DNA of 55,502 bases from positions 1 to 55,502 of the forward strand of contig NZ_JAHNZT010000044.1 of the NCBI RefSeq assembly GCF_019039035.1. Reading direction: 5' to 3'. Shown here piece after piece: positions 1 to 55,502 of this stretch (its first letter is position 1; each line of letters begins with the position of its first letter). The translations under genes and the position numbers were made by a program. The DNA is from Citreicoccus inhibens. GTDB lineage: Bacteria; Myxococcota; Myxococcia; Myxococcales; Myxococcaceae. The notes beneath the pieces are model-generated. The model searched no databases. It had not been told where the DNA came from and was given only the letters and a program-made list of their open reading frames with translations.

Positions 1-14702
<14,702 letters not shown>

Positions 14703-14711
14703 CCCGATCCC

Positions 14712-14740
14712 GGTCGGCGTCCCATCGAGGGGCGCCGACC
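14712..14740. terminator. Bidirectional terminator hairpin between the NRPS and HxlR genes
   Basis: GGTCGGCG (14712-14719) pairs perfectly with CGCCGACC (14733-14740). The stem continues through a T-G wobble and CCC/GGG to an ATCGA loop. It fills the 40-bp gap between two convergent stop codons, which suits termination from both sides. There is no T-tract. Confidence 0.6.
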
Positions 14741-14742
14741 TG

Positions 14743-15072
14743 TCACGGGAGGCGTCGCCGGTAGCGCTCGCCCCACTCCTTCAGGCCCAGGAGGATGGGG
14801 ACAAGGCTCCGCCCGAAGGGCGTCAGCTCATACTCCACGCGCGGAGGGACCTCGGCGTAGACCGTGCGCTTGACCAGGCCGTCCTGCTCGAGTTCGCGCA
14901 GTTGCAGCGTCAGCATGCGCTGGGTGCAATTGGGCAACAGGCGGCGAAGCTCTCCGAACCGAAGCGTCCGCGTGGACAGCCAGTAGAGGACGACGCCCTT
15001 CCACCGTCCGCCAATCACCGCGAGCGCCGATTCCACCGAGCACCCGCTCTTGCCTTCCGTGCGTCGCGCCAT
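14743..15072 (-). CDS. HxlR-family winged-helix transcriptional regulator
   Basis: This 109-residue protein has the HxlR signature from its N-terminus: a Cys followed by SVESALAVIGGRWKG, then a helix-turn-helix around LRFGELRRLLPNCTQRML and a wing with LVKRTVY. The Cys near residue 10 matches the conserved N-terminal Cys used for redox sensing in relatives such as YodB and HypR. I chose the ATG at 15070-15072 because AAGGAAC lies a few bases upstream; the reading frame stays open further upstream but without coding character. It is transcribed divergently from the NmrA-like gene, as in the E. coli ytfH/ytfG arrangement, so it probably represses that gene in response to an electrophile or oxidant. 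The inducer is not readable from the sequence. Confidence 0.88.
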   Translation of the reverse strand: MARRTEGKSGCSVESALAVIGGRWKGVVLYWLSTRTLRFGELRRLLPNCTQRMLTLQLRELEQDGLVKRTVYAEVPPRVEYELTPFGRSLVPILLGLKEWGERYRRRLP

Positions 15073-15248
15073 CCCAATGGTTCCTTTTTGGGTACTACCT
15101 ACCAACATTGTGCGTACTTGCGCACGCGCATGAATCTGACGAGAACGCACGTTATCAAGCCGCTGCACGGGCGGGCTCGTGAGCGACCTCGGGTGACGTG
15201 CGTTCAAGGGGTCGGACGAGAGACGGTGCCATCACCAGGAGAATGCCG
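15073..15248. promoter_or_regulatory. Divergent promoter region with a palindromic candidate operator
   Basis: This intergenic region separates the HxlR gene and its divergent target. GTGCG and CGCAC arms flank a 6-bp spacer at 15110-15125. A TACTACCTACC run lies at 15093-15103. HxlR proteins bind short inverted repeats, so the 15110-15125 palindrome is the best operator candidate. AGGAG at 15238-15242 is the ribosome-binding site that selects ATG 15249 for the rightward gene. Confidence 0.45.
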
Positions 15249-16220
15249 ATGTCGTCGACCAGCAAGCCGCTCATCACGGTCGTAGGCGCAACGAGCAAGC
15301 AGGGGCGCAGCGCGGTCCACGCGTTGCTTCAGAGCGGTCGCTACCGCGTGCGCGCCCTGACTCGCAAGACCGACACCCCCGAGGCCAAGAGCCTCGCGCA
15401 GAAGGGCGCGGAGCTTGTCGCCGTGCCGCTCGAACTCGGGCACAAGAAGGCGCTCATCGAGGCGTTCCGCGGGTCCTCCGGCGCATTCTTGATGACGCCG
15501 CCCATGGCGCCCGGAACCGGCGAGGTCGAGGTCGGAAAGCAGCAGGCGGATGCGGCCGTCGAGGCAGGCGTGCAGCACCTGCTCTTCACGGGCCTGGAGA
15601 ACGTGGACAAGATTTCGGGTGGAAAGAAGTACGCGCCGCACTTCACGGAGAAGGCGCAGGTCGAGGAGCACATCCGCACGCTCCCCGTCGCCAGCTCGTT
15701 CATCTACCTGGCGTACTTCTACACGAACTTCGTGGAGTACTACCCGCCGCGCATGGAGGGCGACACGGTGGTCTTCCCCATGTACCTCCCGAGGGACTTC
15801 CGGGCGCCGTTCGTGGATCCGCTGACCGCGGCGGGCCCGGCCGTCCTGGAGATCTTCAGCCACCGCGACAGGTACGCCGGTCAGACGTTGCCGGTCATCG
15901 GTGAGTTGATCACACCGCAGGAGATGGTCGAGACCTTCCAGCGCGTCACAGGCAAGAAAGCCGCCTACGCCTCCGCGTTCACGCGGGAAGAGCTCGTCCA
16001 CCACTTCCCCCAGTTCGCCGGCGACGAGGGCTTCCTGCGCGAGGCGGAGGGGATGGTTCAGTACACCGTCGAGTACGGCTACTACCGCAAGGACCGCGAC
16101 CTGGAGTGGAGCCGGCGCGTGGACCCCCACGCGGCCACCTGGGAGGAGTTCCTGCGCAGGACCGGCTGGCAAGGAGAGCCGCGACGCTTCGGCCAGGAGG
16201 TCGCGGAGGCGCGTCGTTGA
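15249..16220 (+). CDS. NmrA-like NAD(P)-binding oxidoreductase
   Basis: The 323-residue protein begins with a Rossmann strand and an NmrA-type glycine motif (ITVVGATSKQGRSAV). It continues with the extended-SDR pattern of NmrA/QorB proteins: an NADP-type RALTRK after the second strand, GAFLMTPPM, and an AAVEAGVQHLLFTGLENV segment. The C-terminal part (LITPQEMVETFQRVTGKK) is typical of the family's substrate lobe. ATG 15249 is preferred over ATG 15243 because AGGAG sits 6 bases before it. The divergent HxlR neighbour recalls E. coli ytfG (quinone oxidoreductase 2) with ytfH, so a quinone or aldehyde reductase role is likely. A redox-sensing NmrA protein without catalysis is the alternative. 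Confidence 0.85.
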   Translation: MSSTSKPLITVVGATSKQGRSAVHALLQSGRYRVRALTRKTDTPEAKSLAQKGAELVAVPLELGHKKALIEAFRGSSGAFLMTPPMAPGTGEVEVGKQQADAAVEAGVQHLLFTGLENVDKISGGKKYAPHFTEKAQVEEHIRTLPVASSFIYLAYFYTNFVEYYPPRMEGDTVVFPMYLPRDFRAPFVDPLTAAGPAVLEIFSHRDRYAGQTLPVIGELITPQEMVETFQRVTGKKAAYASAFTREELVHHFPQFAGDEGFLREAEGMVQYTVEYGYYRKDRDLEWSRRVDPHAATWEEFLRRTGWQGEPRRFGQEVAEARR

Positions 16221-16298
16221 CACTCCCGTGACATGCCCCGCGGGAGCTGCGCGCGGGCCTCGAGGCTCGAGTTCCCGGAATGCACTTGCAGTGACAGG

Positions 16299-16322
16299 CC
16301 GCCGGAGCGGCGGTGTTCTCTT
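16299..16322 (+). terminator. Terminator after the NmrA-like gene
   Basis: CCGCCG and CGGCGG arms flank a GAG loop at 16299-16313. They are followed by the pyrimidine-rich TGTTCTCTT. It lies about 80 bases after the stop codon at 16220. Confidence 0.5.
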
Positions 16323-16382
16323 GCGGAGTGTCCGCCACCATCTCCGTGCTTCGCGGTCCGTGGCGTCACTCCGCAAGGGAAG
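16320..16382 (+). promoter_or_regulatory. Long hairpin in the leader of the esterase gene, touching the ribosome-binding site
   Basis: CTTGCGGAGTG (16320-16330) is perfectly complementary to CACTCCGCAAG (16367-16377). A second stem CGCCAC/GTGGCG (16333-16338 with 16360-16365) is nested inside. The last three bases of the right arm overlap the AAGGGAAG ribosome-binding site (16375-16382) of the gene starting at 16390. Folding could therefore limit translation; this is inference. Confidence 0.5.
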
Positions 16383-16389
16383 AACCATC

Positions 16390-18000
16390 ATGCCTCCGTC
16401 ACTCTCGTCACGGGCGTCCTCCATTCACGGCGCTCAGCGCCCATGCGGCTGGGGGTGGAGGGCGCCTGTCGCGCTCGGGCTCTGCGCCCTTGTCAGCGCG
16501 GGCTGCGGCGGGGACGACCCCAAGAATCCGGGGGACCCCAATGCGGTGCCGGAGTTCACGCGCGTCGACAACGCGGCCCTGGACGTGATGCCGGGGGTCT
16601 ACCCCAACGCCATTCGCGGCTCGGACACGGGAGATCTACAGGTCGCGCTGCTGGGCTCCGAGACGCTCGATCCCACCACGGTTGACCTCTCCACGGTGGT
16701 GCTCACGAATCCCAAGGGAACGGGGAAGGTGCCGGCTCACGGCGCCGAGACGCCCAGAGACGTGAACGGCGATGGTCGCATCGATGCCGTCTTCAACTTC
16801 CCTATTCCGGCCCTCCGCGACGCGGGCTTGCTCGCCACGGAGAGCACCCGGGTCCTCTTCGACGCGAAGACCCAGAGCGGCGCTGGGGTCTCCGCTCAAG
16901 ACGGCGTGTACGACGCCAGCCATGTCGTGGTGAAGCTCCCTGCGCCCACGGGTCCATACGCGCTGGGCACGACCGAGTTCACGTGGACGGACTCCGGTCG
17001 CGAGGAGTCGTTCACCCAGACCTCCGATGACCACCGCACGCTCCAGGTGCGGCTCTGGTATCCCGCGCGAGCGATGCCGCAGGCGCAGCCGGCCACCTAC
17101 TTCCTCCATCCCGTCGAAGGAGAGCTGCTCGCCGCCTGGCAGGGGTTCCCGGCGCAGATGTTTGGCTTCTACTTCGCTCACGCCGTGCGCGACGCCGCGC
17201 TACCCGAGGGCTCCGAGCGATTCCCTGTCGTGCTCTTCTCCCCGGGCTATGGCACCGCGCCGACCATCTACAGCGGCGCGATCGAGGAGCTGACGAGCCA
17301 GGGCTACGTCGTGGCGGCCATCTCCCATCCCTACACCGGCGCGCCCGTCGTGCTGCCAGATGGCAGGGTGCTCCCGCACACCGTGGAGATCTCCCCGGTC
17401 GATGAAGCCCAGAACGCCCACATCCAGGCGGTCTGGACCGGCGATGCGCGGTTCGTGCTCGATCAACTGGAGAAGCTCGGCGCCGAGTCCTCCGAAGGTC
17501 GCTTCGCGGGGCGACTCGACTTCACGCGGGTGGGGATGTTCGGTCACTCGTTCGGCGGCTCGACGTCCGCGGATGCGTGCCGCACGGACGCGCGCTTCAA
17601 GGCGGGACTCAACCTGGACGGGAGCTTCCACGGCGACCTGTCCGTGGAGGTCCACGCCCCCTTCCTGATGATGAACAGCGAGGAGTCAGCCCTGGACCCC
17701 ACGCGGTCCGCCTTCTTCCAGAAGCTGCGCGCCATGGGCTACAGCGCCACCGTCCACGGCACGCAGCACTTCAGCTTCAGCGACATCGCCCTCGCCCTGC
17801 CCCTGGTGCGGACCTACGCGCCCAACGTCGCGGGCAAGGACATCCAGATCGGGACCCTGGAGGGCACTCGCGCGTTCGCCGTGACCGCGGCGTACGTGCG
17901 GGTCTTCTTCGACAAGCACCTGCGCGGGAACAGCAGTCCTCTGTTGGACGGCCCGTCAGCGGAGACGCCGGAGGTGGACTTCTCGGTCCACCGCCCCTGA
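16390..18000 (+). CDS. Secreted alpha/beta-hydrolase lipoprotein, PAF-acetylhydrolase-like
   Basis: The 536-residue precursor has a signal peptide ending in a lipobox (LVSAGC, about residue 37), so it should be a lipoprotein. The first half (to about residue 210) is a beta-rich region containing repeated hydrophobic strands. The second half is an alpha/beta-hydrolase of the platelet-activating-factor acetylhydrolase type: FPVVLFSPGYG forms the oxyanion strand, GHSFGG carries the nucleophile Ser, NLDG has a candidate acidic residue, and the HGTQHFSFSD region supplies the catalytic His. The start follows AAGGGAAG. The gene stands alone, facing the lipoprotein gene of the sigma-factor operon with 7 bases between stops. 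Substrate is probably a phospholipid or short-chain ester. Confidence 0.82.
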   Translation: MPPSLSSRASSIHGAQRPCGWGWRAPVALGLCALVSAGCGGDDPKNPGDPNAVPEFTRVDNAALDVMPGVYPNAIRGSDTGDLQVALLGSETLDPTTVDLSTVVLTNPKGTGKVPAHGAETPRDVNGDGRIDAVFNFPIPALRDAGLLATESTRVLFDAKTQSGAGVSAQDGVYDASHVVVKLPAPTGPYALGTTEFTWTDSGREESFTQTSDDHRTLQVRLWYPARAMPQAQPATYFLHPVEGELLAAWQGFPAQMFGFYFAHAVRDAALPEGSERFPVVLFSPGYGTAPTIYSGAIEELTSQGYVVAAISHPYTGAPVVLPDGRVLPHTVEISPVDEAQNAHIQAVWTGDARFVLDQLEKLGAESSEGRFAGRLDFTRVGMFGHSFGGSTSADACRTDARFKAGLNLDGSFHGDLSVEVHAPFLMMNSEESALDPTRSAFFQKLRAMGYSATVHGTQHFSFSDIALALPLVRTYAPNVAGKDIQIGTLEGTRAFAVTAAYVRVFFDKHLRGNSSPLLDGPSAETPEVDFSVHRP

Positions 18001-18007
18001 GCGCGCG

Positions 18008-18559
18008 TCAAGGCGAGCCCAAGGCCCGGACGACCAGGGCATCCAGCTCGATGACATCGCCGGGTGAACCTTCGTCGCCCGTCACTTGCACGGACACCCG
18101 CTCCGTTCCCGCCGGGGCCGTCAGCTCGCGAGTGGTCCGGACCCACTGGCCGGAGAGCACGGGGCTGGAGAGAGTCTCCGTCTGCAGCTCCTTGCCGCTC
18201 GAGTCTCTCCAGATGACATGCATCTCGGCGACCAGGGAGTGCCCCTGCGTTCCGCGCGCCCAGAAGGAAGCGCGGTGAGCGCCCGGCGCGGCCACGAACC
18301 CTGGCCAGTTGTCGGTGATGACGCCCCAGCCGTAGGGCTCGACCACCTCCACGCGCAGACCCGCCGCGCCGTCTCTCGCGGCGGAGGATGCTCTCGAAAC
18401 GGTGACCGCGAACCACGCCCGCCAGGTTCCAAGCCCCGACTCCAGGGAGGCCGTGTCGGCATCGAGCAGATTGGCGGTTGGAGAATGATCGATGATGGCG
18501 GGCCCGCAGGCAGTCAGCGCCAGGGCCAGCAGCGGCGCGCGCCAATGCCTCCGGTTCAT
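18008..18559 (-). CDS. Small lipoprotein with a carbohydrate-binding-like beta-sandwich
   Basis: The 183-residue precursor has a lipobox LALTAC near residue 18. The rest looks like a jelly-roll of the CBM4/9 or DUF642 kind: a strand with a single-copy ESGLGTWRAWF segment, PYGWGVITDNWPGFV, a SFWARG strand typical of CBM_4_9 modules, and a closing VIELDALVVRAL strand. Its ATG overlaps the FecR gene's stop by four bases (ATGA), so it is the last gene of the sigma/FecR operon. A role on the cell surface binding sugars, or in signalling with FecR, is possible; no catalytic residues are visible. Confidence 0.72.
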   Translation of the reverse strand: MNRRHWRAPLLALALTACGPAIIDHSPTANLLDADTASLESGLGTWRAWFAVTVSRASSAARDGAAGLRVEVVEPYGWGVITDNWPGFVAAPGAHRASFWARGTQGHSLVAEMHVIWRDSSGKELQTETLSSPVLSGQWVRTTRELTAPAGTERVSVQVTGDEGSPGDVIELDALVVRALGSP

Positions 18560-19569
18560 GGCGAGGTCTCGCGGTCCTGGCGCTCACAGGACAGCGTCAC
18601 ACGGGAACGTTGAACGGCCTCCGCGTAGCGGCCTCGCCGGAACTGTTGCTCATGCCTCGCCCAGTGCGCGCACGCGCGCGGCGCGTCCTTGAGCTGGTAC
18701 GTCAGCAACGAGCCCAGCTCGAAGCTGAGGCGCTCGCGCGTCACCAGCGGCTGCTTGCGCATCGACTCCTCAAGATATCTCGCCGCTTGCTCGAACTCGT
18801 GCCGCCCCCGCAGCACCTCCAGCTCTCGCAAGACATCGTCCACGCTCGGAGCACGCGCCGGCGTGGAAGGCACCCGGGACGCAGCGGCCTTCGTCGGGAG
18901 AGGCGCCGCGATCGGCTGCGGACGTTCTGGCTCGGGAGGAACGGGCTCGGGCGCTGGCCACTCCAGTGTCTGCCCAACCGTTACGGGGACCACCGCGCCA
19001 CTGCGCACACGGAAAGCAATGGCGCCTTCATGCAGGGTGACCGCGCCGCCGGACTCCCGCTGCTCCACCGTGAAGCGCGTGCCCATGACCTCGATGGCGC
19101 CGCCTGACACGAGCACGACGGCGGGGGGCGCACCGGGCTGGCGGTGATTCACCGAGAACTCCGCGCGGCCACGGACCAGTCGCACACCCGACGCCTCACG
19201 GCGCACGACAAGCGGTCCCTGATTTCGAAGGGTGATGCCCCGCGCCGCGTCCAACAAAGCAGCCTCGCCGCCTTGAATCTCCACGCCCGCGACGTCTTCC
19301 CGCACCTCCAGGTCAGCACTGGCCCGCGCGAGTTCAAGCCCCCCCACAGAGCGGGTGGAGGGCGTCCACAAGAGGAACACCCCGAGGGCGAGCGTTGCCG
19401 CCGCGGCGGCAAGTCCCCAGAACACCGGACGCCTGGGCCACGCGGGCTTCGGCGCGCGCGCCTCTCGCAGCCGAGCCCCCAGCCGGGCCCGGACGGCCGG
19501 TGGCATCCCTCGCTCGCGGCGGTGCGAGTCTTCACGCCGGAGGGCTGCGCGGAAGTCACGGGGAGCCAT
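18556..19569 (-). CDS. FecR-domain anti-sigma factor-like membrane protein
   Basis: This 337-residue protein has a basic cytoplasmic N-terminus (about 1-46) and one membrane helix (about 47-68, FWGLAAAAATLALGVFLLW). A periplasmic FecR domain follows, seen in the GGEAALLDAARGITL, RGRAEFSVNH and GAIEVMGTRFTVEQ segments. A Pro-rich linker then leads to a C-terminal helical region resembling a tetratricopeptide repeat. It overlaps the upstream sigma gene by 14 bases, so they are translationally coupled. FecR proteins bind the partner ECF sigma factor at the membrane and respond to periplasmic signals. No TonB-dependent receptor is adjacent, so the signal input is unclear. Confidence 0.85.
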   Translation of the reverse strand: MAPRDFRAALRREDSHRRERGMPPAVRARLGARLREARAPKPAWPRRPVFWGLAAAAATLALGVFLLWTPSTRSVGGLELARASADLEVREDVAGVEIQGGEAALLDAARGITLRNQGPLVVRREASGVRLVRGRAEFSVNHRQPGAPPAVVLVSGGAIEVMGTRFTVEQRESGGAVTLHEGAIAFRVRSGAVVPVTVGQTLEWPAPEPVPPEPERPQPIAAPLPTKAAASRVPSTPARAPSVDDVLRELEVLRGRHEFEQAARYLEESMRKQPLVTRERLSFELGSLLTYQLKDAPRACAHWARHEQQFRRGRYAEAVQRSRVTLSCERQDRETSP

Positions 19570-20116
19570 CGTCCACCTCCCATCCCCAGGCCAACAGGCG
19601 GCCCTGGGCGCGGCTGATCAACTTCGACACGTAGCCTTCCGACAGCGAGAGCAGGTGGGCAATCTCGCGCTGGCTCAGGTCATCCAGGATCTTCAAGCCC
19701 ATCACCACCCGCTCCTGCCCTGGCAAGCGGTCCAGCGTCGCCGTGGCGCTGCGCACCGCCTCTCTGCGCGCGAGGGCTGCCTCCGGCGTGGACTGCGTCT
19801 CCGCGGGTGGCGCCGGGAGAAAGAGTTCGGCGATGCGCTGTCGAAATGTCCTCTCGCGCCGCAGCGCGGAGAACGCCACGTTCTGCGTGACTCGAAAGAG
19901 CCAACCCCTCACATCCTCCTCGCGCAGCCAGGCCCGGTGCTCCCATGCCTTGAGGAAGACGTCATGCGCGACGTCCTCAGCCCAACCCGAGCGGCCCGCC
20001 GCATACCGCAGCGCCCAGACGTAGACGTCCTCGGCGTGCTCCTCGTAGAGCGTGTCGAACGACACAGGCCGGGCTGGCGGAGCGGGCGGGGCCGTGGAGG
20101 GGAGAGCGCGCGACAT
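19556..20116 (-). CDS. ECF-type RNA polymerase sigma factor
   Basis: The 186-residue protein has an ECF layout. Region 2 runs about 18-80 (DTLYEEHAEDVYVWALR, AEDVAHDVFLKAWEH, RGWLFRVTQNVA). Region 4 runs about 128-180 (LDRLPGQERVVMGLKI, LSQREIAHLLSLSEGYVSKLISRAQ). It heads an operon with the FecR-type protein and a lipoprotein. The upstream gap holds GGAAAGT-N15-CGTAG, and the same motif precedes the DUF1592 gene at 21203. This supports autoregulation and control of that operon. Confidence 0.92.
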   Translation of the reverse strand: MSRALPSTAPPAPPARPVSFDTLYEEHAEDVYVWALRYAAGRSGWAEDVAHDVFLKAWEHRAWLREEDVRGWLFRVTQNVAFSALRRERTFRQRIAELFLPAPPAETQSTPEAALARREAVRSATATLDRLPGQERVVMGLKILDDLSQREIAHLLSLSEGYVSKLISRAQGRLLAWGWEVDDGSP

Positions 20117-20131
20117 CCATCACCTGAGGAC

Positions 20132-20158
20132 CTACGATCCAAGCGGGAGAAACTTTCC
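20132..20158 (-). promoter_or_regulatory. Candidate ECF promoter of the sigma/FecR operon
   Basis: On the minus strand GGAAAGT (20152-20158) is followed after exactly 15 bases by CGTAG (20132-20136). This lies about 16 bases before the sigma-factor ATG. The same heptamer, spacing and pentamer recur at 21168-21194. ECF promoters typically have a GGAAC-like -35 and a CGT-containing -10 element. Confidence 0.62.
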
Positions 20159-20165
20159 TCGAAGG

Positions 20166-21089
20166 TTACTGCCCCCAGGAAAGCAGGGCGCCGGTTTCGA
20201 GCCTCGCGCCTCCCCGTGACCACAGCGTCTCGCCCTCGCTCACATGCGTCACAGGTCGCAGCAGCCCCAGGGCCGCGCGCGCTTCCGCCGCGAGACGCCC
20301 GGTGAGCCGCCACCGGAGCTTCATCCGCGCCCAGCCCGTGGGAGAGACCTGGGTCCCCGACGGGCTCGACAGCCCGGAGTCCTTGAGCTGGAAGACGTGG
20401 AGGACCATGCCCGCGCCCACGCCCGGTTCGAGCTGAAGGCGCTCCGCCACGGAGAGCCGATAACTCAAGAAGGCGCCACCTTGGGCCTCGAACACGGTCA
20501 GCGCCGCGTCGCGGGACATGCCGAGGCCCACCTCCGCATCCAGGCCGAATGACTCCCAGCCACGCCTGACCGAGAGCAGGAGATGCGGATCCACTCCGGG
20601 CCCACGCCAGAGTGTTCCCAACCCCAGGCTCAGGTCCAGCGAGGGACGCCAGGGCGCGGCGGCCACCTCCACGGGAGGCTGGAGCACGGGCTCGGGCTCG
20701 GGCTCGGGCACAGGCGGTGGCGCTGGCTCCGGCAGGGGCTGCACCGCCCGCGTCATCTCGGAGAGCTTCTGCGCGATCTCGAGATGAAGCTCCGAGAGAG
20801 AACCTCGCCCCACGCGAACGCCCTGTTCGACCCGCTGCTTCGGCCCCATGGCCTCCAGGCGCAGTCCTTCTGGGGTGCGACTCGCGCGCAGTCGAAGCTG
20901 CGCCGGACTCTGAGGCGAGACGACCGCGAAGCCCTCTTGAATCAGCCGCAGGGCCACCTGTCGCTCCAGCGCCACTCCGTCCCACCGTCGATAGTCCTGC
21001 TCGGGCAGGGAACGCAGGTCGAAGGACACCGACACTGCCGGAGCCTGGGTCAGGACGACGAGGGAGAGCGCGCAGAGCAGAGCAGTCAT
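20166..21089 (-). CDS. Exported protein of unknown function, possibly a small outer-membrane barrel
   Basis: With ATG at 21089 the product is 307 residues and starts with a signal peptide (MTALLCALSLVVLTQAPAVS). A GTG at 21143 in the same frame would bury the signal peptide, so I prefer the ATG. Residues up to about 125 resemble a small alpha/beta domain. A Pro-Glu-rich linker follows (PEPAPPPVPEPEPEPV). The C-terminal 160 residues show alternating hydrophobic strands (FGLDAEVGLGM, GGAFLSYRLSV, GVGAGMVLHVF, ARMKLRWRLTG), suggestive of a beta-barrel. It ends 49 bases before the sigma gene and could supply that system's envelope component. I do not recognise a family. Confidence 0.68.
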   Translation of the reverse strand: MTALLCALSLVVLTQAPAVSVSFDLRSLPEQDYRRWDGVALERQVALRLIQEGFAVVSPQSPAQLRLRASRTPEGLRLEAMGPKQRVEQGVRVGRGSLSELHLEIAQKLSEMTRAVQPLPEPAPPPVPEPEPEPVLQPPVEVAAAPWRPSLDLSLGLGTLWRGPGVDPHLLLSVRRGWESFGLDAEVGLGMSRDAALTVFEAQGGAFLSYRLSVAERLQLEPGVGAGMVLHVFQLKDSGLSSPSGTQVSPTGWARMKLRWRLTGRLAAEARAALGLLRPVTHVSEGETLWSRGGARLETGALLSWGQ

Positions 21090-21167
21090 GCGGTGGCGGC
21101 GGAGAGTACCGTCGCCCGTGTCCCCCAGCCAGCGAGGACTCACCCGTCACGCACGGGCCACCCGGCA

Positions 21168-21194
21168 GGAAAGTATTTTCGGCCACGCGCGTAG
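21168..21194 (+). promoter_or_regulatory. Candidate ECF promoter of the DUF1592/DUF1552 operon
   Basis: GGAAAGT (21168-21174) and CGTAG (21190-21194) are separated by 15 bases, matching the element before the sigma gene on the other strand. The CGTAG ends 8 bases before the ATG, so the leader would be very short. Confidence 0.6.
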
Positions 21195-21202
21195 CCAGGG
21201 TC

Positions 21203-22981
21203 ATGACGCTTCCTCGCTCCGTAAGCCTCCTGCTTCTTTGCGCTGGCGCGGTCGCCTGTGATGGCTCCATCGGGCCCAGCCATCACACGGGCGGAGACGA
21301 CCCCACTCCGCCGGCCACCTCCGATTCCGTCCGCCCGGCGCCGGCGAAGTTCTCCTGCGACGCCAACGCCGTCCCCGCGGACCTGCCGTTGCCTCGGCTC
21401 TCCCGCACGCAGTTGATGAACTCGCTTCGCTTCGCCATTGCCCGTGCGCTGCCGAACGAGGCCGACGCCATCTGGACGAAGCTCACGCCCACCCTCGCCC
21501 GCTACCCCACGGACCGGCGCACACCCGCGCCCGGTGACTTGAAGGGCGGCTTCAGCCGGTTGGATCAATCCATCCAGCAGACCCAGATCGACGTCATGTA
21601 CGACCTGGGCACCGCGGTGGCCCAGGAACTCACCAGCACCGACGCGCGCCGAAACACGCTCCTGGGGACCTGCGCGAGCGACAGCCAGACGGCCAACGAT
21701 CGCGCCTGCCTGGAGACCTTCATCCGAGGATGGGGCTCTCGCGTCCTGCGCTACCCCCTGCCGGCAACGGAGGTCACTGCCTTCGCCGACATCGCCGGGG
21801 CCACCCCGGTGGACAAGGCCGCGGTCGCGGACGTCATCACCACCCTCCTCAACTCGCCGTGGTTCCTCTATCGCGTCGAGCACGGCACCACCGCCAGCGG
21901 AGCGCTGAGCCCCCTCTCCGCGTTCGAGCTGGCGTCGAAGCTGTCCTACGAATTCTGGCAAGCCCCCCCGGATGACGCGCTCTGGGCCGCGGCGACCGAT
22001 GGCTCGCTCCTGACCGCGAGCGGCTACACCACGCAGCTCGAGCGGATGATGAAGAGCCCACAGCTGCGCAGCTCCCTGGACGAGTTCGTCAGCGAATGGC
22101 TGCGCCTCGAAGAGTTGCCGTCGCTGGTGGCGCTCCGCAACGACCCGGTCTACCAGGCCTTCGTCGGAGCGCAGATGCCGACGGACGCCACGCGCACGGC
22201 GATGTTCGAGGACGTCCAGCTCTCCGCATGGAACACCGTCGCGTCCGGCGGCTCGGTGAGCGACTTCCTGCACGACCGGCGCTCCTACACCGCGGATCCC
22301 TTCCTGGCCGCCATCTACGGTGTCCCCGTCTGGAACGGCACGGGCCCGGCACCGGTCATTCCTTCCCCGAACCGCAGCGGACTGTTGACCCGCGCGGCGC
22401 TGCTGGCCACGGGGACCGCGTCAACCCGTCCCATCCACAAGGGCTACCTGGTGCGAAACGCCCTGCTCTGCCAGCAGGTCGGCGCCCCTCCGCCCAATGC
22501 CAGCACCCGCCCGCCCGCGCCGACAGAGAGCCTCACCACGCGACAGGCGGTGACCCAGCTCACCTCCGGGGGCATCTGCGGCGGATGCCACAACAGCACC
22601 ATCAATCCACCGGGCTTCGTCCTCGAAGGATTCGATGCGCTCGGCAGAGAGCGCAGCGCGGAGCGGCTGTTCAACCCGCAAGGCAACGAGACCGCCACCT
22701 CCCCCGTGGACACCTCGGCGGACGTGCTGCTCTACGACTCCGAGAAGCAGGTCATCTCCAACGCGGTGGGGCTCTCGCAGATGCTCGATGACAGTCACCT
22801 CTTCGAGTCCTGCGTCGCGCAACACTACTTCCGCTTCGCGCACGCTCGCGTGGAGTCCACCTCACGCGATGGCTGCTTGCTGACGGAGATGGAGTCCGTC
22901 GCGCGCAGCGGCGCACCCATGGCCGACCTGCTGAAGACCGTCGCCAATCATCCCTCGTTCAAGCAGAGGAGCTTCCAGTGA
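21203..22981 (+). CDS. DUF1592/DUF1588-type secreted lipoprotein with a CxxCH motif
   Basis: The 592-residue precursor starts at ATG 21203, giving a signal peptide with lipobox (GAVAC, about residue 19). A single ORF extends upstream but overlaps the divergent gene and lacks coding character. The body has the planctomycete/myxobacterial DUF1587-1595-1592-1588-1585 pattern: LSRTQLMNSLRFA near the N-terminus, FIRGWGSRVLRYPL, LLNSPWFLYRVE, the DRRSYTADPFLAAIYG loop and, near residue 460, GGICGGCHNSTINPPGF. That last segment holds a cytochrome-c type CxxCH. It ends in GTGA overlapping the next gene. Such pairs (DUF1592 with DUF1552) are abundant in myxobacteria, but their biochemical role is not established. 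Confidence 0.88.
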   Translation: MTLPRSVSLLLLCAGAVACDGSIGPSHHTGGDDPTPPATSDSVRPAPAKFSCDANAVPADLPLPRLSRTQLMNSLRFAIARALPNEADAIWTKLTPTLARYPTDRRTPAPGDLKGGFSRLDQSIQQTQIDVMYDLGTAVAQELTSTDARRNTLLGTCASDSQTANDRACLETFIRGWGSRVLRYPLPATEVTAFADIAGATPVDKAAVADVITTLLNSPWFLYRVEHGTTASGALSPLSAFELASKLSYEFWQAPPDDALWAAATDGSLLTASGYTTQLERMMKSPQLRSSLDEFVSEWLRLEELPSLVALRNDPVYQAFVGAQMPTDATRTAMFEDVQLSAWNTVASGGSVSDFLHDRRSYTADPFLAAIYGVPVWNGTGPAPVIPSPNRSGLLTRAALLATGTASTRPIHKGYLVRNALLCQQVGAPPPNASTRPPAPTESLTTRQAVTQLTSGGICGGCHNSTINPPGFVLEGFDALGRERSAERLFNPQGNETATSPVDTSADVLLYDSEKQVISNAVGLSQMLDDSHLFESCVAQHYFRFAHARVESTSRDGCLLTEMESVARSGAPMADLLKTVANHPSFKQRSFQ

Positions 22982-24588
22982 GCAATTCACCCGTCTTCCG
23001 ATGGGATCGCCGCATGTTCCTGCGCGGCGCGGGCGGAGCCGTGCTGGCGCTGCCGCTGCTTCCATCCCTCTTGAGTCCCCGCGAGGCCAAGGCCCAGACC
23101 ACGCAGCGCCCGAAGTGCTTCGTGCATTTCCGCACGCCGCACGGCGCCATCTTTGGCGCGAACATGTGGCCAACGGACGCGGCGCTGACGCAGTCCCTGT
23201 CCTACGCGGACCACGATGTCCGGCGGGGAAACCTGGCCGCGACGACCAACGCGAGTGGTGATGCGGTCATCAGCCGGGTGCTCACCGCGAAGTCGTCCGT
23301 GCTCACGGCGGCGCTCCTCGCGAAGATGAACATCCTGCGGGGACTCGACTTCCCCATGTACATGGCTCACAACTTCGGAGCCACCCTGGGCTACTACGAC
23401 TACAACAAGGAGCGGCCCGGCTCCCCTCGCGCGACCATCGACCAGGTGATGGCCTACTCACCGGCCTTCTACCCAAGCGTCGCCTCCGTCCGGAAGCGAA
23501 GCGTCGCCATTTCCGGCTCGGACACGTCGAGCGGCAGCTGGGGATACAGCACCCCCGGGGTTCGCACCTCCGGGGTCGCGTCGAGCGCCATCAGCGGCAC
23601 CGAGAGTTCGCTCGCGCTCTTCGACACGCTGCTCGCGGGCACCAGCAGCTCTGGCGCCACCCGAGCCCCGGTGGTGGACAAGGTCCTCGAAAGCTACCGG
23701 CGCCTGCGCAATGGCAATGGTCGGCTCTCGGCCGAGGACACGGTGCGACTGGATCAGCACATCGACGCGGTCGCGGAGCTGCAGCGTCGACTGGAGACGA
23801 CCGCCAGCGCGGGTTGCCAGGTGCCGGCCCGGCCCACCACCGACAACCTGTCGCTGCGAAACTCCGGCACCTTCGGAGGAGACCCCGCGAAGAACGTCGA
23901 GTACTTCCGCCTCATCAACGAGGTGCTCGCCGTGGCGATGAACTGCGGTGTCTGCCGCATCGCCACCCTCAGCATCGATGAGAACAATCAGAACCTGACC
24001 TTCACCACCCGCGCGCCGCAGGGTGAAGACTGGCACAACAACGTCGTTCATCCCGCGACGGTGGCCGGGACGAACCAGGACCTCGTGGTCCAGTTCAACC
24101 AGGTCTTCTTCTCGCAAGTGTTCCTCGATCTCGTCTCCCGGTTCGATCGATTCTCGAACGGCGCGGGGGGAACGCTGCTGGATGACTCGCTGCTCGCGTG
24201 GGCCCAGGAGAGCGGCAACACGCCCCACTTCTCCTTCTCCATCCCGGTCGTGACCGCCGGGGGCGCGGGGGGCGCGCTCAAGACGGGCAGCTACTGCGAC
24301 TACCGGAACATCACTCGCAAGGTGAGCGGCGACTCGAGCACGGGCACCGAAGGCAACTTCCTGTGGTCGGGCCTTCTGTACAACCAGTGGCTCGGCACGG
24401 CGCTCCAGTCGATGGGCATCCCGAAGTCCGAGTGGAGCGAAACAGACCATCCCGGCTACGGCTGGAAGACGGCGTACCAGTCAACCTACGAGTACCTCTT
24501 CACGAACAATGGCTTCACCGCGGCGCAGGCCTATCCGGCGTCCATGTGGCAGAAGACCGGAGAGCTGCTGCCCTTCCTCTCTCCCTGA
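22978..24588 (+). CDS. DUF1552 protein with Tat-like signal
   Basis: The 536-residue product starts with GTG overlapping the previous stop (GTGA). Its N-terminus has a twin-arginine-type signal (DRRMFLRGAGGAVLALPLLPSLL), so it is probably exported folded. The body matches DUF1552: FVHFRTPHGAIFG, ILRGLDFPMYMAHNFG, ATIDQVMAYSP, the LNGRL-like NGRLSAEDTVRLDQHID segment and GAGGTLLDDSLLAWAQESG. The last resembles the alkaline-phosphatase-like/DUF1501 fold end. It is the usual partner of DUF1592 proteins, and the four-base overlap indicates equimolar synthesis. Function is unknown. Confidence 0.88.
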   Translation: MSNSPVFRWDRRMFLRGAGGAVLALPLLPSLLSPREAKAQTTQRPKCFVHFRTPHGAIFGANMWPTDAALTQSLSYADHDVRRGNLAATTNASGDAVISRVLTAKSSVLTAALLAKMNILRGLDFPMYMAHNFGATLGYYDYNKERPGSPRATIDQVMAYSPAFYPSVASVRKRSVAISGSDTSSGSWGYSTPGVRTSGVASSAISGTESSLALFDTLLAGTSSSGATRAPVVDKVLESYRRLRNGNGRLSAEDTVRLDQHIDAVAELQRRLETTASAGCQVPARPTTDNLSLRNSGTFGGDPAKNVEYFRLINEVLAVAMNCGVCRIATLSIDENNQNLTFTTRAPQGEDWHNNVVHPATVAGTNQDLVVQFNQVFFSQVFLDLVSRFDRFSNGAGGTLLDDSLLAWAQESGNTPHFSFSIPVVTAGGAGGALKTGSYCDYRNITRKVSGDSSTGTEGNFLWSGLLYNQWLGTALQSMGIPKSEWSETDHPGYGWKTAYQSTYEYLFTNNGFTAAQAYPASMWQKTGELLPFLSP

Positions 24589-24614
24589 CCGACGCGGGAG
24601 GCCCTGGGGACACG

Positions 24615-24648
24615 GGTTGCTCGCGGCCCGCTGAGCCGCCCAGCAACC
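24615..24648 (+). terminator. Terminator hairpin after the DUF1552 gene
   Basis: GGTTGCT (24615-24621) pairs with AGCAACC (24642-24648). An inner stem GCGGC/GCCGC lies at 24623-24627 and 24635-24639. It sits 27 bases after the stop codon and has no T-tract. Confidence 0.55.
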
Positions 24649-24774
24649 AGGCCACGGGGCGCTGAACAGACATGCCTCCCACCCGAGCGGCCCTCCCGCC
24701 AGTCTTTGCGGGAAGGCCCCCGGGTGACTGCGCGCGACAGCGAGGGACCTCACCTTCTGTCCGAGGCACATGCC

Positions 24775-26442
24775 ATGAGCCCGACCGCGCCCAATGACCT
24801 GTCGCACGTCGTGGAGCAGCTCCGCCGCAGGGATGCCTACGCGCATCCCGTCGACCGAGTAAAGGTCCTCCAGACTCACATCTCGTACGTCCTGCTCGCG
24901 GGCGACTACGCCTACAAGCTCAAGAAGCCGGTGGACTTCGGCTTCCTGGACTTCCGCACGTTGGATCAGCGCAGACACTTCTGCCTGAGCGAGGTGGAGC
25001 TGAACTCGCGCCTGTCGCCCGAGATGTACCTCGGCGTGGAGCCCATCGTCCGCGCGGGGACGCACGTCCACATGGGCGGAGAAGGAGAAGTGGTCGAGTA
25101 CGCGGTGAAGATGCGGCGCCTGCCCTCGGAGCAGATGCTGGACGCGAGACTCGCCGCGGGGCGCGTGTCCACGGCGGACATCGAGCGGCTCGCGCGGAAG
25201 ATGGAGCGCTTCCACCGCGCGGCACCGAGCGACCCCAGCGTGTCCCGCTTCGGAGCCCCCGCCGAGATTGCGCGCGACTGGGCAGAGAACTTCGACCAGT
25301 CCCGGCCGTTCATCGGGATGACGCACTCGGCCGCCCAGCATCGGCTGTGCCTCGAGTTCGTCCGCTCGTCGCTGGTCCGCCGCCACAGCCTGTTGCTCGC
25401 GCGCATGCGGCACCATCGAATTCGAGAGGGGCATGGAGACCTGCGCACATCGGCGGTGTGCTTCGACACGATGTGTCCGGACGGCATCTGCGTCTTCGAC
25501 TGCATCGAATTCAATCGCCGCTTCCGCTGCTGTGACGTGGCCTCGGAGATCGCCTTCCTCGCCATGGACCTGGAGCTGCATGACCGGCCGGACCTGTCAG
25601 ACGCGTTCGTGGACACCTATGTCGAGGCGAGCCACGACACGGGCGTGCGACGGCTCCTCCCCTTCTATGGCTGCTATCGCGCGTATGTGCGCGGCAAGGT
25701 GGATGGGTTCCGGCTCGACCAATCCGAGTCCAGCCCTCACGAGCGCGCCGAGGCCCTGCTCCAGTCTCGCAAGGCCTTCGAGCTGGCCTGCGGCTACGCG
25801 GACGAGGACCGACCGCCGCTGCTCGTCCTCATGAGCGGGCTGTCCGCCACGGGGAAGACGACGCTCGCGCAGGCCCTCGCGCGGCTGCGCGTCTTCGACG
25901 TGCTGGCCTCGGATCGGCTCCGTCGAGAACTCTCGGGCCTGGACACCCACGCGCCCCAGGTCGCGGCCTACGGAGCGGGGCTCTACTCGAAGGAGCGTCG
26001 GCAGCGCGTGTACCAGGAGCTGCACCGGCGCGCCGCGGAGGCGCTCTCCGACGGGCGCTCGGTCATCCTTGATGCCACCCATGGAGAGCGGGCGCAGCGC
26101 GAGGAGGCGGCCTCACTCGCCCGCGAGCATGGCGCGTACTTCTTCGTCATCGAGTGCCGCGCGGACGAATCCGCCGTGCGCCATCGCATGGATGCGCGGG
26201 AGCGGGTCCACTCCGTCTCGGATGCACGCTTCGACACGTACCTTCAGCAGCGCAGTCACTTTGATCCACTCGACGAGTTGGACGACTGGAGCCACATCGT
26301 CGTGGACACCTCCGCGTCGCTGGATGTGAGCACCGCGCGCGTGCTCCATGCCTTGGACGAGCGCCTGACGCCACGAGGACTCGCGACGGGGCCCCGCCTC
26401 GATACGGCGCGACGACGCGAGGCCCCGGACCTGCGAGGCTGA
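24775..26442 (+). CDS. Fusion of an aminoglycoside-phosphotransferase-like domain and a P-loop kinase
   Basis: The 555-residue protein starts at ATG 24775 after a GAGG site. The first ~330 residues are kinase-like: ISYVLLAGDYAYKLKKPVDFGFLDF holds the ATP-binding Lys, HGDLR (about 220) is the catalytic loop and VFDCIEFN holds the metal-binding Asp. The second part (from about 345) is a small nucleoside-type kinase. It has the Walker A SGLSATGKTT (about 353), an SDRLRREL switch and an ILDATHGERAQREEA segment. This is the COG2187-COG0645 fusion found widely in proteobacteria; substrates are unknown. The stop is two bases from that of the convergent alcohol dehydrogenase gene. Confidence 0.85.
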   Translation: MSPTAPNDLSHVVEQLRRRDAYAHPVDRVKVLQTHISYVLLAGDYAYKLKKPVDFGFLDFRTLDQRRHFCLSEVELNSRLSPEMYLGVEPIVRAGTHVHMGGEGEVVEYAVKMRRLPSEQMLDARLAAGRVSTADIERLARKMERFHRAAPSDPSVSRFGAPAEIARDWAENFDQSRPFIGMTHSAAQHRLCLEFVRSSLVRRHSLLLARMRHHRIREGHGDLRTSAVCFDTMCPDGICVFDCIEFNRRFRCCDVASEIAFLAMDLELHDRPDLSDAFVDTYVEASHDTGVRRLLPFYGCYRAYVRGKVDGFRLDQSESSPHERAEALLQSRKAFELACGYADEDRPPLLVLMSGLSATGKTTLAQALARLRVFDVLASDRLRRELSGLDTHAPQVAAYGAGLYSKERRQRVYQELHRRAAEALSDGRSVILDATHGERAQREEAASLAREHGAYFFVIECRADESAVRHRMDARERVHSVSDARFDTYLQQRSHFDPLDELDDWSHIVVDTSASLDVSTARVLHALDERLTPRGLATGPRLDTARRREAPDLRG

Positions 26443-26444
26443 CC

Positions 26445-27500
26445 CTACGGTTGGATGGCGACCTTGAACACCCCGTCGCGGCGCTCACCAAAGAGGGCAT
26501 AGGCCTCCTGGATGTCCGCGAGCCGGAAGCGATGCGTGATGAGCGGAGACAGGTCCACGCGTCGGCTGCGCACCACCTCCATGAGTCGCCGCATGCGCTC
26601 CTTGCCGCCCGGACAGAGCGTGGTGACGATGCGGTAGTCCCCCAAGCCCGCGGCGAACGCGTCATACGGGATCTGAAGCTTTCCGGAGTACACGCCCAAG
26701 CTGGACACCGTCCCGCCCGGCCGGAGGCAGCGCAGACAGCTCTCGAAGGTCTGCGGTGTCCCGAGCGCCTCAATGGCGACATCCACGCCGCCCCCCGTGA
26801 GGCGTCGCACCTCGGCCACCACATCCTGCTGCCGATAGTCGAGCACCACGTCGACCCCCATTCGCCTGGCCATCTTCAAGCGCGACTCATCACCATCGAC
26901 CCCAATGACCAGCGTCGCCCCCATCAGCCGGGCGCCAATGGATGCACACAGGCCAATGGGCCCCTGCGCGAACACCACCACGGCATCACCGATCCGCACC
27001 CCGGCCGACTCGGCCCCGCTGAAACCCGTGGAGGCGATGTCCGACAGGAGCACCACTTGCTCATCCGTCAGCTCATCCGGGATGGGCGCGAGGTTCGCCT
27101 GCGCCGAGGGGACGAGGATGGACTCGGACTGCGCGCCGTTGAGGGTATTGCCCAGGCGCCAACCGCCCGCCTGCTCCCACCCATCCCCATGGCCACACTG
27201 CGCCGCCTGCCCTGACAGACACGCCCGGCACTGCCCACACGGGGTGATCGCCCCCACGAGCACGCGGTCCCCAACCTGGTAGCCCGTCACGCCCGGACCC
27301 AGTTCCTGGATGACGCCCACGGGCTCGTGGCCAATGACGAGCCCCGGCTTCACGGGGAACTCCCCCCGAACGATGTGCAAGTCCGTGCCGCACACCGTGG
27401 TGAGGGTCATCTGGATGACAGCCTCACCCGGCCCGGCACGGGGCGTCTTCACGTCCTCGATGCCGAAGCGGTTCACGCCGTGAAAGACATTGGCTCGCAT
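26445..27500 (-). CDS. Zinc-dependent medium-chain alcohol dehydrogenase
   Basis: The 351-residue protein starts at ATG 27500, which has an excellent AGGAGG site 6 bases upstream. The N-terminal GroES-like domain contains CGTDLH (catalytic zinc Cys), GHEPVGVI, and the four structural-zinc cysteines in CGQCRACLSGQAAQC. The Rossmann domain follows (VVVFAQGPIGLCASIGARLMGA, then VIGVDGDESRLKMA with an Asp suggesting NAD rather than NADP). The C-terminal half has GGTVSSLGVYSGK. It belongs to the zinc MDR superfamily (threonine/alcohol dehydrogenase type). The true alcohol substrate cannot be told, and no pathway genes adjoin it. Confidence 0.9.
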   Translation of the reverse strand: MRANVFHGVNRFGIEDVKTPRAGPGEAVIQMTLTTVCGTDLHIVRGEFPVKPGLVIGHEPVGVIQELGPGVTGYQVGDRVLVGAITPCGQCRACLSGQAAQCGHGDGWEQAGGWRLGNTLNGAQSESILVPSAQANLAPIPDELTDEQVVLLSDIASTGFSGAESAGVRIGDAVVVFAQGPIGLCASIGARLMGATLVIGVDGDESRLKMARRMGVDVVLDYRQQDVVAEVRRLTGGGVDVAIEALGTPQTFESCLRCLRPGGTVSSLGVYSGKLQIPYDAFAAGLGDYRIVTTLCPGGKERMRRLMEVVRSRRVDLSPLITHRFRLADIQEAYALFGERRDGVFKVAIQP

Positions 27501-27907
27501 GCGCTTCCTCCTGTGGGTGCATCCACGGACGAAGTGTCTGCACGATGCCAATGAACGAGGCGCTCCCGGGAGCTCGCTTCCAGGCGCCCGCGCCCCCGGC
27601 TGCGTCGCCCCCCCTGATTTCGAGACCGCCGTTGCGTTCAAGCGCGCCCTCGGAGCGCTGACTACCTAGGGAGGCAGGAACCCTCCTCTCCCAGCTGAGT
27701 CCGCTGCCGCTCCCATCCCGGTACCGTCCAACCGTGCCGGCGTTCGCAAAGAACCTCCTCGGCTCGCGTTGATAATCACCGCCCCATCCACTGACCATCC
27801 TGAACCAAGGAGGGCGGCCTTTACCTGTTCTTTCCTGAGACCTGAGCATCCCGGTCCATCCCTTGATGTCCCGAGTTCCTCATGACAAGCTGTCAAGAGG
27901 AGGGCTC
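27501..27907. other. Gap of 407 bases with no recognisable gene
   Basis: Neither strand has an ORF with the local codon bias. The sequence becomes less GC-rich towards 27900. Just before the next gene a short palindrome TGACA-AGC-TGTCA (27883-27895) precedes the AGAGGAGG ribosome-binding site. The region presumably holds the promoters of the divergent neighbours; I could not place -35/-10 elements with confidence. Confidence 0.4.
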
Positions 27908-28246
27908 ATGAAGCCACTGGCTAGCGCGTTGTGTTTCTTTGCGTTTGTTGTGCTTTTGGTGAAGGGATTCAATTCAAACAGTGTGATGTCAACGGCCGAG
28001 GCGGCGACACCACCGGTCGGCCAGGCGGTGATCGCGGCCACCAAAGCTGCAACAGTGACAAAAACGATAACGAAGACAACGACAAAAAAGACAGCGACCC
28101 TGAAGCCACCCTCAGGACCCACAGAACCCAACGAAGAAGACGGCGAAATCATCAACAGCAAACCAACAACAAGCCGAACGACGCAGACCAAGACAGTGCA
28201 GACCAAGACAGTAACGAAAGGTGGACCTACGCCCACCGATGAGTGA
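27908..28246 (+). CDS. Small exported Thr/Lys-rich low-complexity protein
   Basis: The 112-residue protein starts at ATG 27908 after GAGGAGG. Residues 1-32 form a basic-hydrophobic signal sequence (LASALCFFAFVVLLV) ending near AEAA. The remainder is low complexity, with 24 Thr in the full protein and many Lys. It includes tandem QTKTV repeats encoded by repeated CAGACCAAGACAGT, and a DE C-terminus. Codon use is A-rich, unlike neighbouring genes. It has no cysteine after the signal and no recognised domain. The convergent neighbour is a GT39 membrane glycosyltransferase, and a Thr-rich tail would suit O-glycosylation. This link is inference. Confidence 0.65.
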   Translation: MKPLASALCFFAFVVLLVKGFNSNSVMSTAEAATPPVGQAVIAATKAATVTKTITKTTTKKTATLKPPSGPTEPNEEDGEIINSKPTTSRTTQTKTVQTKTVTKGGPTPTDE

Positions 28247-28248
28247 GC

Positions 28249-28294
28249 CCCCCCTTCTGGGGATGGCCTCCCTCGCATGGAGGGTGCCGGGGGG
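28249..28294. terminator. Nested hairpin between convergent genes
   Basis: CCCCCC (28249-28254) can pair with GGGGGG (28289-28294). Inside, GGC/GCC and CCCTC/GAGGG (28270-28274 with 28280-28284) stack around a GCATG loop. It fills the gap between the Thr-rich protein and the glycosyltransferase gene, so it could stop transcription from both sides. Confidence 0.5.
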
Positions 28295-28312
28295 ACCCTC
28301 ATGCGAGACAGC

Positions 28313-29542
28313 CTATTCCCAGGGAGCCAGCGGATTGCGTGGGAACCAATAGAAGAACCACGCCAGGACGCCGACACAGAATGTCAGCATGACCCGGCGT
28401 GGCAGCTTCGTAAGCGCCAGCGCCGCCAGGATGCATTGGCTGGGAACAAACACCAGCATGTAGAACGGATAGGTGACGCGCACGTGAGCAATCAGGATGA
28501 AGAGTAGATACGGAACACTGAAGAGCAGAAAGGCAAGGAGCGCCAGCGGATGTCGCTCCCGGATGTCCGACCAGACGAGCGGGAGGGCGATCCAGCTGAA
28601 CAGCAGAATGATCAGGTTGGGTTGATCCATGTACTGCAAAACATAGCGCGGAATGCTGCCGTCTTCGACCTGCATTGATGTGACGAAATACGGCGAATTC
28701 TGGAATCCTGAAAACCAATGAAGCGGATGCACGCTGTCGCTCACTCCCGGCGACCCCAGGGTCCGGTGATAGCTCGCCATGCTCGCGATGTGATGGAGCG
28801 GGCTGGGAAATGCGTGATAGACGGCGTCGTAGATACCCAGTCCCACGAGAAAGCACAGTGCCGTGGGAATGCCGACGCTGAGGCCGACCCGCGTGGTCAC
28901 TTTCAGCGCGGCCTTGGAAAGCCATCGCTCCTGGCTGACCCAGACGTAGAGGACAAGAGCGATGAAGACCATCGCAACGACTCCCTTGGCCAGCATTCCA
29001 ATGCCAAGAACAAGTCCGGAGAGCCACCACCTCTGTCCCGTGAATAAATAGACCCCCAGCATCGCGAAGAAGAACGCCGGGATGTCGAGCATCGCGATCG
29101 AGGAGTGAACGAACCAGAGATTCTCAAACCCAAGCAAGAAGGCAGCAAGGAGCGCGACCCTGCTGTCAGTGAACCTGCGGGTGAGCAAGTAAACCAGCGC
29201 CAGCGTGAAACTGCCGGCGAGGACGGAGGGCAGGCGCCAACCGAATCCGCGATCCCCGAACAGCTGGATGCTGACTGCGATGAGCGCTTTGGCAAGAGGC
29301 GGGTGCTCCTCGTTGCATACCGTCCCATTGATGAGACACTTGGCGGCCGGTACGTAGTGTGCTTCGTCGAAAACATAAGCCGCGGCCGGCTGATCAATGA
29401 TGCTCAAATGAAGGAGCACGACGACCGCCACGAGTCCCACCAGTGCCCAGTCATGATTGGGTGTCGAGGGCTTCGAAGACGCTGCGTCATCAAGCAGAAG
29501 GGCATTGCGAATCCATCGAGAAAGAGCGCCCATCTTTTCCAT
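28313..29542 (-). CDS. GT39 (PMT-type) membrane glycosyltransferase
   Basis: The 409-residue protein is mostly hydrophobic helices, consistent with about 9-11 membrane spans. The first loop carries the family's acidic motif (AYVFDEAHYVPAAK), followed by EEHPPLAKALIA. Both are hallmarks of dolichyl-phosphate-mannose protein mannosyltransferases, with the Asp-Glu pair as catalytic residues. Such enzymes use a polyprenyl-phosphate sugar to glycosylate proteins or lipids outside the membrane. The second Met (29533) has a GGAAAAG site and may be the real start. GC content is lower than that of most neighbours. The convergent gene encodes a Thr-rich exported protein that could be its substrate. Confidence 0.82.
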   Translation of the reverse strand: MEKMGALSRWIRNALLLDDAASSKPSTPNHDWALVGLVAVVVLLHLSIIDQPAAAYVFDEAHYVPAAKCLINGTVCNEEHPPLAKALIAVSIQLFGDRGFGWRLPSVLAGSFTLALVYLLTRRFTDSRVALLAAFLLGFENLWFVHSSIAMLDIPAFFFAMLGVYLFTGQRWWLSGLVLGIGMLAKGVVAMVFIALVLYVWVSQERWLSKAALKVTTRVGLSVGIPTALCFLVGLGIYDAVYHAFPSPLHHIASMASYHRTLGSPGVSDSVHPLHWFSGFQNSPYFVTSMQVEDGSIPRYVLQYMDQPNLIILLFSWIALPLVWSDIRERHPLALLAFLLFSVPYLLFILIAHVRVTYPFYMLVFVPSQCILAALALTKLPRRVMLTFCVGVLAWFFYWFPRNPLAPWE

Positions 29543-29795
29543 TCATCACGCCCAAACCACCTCGCCGGAGAGCCGCGGCCGAGACGTTTTGATTTGGCAT
29601 TCCAAGAGGTGGCTTGCGGTTGTCATCGACGACAGGCGGGCCCAGGCTGCTTCCTACGGATGCATCCGCCCTGAGCTTGGAGCCACCGGTGCCTACCCAA
29701 AGTTCGGTCACTGAGTCAAGACAGGGAGGTTGAACGGATTTCCTTGGAGAAGGGGCGAGCTGCTCGCCTGGGCTCACCCCTCCATGAAGCAGGCA
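29543..29795. other. Intergenic region, 253 bases, with one small hairpin
   Basis: No credible gene is present on either strand. GGCGAG and CTCGCC arms (29754-29768, loop CTG) lie just after the CGNR gene's stop and could end its transcript. The remainder presumably holds the promoter of the glycosyltransferase gene. Confidence 0.35.
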
Positions 29796-30407
29796 CTATC
29801 TGCCCTCCCCTCGCTGACGTCGGCGGAACTCCTCCACCTTCGCCTTGTTGCCGCAGCCCGACATGGAGCACCAGCGCCGCTGTCCGGAACGCGAGGTGTC
29901 CACGAAGAGCAGCGCGCAGCCCTCTCCCTCGCAATTGCGGATGCGCTCTGAAAGCGGCCCCCCCAGGAGCTCCACACCCTCCCGCGCCACGGCCGCCAAC
30001 AGGGAGTGCACGCCACCACGCGTCCACGTCAGGCCCTCGGGGCCCAGCTGAGGCGCTGGGGGAGGCTCCGCCGCCCACCGGTTCACCAGCGCCCTGGCCT
30101 TGGCGTCCAGGCTCTCGTTTCGCAAGCGGGCCACCGCCAGTCCGTAGAGGGCCTCGCGAAGCTCTCGCGCGTGCCGCAGATCCTCGTCGGTGGGCTTCGG
30201 GTCCTTCACCGCCAGCCCGGCGGCGACCAGCCAGCGCCCCAGGTCGTGCGGCGTCTCCAGCAGGTCCCTCGGCTCGGCCTTCAGCCGCCCGGCCAATGAC
30301 GCAGGCAGGTCCAGGCAGAGCCGGCCCGAGCGGAACTTGAATCCGTCCCGCAGCTCACCGGCCAACGCCAAGGGCTGCTCCAATGCCTGTTTCTTTCTGA
30401 GTGCCAT
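29796..30407 (-). CDS. CGNR zinc-finger / ABATE-domain transcriptional regulator
   Basis: The 203-residue protein starts at ATG 30407, 5 bases after GGGAG. The N-terminal ~150 residues form an ABATE-type ligand-binding region (SGRLCLDLPASL, then RELREALYGLAVAR). The C-terminus has the CGNR finger: RNCEGEGCALLFVDTSRSG with Cys residues, then WCSMSGCGNKAKVEEFRRRQ with the signature CGN-K. It stands divergent to an SDR remnant and a lipocalin-like gene. A 9-bp inverted repeat lies between them, so it probably represses that transcript. The ligand is unknown. Confidence 0.88.
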   Translation of the reverse strand: MALRKKQALEQPLALAGELRDGFKFRSGRLCLDLPASLAGRLKAEPRDLLETPHDLGRWLVAAGLAVKDPKPTDEDLRHARELREALYGLAVARLRNESLDAKARALVNRWAAEPPPAPQLGPEGLTWTRGGVHSLLAAVAREGVELLGGPLSERIRNCEGEGCALLFVDTSRSGQRRWCSMSGCGNKAKVEEFRRRQRGEGR

Positions 30408-30436
30408 GAACTCCCACAGGAAACCATGAAACCGGT

Positions 30437-30480
30437 TTGACAGGTTACAGAAACTCAACCATAGATTCGCATGTAACCTG
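30437..30480 (+). promoter_or_regulatory. Sigma70-like promoter overlapped by a palindromic operator
   Basis: TTGACA (30437-30442) is 17 bases from CATAGA (30460-30465), giving a rightward promoter. CAGGTTACA (30441-30449) and TGTAACCTG (30472-30480) are perfect inverted repeats, 31 bases centre to centre, overlapping the -35 box and the start region. A further GGTTAC occurs at 30488-30493. This is a typical repressor layout; the CGNR protein is the likely ligand-responsive factor. Confidence 0.62.
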
Positions 30481-30521
30481 TTTATGGGGTTACTTGAATC
30501 CCCCGTCGCGGAGGCACACCC

Positions 30522-30782
30522 ATGCAACTGGAAGGCAGGAAGGTGATTGTCGTTGGGGCTGGCTCGGGCATCGGCAAGGGCGTGGCATTGGCGGCATCGA
30601 GGGCGGGCGCGCACGTGGTGCTGGCGGGCCGCACGCGAGCGACGCTGGAGGCCACCTCGGAGGCGATGACGGGCTCCCGCGAGGTGCGCGTCCTGGACGC
30701 GTCCGTCGAAGCAGAGGTGGCGGCATTCCCCTTCCTTACCGGCGCTGTCCTCTCCGTGGACGGCTGCGGGGTGCTGATGTGA
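30522..30782 (+). pseudogene. Internally deleted short-chain dehydrogenase
   Basis: The 86-codon frame begins like a normal SDR (KVIVVGAGSGIGKGVALAASRAGAHVVLAGR, with the glycine-rich cofactor loop). At about residue 65 it jumps to the C-terminal end typical of the family (FLTGAVLSVDGCGVLM, normally VDGGG). About 150 residues containing the NNAG strand, catalytic Ser and YxxxK are missing, so it cannot be an active SDR. The frame is intact, so a short peptide may still be made. Its stop overlaps the GTG start of the lipocalin-like gene, indicating that it remains part of that transcript. Confidence 0.72.
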
Positions 30783-31324
30783 GCGGGCACGACGCGGTGA
30801 AGCGAACCCCCTGGCGCGCACTCACGGCCGGGGCCCTGCTGCTCCTGGCGCTCCCCTTCATCGCTCGCGAGGCGGACGCCCGAGGGAAGTCCGTCGCGGA
30901 TCAGCTCGTGGGGACTTGGACGCTGGTCCTCGTCGACAATGTGCTTCCGGACGGGACGCGGGTGCAGCTCTACGGTGCACAGCCCCAGGGCCTCCTCATG
31001 TTCGATGGCCAGGGGCGCTACTCCCTCCACATCCTCCGCGCGGGCCGGACCCGGTTCGCGGCCAGCGACAAGAGCCAGGGAACGCCGGAGGAGAACCAGG
31101 CCACCGTGCGAGGGACGAACTCGCACTTCGGCCGGTACTCCGTGGACGAGAAGGAGCGCACGCTCACCTTCCACATCGACCACGCCTCGTTCCCGAACTG
31201 GGAAGGAACGGAGCAGCGGCGCACCTTCACGCTGACGGGCGACGAGCTGAAATACATCGTCCCCGCGCCGACGACCGGAGGCACGGGGACGCTCGGCGAG
31301 GTGCAGTGGAGGCGCGCGAAGTAG
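30779..31324 (+). CDS. Exported lipocalin-like domain protein
   Basis: The 181-residue precursor starts at GTG 30779, overlapping the SDR remnant's stop (GTGA); a GTG at 30797 is an alternative. A signal peptide (ALTAGALLLLALPFIAREADA) is followed by one lipocalin-like domain: LVGTWTLVLVDNV, PQGLLMFDGQGRYSLHI, SHFGRYSVDEKERTLTFHID, and a closing GTGTLGEVQWRR. The pattern is that of the PF13924-type lipocalin-like family. Members often sit beside SDRs and regulators of small-molecule stress. No enzymatic residues are visible. Confidence 0.8.
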   Translation: MSGHDAVKRTPWRALTAGALLLLALPFIAREADARGKSVADQLVGTWTLVLVDNVLPDGTRVQLYGAQPQGLLMFDGQGRYSLHILRAGRTRFAASDKSQGTPEENQATVRGTNSHFGRYSVDEKERTLTFHIDHASFPNWEGTEQRRTFTLTGDELKYIVPAPTTGGTGTLGEVQWRRAK

Positions 31325-31373
31325 CTGCGTGGACTCGGGGGCTACGACGCGTGGAGCTGCGCCCGTTCGAGCA

Positions 31374-32090
31374 TCACGTGCGGCCGTTGAGGGATGAAGG
31401 CCGCCACCAGAGTCCCGTGCACTCGGGATAGATCGTGCTACCGAGGCGCGAGAACGAGCGGGCGCACTCTTCCCCAAAGAAGAAGTCCAGAAGGCGCACC
31501 CCTTCATCCATCGAGGGGAACTCATAGTCCGTCCGAATCCACATGCGCTTGAAGCCCCAGGTGCCTTCGAGCAGTTCGTAGTAGCGGCGGAGCTGTTCAG
31601 GCGGCTGAAACGGGACGGAGTGCCCCGTTCCCAGCGTCTCGATGACCATGGCCGTTCCGCCAGGACGGAGGACTCGCAACATTTCTCGGAGGCCCGCCTC
31701 GACGAGCGCCTTCCACTCGGAAGGCTCCCAAACAGTCTGGTGGCCATACGTCCATCCCGCGATGGAAAGGTCGGCGCTCCCATCTGCCACGGGGAGCGCG
31801 CCATTGTCGGCCACGTTGACGGTGCAGTTTGTCAGTCCGAGGCGCGTCAACTCGCGCTGGGCCAGGCGGAGCATGGGTGCGGCACCATCGAACGCGCGGA
31901 CCGAGCGCACACGAGGCCCCAACAACGTGGTCACACGCCCTGTTCCAGCACCAAGTTCAACGACCTCCAGGTCGGCCAACGTGACCCGCGACTCGATGGC
32001 CTTGAGGAGATTGCCCTCGCGATCTTCATGCTGAACAAGCGCAGCGTACTGGTCCGGGTATGACTCGTAGACCTCACGGGCGTCGATCAT
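31374..32090 (-). CDS. Class I SAM-dependent methyltransferase
   Basis: The 238-residue protein carries motif I (VVELGAGTGRVTTLLG), the acidic end of strand 2 (SVRAFDGAAPMLRLA), motif II/III (NGALPVADGSADLSIAGW) and the LRVLRPGGTAMVIETLG strand of Methyltransf_11-type enzymes. An AAGGGA site precedes the ATG. It is a stand-alone gene facing the lipocalin-like gene, with 49 bases between stops. The C-terminal ~60 residues (RMWIRTDYEFPSMDEG) probably form the substrate lid. The substrate is unknown. Confidence 0.88.
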   Translation of the reverse strand: MIDAREVYESYPDQYAALVQHEDREGNLLKAIESRVTLADLEVVELGAGTGRVTTLLGPRVRSVRAFDGAAPMLRLAQRELTRLGLTNCTVNVADNGALPVADGSADLSIAGWTYGHQTVWEPSEWKALVEAGLREMLRVLRPGGTAMVIETLGTGHSVPFQPPEQLRRYYELLEGTWGFKRMWIRTDYEFPSMDEGVRLLDFFFGEECARSFSRLGSTIYPECTGLWWRPSSLNGRT

Positions 32091-32543
32091 GTGTCCCTTT
32101 TCTCCAAGTCCATGGCCAAGTGAAACGCTCGATGCGGAAGAAGGTGTTCAGGTTCGGGCCGAGGATGGGACGAAACGGTGCCATCCCGCTGCGGCCCAAG
32201 GAAGGGCCGCGAGGATGCGGACCCGGCGAAGGGCGGCGTCCCAGCAGCTCGCGTCCATCATCCGGGGCCGCCATGCAGTGGGTACCTGCCGACCGGGCAT
32301 GAGCCTGTCTCGACTCTCCCTCGACGCGACCTCCTGTGACCCGTCGCACGTCATCTGCGCGTTCCGAACCGTCACCGAGAGCCCGCTGTCGCGATTCTTC
32401 CGCGCCGACGCGCACTGCCGACCTCACTCGCGACTGTTCCGGAGCGGGCGCCGCGACGAAGAGAGCACGACACGCTCCGCCTTCGGCGTGGCAATCTGCG
32501 CGGGTGGCTGGGCGGCACGTTGCCCCCTCCCTCGCGAGGCTCC
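32091..32543. other. Gap of 453 bases without a convincing gene
   Basis: No frame shows sustained local codon bias. On the minus strand at 32074-32184 a 36-codon frame (MAPFRPILGPNLNTFF...) has good codons for about 20 residues and then degenerates. It may be a decayed gene end. On the plus strand GCGAGGC (32532-32540 region) is the ribosome-binding site of the helicase gene at 32544. Confidence 0.35.
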
Positions 32544-35500
32544 ATGTCCACTCTTGATTCCGGCCCTGTGACGTCCTCGGTCCGGGTGGAACTCCTGACC
32601 GCGCCCTCCCTGAACTTCGCCATGGAGCAGAGTGGCGTCCCGCTCATTCGAGAGGCACGGATCCGCAACGTCGGGTCACGTGCCCTCGGGCCCACGGTCC
32701 TCGGCGTGCGCCTGGAGCCCGAGCTGGGGGACTCCGTTCGCATCCCGGTCCCGTCCATGCCCGCGGGTGAGGAGGTCAGCCTCGGAGTCATCGACCTGCG
32801 CCCACCCGCCGGACACCTGCGCACGGTGTTGGAGACCGAGCGGGCCCAGCTCCGCTGGTCGCTCCAACAGGAGTCACAGGTCCTCGCCGAGGGCACCGCG
32901 CCAGTGGAGATCCTCCCCTACAACCACTGGCCTGGAGCGAGCGCGCCGCTCGGCCTGCTGACCACCTTCGTCACGCCCAACCATCCGGTCATCCCCGAGC
33001 TCCTCAAGGACGTCCGCGCTCGGCTCGAGAAGGCGATCGGCGAGGGGGACCTGCCGGGGTATCAGCGCCACCAACCGCAGCATGTGCTGTCGATGATGGC
33101 GGCGCTCTATGGCGTCATCCAGGACCTGGGGCTCAGCTACATCGAGGCACCTCCCAGCTTCGAGTCCTTGGGACAGAAGGTGCGGCTGCCGGATCAACTC
33201 CTCCGCGAGCGGATGGGCTGCTGCCTCGACGTGACGCTGCTCTTCGCGTCCGCCCTCGAAGCCATGGGGCTCCACCCGGTGGTCCTCCTCGTCCATGGGC
33301 ACGCGCTGCTCGCCACATGGCTCATCGACGAACGATTCCCCGAGGGATGGGTCGAGGATGCGGCCCGGTTGCGGAACCTGGTATCGCTGGGCGCGCTGAT
33401 TCCCTTCGACGCCACGGCCGCGCTGGTCGCCGGGCACCCCACCTTCGAGCAGGCCATGCTCATGGGGCGCGAGTACCTCGCGGACGATGCGAACTTCCGC
33501 GCCGCGCTCGACGTGAGCGTCCTGCGCCACGACGGCTACCGCCCCCTGCCCCTTCGCAAGGTCGAAGCCCCACCCGCCGACTTCGAGTCCACCGAGCCGG
33601 CGCGCGCTCGGCTCCACACCCTCCTCGCGAGCGCAGCCGCGGCAGCTCCTGCGCAGGAGCCTCCGCCTCCGCCGCCCCAGGTCGTCTCGCGCTTCGCGCG
33701 ATGGAAGGAGAAGCTGCTCGACCTCACGTTGCGCAACAAGCTGCTCAACTTCCGCCTGGAGACGCGCGGCGCGCTGCCGCTGCACATGCCCGACCTCGCG
33801 ACGTTCGAGGACGCCTTCTCCAGCGGCGAGAGCTTCGAGATCCACCCCGCGCCCGAGTCCAGTGGCGCGGATGCGCGCGATGCGAAGCTCCAGCTCGCCC
33901 GCGGAACGGCGGATGAGCTGACCGCGCGACGACAGCAGGACCTGGACAAGGGCCTGCTGCACTCCCCGCTGCGCGAGTCCGAGCTGTGGGCTCGCGCGCG
34001 CCACCTGGAGCGGACCGCGCGCACCGACCTGGAGGAAGGGGGCGCCCATACGCTGTACCTCGCGCTGGGACTGCTGCGCTGGTTGGAGCCAGGGGATCCG
34101 ACCCCGCGCCTCGCGCCGCTCATCCTCTACCCCGCGACGTTCCGGATCGACCGCGCCCGCAAGCGCCTGCGCATCGAACGGCTGGCTGACGAGCCGATGG
34201 GCAACGTCACCCTCGCGGAGAAGCTGAAGCAAGACTTCGGACTCGACGCGCGCGCGCTCACGGCCCTGGAGGCCGATGAGAAGGGATTGGATGTCCCCAG
34301 CATCCTTCGCGCGGTACGAACCGCCATCCAGAGTCGCGCCGGCTGGGAGGTGCTCGAAGAAGCCCATGTTGGACTCTTCGCCTTCACGAAGTTCCTCATG
34401 TGGAAGGACCTGGCGGACAACGAAGCCGGCCTGCTCTCCAATCCCCTCGTGCGACACATCGCCGCGGCGGGGACGTCCGCGCCTCCAGTGGGCGGCACCG
34501 AGTTCAATCCCGAGACGCTGGACGCCGAGGTCCCCGTCGCCGACCTGCCGTGTGTCGTCAACGGTGACTCCACGCAGCTCGCGGCCATCGCCTCCGCGCT
34601 CTCGGGGCGCTCCTTCGTGCTGCAAGGCCCACCGGGGACGGGCAAGTCGCAGACCATCACCAATCTGATTGCCGCTGCCGTCGCGCGAGGCAAGTCCGTC
34701 CTCTTTGTCTCGGAGAAGATGGCCGCGCTCGAGGTCGTGCATCGCCGCCTGAAGGATGTGGGGCTGGACGACTTCTGCCTCGAACTGCACAGCCACAAGA
34801 GCAACAAGAAGGAAGTGCTCGAATCCTTCGGGCGCGCGCAGGACCGGATGCGAGGCATCCGCGAGCCGCCATGGGAAGACCGCTCACGCGAGCTGGGCAA
34901 GGCGAGGACAGCGCTCAACGACTACGTCCGCGCGGTCCATCAGCGGTGGCCCCTGGGCCAGAGTTCCTACGACGGCACGAACCGGCTGCTGCGCTTGCGT
35001 GCAGCGCCGTCCGTCGCCCTGCCCCACCCCGCGCCCGAGGCGCTCACCGAGTCCGAGCTGCGCGCGGCCCAGGAAGAGGTCGCGTCGCTCGTGAGCCCGC
35101 TGCGCAATGTCCGGGCCCTCGGCGCCCACCCCTGGGGCGCCGTGCGCGGCGTCCACTGGACGAATGCCCTGGAGGATCAGCTCCTCCGGATGCTGGGCGA
35201 AGTCCGCACCAGCCTCGACGGCGTGGACGCGACGGCGACGGGCCTCGCCTCGACCCTGGGACTCGAATCCACTCCGAACCCGACCGCGAAGCTCCGCGAC
35301 CTCGCGGAGCTGGGGCTCGTGCTGTCCAGTGGCCCCCTCCCGTCCGCGGCGCAGAGCAGTGAGGGGTGGACGCCCACCGCACAGCGCATCCGCGAGCAGG
35401 CAGGGTGCTTGCGTGAGCAGTCTTCTCGCGAGGCGGACGTCGCCTCGCGCTGGAGCCCGAGCCTCTTCTCGTTGGAGCTCACGCCCCTCCAAGCCCGCTT

Positions 35501-38372
35501 CGAGAAGTGGGCCGGAGCGTTCGTGCTGTTCGCGTTCCTCTTCCTGTGGAGCGCGCGACGCCTGCTCACGCCGCACGCCACCCGCGTGCTGCCCGGCAAC
35601 CGTGACATCGCCCGAGACCTCACCACTGCGCGACAAATCATCGCGGGCCGCCAACGCATCGAGACCCAGGGACGAGCGCTCGAAGAGCCCCTGCGAGTCC
35701 TCTCGCCCGCCGAGCAGACCCAACCCGACGCACTGGAGAGCCTGATTCAGCGCGCCTCCCAGACGCGCGACCTGAAGGAAGCCTTGGGCGTCGCGCGACT
35801 CCAGCTGCCGGGAACCTCCGCGGCCCGCGACGCGCTGCGCACCCAAGCCACGGCCCTGGAGCGCGCGCTGGAGCGACTCGCTCGCGCCGAGGCGGCCCTG
35901 GCCGAGACCGTGAAGGCACATCCCTGGGAGCAGCCGACCTCGCCGCGGCACCGTGGGTCCCTGCGATCCCAGGTCGAGGACTGGAAGAGCCACCTGCGCG
36001 CGCTCAAGCCCTGGTGCCAGTACCAGACGCAGGCCGACCGAATCCGCGCGCTGGGCTTCAGCGCCTTCGTGGACGCAGTCGAGCAGGAGAGCGTCGCGCC
36101 TGAAGCGTTGAGCGCGGTCTTCGAGCGCGCCGTGCTGACCACCTGGTCGCGCGCGCTCCGCGACAGCGAGCCCGCACTTCGCGACTTCGACGCGGACGCC
36201 CACACCGGCCGAATCGAGCGCTTCCGGCAGCTCGACCTCGCGCACGTGGGCCTCTCGCGCCAACGCGTCCTATATCAGCTCGAACAGCGGCTGCCCGTGG
36301 GCCTCGGCGCGAGCGCGGAGAGTTCGGAGCCGGGCATCCTCGCGCGCGAGCTGCGCAAGAAGCGGGGACAGATGGCGCTGCGCAAGCTGCTCGCCTCCAT
36401 TCCCAACCTCGCGCGCCGCCTCAAGCCCTGCTTCCTGATGAGCCCGTTGTCCGTCGCGCAGTACCTGCCCGCCGACGGACAGCGGTTCGATCTGCTCGTC
36501 TTCGACGAGGCCTCGCAGATCGGCACCCACGACGCCATCGGCGCGATGGCCCGAGCCAATCAAGTCATCGTCGTGGGTGACTCCAAGCAACTCCCGCCCA
36601 CGAGCTTCTTCAGTCGCGGCGAGGACGCGGAGGCCACGCCCGACGAGAACGACGTGGTCGAGTTGGAGAGCATTCTCGAAGAGGCCCTCGCCAAGCAGTT
36701 CCCCCAACAGATGTTGGGCTGGCACTACCGCAGCCGCCACGACAGCCTCATCGACTTCAGCAACCGGCAGTACTACGAGGGCCGCCTCCAGGTCTTCCCC
36801 GCGGCGCGCGCCCGCGTGGCCGACCTGGGCGTGAAGTGGCATCCCGTCCCGGACGGCGTCTATCAATCCAAGACGTCCGGCAAGACCGCGGCCATCAATC
36901 CGCGCGAGGCGGAGGCCCTGGTGGCGGAGCTCGTGAAGGCGCTCCGCAAGCACACGCCCCAGGAGCGCACGTTCGGCGTGGTCACCTTCAGCATGGTGCA
37001 GCAGCAGGTCATCCTCGACCTGCTGGATGCCGAGCGCGCGAAGCACCCGGAGCTCGAGGCGCACTTCACGTCCTCCGAGCCCGTGTTCGTCAAGAACCTG
37101 GAGAACGTCCAAGGCGACGAGCGCGACGAGATCTTCTTCAGCATCTGCTACGCCAAGGACACCGAGGGGAAGCTGCGGATGAACTTCGGCCCCCTGAGCC
37201 GCGCGGGCGGCGAGCGCCGACTCAACGTGGCGGTGACGCGTGCCCGCTGTGCCCTGCGCATCTTCTCCACCTTGACGCATGAGCAGATCGACCTGTCGCG
37301 CACGACCTCGGTGGGCGCGCGCCACCTGCGCGAGTTCCTGCGCCGCGCCGCGGAGTCCGCCTCGCCGTCGAGCACGAACACCCGGGAGCCCGAGGACGCA
37401 CTCCCACAGGACGTGGCGGCCTCGCTGCGCGCGCTGGGCTACACGGTCCATTCGGACGTGGGCACGGGCGGCTACCGCGTGGATCTCGCCGTGGAGCATC
37501 CGTCGCGCCCCGGCGAGTACGTGCTCGGCGTGGAGTGCGACGGGCCCCACTATCGCGCGGCGTCCAGCGCCCGAGACCGCGAGCGGCTGCGGCCCGAGGT
37601 CCTGCAAGGCCTGGGATGGCGCCTGGCTCGCGTCTGGTCGCTCGCCTGGGAGGAGGACCGAGCGGGACAGCTGCAACGCCTCGCTGCCGCCGTGAAGGAC
37701 GCGGTGGAGGGGGCGCCCCTCGCCGCGGTGGCTCCTCGGCTGGAAGACCCATCGGCCGAGGCGGCCATCCCAAGCGCACCGCCTGCGGAGCAGCCAGGGG
37801 CCACGACGTCGGCGCGCGGCGCGGCGGTGCAGGCCTACGTCCCCGCGACGCTCCCGGCCGTGAGGGAGGGCGCGGACTTCTTCGCCCCCACGTCGGCCTC
37901 GCGACTGCGTGAACAACTCCAGTCCGTGCTCGAACAGGAAGGCCCCATCCACGAGGAGCTGCTCGCGCGACGCATCCAAGAGGCCTGGGGCTTGGGCAAG
38001 CTGACCCCTCGCGTCCGCAAGCGCATGGAGGAACAGCTGGCGGAGCTGGTCCAGCGCGGCGCCATCCTCGCGCAAGGGGAGTTCCTCTGGGCCGGATCGC
38101 GGAGACCCGCTCAGTTCACGGGCTTCCGCGGCGCGCACGACGACCGGGACGTCAGCCAGATTCCGCCCGAGGAGCTGGCCAACGCCGCCGCCGCAGTGCT
38201 CGCCCACGCGCTCTCGATGGAGCGCGACGAGCTGCTCCGCGAGACAGGGCGGCACTTCGGGGTGAGCCGGCTGACGCGCACCGTGGTGCCGGTGCTCGAA
38301 GCGGGCCTGGAGCTGCTCGCCCGCGAGGGGCGGTGCACCCTCGCGGGCGAGCGGGTCATCTGGCGGGAGTAG
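32544..38372 (+). CDS. DUF4011-type SF1 helicase-nuclease with transglutaminase-like N-terminus
   Basis: The 1942-residue protein starts at ATG 32544, 4 bases after GCGAGGC. Approximate domains: beta-sandwich (10-130); transglutaminase-like (195-295) with candidate Cys in RMGCCLD (226), His in VHGHALLATW (253) and Asp in PFDAT (288); DUF4011 (from 385, WKEKLLDLTLRNKLLNF); UvrD/Upf1-like helicase with Walker A GPPGTGKS (695), Walker B FDEAS (1318), GDSKQLPPTSF, and motif VI RRLNVAVTRAR; a PD-(D/E)XK nuclease (1625-1700, VDLAVEH then VECDG); and a DUF3320-like winged helix at the end. A hydrophobic GAFVLFAFLFLW segment near 990 lies inside the helicase insertion. It is likely a DNA-processing enzyme, in repair or phage defence, but no partner gene supports either. 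Confidence 0.88.
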   Translation: MSTLDSGPVTSSVRVELLTAPSLNFAMEQSGVPLIREARIRNVGSRALGPTVLGVRLEPELGDSVRIPVPSMPAGEEVSLGVIDLRPPAGHLRTVLETERAQLRWSLQQESQVLAEGTAPVEILPYNHWPGASAPLGLLTTFVTPNHPVIPELLKDVRARLEKAIGEGDLPGYQRHQPQHVLSMMAALYGVIQDLGLSYIEAPPSFESLGQKVRLPDQLLRERMGCCLDVTLLFASALEAMGLHPVVLLVHGHALLATWLIDERFPEGWVEDAARLRNLVSLGALIPFDATAALVAGHPTFEQAMLMGREYLADDANFRAALDVSVLRHDGYRPLPLRKVEAPPADFESTEPARARLHTLLASAAAAAPAQEPPPPPPQVVSRFARWKEKLLDLTLRNKLLNFRLETRGALPLHMPDLATFEDAFSSGESFEIHPAPESSGADARDAKLQLARGTADELTARRQQDLDKGLLHSPLRESELWARARHLERTARTDLEEGGAHTLYLALGLLRWLEPGDPTPRLAPLILYPATFRIDRARKRLRIERLADEPMGNVTLAEKLKQDFGLDARALTALEADEKGLDVPSILRAVRTAIQSRAGWEVLEEAHVGLFAFTKFLMWKDLADNEAGLLSNPLVRHIAAAGTSAPPVGGTEFNPETLDAEVPVADLPCVVNGDSTQLAAIASALSGRSFVLQGPPGTGKSQTITNLIAAAVARGKSVLFVSEKMAALEVVHRRLKDVGLDDFCLELHSHKSNKKEVLESFGRAQDRMRGIREPPWEDRSRELGKARTALNDYVRAVHQRWPLGQSSYDGTNRLLRLRAAPSVALPHPAPEALTESELRAAQEEVASLVSPLRNVRALGAHPWGAVRGVHWTNALEDQLLRMLGEVRTSLDGVDATATGLASTLGLESTPNPTAKLRDLAELGLVLSSGPLPSAAQSSEGWTPTAQRIREQAGCLREQSSREADVASRWSPSLFSLELTPLQARFEKWAGAFVLFAFLFLWSARRLLTPHATRVLPGNRDIARDLTTARQIIAGRQRIETQGRALEEPLRVLSPAEQTQPDALESLIQRASQTRDLKEALGVARLQLPGTSAARDALRTQATALERALERLARAEAALAETVKAHPWEQPTSPRHRGSLRSQVEDWKSHLRALKPWCQYQTQADRIRALGFSAFVDAVEQESVAPEALSAVFERAVLTTWSRALRDSEPALRDFDADAHTGRIERFRQLDLAHVGLSRQRVLYQLEQRLPVGLGASAESSEPGILARELRKKRGQMALRKLLASIPNLARRLKPCFLMSPLSVAQYLPADGQRFDLLVFDEASQIGTHDAIGAMARANQVIVVGDSKQLPPTSFFSRGEDAEATPDENDVVELESILEEALAKQFPQQMLGWHYRSRHDSLIDFSNRQYYEGRLQVFPAARARVADLGVKWHPVPDGVYQSKTSGKTAAINPREAEALVAELVKALRKHTPQERTFGVVTFSMVQQQVILDLLDAERAKHPELEAHFTSSEPVFVKNLENVQGDERDEIFFSICYAKDTEGKLRMNFGPLSRAGGERRLNVAVTRARCALRIFSTLTHEQIDLSRTTSVGARHLREFLRRAAESASPSSTNTREPEDALPQDVAASLRALGYTVHSDVGTGGYRVDLAVEHPSRPGEYVLGVECDGPHYRAASSARDRERLRPEVLQGLGWRLARVWSLAWEEDRAGQLQRLAAAVKDAVEGAPLAAVAPRLEDPSAEAAIPSAPPAEQPGATTSARGAAVQAYVPATLPAVREGADFFAPTSASRLREQLQSVLEQEGPIHEELLARRIQEAWGLGKLTPRVRKRMEEQLAELVQRGAILAQGEFLWAGSRRPAQFTGFRGAHDDRDVSQIPPEELANAAAAVLAHALSMERDELLRETGRHFGVSRLTRTVVPVLEAGLELLAREGRCTLAGERVIWRE

Positions 38373-38373
38373 G

Positions 38374-38394
38374 CGCCGCGCTCAGCGCGCGGCG
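38374..38394. terminator. Bidirectional terminator between helicase and chitinase genes
   Basis: CGCCGCGC (38374-38381) pairs with GCGCGGCG (38387-38394) around a TCAGC loop. The 9-base gap is entirely within the left arm. The right arm and loop include the last chitinase codons. Confidence 0.5.
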
Positions 38395-41012
38395 TCCTGC
38401 TTCAACCCATACGTCTTGCCGCCGAACGCGAGCGTGAAGTTGGCGGGGCTGGAGACGGGGAGCTGGTAGGAGAGCTTCACCGTCACGCTGCTTCCACTGG
38501 GGATGGTCTGCCACGTCGGCAGCGTGAGCTGAACCCGGTGGAAGTCCCCCTTGAGGCCGCCCACGTTCGAACCGCTGTGGTCGCTGCGAATCACGCTCAG
38601 TGTCCACCCGGACTGCTGCGACATCGTCGCGGGCGCGGACGTGGCGTAGTCGAACTGAAGCAGCGCGCCTCCCGGGATGGTCTGCCCGGAGTTGTTGGTG
38701 AGCTTCATCGCGGGGTTGATGGGGTAGTTCGCATCACCGACGGCGAAGTCCCCCACCTCCACGGACACATCGAGCGCCTCGGTGGGCATGCCCAGGTTGG
38801 AGCGCAGGTTGCGATACGGCGAGGCGGTCTTGAACTTGTCGTAGATGAGGTTCGTCATCGTCGAACCCATGAAGTACTCGCCCTGACCGTTGTTGCGGGT
38901 GGCATCGAAGGCGTAGTCGCCCGCCAGCTCCCAGAACATGATGCCGCCGATGCCTCGGTCCACCACGTACTGGGCCTTCACGGCGATGGACTCCTCATCC
39001 TCGGTGGAGAGGAAGACCTTCTTCGTCGCGTTCCACAGCCACGGCGCCACCAGGGAGGCGCTGTAGCTGCGGACGTACGTGCCCGTGAGCTTGTCCGTGG
39101 GGTCGTTCACCGGATCCAACCCGTACGCCGTCACGTAGCTGCCCTGGAGCCCCGCCTGGAGGTTCTTCGCGTGCCACATGGGGTTGCTGCCCGACCCCAC
39201 CTCCGCGCCGAGCGAGTTCTTGTCATGCCAGAGGTTGTCGATGCCAATGGCCCCGTTACCGCACGGCACCGTCGAGCCCACGTTCGGCCCGGTGCCCGGC
39301 GGGCACTTCGTCTGGTCCGCCAGCGGCGCCGTGCCCCACAGGCCACTCGTGCCGTTGCTCACGTTCTGCCAGCCACGCGTGTAGTACGGCACGCCCAGGT
39401 TGATGCGGCCTGCCTGCAACGCGCCTCGGAAGTAGTGATAGGCCCAGTCCGTGTTCAGGTACCCGATGCCGCCGTAGGTCCCATACACGTTCCAGTTGAG
39501 CAGCTCGCCGTCCTTGCCGTCGTCGAAGAGCGGCGCGTTGGGACCCACGAACTGGTTCCAGGCGCCGTGCAGGTCGTAGGTCATCAGGTTGGCGTAATCC
39601 AGGTACTGGGTGACCTGATACGTCTCCGTCCCGCGCAGGATCCATCCCGAGGCCGTGGTCGCCGCCGTCAGCATGTAGTACTTGCCATCCGCCGCGCTCG
39701 CCGCGTCGAGCTTCTCGCGCAGCGTCTTCATGAGCGCGACATAGCCCTTCATGAGCCCCGAGCGCCGAGGCGTGGCGAGGGAGAAGTCATCCGGGTTGCC
39801 CGCGTTGGGCATCGACGTGGCGTACTCGAAGTCGATGTCCGCGCCGTCAAACCCATACGTGCGCAGGAACGCGACGACCGAGTCCGCGAAGGTGTTGATG
39901 GCCGCCTGGTTGACGGTGTTGCTGCTCGTAGTCGTCAGCGTGTAGAAGCCGCCGCTCGCCACCCGGTTGCCATTGTCATCCAGGTAGCCGCCAGACTCGG
40001 CCCAGCCGCCAATGGACACCAGCGTCTTGACCGCCGGGTGCTGCTTCTTGAACTTGTTGAGCAGGTTGAAGTGCCCCTTGTAGGCGAAGGCGGGGTCCAT
40101 CTCCGCGCCGGCCACACCGGGCCACTCCTGGCCCGTGGCGGGGTTGTTGGGAGAGTTCGCGCCCACGGAGACCTTGTTCTGGCCATCCACGTGCGCGAAC
40201 GCGTAGTTGATGTGCGTGATCTTGTCCCAGGGAATCTGCGGCACCAGATAGGACGGGGCGCCGTTCTTCCCGTCGCGCCAGCTGGTGAAGTACCCGATGA
40301 TGCGGCGCGGGTGGTCCGCCCCCATCTTCTCGCGGCCCGCCGAGTCGTAGACGAGGCAGTACGGCACCGCCACGCCCGGCGTCGAGTACAGGCCATCTGG
40401 CCGGCACCCCACGGGGTCGCTGCCACCGTTGGTGGTCGTCACCGGGAGCGCGGTGCTCGCCGCCGAGACGTTGCCCGCCGCGTCACGCGCCTTGACGCTG
40501 AACGAGTACGCCGTGTTCGCGGTCAGGCCCGTCACGACCGCCGCAGGGTCCGTGACGGACACGGCCAGCGCGCTGCCCTGATACACGTCGTAGCCCGTCA
40601 CGCCCTTGTTGTCCGTCGACGCGGTCCACGCGAGCGCGACGCTGGTCGAGCCCACGCTGGTCGTGCGCAGCCCCGCCGGTACGGAGGGAGGAATCGTGTC
40701 CACCTCACCGCCGGTGCCGCACGCACCCACCAGCTTGTACCAACCGCTCGCCGTTCCAGCGACCGGGTCCGCGGTCCAGATGGCGACGAGGGCCTCGTAG
40801 AGATTGCTCTGATACACGACGCGGTCGCCGGCCTTGTAGATGGTGCTGGCGTTCCACGCGGGGACGCCCGTGCAGTCCACCGCCAGCGCCGCGCGACTTC
40901 CCTCCAGCGGCGAGGACGACGCATCGGCGGCGTCCGAAGACAGACACGCGGTCGAGCTCGAGAGCAGCAGCATCCCCGCCAGGGACGCGCTCCTCCAAGA
41001 AAGGCAATGCAT
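38382..41012 (-). CDS. GH18 chitinase lipoprotein with chitin-binding and FnIII domains
   Basis: The 876-residue precursor has a signal peptide and lipobox (SSTAC, about residue 23), so it is probably surface-anchored. A CBM5/12 module (about 52-97, WNASTIYKAGDRVVYQSNLYEA) is followed by a fibronectin III domain (about 106-195). The GH18 barrel (about 235-745) carries the catalytic DGADIDFEY (DxxDxDxE) near 390, MTYDLHGAW and the MFWELAGD strand. The last ~100 residues form another carbohydrate-binding-like beta domain. It starts at ATG 41012 after AGGAG and lies 47 bases downstream of an ECF sigma gene on the same strand, so the two are probably co-transcribed. It cleaves chitin to chito-oligomers outside the cell. 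Confidence 0.93.
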   Translation of the reverse strand: MHCLSWRSASLAGMLLLSSSTACLSSDAADASSSPLEGSRAALAVDCTGVPAWNASTIYKAGDRVVYQSNLYEALVAIWTADPVAGTASGWYKLVGACGTGGEVDTIPPSVPAGLRTTSVGSTSVALAWTASTDNKGVTGYDVYQGSALAVSVTDPAAVVTGLTANTAYSFSVKARDAAGNVSAASTALPVTTTNGGSDPVGCRPDGLYSTPGVAVPYCLVYDSAGREKMGADHPRRIIGYFTSWRDGKNGAPSYLVPQIPWDKITHINYAFAHVDGQNKVSVGANSPNNPATGQEWPGVAGAEMDPAFAYKGHFNLLNKFKKQHPAVKTLVSIGGWAESGGYLDDNGNRVASGGFYTLTTTSSNTVNQAAINTFADSVVAFLRTYGFDGADIDFEYATSMPNAGNPDDFSLATPRRSGLMKGYVALMKTLREKLDAASAADGKYYMLTAATTASGWILRGTETYQVTQYLDYANLMTYDLHGAWNQFVGPNAPLFDDGKDGELLNWNVYGTYGGIGYLNTDWAYHYFRGALQAGRINLGVPYYTRGWQNVSNGTSGLWGTAPLADQTKCPPGTGPNVGSTVPCGNGAIGIDNLWHDKNSLGAEVGSGSNPMWHAKNLQAGLQGSYVTAYGLDPVNDPTDKLTGTYVRSYSASLVAPWLWNATKKVFLSTEDEESIAVKAQYVVDRGIGGIMFWELAGDYAFDATRNNGQGEYFMGSTMTNLIYDKFKTASPYRNLRSNLGMPTEALDVSVEVGDFAVGDANYPINPAMKLTNNSGQTIPGGALLQFDYATSAPATMSQQSGWTLSVIRSDHSGSNVGGLKGDFHRVQLTLPTWQTIPSGSSVTVKLSYQLPVSSPANFTLAFGGKTYGLKQDAAR

Positions 41013-41059
41013 TGCATTCTCCTCGGGACACGCGGCGCGCCAGGACAGCGCACCGGATT

Positions 41060-41737
41060 TCAGGACCAGGGGCCCTGTCTCAAAGAGGGAGGCACTCGCG
41101 AGTTCGGGTCACCACCCGCCCGCCGGCGCGCGTTCGCGCCGGGCAGTTGATGCGCGCCGCCCGGCACACCCTCACGCGCCAGCAGCTCGCGCAGATGCGC
41201 CCGACCCAGCCGGAGCCGGCTTCGCACCGTCTCGAAGGGAACGCAGAGCACGCCCGCCAGCTCGGGCACGCTCATCCCGTGCACGTGATGCAGCACCAGC
41301 ACGCGGCGCTGCTCGCCGGGAAGCTGCTCGAGCAGCGCATCCACGCGCTGACGCCAGAGACAGTCCTCGCGGGCGTCGTCGAGGCTCGGCGCGGCGACCT
41401 CGGCCAGCGCCTCCTCGTCCATGCGTGAGCGCTCCAGTCGCGCGCGACGCGAGGCCGCGAAGCTCACCCGCCGCACCACCTGATCCGCCCACGCGACGAG
41501 CGCCCCGTCGCCTCGGTAGCTCGGCAGACCGCGGTAGATGGCGACGAGGGCCTCTTGCGTGACGTCGTCCACCTCCGTGTCGCGCCGGAGCAGGCCACGC
41601 ACCCGGGTGCGCACGCGCGGCAACAGCTCCGTGAGGAGCGCGCCCACCGAGTCACGCGACCACGCAGGCGGCGCCACGGCTGAGACGCCCTGCCCCGCGG
41701 CCCGCCCTCCTCCGTCCCTGCGTCTGACGCTCGCCAT
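41060..41737 (-). CDS. ECF-type RNA polymerase sigma factor next to chitinase
   Basis: The 225-residue product starts at ATG 41737, 5 bases after GGGAG. Region 2 is about 30-95 (LLPRVRTRVRGLL, VDDVTQEALVAIYRGLPSY), region 4 about 130-190 (LEQLPGEQRRVLVLHHVHGMSVPELAGVL, ETVRSRLRLGRAHL). A ~30-residue Gly/Pro/Arg-rich tail follows. No anti-sigma gene adjoins it. It precedes the chitinase gene on the same strand, so it may direct chitinase expression. A poorly matched sequence upstream prevents naming its promoter. Confidence 0.9.
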   Translation of the reverse strand: MASVRRRDGGGRAAGQGVSAVAPPAWSRDSVGALLTELLPRVRTRVRGLLRRDTEVDDVTQEALVAIYRGLPSYRGDGALVAWADQVVRRVSFAASRRARLERSRMDEEALAEVAAPSLDDAREDCLWRQRVDALLEQLPGEQRRVLVLHHVHGMSVPELAGVLCVPFETVRSRLRLGRAHLRELLAREGVPGGAHQLPGANARRRAGGDPNSRVPPSLRQGPWS

Positions 41738-41785
41738 GTGTTCTCCCATCGCGTGCGCTGGAAAGGTCGGGCACGGGGCCGCCCG

Positions 41786-41809
41786 GCCCATCGGGCGCAC
41801 CCGATGGGC
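41786..41809 (-). terminator. Terminator hairpin 2 of the GH20 operon
   Basis: GCCCATCGGG (41786-41795) and CCCGATGGGC (41800-41809) form a perfect 10-bp stem around a CGCA loop. It lies between the GH20 gene and the sigma gene, about 75 bases after the GH20 stop, and acts as backup to the hairpin at 41829-41879. Confidence 0.6.
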
Positions 41810-41828
41810 TGGCTCGCGGCACATCCTC

Positions 41829-41879
41829 GCGGCACCCGCGCCCCGTGCTCCTCCGGACCCGGAGCAGCACGGGTGCCGC
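41829..41879 (-). terminator. Terminator hairpin 1 of the GH20 operon
   Basis: GCGGCAC (41829-41835) pairs with GTGCCGC (41873-41879). Inside it CCGTGCT pairs with AGCACGG and CTCCG with CGGAG. The structure starts 6 bases after the GH20 stop codon and has no T-tract. Confidence 0.55.
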
Positions 41880-41885
41880 GGTGCC

Positions 41886-44579
41886 TCAGTTCAGCTCGAC
41901 CACGCGGCTGGTGCGGCCATCCTCCGCGCGCGAGCGCAGCAGCACCCGGCCCGAGACTCGGACCGGCTGCGCGTAGGGCACCCACCACTTGCCACCATCG
42001 AGCGAGTACTCGATGACCAGGCCCGGGTAGCGCACGTTGGCGAGGAGCTGACCGCCGCGACGCTCGGCTCCCGGCAAGGGGATGCGGTAGTTGACGCCCA
42101 CGCTGTCCGGCAGCTCCCCGCGCACGTCCACGGGACGATAGGCCCCGAGCCGCGGCAGGACGTACTGGCCCAGGCTGTTGGCGAAGCGCGCCCACAGCGC
42201 GGGCATCTGGGCGACGGGGGGCAGGTCCGGGTTCCACGCGCGCTCGGCCACGCCCAGCAGCTTGGGGAACGCGAGGTACTCCATCACCTCGGGCGTCTTC
42301 ACGTTCTCGCCGAAGAGCAGGCCATGCATGCCCAGGATGTTGCGGCGGCCCTCGGCGGTCAGGTGCTCCTTCGAGTCCCAAGACTCGGGAGGAATGGGGT
42401 TGCCCATCCGGTCATGCGTCCCGTTCACGTAGACGTCGAACGGGCGGTACTCGAAGGTCTTCTTCTCGTCGACGAAGTTGGCCCAGTAGTAGCCGGGCTC
42501 GTCGGGGTCCTTGTTGTACGCGAGGTCCATGTACAGGTTCGTCGCGTGCGACAGGATGACGCGGTAGCCCTGGTTCGCGTACCGGTAGGCGTCATCCTCG
42601 CGACCCCAACCCCAGACATTGCTCCACGGCATGGGGATGAAGCCGGGCAGGTCCAGCCCGTGGTGGATGATGTCATCCCAGCCCGTCACCGCGGCGCCGG
42701 ACTGAGCGATGAGTCCGCCCCAGCGCGCGAAGAACAAGTTGAAGCGCTGCAGGTCACTCAGCCCCTGCGTCTCCGGATTGCGCTGGCACGCGGGTGAGCC
42801 CGCCCACCACACGTTCGCCGAGAGCGAGGGCAGCTCGTCGCCACCCGCGTGGATGGCCACCAGCCGCGCCGCCGGCACCGCGTCGTAGCGCGCCTTCAGC
42901 TCGCTCACCACCTTGCCCAGGAAGGCATACGTGGAAGGCAGACACGGGTTGACGAAGTTGTCCGTATAGCCTTGCACGCTGGTGTGATGGGACGCGTCGT
43001 CCGGGTCCACCAGCCGGTACTCCTGCGCCTGCGCGGGGTCCGCGTCCCGATATTGGCGATAGCGATACTCCATGGCCTTCACCGCGGCGCGCGCGTGGCC
43101 CGGCATGTCGATCTCCGGAATCACGTCGATGTGGCGCTCGGCCGCGTACGCGAGCAGCTCCTCGAAGTCCTTCGTCGAGTAATAGCCGCTGCCCCGGCCC
43201 ACGAAGTTGAGCGTGGCGGTCTCAAAGCCCTGGTAGCTCGGCGCCGCGCCCCCATTGGCCTCGGTGGGAGAGCTGGCCTTGAAGGCGACCCGGTCGCCCG
43301 GCCCCAGGTCGCTGCCGCTGCCCAGGCCCACCTGCAGCATCTCGGCCTCCTGAAGATCATGGCCGCGCCGCGAGCCATAGCTCGTCAGCTCGGGGATGCC
43401 GGGCACCTCGATGCGCCAGCCCTCGTCATCCGCCAGCCGCAGGTGCAAGGCATTGAGCTTGTAGTGGGCCATCACGTCGAGCAGCTTCTTCACCGTCTCC
43501 TTCGACTGGAAGTGCCGCGCCACGTCCAGGCTCATGCCGCGATACGCGAAGCCCGGCGCGTCCACGATGCGCACGCGCGGGAGCGTCACGGACGCCGGCC
43601 GCGCCTCGCGCTTCACCGAAGCGGTGTAGGCCGATACCGGAACCAGCTGACGCAGCGTCTGGATGCCATGGAACACGCCCGCCGCATCCGAGCCCACCAG
43701 GGACACGGCCGAGTCCGTGACCTCCAGTATGTAGCCCTCCGCGTCTCGGGCGCCGTCGCCATCGACATCCAGCGCGGCATCCACGCGCAGATCGATTCGC
43801 TCCGAGCCCGCGTTCGCCTCGCGCACGCTCACCGGCGCGGCGAGGACGTCACCGAGCGCCGCGGCCAGATAGGCGGCCTCTCCGGACAGGCCCGCCGCGT
43901 AGCGGATGCCCACCGCGCCCTCCAGCGTCAACACGCCGTCGCGCGCCTCCACCTGGCGGGGCTGAGGCAGCAAGCGCGCCTTGAGGTCGAGCGCCTGGAA
44001 CGAGGGGTTCTCCGCGTAGCGCAGGGCCGGCGTCTGGACGGGGAGCACGTCCCCCTCGAAGCGCGTGGTCTGCTTGGGGTCCGCCGCGTTCAGCCGCACG
44101 GTGGCGGGGACCGCGATGGACACCGCGTCCGCCAACGCGCCGCCCTCGAAGACGACGCGGAAGCCCGCGGGCGCGTCGGTCTTGAGGATGGCCCAGTCGG
44201 AGGCGAGCACGGACAGCGTGCGCCGCTCGCCGGGCCGCAGGGGCTTGAAGCTCGGCAGCGGCTCCAGCACGTAGGCGTCACCGCTCTGCGCCTGGCCCGC
44301 CTTGGAGATGCGGATGCCCTGCGCCGCGAGCGCCTGGATGCCCGTCGCATCCCCCTCGCCTTCATCGAGGATGCGGCGCACGAAGCTGAAATAGAGCTTC
44401 CATCCGGTGGACCCCAGCTCGCGCGTGCCGCGATTCTCCAGGGTGAACTCGGAGCGGAAGAACTTCCAGCTCCCCACCGAGTTGTCCACCGGCTGCCACT
44501 CGACGGCCAGTTCCGTCGGGCGACGGCAGGCCGAGGCCAGCAACGTCACGACCGCGAGGCACAGCACGAGCCGCTTCAT
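41886..44579 (-). CDS. GH20 beta-N-acetylhexosaminidase (chitobiase) lipoprotein
   Basis: The 897-residue precursor starts at ATG 44579 after GGAGGGAG and has the lipobox LLASAC (about residue 18). Length and layout match bacterial chitobiases: an N-terminal CHB_HEX sandwich (about 22-170), a GH20b alpha/beta domain (about 205-340), the GH20 barrel (about 340-790) with IHAGGDELPSLS near 575 giving the catalytic Asp-Glu pair, and a C-terminal CHB_HEX_C sandwich (about 810-897). It hydrolyses chitobiose and chito-oligomers to GlcNAc. It is the last gene of the minus-strand operon, so GlcNAc is released next to the porin and PTS importer. Confidence 0.95.
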   Translation of the reverse strand: MKRLVLCLAVVTLLASACRRPTELAVEWQPVDNSVGSWKFFRSEFTLENRGTRELGSTGWKLYFSFVRRILDEGEGDATGIQALAAQGIRISKAGQAQSGDAYVLEPLPSFKPLRPGERRTLSVLASDWAILKTDAPAGFRVVFEGGALADAVSIAVPATVRLNAADPKQTTRFEGDVLPVQTPALRYAENPSFQALDLKARLLPQPRQVEARDGVLTLEGAVGIRYAAGLSGEAAYLAAALGDVLAAPVSVREANAGSERIDLRVDAALDVDGDGARDAEGYILEVTDSAVSLVGSDAAGVFHGIQTLRQLVPVSAYTASVKREARPASVTLPRVRIVDAPGFAYRGMSLDVARHFQSKETVKKLLDVMAHYKLNALHLRLADDEGWRIEVPGIPELTSYGSRRGHDLQEAEMLQVGLGSGSDLGPGDRVAFKASSPTEANGGAAPSYQGFETATLNFVGRGSGYYSTKDFEELLAYAAERHIDVIPEIDMPGHARAAVKAMEYRYRQYRDADPAQAQEYRLVDPDDASHHTSVQGYTDNFVNPCLPSTYAFLGKVVSELKARYDAVPAARLVAIHAGGDELPSLSANVWWAGSPACQRNPETQGLSDLQRFNLFFARWGGLIAQSGAAVTGWDDIIHHGLDLPGFIPMPWSNVWGWGREDDAYRYANQGYRVILSHATNLYMDLAYNKDPDEPGYYWANFVDEKKTFEYRPFDVYVNGTHDRMGNPIPPESWDSKEHLTAEGRRNILGMHGLLFGENVKTPEVMEYLAFPKLLGVAERAWNPDLPPVAQMPALWARFANSLGQYVLPRLGAYRPVDVRGELPDSVGVNYRIPLPGAERRGGQLLANVRYPGLVIEYSLDGGKWWVPYAQPVRVSGRVLLRSRAEDGRTSRVVELN

Positions 44580-44642
44580 CGGTTCTCCCTCCGCCACGTC
44601 GCCGTGGCCACTGAAACGAATGGGTTGGGGACAGCCAGGGCC

Positions 44643-46016
44643 TCAGAGCCACCACTCGACGCGCGCGCCCACGTAGTGACCGACCTTCGAGCCGCCCACC
44701 GTCTGGAGGTACGGCGAGAGGACGCGATCCACCGCGGCCTGGTTGTAGAGCGCGAGCGTGTAGAACAGCCGCAGGTGCGGACGCGCCCAGATGTCGCGCT
44801 TCCCGGTGGGCACCAGCGTGGGGACGATGGACAGCTTCATCGCCGTGCCGAACTTCTCGTGGCCCTCGCGCAGCCCCTGGAAGCTCGCCTCGTTGACCAG
44901 GTGGAATTGATCGTGGAGGTACAGGGTGCTCTGCGCGCCGACGGCGTACTCGACATACCGGTCAGCGACCGCGCCGCTCGCGCCGCGGCCCGTGTGGAGG
45001 ATGCCGTAGCCGTTGAGGCTGAGCAGCGGGTTGACGTTGACGAGGAAGTGCTCGACCACCTCCACGCCATAGGCTCCCGAGTACTTGCCGCTCGCGGAGG
45101 GCAGGCCATAGGTGTTCCAGGTCGGCGTGCCCCCCAGGCTGCCATTCGCGATGCGGCTGCCGAAGCGCACCGACGCGTCGTTGAAGCTGCCGTTGCCGAG
45201 GTCCAGGTGGCCCTTCACGCCAGCCACCACGCCCACGTCCTTCGGGAGGACCCGCTGCTCATCCCCCAGACGGGTGACGGCCTGGGGCAGGGAATGCACC
45301 TCGGCCAGGAGGTGCACGGAGTGCTTGTTGGGGAGAGGCTGCGTGTACTGCGCCACCAGCACCGTGCGCTGCCGGCGCTGGTCCGGCTTGCCGTCACCAT
45401 CCGTGTCGATGGCGTACTCCGCGAGGGTCGCGGAGGTTTGGAGCAGCACCGCCACGTCCAGCGGGCCGTACTGCATGCCCAGGCCCTGCGCGGACAGGTT
45501 GTTGAAGTACCAGTAGTCAGACAGGTACACGTTCGTGCCGCGATAGAAGCGCACGCCGCCCCAGAACTTCAGGCCCGGCAGCAGGATGTTGCCCGCCGCG
45601 ACGTAGGCTTCGCCCAACTCGAGCGCGAGCGTCGAGCTGAAGCGGTTGCTCGTGAGGCCGATGAACAGGCCATTGTCCGCCCACATCGCGGGCGTCAGCA
45701 CGGCATACGCATACGGCGCATCCGGGTTCGTCTCTGCCTGCTTCAGCAGGTGCAGCTTGAGGGAGGGCTCCAGATAGTCCCCCTCCTCCAAGCGACCGCC
45801 CACGGATCGGCCGGTGAGGTTGAAGGTCTTTCCCTGGATGAACTCGCCGCTGGTGGGCGCCCAGCCCACGCCGACGCGGCCGTACATGGAGAACTCCAGC
45901 CGGTCCGTCAGGGATTGCGCGCTCGCGGACGACGCGAGCAAGAGACTCAGCGCGGCCACGAGCAGGCGCGCCGGACGACACTCGAACAAGGGGACTGCGG
46001 GGCCACCGGGAATCAT
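44643..46016 (-). CDS. LamB-like sugar porin
   Basis: The 457-residue precursor starts at ATG 46016 with GGAGG 7 bases upstream. A signal peptide ends near SASAQ. The mature part begins with a beta-strand resembling LamB (LEFSMYGRVGVGW). Long amphipathic strands follow (WADNGLFIGLTSNRF, GEAYVAAGNILLPGLKFWGG, YVEYAVGAQSTLYL). The protein ends with an aromatic barrel-sealing VGARVEWWL. This fits a maltoporin-type outer-membrane channel. Its place between the PTS importer and chitobiase suggests it carries GlcNAc or chito-oligomers into the periplasm. It is separated by 88 bases, with one hairpin, from the EIICB gene. Confidence 0.82.
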   Translation of the reverse strand: MIPGGPAVPLFECRPARLLVAALSLLLASSASAQSLTDRLEFSMYGRVGVGWAPTSGEFIQGKTFNLTGRSVGGRLEEGDYLEPSLKLHLLKQAETNPDAPYAYAVLTPAMWADNGLFIGLTSNRFSSTLALELGEAYVAAGNILLPGLKFWGGVRFYRGTNVYLSDYWYFNNLSAQGLGMQYGPLDVAVLLQTSATLAEYAIDTDGDGKPDQRRQRTVLVAQYTQPLPNKHSVHLLAEVHSLPQAVTRLGDEQRVLPKDVGVVAGVKGHLDLGNGSFNDASVRFGSRIANGSLGGTPTWNTYGLPSASGKYSGAYGVEVVEHFLVNVNPLLSLNGYGILHTGRGASGAVADRYVEYAVGAQSTLYLHDQFHLVNEASFQGLREGHEKFGTAMKLSIVPTLVPTGKRDIWARPHLRLFYTLALYNQAAVDRVLSPYLQTVGGSKVGHYVGARVEWWL

Positions 46017-46045
46017 GTGTGAACCTCCGGGCAAGGCACGGCCAG

Positions 46046-46064
46046 CCCCTCCTCATTGGAGGGG
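46046..46064 (-). promoter_or_regulatory. Hairpin in the porin mRNA leader
   Basis: CCCCTCC and GGAGGGG form a perfect 7-bp stem with a 5-base loop (46046-46064). It lies between the EIICB stop (46105) and the porin ribosome-binding site (46024-46028). It could partially terminate or protect the mRNA end, giving the porin a separate level of expression. Confidence 0.4.
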
Positions 46065-46104
46065 TTGATTCAGTGAGGGAGACTGCGAATGGAAGCAGGG
46101 GCGG

Positions 46105-47823
46105 CTAGAGCATGGCGCGCAGCTCGTCCGCGACGCGGTCCGCGGTGGGGCCAAGGATGACCTGCACGCTGCCGCTGGCCGGCTTCACCACGCCGCGCGT
46201 CCCGAGCCCCTGGAGCTTCGCGTCGTTGACGAGCAGCTCATCGGCCACGCTCAGCCGAAGCCGCGTGGTGCAGCTCTCCACCACGCGCACGTTGCCCGCG
46301 CCCCCCAGCGCATCGAGCATGGCGCGCGCGAGGATGCGGTGCTCTCCGCCCGAGGCCCCCTGGGACTGGAGGACGCGCTGCACCTCACCCGCGATGACGT
46401 CCGCCTCGGGCCCGATGATGACCTGCACGCTGCCCGCCGCCGGACGCAGCACCCCGCGCACCCCGAGCTGCTTCAGCGCGACCTCATCGACCCGCGCCCC
46501 GTCCTGCACCTGGAGCCGCAGCCGCGTGGTGCAGGCGTCGACCTCCTTCACGTTGAGCGCGCCGCCGAGCGCCCGCAGGTAGGCCTCGCCGCGGGCCAGC
46601 ACGGGCACCGCGTCTCCCAGGCTGGCGGGCGCGCTCGCGACGGCGGCCTGCTCATCCTCGCGGCCGAGCGTCTTGAGGTTGAAGCGCGCGATGACCACGC
46701 GGAAGACGCCGTAGTAGACGAGGCCGTAGCCCAGGCCCACCGGCAGCAGCCAGAGCGGGTGCGTGGACTTGCCGTAGTTCAGCACGTAGTCGAACAGCCC
46801 CGCGGAGAAGCCGAAGCCCAGCTTCACGCCCAGCGCATCCATGATGACGTGCGACAGGCCCGTCATCACCGCGTGCAGCACGTAGAGCAGCGGCGCGAGG
46901 AACATGAAGGCGAACTCGACGGGCTCGGTGACGCCGGTGAGCGCCGAGGTGAGCGCCATGGACAAGAGCACGCCACCGACGCGCGCGCGGTTGCGCGAGG
47001 GGGCCGCGTGGTACATCGCGAGGCACGCGGCGGGCAGGCCGAACATCATCACCGGGAAGAAGCCCGCCATCATCGCGCCCGCGGACGGGTCTCCCGCGAA
47101 GAAGCGCTTCAGGTCCCCTGTCACGCCGTTGTAGTCACCGAGCACGAACCACGCGAGGTTGTTGATGATGTGGTGCAGCCCCGTGACGATGAGCAAGCGA
47201 TTGAGGAAGCCGTAGACGAACAGGCCCATGCTCCCCGCGCCCATCACCGAGCGGCTGAACCCATCCAGCCCCATCTCCACCACGGGCCAGCCGTATCCAA
47301 ACGCGAGCGCGTAGACGAGGCAGACGCTGCCCGTGACGATGGGCACGAAGCGGCGACCTCCGAAGAACGCGAGGTACTCGGGCAGCTTCATGTCCTTGAA
47401 GCGGTTGTAGAGGAACCCCGCGCTCAGGCCCGAGAGGAGCCCGACCGGCGTGCTGAGCTTCGCCGCCAGGCGCGCCTTGTAGGTCGAGAGCGCCAGGTCT
47501 CGCGCGGCGCCCGCCAGTCCCGCCGTCACCTCGGGGGGAATGGTGATGAGCGCCTCCGTCCCCTTGATGACGATGAAGTAGCCCACCGCGCCCGCGAGCC
47601 CCGCCGCGCCATGGTTCTCCCGAGCGAAGCCCACGGCCACGCCCACCGCGAACAACAGGCCGAGGTTGGAGAAGATGGCGTCGCCCGCCGCGGCCAGGAA
47701 GGCGATGTCGAGCAGGTCCGGTTGCCCCAAGCGGAGCAACAAGCCCGCGATGGGCAGCACGGCAATGGGCAGCATCAGCGCGCGCCCGAGCTGTTGCACT
47801 CCACCAAACGTGTTTCTCACCAC
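46105..47823 (-). CDS. nagE: PTS N-acetylglucosamine-type EIIC with two EIIB domains
   Basis: The 572-residue protein starts at GTG 47823, 6 bases after GGAGG. Residues 1-385 are the EIIC membrane domain of the glucose/GlcNAc family, with NRLLIVTGLHHIINNLAWF (a NagE-like pattern) and GVTEPVEF. Two EIIB domains follow: Cys near 430 (VDACTTRLRL) and Cys near 518 (VESCTTRLRL), each in the phosphorylation motif. Two copies instead of one is notable. No EIIA is fused here; it is provided by the gene upstream. The protein imports GlcNAc as GlcNAc-6-phosphate. MurNAc or glucose are possible secondary sugars. Confidence 0.93.
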   Translation of the reverse strand: MVRNTFGGVQQLGRALMLPIAVLPIAGLLLRLGQPDLLDIAFLAAAGDAIFSNLGLLFAVGVAVGFARENHGAAGLAGAVGYFIVIKGTEALITIPPEVTAGLAGAARDLALSTYKARLAAKLSTPVGLLSGLSAGFLYNRFKDMKLPEYLAFFGGRRFVPIVTGSVCLVYALAFGYGWPVVEMGLDGFSRSVMGAGSMGLFVYGFLNRLLIVTGLHHIINNLAWFVLGDYNGVTGDLKRFFAGDPSAGAMMAGFFPVMMFGLPAACLAMYHAAPSRNRARVGGVLLSMALTSALTGVTEPVEFAFMFLAPLLYVLHAVMTGLSHVIMDALGVKLGFGFSAGLFDYVLNYGKSTHPLWLLPVGLGYGLVYYGVFRVVIARFNLKTLGREDEQAAVASAPASLGDAVPVLARGEAYLRALGGALNVKEVDACTTRLRLQVQDGARVDEVALKQLGVRGVLRPAAGSVQVIIGPEADVIAGEVQRVLQSQGASGGEHRILARAMLDALGGAGNVRVVESCTTRLRLSVADELLVNDAKLQGLGTRGVVKPASGSVQVILGPTADRVADELRAML

Positions 47824-47851
47824 GATGTACCTCCGTTATGGGGCCGGCCGT

Positions 47852-50422
47852 TCACAGGCCGGGCCAGGTGCTCCTCACCAGCGCGCGGACGGCATCCGCG
47901 CTCTCCAGCGACAAGGCCGCCCGCGCGACCTGCTCGCAGTGCGCGAGCGAGAGCGTGCGGAGGGCCGCCTTCACATCCGGGATGACCGCGGGCGTGGCGG
48001 ACAGCTCCGTGACGCCCAAGCCCACGAGCAGCGGCGCGGCGAGCGGCTCCGAGGCGACGCCGCCACACACCGCCACCGGCCGGCCATGCACACGGGCGCC
48101 TTCCACCGTCTTCGCCACCAGCCGCAGCACGCCGGGGTGCAGTCCGTCCAACCGTGCAGCCAGCTCCGCGTTGCCGCGGTCCATGGCCAGCACGTACTGC
48201 GTGAGGTCATTGGTCCCAATGGACAGGAAGTCCGCCGCCGCCGCGAGCTGATCCGCGAGCACGGCCGCGGCGGGCACCTCCACCATCGCGCCCAGGGCAA
48301 TGGGCTCCACTCGGCCCAGGGCCACGCGCTCGGCCTCGACCACGGCTCGCACGGCGCGCAGCTCGTCGGCGGAGGTCACCATCGGAACGAGGATGCGGCA
48401 GGCCCCTCGAGGCTGGACGCGGAGGATGGCCCGCACCTGGGCACGCAAGAGCTCCGGTGAGCGCAGGGACACGCGCACCCCACGCAGGCCGAGGACGGGG
48501 TTCTCTTCACGCGGAAGCGGCAGATAGGCCAGCGGCTTGTCCCCACCGACATCCAGCGTGCGGATGACCAAGGGGCGCCCGTGCAGCGCGTTGGCGATCT
48601 CTTGGTAGCGCGCGGTCTGTTCCTCTTCGTCGGGCGCGTGGACCCGCTCCAGGAAGAGGAACTCGGTGCGCAAGAGGCCACAGCCCTCCGCGCCCTTGTC
48701 AAAGGCAGACAGGGCATCCGCGGGCCGCCCCAGGTTGGCGAACACCTCGATGCGCACGCCATCCGCGGTGCGGCACTCCTCGTGTGCATTCGCGAGCCGC
48801 GCGCTGCGGCGCTCCGCTCGCGCCGCGAGGCTCCGCGCCGTCGCCTCACGCGTGGACTCGGACGGGAAGACGCGCACCTGCCCGGCGTCACCTTCGAGCA
48901 CGAGCGGCGCGCCGTCCGGGATTCCCAGCGCAGAAGCCCCCATCGCCACCACCGCGGGAATGCCCATCCCCGCGGCCAGGATGGCCACATGCGACGTGGG
49001 CCCACCGCGCGCCATGCACAAACCCGCGATGCGCCGAGCATCGAGCGCCGCCAGCTCCGAAGGCAGCAGCTCATCCGCGACGAGGATGGCATCGGGCGGA
49101 AGCTCGGCGGGCACGCGCGAGTGCGCGCGGCCCATCAACTCCGCGACGACTCGCCGCGCCAGGTCCCGCAGGTCCGAGGCGCGCTCGGCCAGCCGCGCGT
49201 CCTCCAATCCCACGAGGGCCGCGGCCTGACGCTCGACCACCGCGCGCCAGGCCCAGGGAGCGCTGCGGCCTTGGGCCAGCTCGCGACCCGCGGCCTCGGT
49301 CAGCTCCGGGTCCTCGAGCAGCGCGAGGTGTGCGCGGAAGATGTCACCGCGTGCGCCGGCCCCCGGCCCCGCGGCGTTCGCGGCCTGAATCTCGGCGCGC
49401 ACGCGCGCGAGGGCCTCGTCGAGGCGCGCCGACTCGTGCTCCAGGCCCGCGCCCGCCTCGGGCACCTCGAAGGTCAACTCCGTGACGCGCACGGCACGCC
49501 CCAGCGCGAGGCCCGGCGACGCGAGCGTGCCGGAGAGGAGTCGCTCGCCCTCGGAGGCATCCAGCACGGCCACGGGCGCGGCGGGCACTGGCATCGACAC
49601 GGCCACGCCCGGCGCGGCCCGAAGATGAATCGCCTCGCCAAGCCCCTCGGCCACCCACTCCACCAACTCGCGCGCCACCTGCTCCGCGCCCTCGCCTTCC
49701 ACCTGGAGGGACAAGAGGTCGCCGTGCACCGCGCCCAGGGCCATGAGCGCGGACACGCTCTTGCCGTTGGCCGTTCGGCCCTTGCACGTCAGCACCACGC
49801 CGCCCAGGTGCTGCCGGGCGCGCAGCGCGAACGCGGCGGCCGGACGCGCGTGCAGGCCGTGCGCGAGCAGCAAGCGGACCTCCCGCAGCACGTGTGCATC
49901 CGTCTGCGCCTCGCTCGCGCGCGCCGCGTCCCCGGTGACGGTGAGCAGCGGCTCGCCCGCCTGGACCGAGCGCCCCTCCACGCAGTCCGACACGGTGTAG
50001 CCATCCGCGTTGACCACCACCATGAGGGTCTGGAGGCTGCGCGCCTTGCGAGCGAGCAGGTCCATGTCGAAGGTGATGAGCAGCGCGCCGGCGCGCACCT
50101 GCTGGCCCACCTGAACGTGGCAGGTGAAGCCCTCTCCGCGCAGCGCCACCGTGTCGATGCCGATGTGCAGGAGGATCTCCGCGCCCGTCGGCGCGCGCAG
50201 CGTGCACGCGTGACGCGAGGCGTGGACGGACACGACGACGCCGTCACATGGAGCACGCAGCTCGGAGGACGTGGGGTCCACCGCCACGCCGTCGCCAATC
50301 AGTCGCTGCGCGAAGGCCGGATCCGGCACCTCTTCCAAGCGCGCGGCCCATCCCGAGACAGGCGCGCCCAGCCGGAGTCGGGCCGCCACGACATCCGCAC
50401 GAGCCAGGGAGGCGCGGCTCAT
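47852..50422 (-). CDS. PTS multiphosphoryl transfer protein (EIIA-HPr-EI fusion)
   Basis: The 856-residue protein has three phosphotransfer domains: EIIA-Glc type (about 1-160, His in ILLHIGIDTVAL near 87), HPr (about 175-265, His in HGLHARPAA near 190 and the Ser region GKSVSALMAL), and enzyme I (about 290-856, His in GGPTSHVAIL near 477; the LRTEFLFLER and CGGVASEPLAAPLL regions bind PEP). It passes phosphate from PEP to the EIIB domains encoded next. The ATG overlaps the murQ stop by 4 bases. Having its own EI and HPr makes the locus independent of a general PTS. Confidence 0.94.
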   Translation of the reverse strand: MSRASLARADVVAARLRLGAPVSGWAARLEEVPDPAFAQRLIGDGVAVDPTSSELRAPCDGVVVSVHASRHACTLRAPTGAEILLHIGIDTVALRGEGFTCHVQVGQQVRAGALLITFDMDLLARKARSLQTLMVVVNADGYTVSDCVEGRSVQAGEPLLTVTGDAARASEAQTDAHVLREVRLLLAHGLHARPAAAFALRARQHLGGVVLTCKGRTANGKSVSALMALGAVHGDLLSLQVEGEGAEQVARELVEWVAEGLGEAIHLRAAPGVAVSMPVPAAPVAVLDASEGERLLSGTLASPGLALGRAVRVTELTFEVPEAGAGLEHESARLDEALARVRAEIQAANAAGPGAGARGDIFRAHLALLEDPELTEAAGRELAQGRSAPWAWRAVVERQAAALVGLEDARLAERASDLRDLARRVVAELMGRAHSRVPAELPPDAILVADELLPSELAALDARRIAGLCMARGGPTSHVAILAAGMGIPAVVAMGASALGIPDGAPLVLEGDAGQVRVFPSESTREATARSLAARAERRSARLANAHEECRTADGVRIEVFANLGRPADALSAFDKGAEGCGLLRTEFLFLERVHAPDEEEQTARYQEIANALHGRPLVIRTLDVGGDKPLAYLPLPREENPVLGLRGVRVSLRSPELLRAQVRAILRVQPRGACRILVPMVTSADELRAVRAVVEAERVALGRVEPIALGAMVEVPAAAVLADQLAAAADFLSIGTNDLTQYVLAMDRGNAELAARLDGLHPGVLRLVAKTVEGARVHGRPVAVCGGVASEPLAAPLLVGLGVTELSATPAVIPDVKAALRTLSLAHCEQVARAALSLESADAVRALVRSTWPGL

Positions 50423-51327
50423 CGCTCACCCTCCCCCGCCTGCCGCAGCCACGTCATCGCGCGGCGCAGGTTGCCGCCGGCTCGCGCCAACGCCGCGTCC
50501 ACGCGCCCATCATCCCAGCCGCCCAACCGCAGCACGGCCCGCTTGACCGAGCCATGGTGCGCGAGCGCCTCCGCCGCGCGCTCCCCGTCCACGTTCGCCA
50601 GCCGGGCCACCATCGCCACGCAGCGCTGGCGCAGCTTCGCGTTCTCGGGCCGCACATCGACCATCAGGTTGTCGAACACGTGCCCCAGCCGCGCCATGAC
50701 CGCCGAGGAGAAGAGGTTGAGCACCACCTTCTGCGCCGTCCCCGCGCCCAGCCGCGTCGAGCCCGCGATGACCTCGGCGCCCGTCGGGACCACGAGCGAA
50801 TGCGCGGCCGTGCGCCCCAATGGAGAGTCCGGACGACACGCCACCGCCACCGTGAGCGCATCGCGACCGCGCGCCTCGGACACCACGCCCACCGTGAAGG
50901 CGCTGTGGCCACTGGCCGAGACGCCCACCACCACGTCCCCCGGTCCGAGCCGCGCCTCACGCGCCCGCTCCGCGCCCGAGGCCGCGTCATCCTCCGCCGC
51001 CGCATCGAAGCCGCGCGTGAGGTCCAACCCCCCTGCGAACAACGTCACCGTCCGCGCGGTGGGCCAATCGAACGTGGGCCCCAGCTCCAGCGCGTCCAAT
51101 GCCGCCAACACCCCGGACGAGCCCGCGCCGGCGTACACCAGCCGCCCGTCCGTCCGAGCCAGCCGCTCCACCGCGCCATCCACCGCCGCGCTCAGCCCCG
51201 GCAGCACGGCCAGGCACGCCGCCACCGCTCGGGACTGCCCGCTCCACAGCGACTCCAGGACGTCCGCCGTCCCCCAGGAATCCAACCCCTGGAAGCGGTG
51301 GGCCATCTCTTCCGTGTCCTCCACCAT
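50419..51327 (-). CDS. murQ: N-acetylmuramic acid 6-phosphate etherase
   Basis: The 302-residue SIS-domain protein matches MurQ: GRLVYAGAGSSGVLAALDALELGPTF (the family's YxGAGTSG followed by the Glu before PPTF), an acidic AAEDDAASG loop, VSASGHSAFTVG, EVIAGSTRLGAGTAQKVVLN, and NLMVDVRPENAKLRQR. It cleaves D-lactate from MurNAc-6-phosphate to give GlcNAc-6-phosphate. It opens the PTS operon, so the cell can probably use MurNAc, for instance from prey peptidoglycan, in addition to chitin GlcNAc. The ATG at 51327 lacks a strong ribosome-binding site; Met 8 is an alternative. Confidence 0.9.
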   Translation of the reverse strand: MVEDTEEMAHRFQGLDSWGTADVLESLWSGQSRAVAACLAVLPGLSAAVDGAVERLARTDGRLVYAGAGSSGVLAALDALELGPTFDWPTARTVTLFAGGLDLTRGFDAAAEDDAASGAERAREARLGPGDVVVGVSASGHSAFTVGVVSEARGRDALTVAVACRPDSPLGRTAAHSLVVPTGAEVIAGSTRLGAGTAQKVVLNLFSSAVMARLGHVFDNLMVDVRPENAKLRQRCVAMVARLANVDGERAAEALAHHGSVKRAVLRLGGWDDGRVDAALARAGGNLRRAMTWLRQAGEGER

Positions 51328-51348
51328 GACCGTGTCCCCCCGTTCGAA

Positions 51349-51381
51349 CTGGTATCAAACTGGACTCAACGACAATACCAG
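51349..51381. promoter_or_regulatory. Candidate NagR operator upstream of murQ
   Basis: CTGGTAT (51349-51355) and ATACCAG (51375-51381) form a perfect inverted repeat. TGGTAT-N2-AACTGG (51350-51363) recurs at 51538-51551. On the minus strand TTGAAA-N16-TATTGT gives a plausible promoter overlapping it. TGGTAT-type half-sites are typical of HutC-family sugar regulators such as NagR. Confidence 0.6.
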
Positions 51382-51509
51382 CAAAAAACGCGTTTTCAAG
51401 GACCACCACGCAATTCAAACTAGTCACATTGCGTCAACGAACCGCCATTGCACGAAATCTCACAGTCAATTCCGCGAGGTACACGGACGACTTCTCGGCA
51501 ATTTCAGGA

Positions 51510-51551
51510 TTGGCCGAGAAGACCTCTGGTGCTATATTGGTATTCAACTGG
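51510..51551 (+). promoter_or_regulatory. Promoter and operator of the nagR-nagB-nagA operon
   Basis: TTGGCC (51510-51515) and TATATT (51533-51538), spaced 17 bases, form a sigma70-like promoter. TTGGTATTCAACTGG (51537-51551) begins on the last -10 base and runs over the predicted start, as in a repressor site. It shares 12 of 14 positions with the copy at 51350-51363. Confidence 0.6.
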
Positions 51552-51572
51552 TTCGACACCTGGAGCAACGCC

Positions 51573-52364
51573 ATGTCGGTGGATCCCCGCAGAGGCGCCC
51601 CGTTCGACAAGGGAGCGATCTCGAGCGCGCTTCCCATGCCGCTCTATCTCCAGCTCGCGCGGCACCTGCGGGGCCTCATCGTGGGCGGGCACCTGGGCCA
51701 CCTGGACGCATTGCCGGGCGAGCGCGAGTTGGTGGAGACCTTCGGCGTGTCGCGCGTGACGGTGCGCAAGGCGCTGCGCGAACTGCAGACAGAGGGACTG
51801 CTCCAGCAGCGTCAGGGCGCTGGCACGTTCGTCAACCGCGTGCCCTATGTGGAGCAGCGCCTGTCCACGCTGACCAGCTTCTCGGATGACATGGCCTCGC
51901 GCGGACTGTCGGCGGGCTCGGTGTGGCTCCAGCGCCTGGTGGCGGTCGCCACGCCGGAGGAGACGCTGTCGCTGGGCCTGAGTCCGGGCGCGACGGTGAG
52001 CCGCCTGCACCGGCTGCGCACGGCGAATGACACCCCCATGGCGCTGGAGCTGGCCGTGGTGCCCACGCGCTTCCTGCCGGATCCGCGCACGGTGGAGGGC
52101 TCGCTGTACGGGGTGCTGCGCGCCCGAGGCCACACGCCGTTCCGCGCGCTCCAGCGACTGTCCGCGGTGCAGCTCACCGCCGAGCAGGCCGGACATCTGG
52201 GCGTGCGCGAGGGCACGGCGGCCCTGTCCATCGAGCGACGCACGCTGCTGGAGGACGGCACTCCTCTGGAGCTGGTGCGCTCTCAGTACCGAGGGGACGC
52301 ATACGACTTCGTCGTCGAGCTGAACATGACCGGAGGCCCGAACCCCCAGGAGCCCCACCGATGA
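51573..52364 (+). CDS. nagR: GntR/HutC-family sugar repressor (NagR-like)
   Basis: The 263-residue protein starts at ATG 51573 after GGAG. The N-terminal winged helix (about 20-88) carries PLYLQLARHLRGLI, ALPGERELVETFGVSRVTVRKAL and QRQGAGTFV. A HutC/UTRA effector domain follows (about 100-250, RLSTLTSFSDDMASRGL, then LYGVLRARG, ERRTLLEDGTPLELVRSQYRGD). It is the first gene of an operon with the deaminase and nagA, and TGGTAT-type repeats flank it. Sensing of GlcNAc-6-phosphate is the expected input. The name NagR rests on context. Confidence 0.88.
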   Translation: MSVDPRRGAPFDKGAISSALPMPLYLQLARHLRGLIVGGHLGHLDALPGERELVETFGVSRVTVRKALRELQTEGLLQQRQGAGTFVNRVPYVEQRLSTLTSFSDDMASRGLSAGSVWLQRLVAVATPEETLSLGLSPGATVSRLHRLRTANDTPMALELAVVPTRFLPDPRTVEGSLYGVLRARGHTPFRALQRLSAVQLTAEQAGHLGVREGTAALSIERRTLLEDGTPLELVRSQYRGDAYDFVVELNMTGGPNPQEPHR

Positions 52365-53398
52365 TTGCCTCCCATCCCCTGCCCGTCATGGCGCGCGAGG
52401 CGGCGCAGAGCGCGGAGGTCGCGCGGCTCCAGCTCCAGCACTGCGAGGAGGCCTTCGCGGAGCTGGGCGAGCGACTGCGGCGTCACCCGCCCCGCTTCGT
52501 CGTCACGTGCGCGCGCGGCAGCTCGGACCACGCGACCGTGTACGGCAAGTACCTCATCGAGACGGTGATGGGACGCGCGGTCGCGTCGGTGGGCCCCAGC
52601 ATCGCGTCCATCTACGGCGCGCATGCGCTGGACCTGCGCGACTCGCTGTTCATCGCCGTCTCACAGTCCGGGCGCAGTCCGGACTTGCTGCGCATGACCG
52701 AGGCCGCGCGCGCGGGCGGCGCCTTCGTGGTGGGCTTCGTCAACGAGCCCACCGCGCCGCTCACCTCACGCTGCGACCTCGCGCTCCCGTTGTGCGCGGG
52801 ACCGGAGCGGAGCATCGCGGCCACCAAGTCGTATCTGCTCTCGGGGCTCGCCTTCCTTCGGCTGGTGGCGCACTGGTCCGCGGATGCGTCGCTCCGCGAG
52901 GCAGTGGCCGCGCTCCCCGAGGCGCTGGAGGCCGCGCGCGCGCTCGACTGGTGGCCGGCCCTGAGCGGCCTCACGGACGCGCGCAGCCTGTACGTCGTCG
53001 GCCGTGGCAGTGGGTTGGGCGCCGCGCTGGAGCTGGCGCTCAAGCTCAAGGAGACGTGCCGCCTGCACGCCGAGGCCTTCAGCTCGGCCGAGGTGCTCCA
53101 TGGTCCGCTGGGGCTCGTGCGGCCAGGGTTCCCAGTGCTCGCGCTGGGGCAGGAGGACGGCTCCGCGGAGGGAACGCGCGCGGTGGTGAAGCGCATGCTG
53201 GAGCTGGGCGCCGAGGTCCGCTCGGTGCTCCCTGTTCCCGGCGCGTTGCCTTTGCCCACGGTCGCGGAGGTGCCCACGGTCCTCGCGCCGCTGTGTCAGG
53301 TGCAGAGCTTCTACATGGCGGTCCATCGGCTCGCCTCGGCGCGCGGGTTGGATCCCGACGCGCCAGCCCACTTGCGCAAAGTGACGGAGACCGTGTGA
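52361..53398 (+). CDS. nagB-II: SIS-domain glucosamine-6-phosphate deaminase (NagB-II type)
   Basis: The 345-residue protein has two SIS domains similar to the GlmS isomerase half: CARGSSDHATVYGKYLIE, VSQSGRSPDLLRM, ATKSYLLSGLAFLRL, VVGRGSGLGAALELALKLKETC and EVLHGPLGLV. With nagA it converts GlcN-6-P to fructose-6-P and ammonia. Its ATG overlaps the nagR stop by 4 bases. No glutaminase domain is present, which excludes GlmS. A deaminase/isomerase for another amino sugar (AgaS-like) remains possible. Confidence 0.86.
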   Translation: MIASHPLPVMAREAAQSAEVARLQLQHCEEAFAELGERLRRHPPRFVVTCARGSSDHATVYGKYLIETVMGRAVASVGPSIASIYGAHALDLRDSLFIAVSQSGRSPDLLRMTEAARAGGAFVVGFVNEPTAPLTSRCDLALPLCAGPERSIAATKSYLLSGLAFLRLVAHWSADASLREAVAALPEALEAARALDWWPALSGLTDARSLYVVGRGSGLGAALELALKLKETCRLHAEAFSSAEVLHGPLGLVRPGFPVLALGQEDGSAEGTRAVVKRMLELGAEVRSVLPVPGALPLPTVAEVPTVLAPLCQVQSFYMAVHRLASARGLDPDAPAHLRKVTETV

Positions 53399-54585
53399 TG
53401 ACGCAGGCACTCTTGGGCCCCCGCGTATTCACGGGAGAGCGCATGCTCGACGGGCACGCGGTCCTGGTCGAGTCCGGTCGCATCGTCGCGGTGACGCCCG
53501 CGCATGCGCTGCCCCAGGACATCGCGCGTCACGCGCTCCCCAGCGACCACCTGCTCGCCCCGGGCTTCATCGACCTTCAAGTGAACGGCGCGGGGGGCGT
53601 GCTCTTCAACGACACCCCCACCGTGGAGGCCGCGATCGCCATCGCCGCGGCCATGCGGCGCGGAGGCGCCACGGGCCTGCTCCCCACGTTCATCACGGAT
53701 GCGCCCGAGCGGACCGCGCAGGCCTGTGCGGCCATCGAAGCGGCCCTTGCGCGCGAGGGCAGCGGCGTCCTCGGACTGCACCTGGAGGGGCCCTTCATCA
53801 GCCCGGAGCGCCCCGGCGTGCATGACACCCGCTTCATCCGCGATCCGGATGAAGCCACGCTCGCCTCGCTGTGCTCGCTCGCGCAGCGGCTCGCGCGACA
53901 GGGCGCGCGCCTGCTCATGACGCTGGCCCCCGAGCGCGTGCCGGACTCGGCCATCGCGCGCCTCTTCGCCGCAGGCGCGGTGTTGGCCGCGGGACACACC
54001 GCCGCCAGCCATGAGCGTGCGCACCAGGCCGTCCGCGCCGGGGTGCGCGGCTTCACGCACCTGTTCAACGCCATGCCGCCCATCGGGAATCGGCAACCCG
54101 GCCCCGTGCTCGCGGGCCTGGATTCAGATGAGGCGTGGTGCAGTGTCATCGCGGATGGCTTTCACGTGCACCCCGCGAACCTGCGCCTGCTGCTGAAGGT
54201 GAAGCCTAAGGGCAAGGTCGTGCTCGTGACGGACGCCATGTCGCCGGTGGGCACCGCCGCGACCTCGTTCACGCTGTGCGGGCGCACCATCCTGCGCCGC
54301 GACGGGCGGCTCGTGACGGAGGACGGGACGCTGGCGGGCGCGGACATCGACCTCGCGCACGCCGTGCGCAACGCCGTCGAGTGGCTGGGCGTGCCGCTCG
54401 ATGAAGCGCTCCGCATGGCCTCGCTGTATCCCGCGCGCGCGCTCGGAATGGAGCAGGAGCGCGGGCGCATCGCGGCGGGACATCGCGCGGACCTCACCTT
54501 GCTGCGCGCGGATCTCACCATCGCGGCCACGTGGGTGGCCGGCAGAGAACACCGCGCGGAGGACCTCGCGAGCGCAACGAATTGA
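53398..54585 (+). CDS. nagA: N-acetylglucosamine-6-phosphate deacetylase
   Basis: The 395-residue amidohydrolase has all expected NagA segments: GFIDLQVNGAGGVLFND (replaces the HxH of other families), GLHLEGPFISPERPG with the metal Glu, AAGHTAASHE and THLFNAMPPI with the metal His residues, ADGFHVHPANLR, and VLVTDAMSPVG with the catalytic Asp. It deacetylates GlcNAc-6-P to GlcN-6-P for the deaminase encoded just upstream. The ATG overlaps the previous stop by one base (TGATG). Confidence 0.96.
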   Translation: MTQALLGPRVFTGERMLDGHAVLVESGRIVAVTPAHALPQDIARHALPSDHLLAPGFIDLQVNGAGGVLFNDTPTVEAAIAIAAAMRRGGATGLLPTFITDAPERTAQACAAIEAALAREGSGVLGLHLEGPFISPERPGVHDTRFIRDPDEATLASLCSLAQRLARQGARLLMTLAPERVPDSAIARLFAAGAVLAAGHTAASHERAHQAVRAGVRGFTHLFNAMPPIGNRQPGPVLAGLDSDEAWCSVIADGFHVHPANLRLLLKVKPKGKVVLVTDAMSPVGTAATSFTLCGRTILRRDGRLVTEDGTLAGADIDLAHAVRNAVEWLGVPLDEALRMASLYPARALGMEQERGRIAAGHRADLTLLRADLTIAATWVAGREHRAEDLASATN

Positions 54586-54614
54586 CCCGGAAAAATGCGG
54601 GCGCACCTCTCCAG

Positions 54615-54670
54615 GGATGCGAGCCCGGGAACCGATCGCCGCTCGGCGATCCGCGCTCCGGCTCGCATCC
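54615..54670 (+). promoter_or_regulatory. Long two-tier hairpin between nagA and the chitin-binding protein gene
   Basis: GGATGCGAGCC (54615-54625) pairs perfectly with GGCTCGCATCC (54660-54670). GATCGCC and GGCGATC (54634-54640, 54645-54651) form an inner stem with a GCTC loop. It ends 11 bases before the GAGGAG ribosome-binding site of the next gene. It could end the nagA transcript, protect its 3' end, or regulate the downstream gene. Confidence 0.55.
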
Positions 54671-54691
54671 ACCGCAGCGAGGAGAGCAAGC

Positions 54692-55502
54692 ATGCGTCGC
54701 AGCAAGTGGTTCATCGGTTTGATGGTGTCGGCCCTGTCCGTGACGGGCTGTGGCCAGAGTGGATTCACATCCCAGGACGAGGGCGCGGGCAGCGTGATGC
54801 GCGCCCCGCTCGTCGCGGAGTGGGCGGCGGGTGTGGCGTACACGACGGGGACGCAAGTCACGTACGGCGGCCGGCTGTATCAATGCCGCCAGCCCCATAC
54901 GTCGCAGCCGGACTGGACGCCTCCCGCGGTGGCCTCCCTCTGGTTGGACCTGGGGCCTTCGGGCGGGGGAGACACCACGGCCCCCACCGTCACGCTGAGC
55001 GCCAGCGTCACGCGCATCACCGCGGCGGGCTCGCTCACCCTCACCGCCACCGCCACGGACAACGTCGGCGTGGACAAGGTGGAGCTCTTGGAGAACGGCG
55101 TCGTGGTCGCCACCAGCACCAGCTACACGCGCACGTTCTCCGGCGCGGCGCAGAACGGCACGTACACCTACGTGGTGAAGGCCTATGACAAGGCCGGCAA
55201 CGTGGGCTCGCAGACCGTCACTGTGAGCGTCGCCATCCCGGGCGATGGCGACACGATTCCGCCCACCGCCACGCTCAGCGCGAGCGCCACGAGCATCACC
55301 GCGCCGGGCTCGCTCACCCTCACCGCCACCGCCACGGACAACGTCGGCGTGGACAAGGTGGAGCTCTTGGAGAATGGCGTCGTGGTCGCCACCAGCACCA
55401 GCTACACGCGCACGTTCTCCGGCGCGGCGCAGAACGGCACGTACACCTACGTGGTGAAGGCCTATGACAAGGCCGGCAACGTGGGCTCGCAGACCGTCAC
55501 TG
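54692..55502 (+). CDS. Secreted chitin-binding lipoprotein with tandem Ig-like repeats (3' end outside window)
   Basis: The frame is open from ATG 54692 (GAGGAG upstream) to the window end, at least 270 residues. A lipobox VTGC follows the signal (about residue 20). A CBM5/12 module (about 48-92, WAAGVAYTTGTQVTYGGRLYQC, then LWLDLGP) shows chitin binding. Next are at least two Ig-like repeats of 93 residues with TLTATATDNVGVDKVELLE, near identical in DNA. The catalytic part presumably lies beyond the window; a chitinase or lytic chitin monooxygenase is likely from context. Confidence 0.85.
   Translation, partial: MRRSKWFIGLMVSALSVTGCGQSGFTSQDEGAGSVMRAPLVAEWAAGVAYTTGTQVTYGGRLYQCRQPHTSQPDWTPPAVASLWLDLGPSGGGDTTAPTVTLSASVTRITAAGSLTLTATATDNVGVDKVELLENGVVVATSTSYTRTFSGAAQNGTYTYVVKAYDKAGNVGSQTVTVSVAIPGDGDTIPPTATLSASATSITAPGSLTLTATATDNVGVDKVELLENGVVVATSTSYTRTFSGAAQNGTYTYVVKAYDKAGNVGSQTVT
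54971..55502 (+). repeat. Tandem near-identical 279-bp repeats in the Ig-like region
   Basis: Copy 1 starts at 54971 and copy 2 at 55250, exactly 279 bases (93 codons) apart. From 55028 onward copy 2 matches copy 1 over 196 bases except for one silent change (C at 55096, T at 55375). The right copy is cut by the window end. The first ~57 bases of each unit are more divergent. Confidence 0.9.

Follow-up and report, generated by a model that had tools for sequence, protein, structure and literature searches.

The locus described here raises the question of whether a single regulator reads two identical promoter-like sequences that lie about 1 kb apart. In the window (the whole stretch of Citreicoccus inhibens DNA that was analysed, 55,502 nucleotides) GGAAAGT-N15-CGTAG is found twice within 1.1 kb, on opposite strands and each time ahead of a start codon, as an earlier sequence-only reading had noticed; both 27-mers proved to be exact. 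Promoters of extracytoplasmic function (ECF) sigma factors have this general form, with a GGAA-type upstream box, a spacer and a CGT-type box, and the FecI/FecR systems pair such a sigma factor with a membrane anti-sigma factor. The two elements belong to a block of six genes, with the following features.

18008..24588, both strands: the six-gene block, which 19 other genomes share as a unit but not with the flanks seen in the window
18008..18559, minus strand: small lipoprotein, encoded at the end of the sigma operon and adjacent to FecR in each of the 20 cassettes and in Archangium
18556..19569, minus strand: FecR-domain protein, presumed membrane anti-sigma factor (Pfam and hydrophobicity)
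19556..20116, minus strand: ECF sigma factor, 186 aa, with only regions 2 and 4 (Pfam, NCBIfam and profile)
20132-20158, minus strand: candidate promoter element GGAAAGT-N15-CGTAG, exact, ending 15 nt before the ATG at 20116 of the sigma gene
20166..21089, minus strand: protein of some 307 aa with no Pfam match, presumed to act as envelope partner or sensor; longest open reading frame to 21143
21168-21194, plus strand: candidate promoter element GGAAAGT-N15-CGTAG, exact, ending 8 nt before the ATG at 21203 of the DUF1592 gene
21203..22981, plus strand: exported lipoprotein, 592 aa, with DUF1595/DUF1592/DUF1588/DUF1585 (PSD5, PSD4, PSCyt3, PSD2; Pfam)
22978..24588, plus strand: DUF1552 (HXXSHH) protein, 536 aa, with a twin-arginine (Tat) type signal (Pfam and N-terminus)

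The sigma factor has the make-up of group IV (ECF), with Sigma70_r2 at residues 23-89, Sigma70_r4_2 at residues 126-170, a short linker, and neither region 3 nor any other sigma region in Pfam. It scores 80.2 bits against TIGR02937 (cut-off 42.9), its top NCBIfam match is the Bacteroidetes-named subfamily TIGR02985 (90.3 bits, below the cut-off of 126.4), and its profile matches the solved ECF factors SigE, SigW and SigL. The FecR gene overlaps the end of the sigma gene, and its product has a single strong hydrophobic stretch at residues 49-67 followed by a FecR domain at residues 125-184 (PF04773, 29.3 bits, above the cut-off of 24). The small lipoprotein shows a weak match to a carbohydrate-binding family (CBM_4_9 in Pfam, 23.3 bits, below the cut-off of 25.9).

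The gene for the 307-aa protein is the only one between the two elements and lies on the sigma strand. Relatives show homology to the 325-aa open reading frame (20166-21143) from residues 15-19 onward in 15 of 19 cases, and from residues 3-7 in four, so that translation probably starts near the ATG at 21089 (residue 19). The protein has a hydrophobic N-terminus resembling a signal peptide, and its structural model, of low confidence (mean pLDDT 52), combines a small alpha/beta portion with a C-terminal portion rich in strands. On the other side of the second element, the DUF1592 protein carries a CxxCH haem-c motif (CGGCH) and matches PF07631, PF07627, PF07637 and PF07624 above their curated cut-offs (90.8, 84.2, 42.6 and 33.6 bits). 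The DUF1552 protein likewise matches PF07586 above its curated cut-off (70.7 bits), and since the start of its gene overlaps the DUF1592 stop codon, the two presumably form one operon. By their sequences both products look exported, one as a lipoprotein with a haem-c motif and the other as a Tat substrate. Neither has a solved relative by sequence at E<=0.1; the mean pLDDT of the DUF1592 model is 51, and this model and that of the 307-aa protein are too low in confidence for a fold search.

Two other large genes were seen in the window. The first (312-14702) encodes a 4796-aa non-ribosomal peptide synthetase with four condensation, four AMP-binding and five carrier domains and one thioesterase. 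The second (32520-38372) encodes a 1950-aa helicase/nuclease-like protein with DUF4011, AAA_11/12, MTES_1575 and DUF3320, which we take to be of a type seen in defence loci.

The rarity of the motif was assessed over the whole assembly (9,046,820 bases in 123 contigs). Instead of a random spread along the genome, a scan for GGAAAGT-N14..16-CGTAG returned only the two sites in the window, a result in favour of the sequence-only reading; the pattern read backward, used as a control, gave three matches in the same 9.05 Mb. The chance that two random matches in 9.05 Mb fall within 1.1 kb is about 2 x 1.1/9050 = 2.4e-4, a figure that leaves out their position, each immediately before a start codon and on the proper strand. 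At one mismatch (N15) there were 14 matches, including the two in the window, against 27 for the backward control, and thus no excess of sites elsewhere in the genome. At this stringency the regulon that can be detected in the genome seems to consist of the two promoters alone. A wider regulon in the same genome was considered and set aside, as nothing beyond the two sites exceeds the control at up to one mismatch. The surroundings of 25 sites over three genomes were inspected, among them eight of the 12 other one-mismatch sites of this genome, and an open frame of 226-980 codons crosses each of those eight; such frames say little, because the DNA is G+C-rich and long frames cross the two real sites too.

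We then turned to related genomes, using a family set of 96 in which 28 have a relative of the sigma factor at E<=1e-20. A close form (82-100% identity) is present in 20, the genome of the window included, and the other 19 regions were compared with the window. The site ahead of the sigma gene is exact in all 20, and that ahead of the DUF1592 gene in 17; the remaining three (L064, L077 and L082) have A for C as the first base of CGTAG. The distance from element to start codon is 15 nt for 17 of the 20 sigma genes (the start in L079 being our own guess) and 8 nt for 19 of the 20 DUF1592 genes; other distances may reflect mis-set starts. Mean column identity at the two sites is 1.00 and 0.99 for the boxes, 0.84 and 0.88 for the spacers and 0.79 and 0.72 for the 20 nt upstream, although column tests overstate significance because the rows are related and conservation is partly shared descent. 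At both sites in all 20 genomes the element faces its gene, and it lies inside the block and not at the block ends. The close sigma factor and the close DUF1592 protein are present in exactly the same 20 of the 96 genomes, which is weak evidence as the two are neighbours. One region (L082:4923-5308) also carries a second, partial small lipoprotein gene near a one-mismatch motif, CGAAAGT-N15-CGTAG.

The six genes are shared well beyond their surroundings. Positions 18001-24600 of the window were matched in all 19 other regions, over 6.6-7.0 kb. When the flanks of the window were compared with each of these regions, the left flank (4 kb) was matched in one (L067), as far as the fetched regions reach, and the right flank (4.4 kb) in none within the same reach, not even in the same-genus genome L064. 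The six genes thus behave as a unit set in different surroundings.

A similar element is found ahead of most genes for more distant relatives of the sigma factor. Ten such genes were considered, nine at 39-51% identity and L180 at 48%; a FecR gene lies alongside nine of them and the 307-aa gene alongside six, with L086 cut by a contig end. The pattern GGAAA-N17-[CG]GT lies within 150 nt upstream of seven (L084, L085 and L087-L091) and was not found over the same distance ahead of L083, L086 and L180. It was found ahead of none of 18 unrelated ECF genes, a control from which eight of 26 loci had been dropped for want of a tblastn anchor. L085, L090 and L091 have CGTGG in place of the CGTAG of the Myxococcus group.

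A rearranged locus in Archangium lansinium (L037, the same place as G041) separates the motif from the gap in which it lies in the window. The sigma factor there is 67% identical to that of the window, and the DUF1592 and DUF1552 genes (41% and 46% identity) lie past the small lipoprotein gene, convergent, at the opposite end of the sigma operon. The exact motif precedes the DUF1592 gene, as GGAAAGTTTGTTGGGCCTCGTTCGTAG, 32 nt before the start codon; the motif therefore goes with the DUF1592/DUF1552 operon and not with the gap between genes. At the place ahead of the Archangium sigma gene the motif is degenerate, so that autoregulation is not kept everywhere. In trees of both the DUF1592 and the DUF1552 proteins the Archangium operon groups with that of G019 and not directly with the Myxococcus type (AU p 0.00018 and 0.005, the tested group having been named after the first tree was seen). 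With DUF1552 the clade of the Myxococcus type is the neighbour of the Archangium/G019 pair (86/87), and with DUF1592 it is placed close to that pair. That Archangium recruited a second DUF1592 operon independently was considered and not adopted, as one ancestral linked operon with a later loss in G019 fits too.

Specificity was examined on operons away from the sigma gene. The DUF1592 protein as query (E<=1e-60) identified 51 places across 37 genomes, comprising the 20 beside a close sigma gene, that of Archangium and 30 others. None of these 30 unlinked DUF1592/DUF1552 operons has the motif ahead of it at up to one mismatch; in L113 a one-mismatch match lies about 3 kb from the operon, on the other strand, and a looser ECF-like pattern occurs within 600 nt upstream of one of the 30 (L104). 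Four sigma-bearing genomes (G080, G081, G095 and G101) contribute second copies to this set of 30. The set also includes the operon of G019, the nearest relative of that of Archangium, which lacks the site in a genome whose best sigma match is at 1e-11, with none at 1e-20. Since the unlinked proteins are only 30-45% identical, absence of the site could also reflect a different function. The link that the sequence-only reading drew between the sigma/FecR system and DUF1592/DUF1552 is thus supported by comparison of sequences, through the conserved boxes, the Archangium arrangement and the 30 unlinked operons.

A motif common to the unlinked operons was looked for and rejected, the commonest 8-mers being G+C-rich repeats in up to eight of the 30. 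The 8-mer TGAGCCGT, which is not ECF-like, occurs upstream of DUF1592 in six of them (L095, L098, L104, L110, L115 and L122). In four (L116, L102, L098 and L104) a different ECF sigma gene and/or a FecR-like gene lies within about 3 kb, by weak matches only. ECF control of unlinked DUF1592/DUF1552 operons may be more general.

Across the 96 genomes the exact motif has 51 matches in the 21 with the close or the Archangium sigma factor, against 19 in the other 75, which include seven with a distant sigma relative; the backward control gave six and 35 matches, respectively. The 51 comprise 20 sigma sites, 17 DUF1592 sites, the one Archangium DUF1592 site, seven orthologous new sites, two orthologous sites of another kind and four others, of which those in G080 and G081 are the same 27-mer. 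The two sites of another kind (L193:3057 and L194:2983, in the related sigma-bearing genomes G091 and G094) lie 36 nt before a GTG-started gene for a 464-aa lipoprotein, and the protein of L193 has no Pfam match above cut-off.

The seven new sites (L186-L192, in G083, G084, G085, G091, G092, G093 and G094) lie 41-317 nt before a gene that is not linked to the cassette and encodes a protein of some 903 aa, whose N-terminus marks it as a lipoprotein. In the one protein scanned, that of G092, an Apiosidase catalytic domain (113 bits, cut-off 26.5) is accompanied by a Collagen_bind_2 domain. The full-length protein is present at E<=1e-50 in exactly seven of the 96 genomes, all of them sigma-bearing and all with the motif; 12 others match only residues ~505-769, and the genome of the window has no such gene at E<=1e-50. 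The co-occurrence with the sigma factor would have a chance of 6.5e-6 if genomes were independent, an assumption that fails because all seven belong to one genus. The seven sites go back to a single ancestral sequence and are counted as one event.

A probable origin of this sequence can be suggested. A search with 128 bases of the apiosidase site found nine places in eight of the 96 genomes, one of which covers the Archangium DUF1592 promoter, its leader and the first codons of the gene (85% identity, E 5e-33). In five of the seven genomes the first codons of an Archangium-like DUF1592 signal peptide can be read 33 nt after the motif and then run out, and in G093 the relic start is ACG for ATG. 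The simplest reading of these sequences is that an Archangium-type DUF1592 operon was lost and that the apiosidase gene is now served by the promoter left behind. The ninth of these places (L203, a second, degenerate copy of the DUF1592-type promoter and leader, in G083) has GGAAGGT for GGAAAGT, with no apiosidase gene seen behind it. The sequence that follows this copy looks transposase-like by eye.

Taken together, these comparisons make it very probable that the ECF sigma factor of the cassette uses each of the two elements as the -35 and -10 boxes of a promoter, driving the sigma-FecR-lipoprotein operon on one side and the DUF1592-DUF1552 operon on the other. Three other accounts of the repeats were weighed against this. 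Chance resemblance of two short intergenic sequences might be entertained as the pattern has only 12 fixed bases, but the only two matches in the genome are separated by about 1.0 kb, and conservation of the boxes across 20 genomes in effect refutes it; the sequence-only reading had been right to think a chance match unlikely. That the repeats are binding sites for a repressor or activator, or some other DNA signal, is very improbable: a 7+5 bp pattern that recurs might serve as an operator, but a GGAA-type box, N15 and a CGT-type box, followed after 8 or 15 nt by a start codon, have the form of an ECF promoter. The element also faces its gene at either site in all 20 genomes and lies within the block and not at its ends, which tells against such a role.

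Somewhat less improbable, yet still unlikely, is the account in which the elements are true ECF-type promoters that are read mainly by another ECF sigma factor, the neighbouring sigma gene being merely one of its targets. The genome has 24 sigma matches at E<=1e-3, that of the cassette included, and cross-reading is possible. Against it, the exact motif does not rise above background where the close sigma factor is absent (75 genomes with 19 matches and 35 in the control, compared with 51 and six in the other 21), and the G019 operon, in a genome with no close sigma factor, has no site. A like element before seven of ten related sigma genes and before none of the 18 unrelated ECF genes also argues against it, and we favour control by the sigma factor of the cassette itself.

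Under control by its own sigma factor, the cassette could work as follows. The FecR protein, as the putative anti-sigma factor, would keep the sigma factor inactive at the inner membrane, and the 307-aa envelope protein, a possible outer partner with a sensing role, may help to hold it so. An envelope signal, perhaps a carbohydrate, would free the sigma factor, which would then increase expression of its own operon and of the two exported products. The element before the sigma gene would thereby drive sigma-FecR-lipoprotein expression as positive autoregulation, and the element of opposite direction the DUF1592-DUF1552 operon; in seven related genomes the freed sigma factor would also raise the apiosidase-like lipoprotein gene. 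The shared motif before the sigma operon and before its target predicts an autoregulated ECF system, with the Archangium sigma gene as the exception. With 8 nt from the -10 box to the ATG, the DUF1592 mRNA would be nearly leaderless, which is not general as the distance is 32 nt in Archangium. The small lipoprotein and the apiosidase target perhaps lean towards a carbohydrate role. A fuller picture, of a self-contained cassette that moves laterally, passes its promoter to new genes and commands a carbohydrate-responsive regulon in which DUF1592 and DUF1552 act on carbohydrates as a redox pair, is put forward tentatively, and we consider it rather doubtful as a whole.

What is unusual in this ECF/FecR system is its partner and its target; it does not amount to a new class. 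As in FecI/FecR, the ECF sigma gene is followed by an overlapping FecR-domain gene whose product has one strong hydrophobic stretch, and the adjoining targets encode exported proteins. In contrast to FecI/FecR, none of the six proteins has a TonB-dependent receptor match in Pfam (nor one of SusC/SusD type), the 307-aa protein is without any match, and the targets are DUF1592/DUF1552. In the available text of one survey, AAC and CGT are the earlier hallmark boxes of ECF promoters, and most ECF operons are autoregulated with FecI-like ones as exceptions (PMC8103513); unlike those, the present system is predicted to be autoregulated, with the same element before the sigma gene in all 20 close genomes.

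The idea that ECF factors control this protein group has been raised before, as Studholme et al. proposed that the ECF factor RB10049 of Rhodopirellula baltica regulates RB10051 (PSD1/PSCyt2), and in the available part of that account a table on stress response also lists RB9955, a secreted protein with DUF1552, next to RB10049 (PMC2754498). There too an ECF sigma factor is proposed to act on a gene of the planctomycete-specific domain/cytochrome group, but the domain set is DUF1553/DUF1549, the phylum is another, and the account, in that part, gives no promoter motif and no FecR protein. Sigma/anti-sigma systems of Bacteroides affect polysaccharide utilisation loci according to the accessible text of PMC13088901, and resemble the present one in anti-sigma control, in carbohydrate-related exported proteins and in TIGR02985, the best NCBIfam match of our sigma factor; they differ in that here no SusC/SusD-type match is present and the sigma factor falls below the TIGR02985 cut-off, and the same text says that its anti-sigma factors occur solely in Bacteroidota. 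In freshwater Verrucomicrobia, PSCyt3 genes are paired with a second family of unknown function, as the PSCyt3 gene here adjoins a partner of unknown function, and the authors suggest a carbohydrate role for PSCyt genes, some of which carry binding modules (PMC5615132, in part); sigma factors and FecR are absent from its main text, and its passage on the PSCyt3 pair is silent on regulation. Within the literature found, much of it available in part and with most subscription papers outside the search, no function is shown for DUF1592 or DUF1552 and a link between a sigma/FecR system and DUF1592/DUF1552 is not described.

DUF1592 and DUF1552 are Pfam families of unknown function, and a sigma factor of their own, acting through two or three promoters that can be recognised, would offer a direct way into what they do, with the apiosidase target pointing to carbohydrates as the first class of signal to consider.
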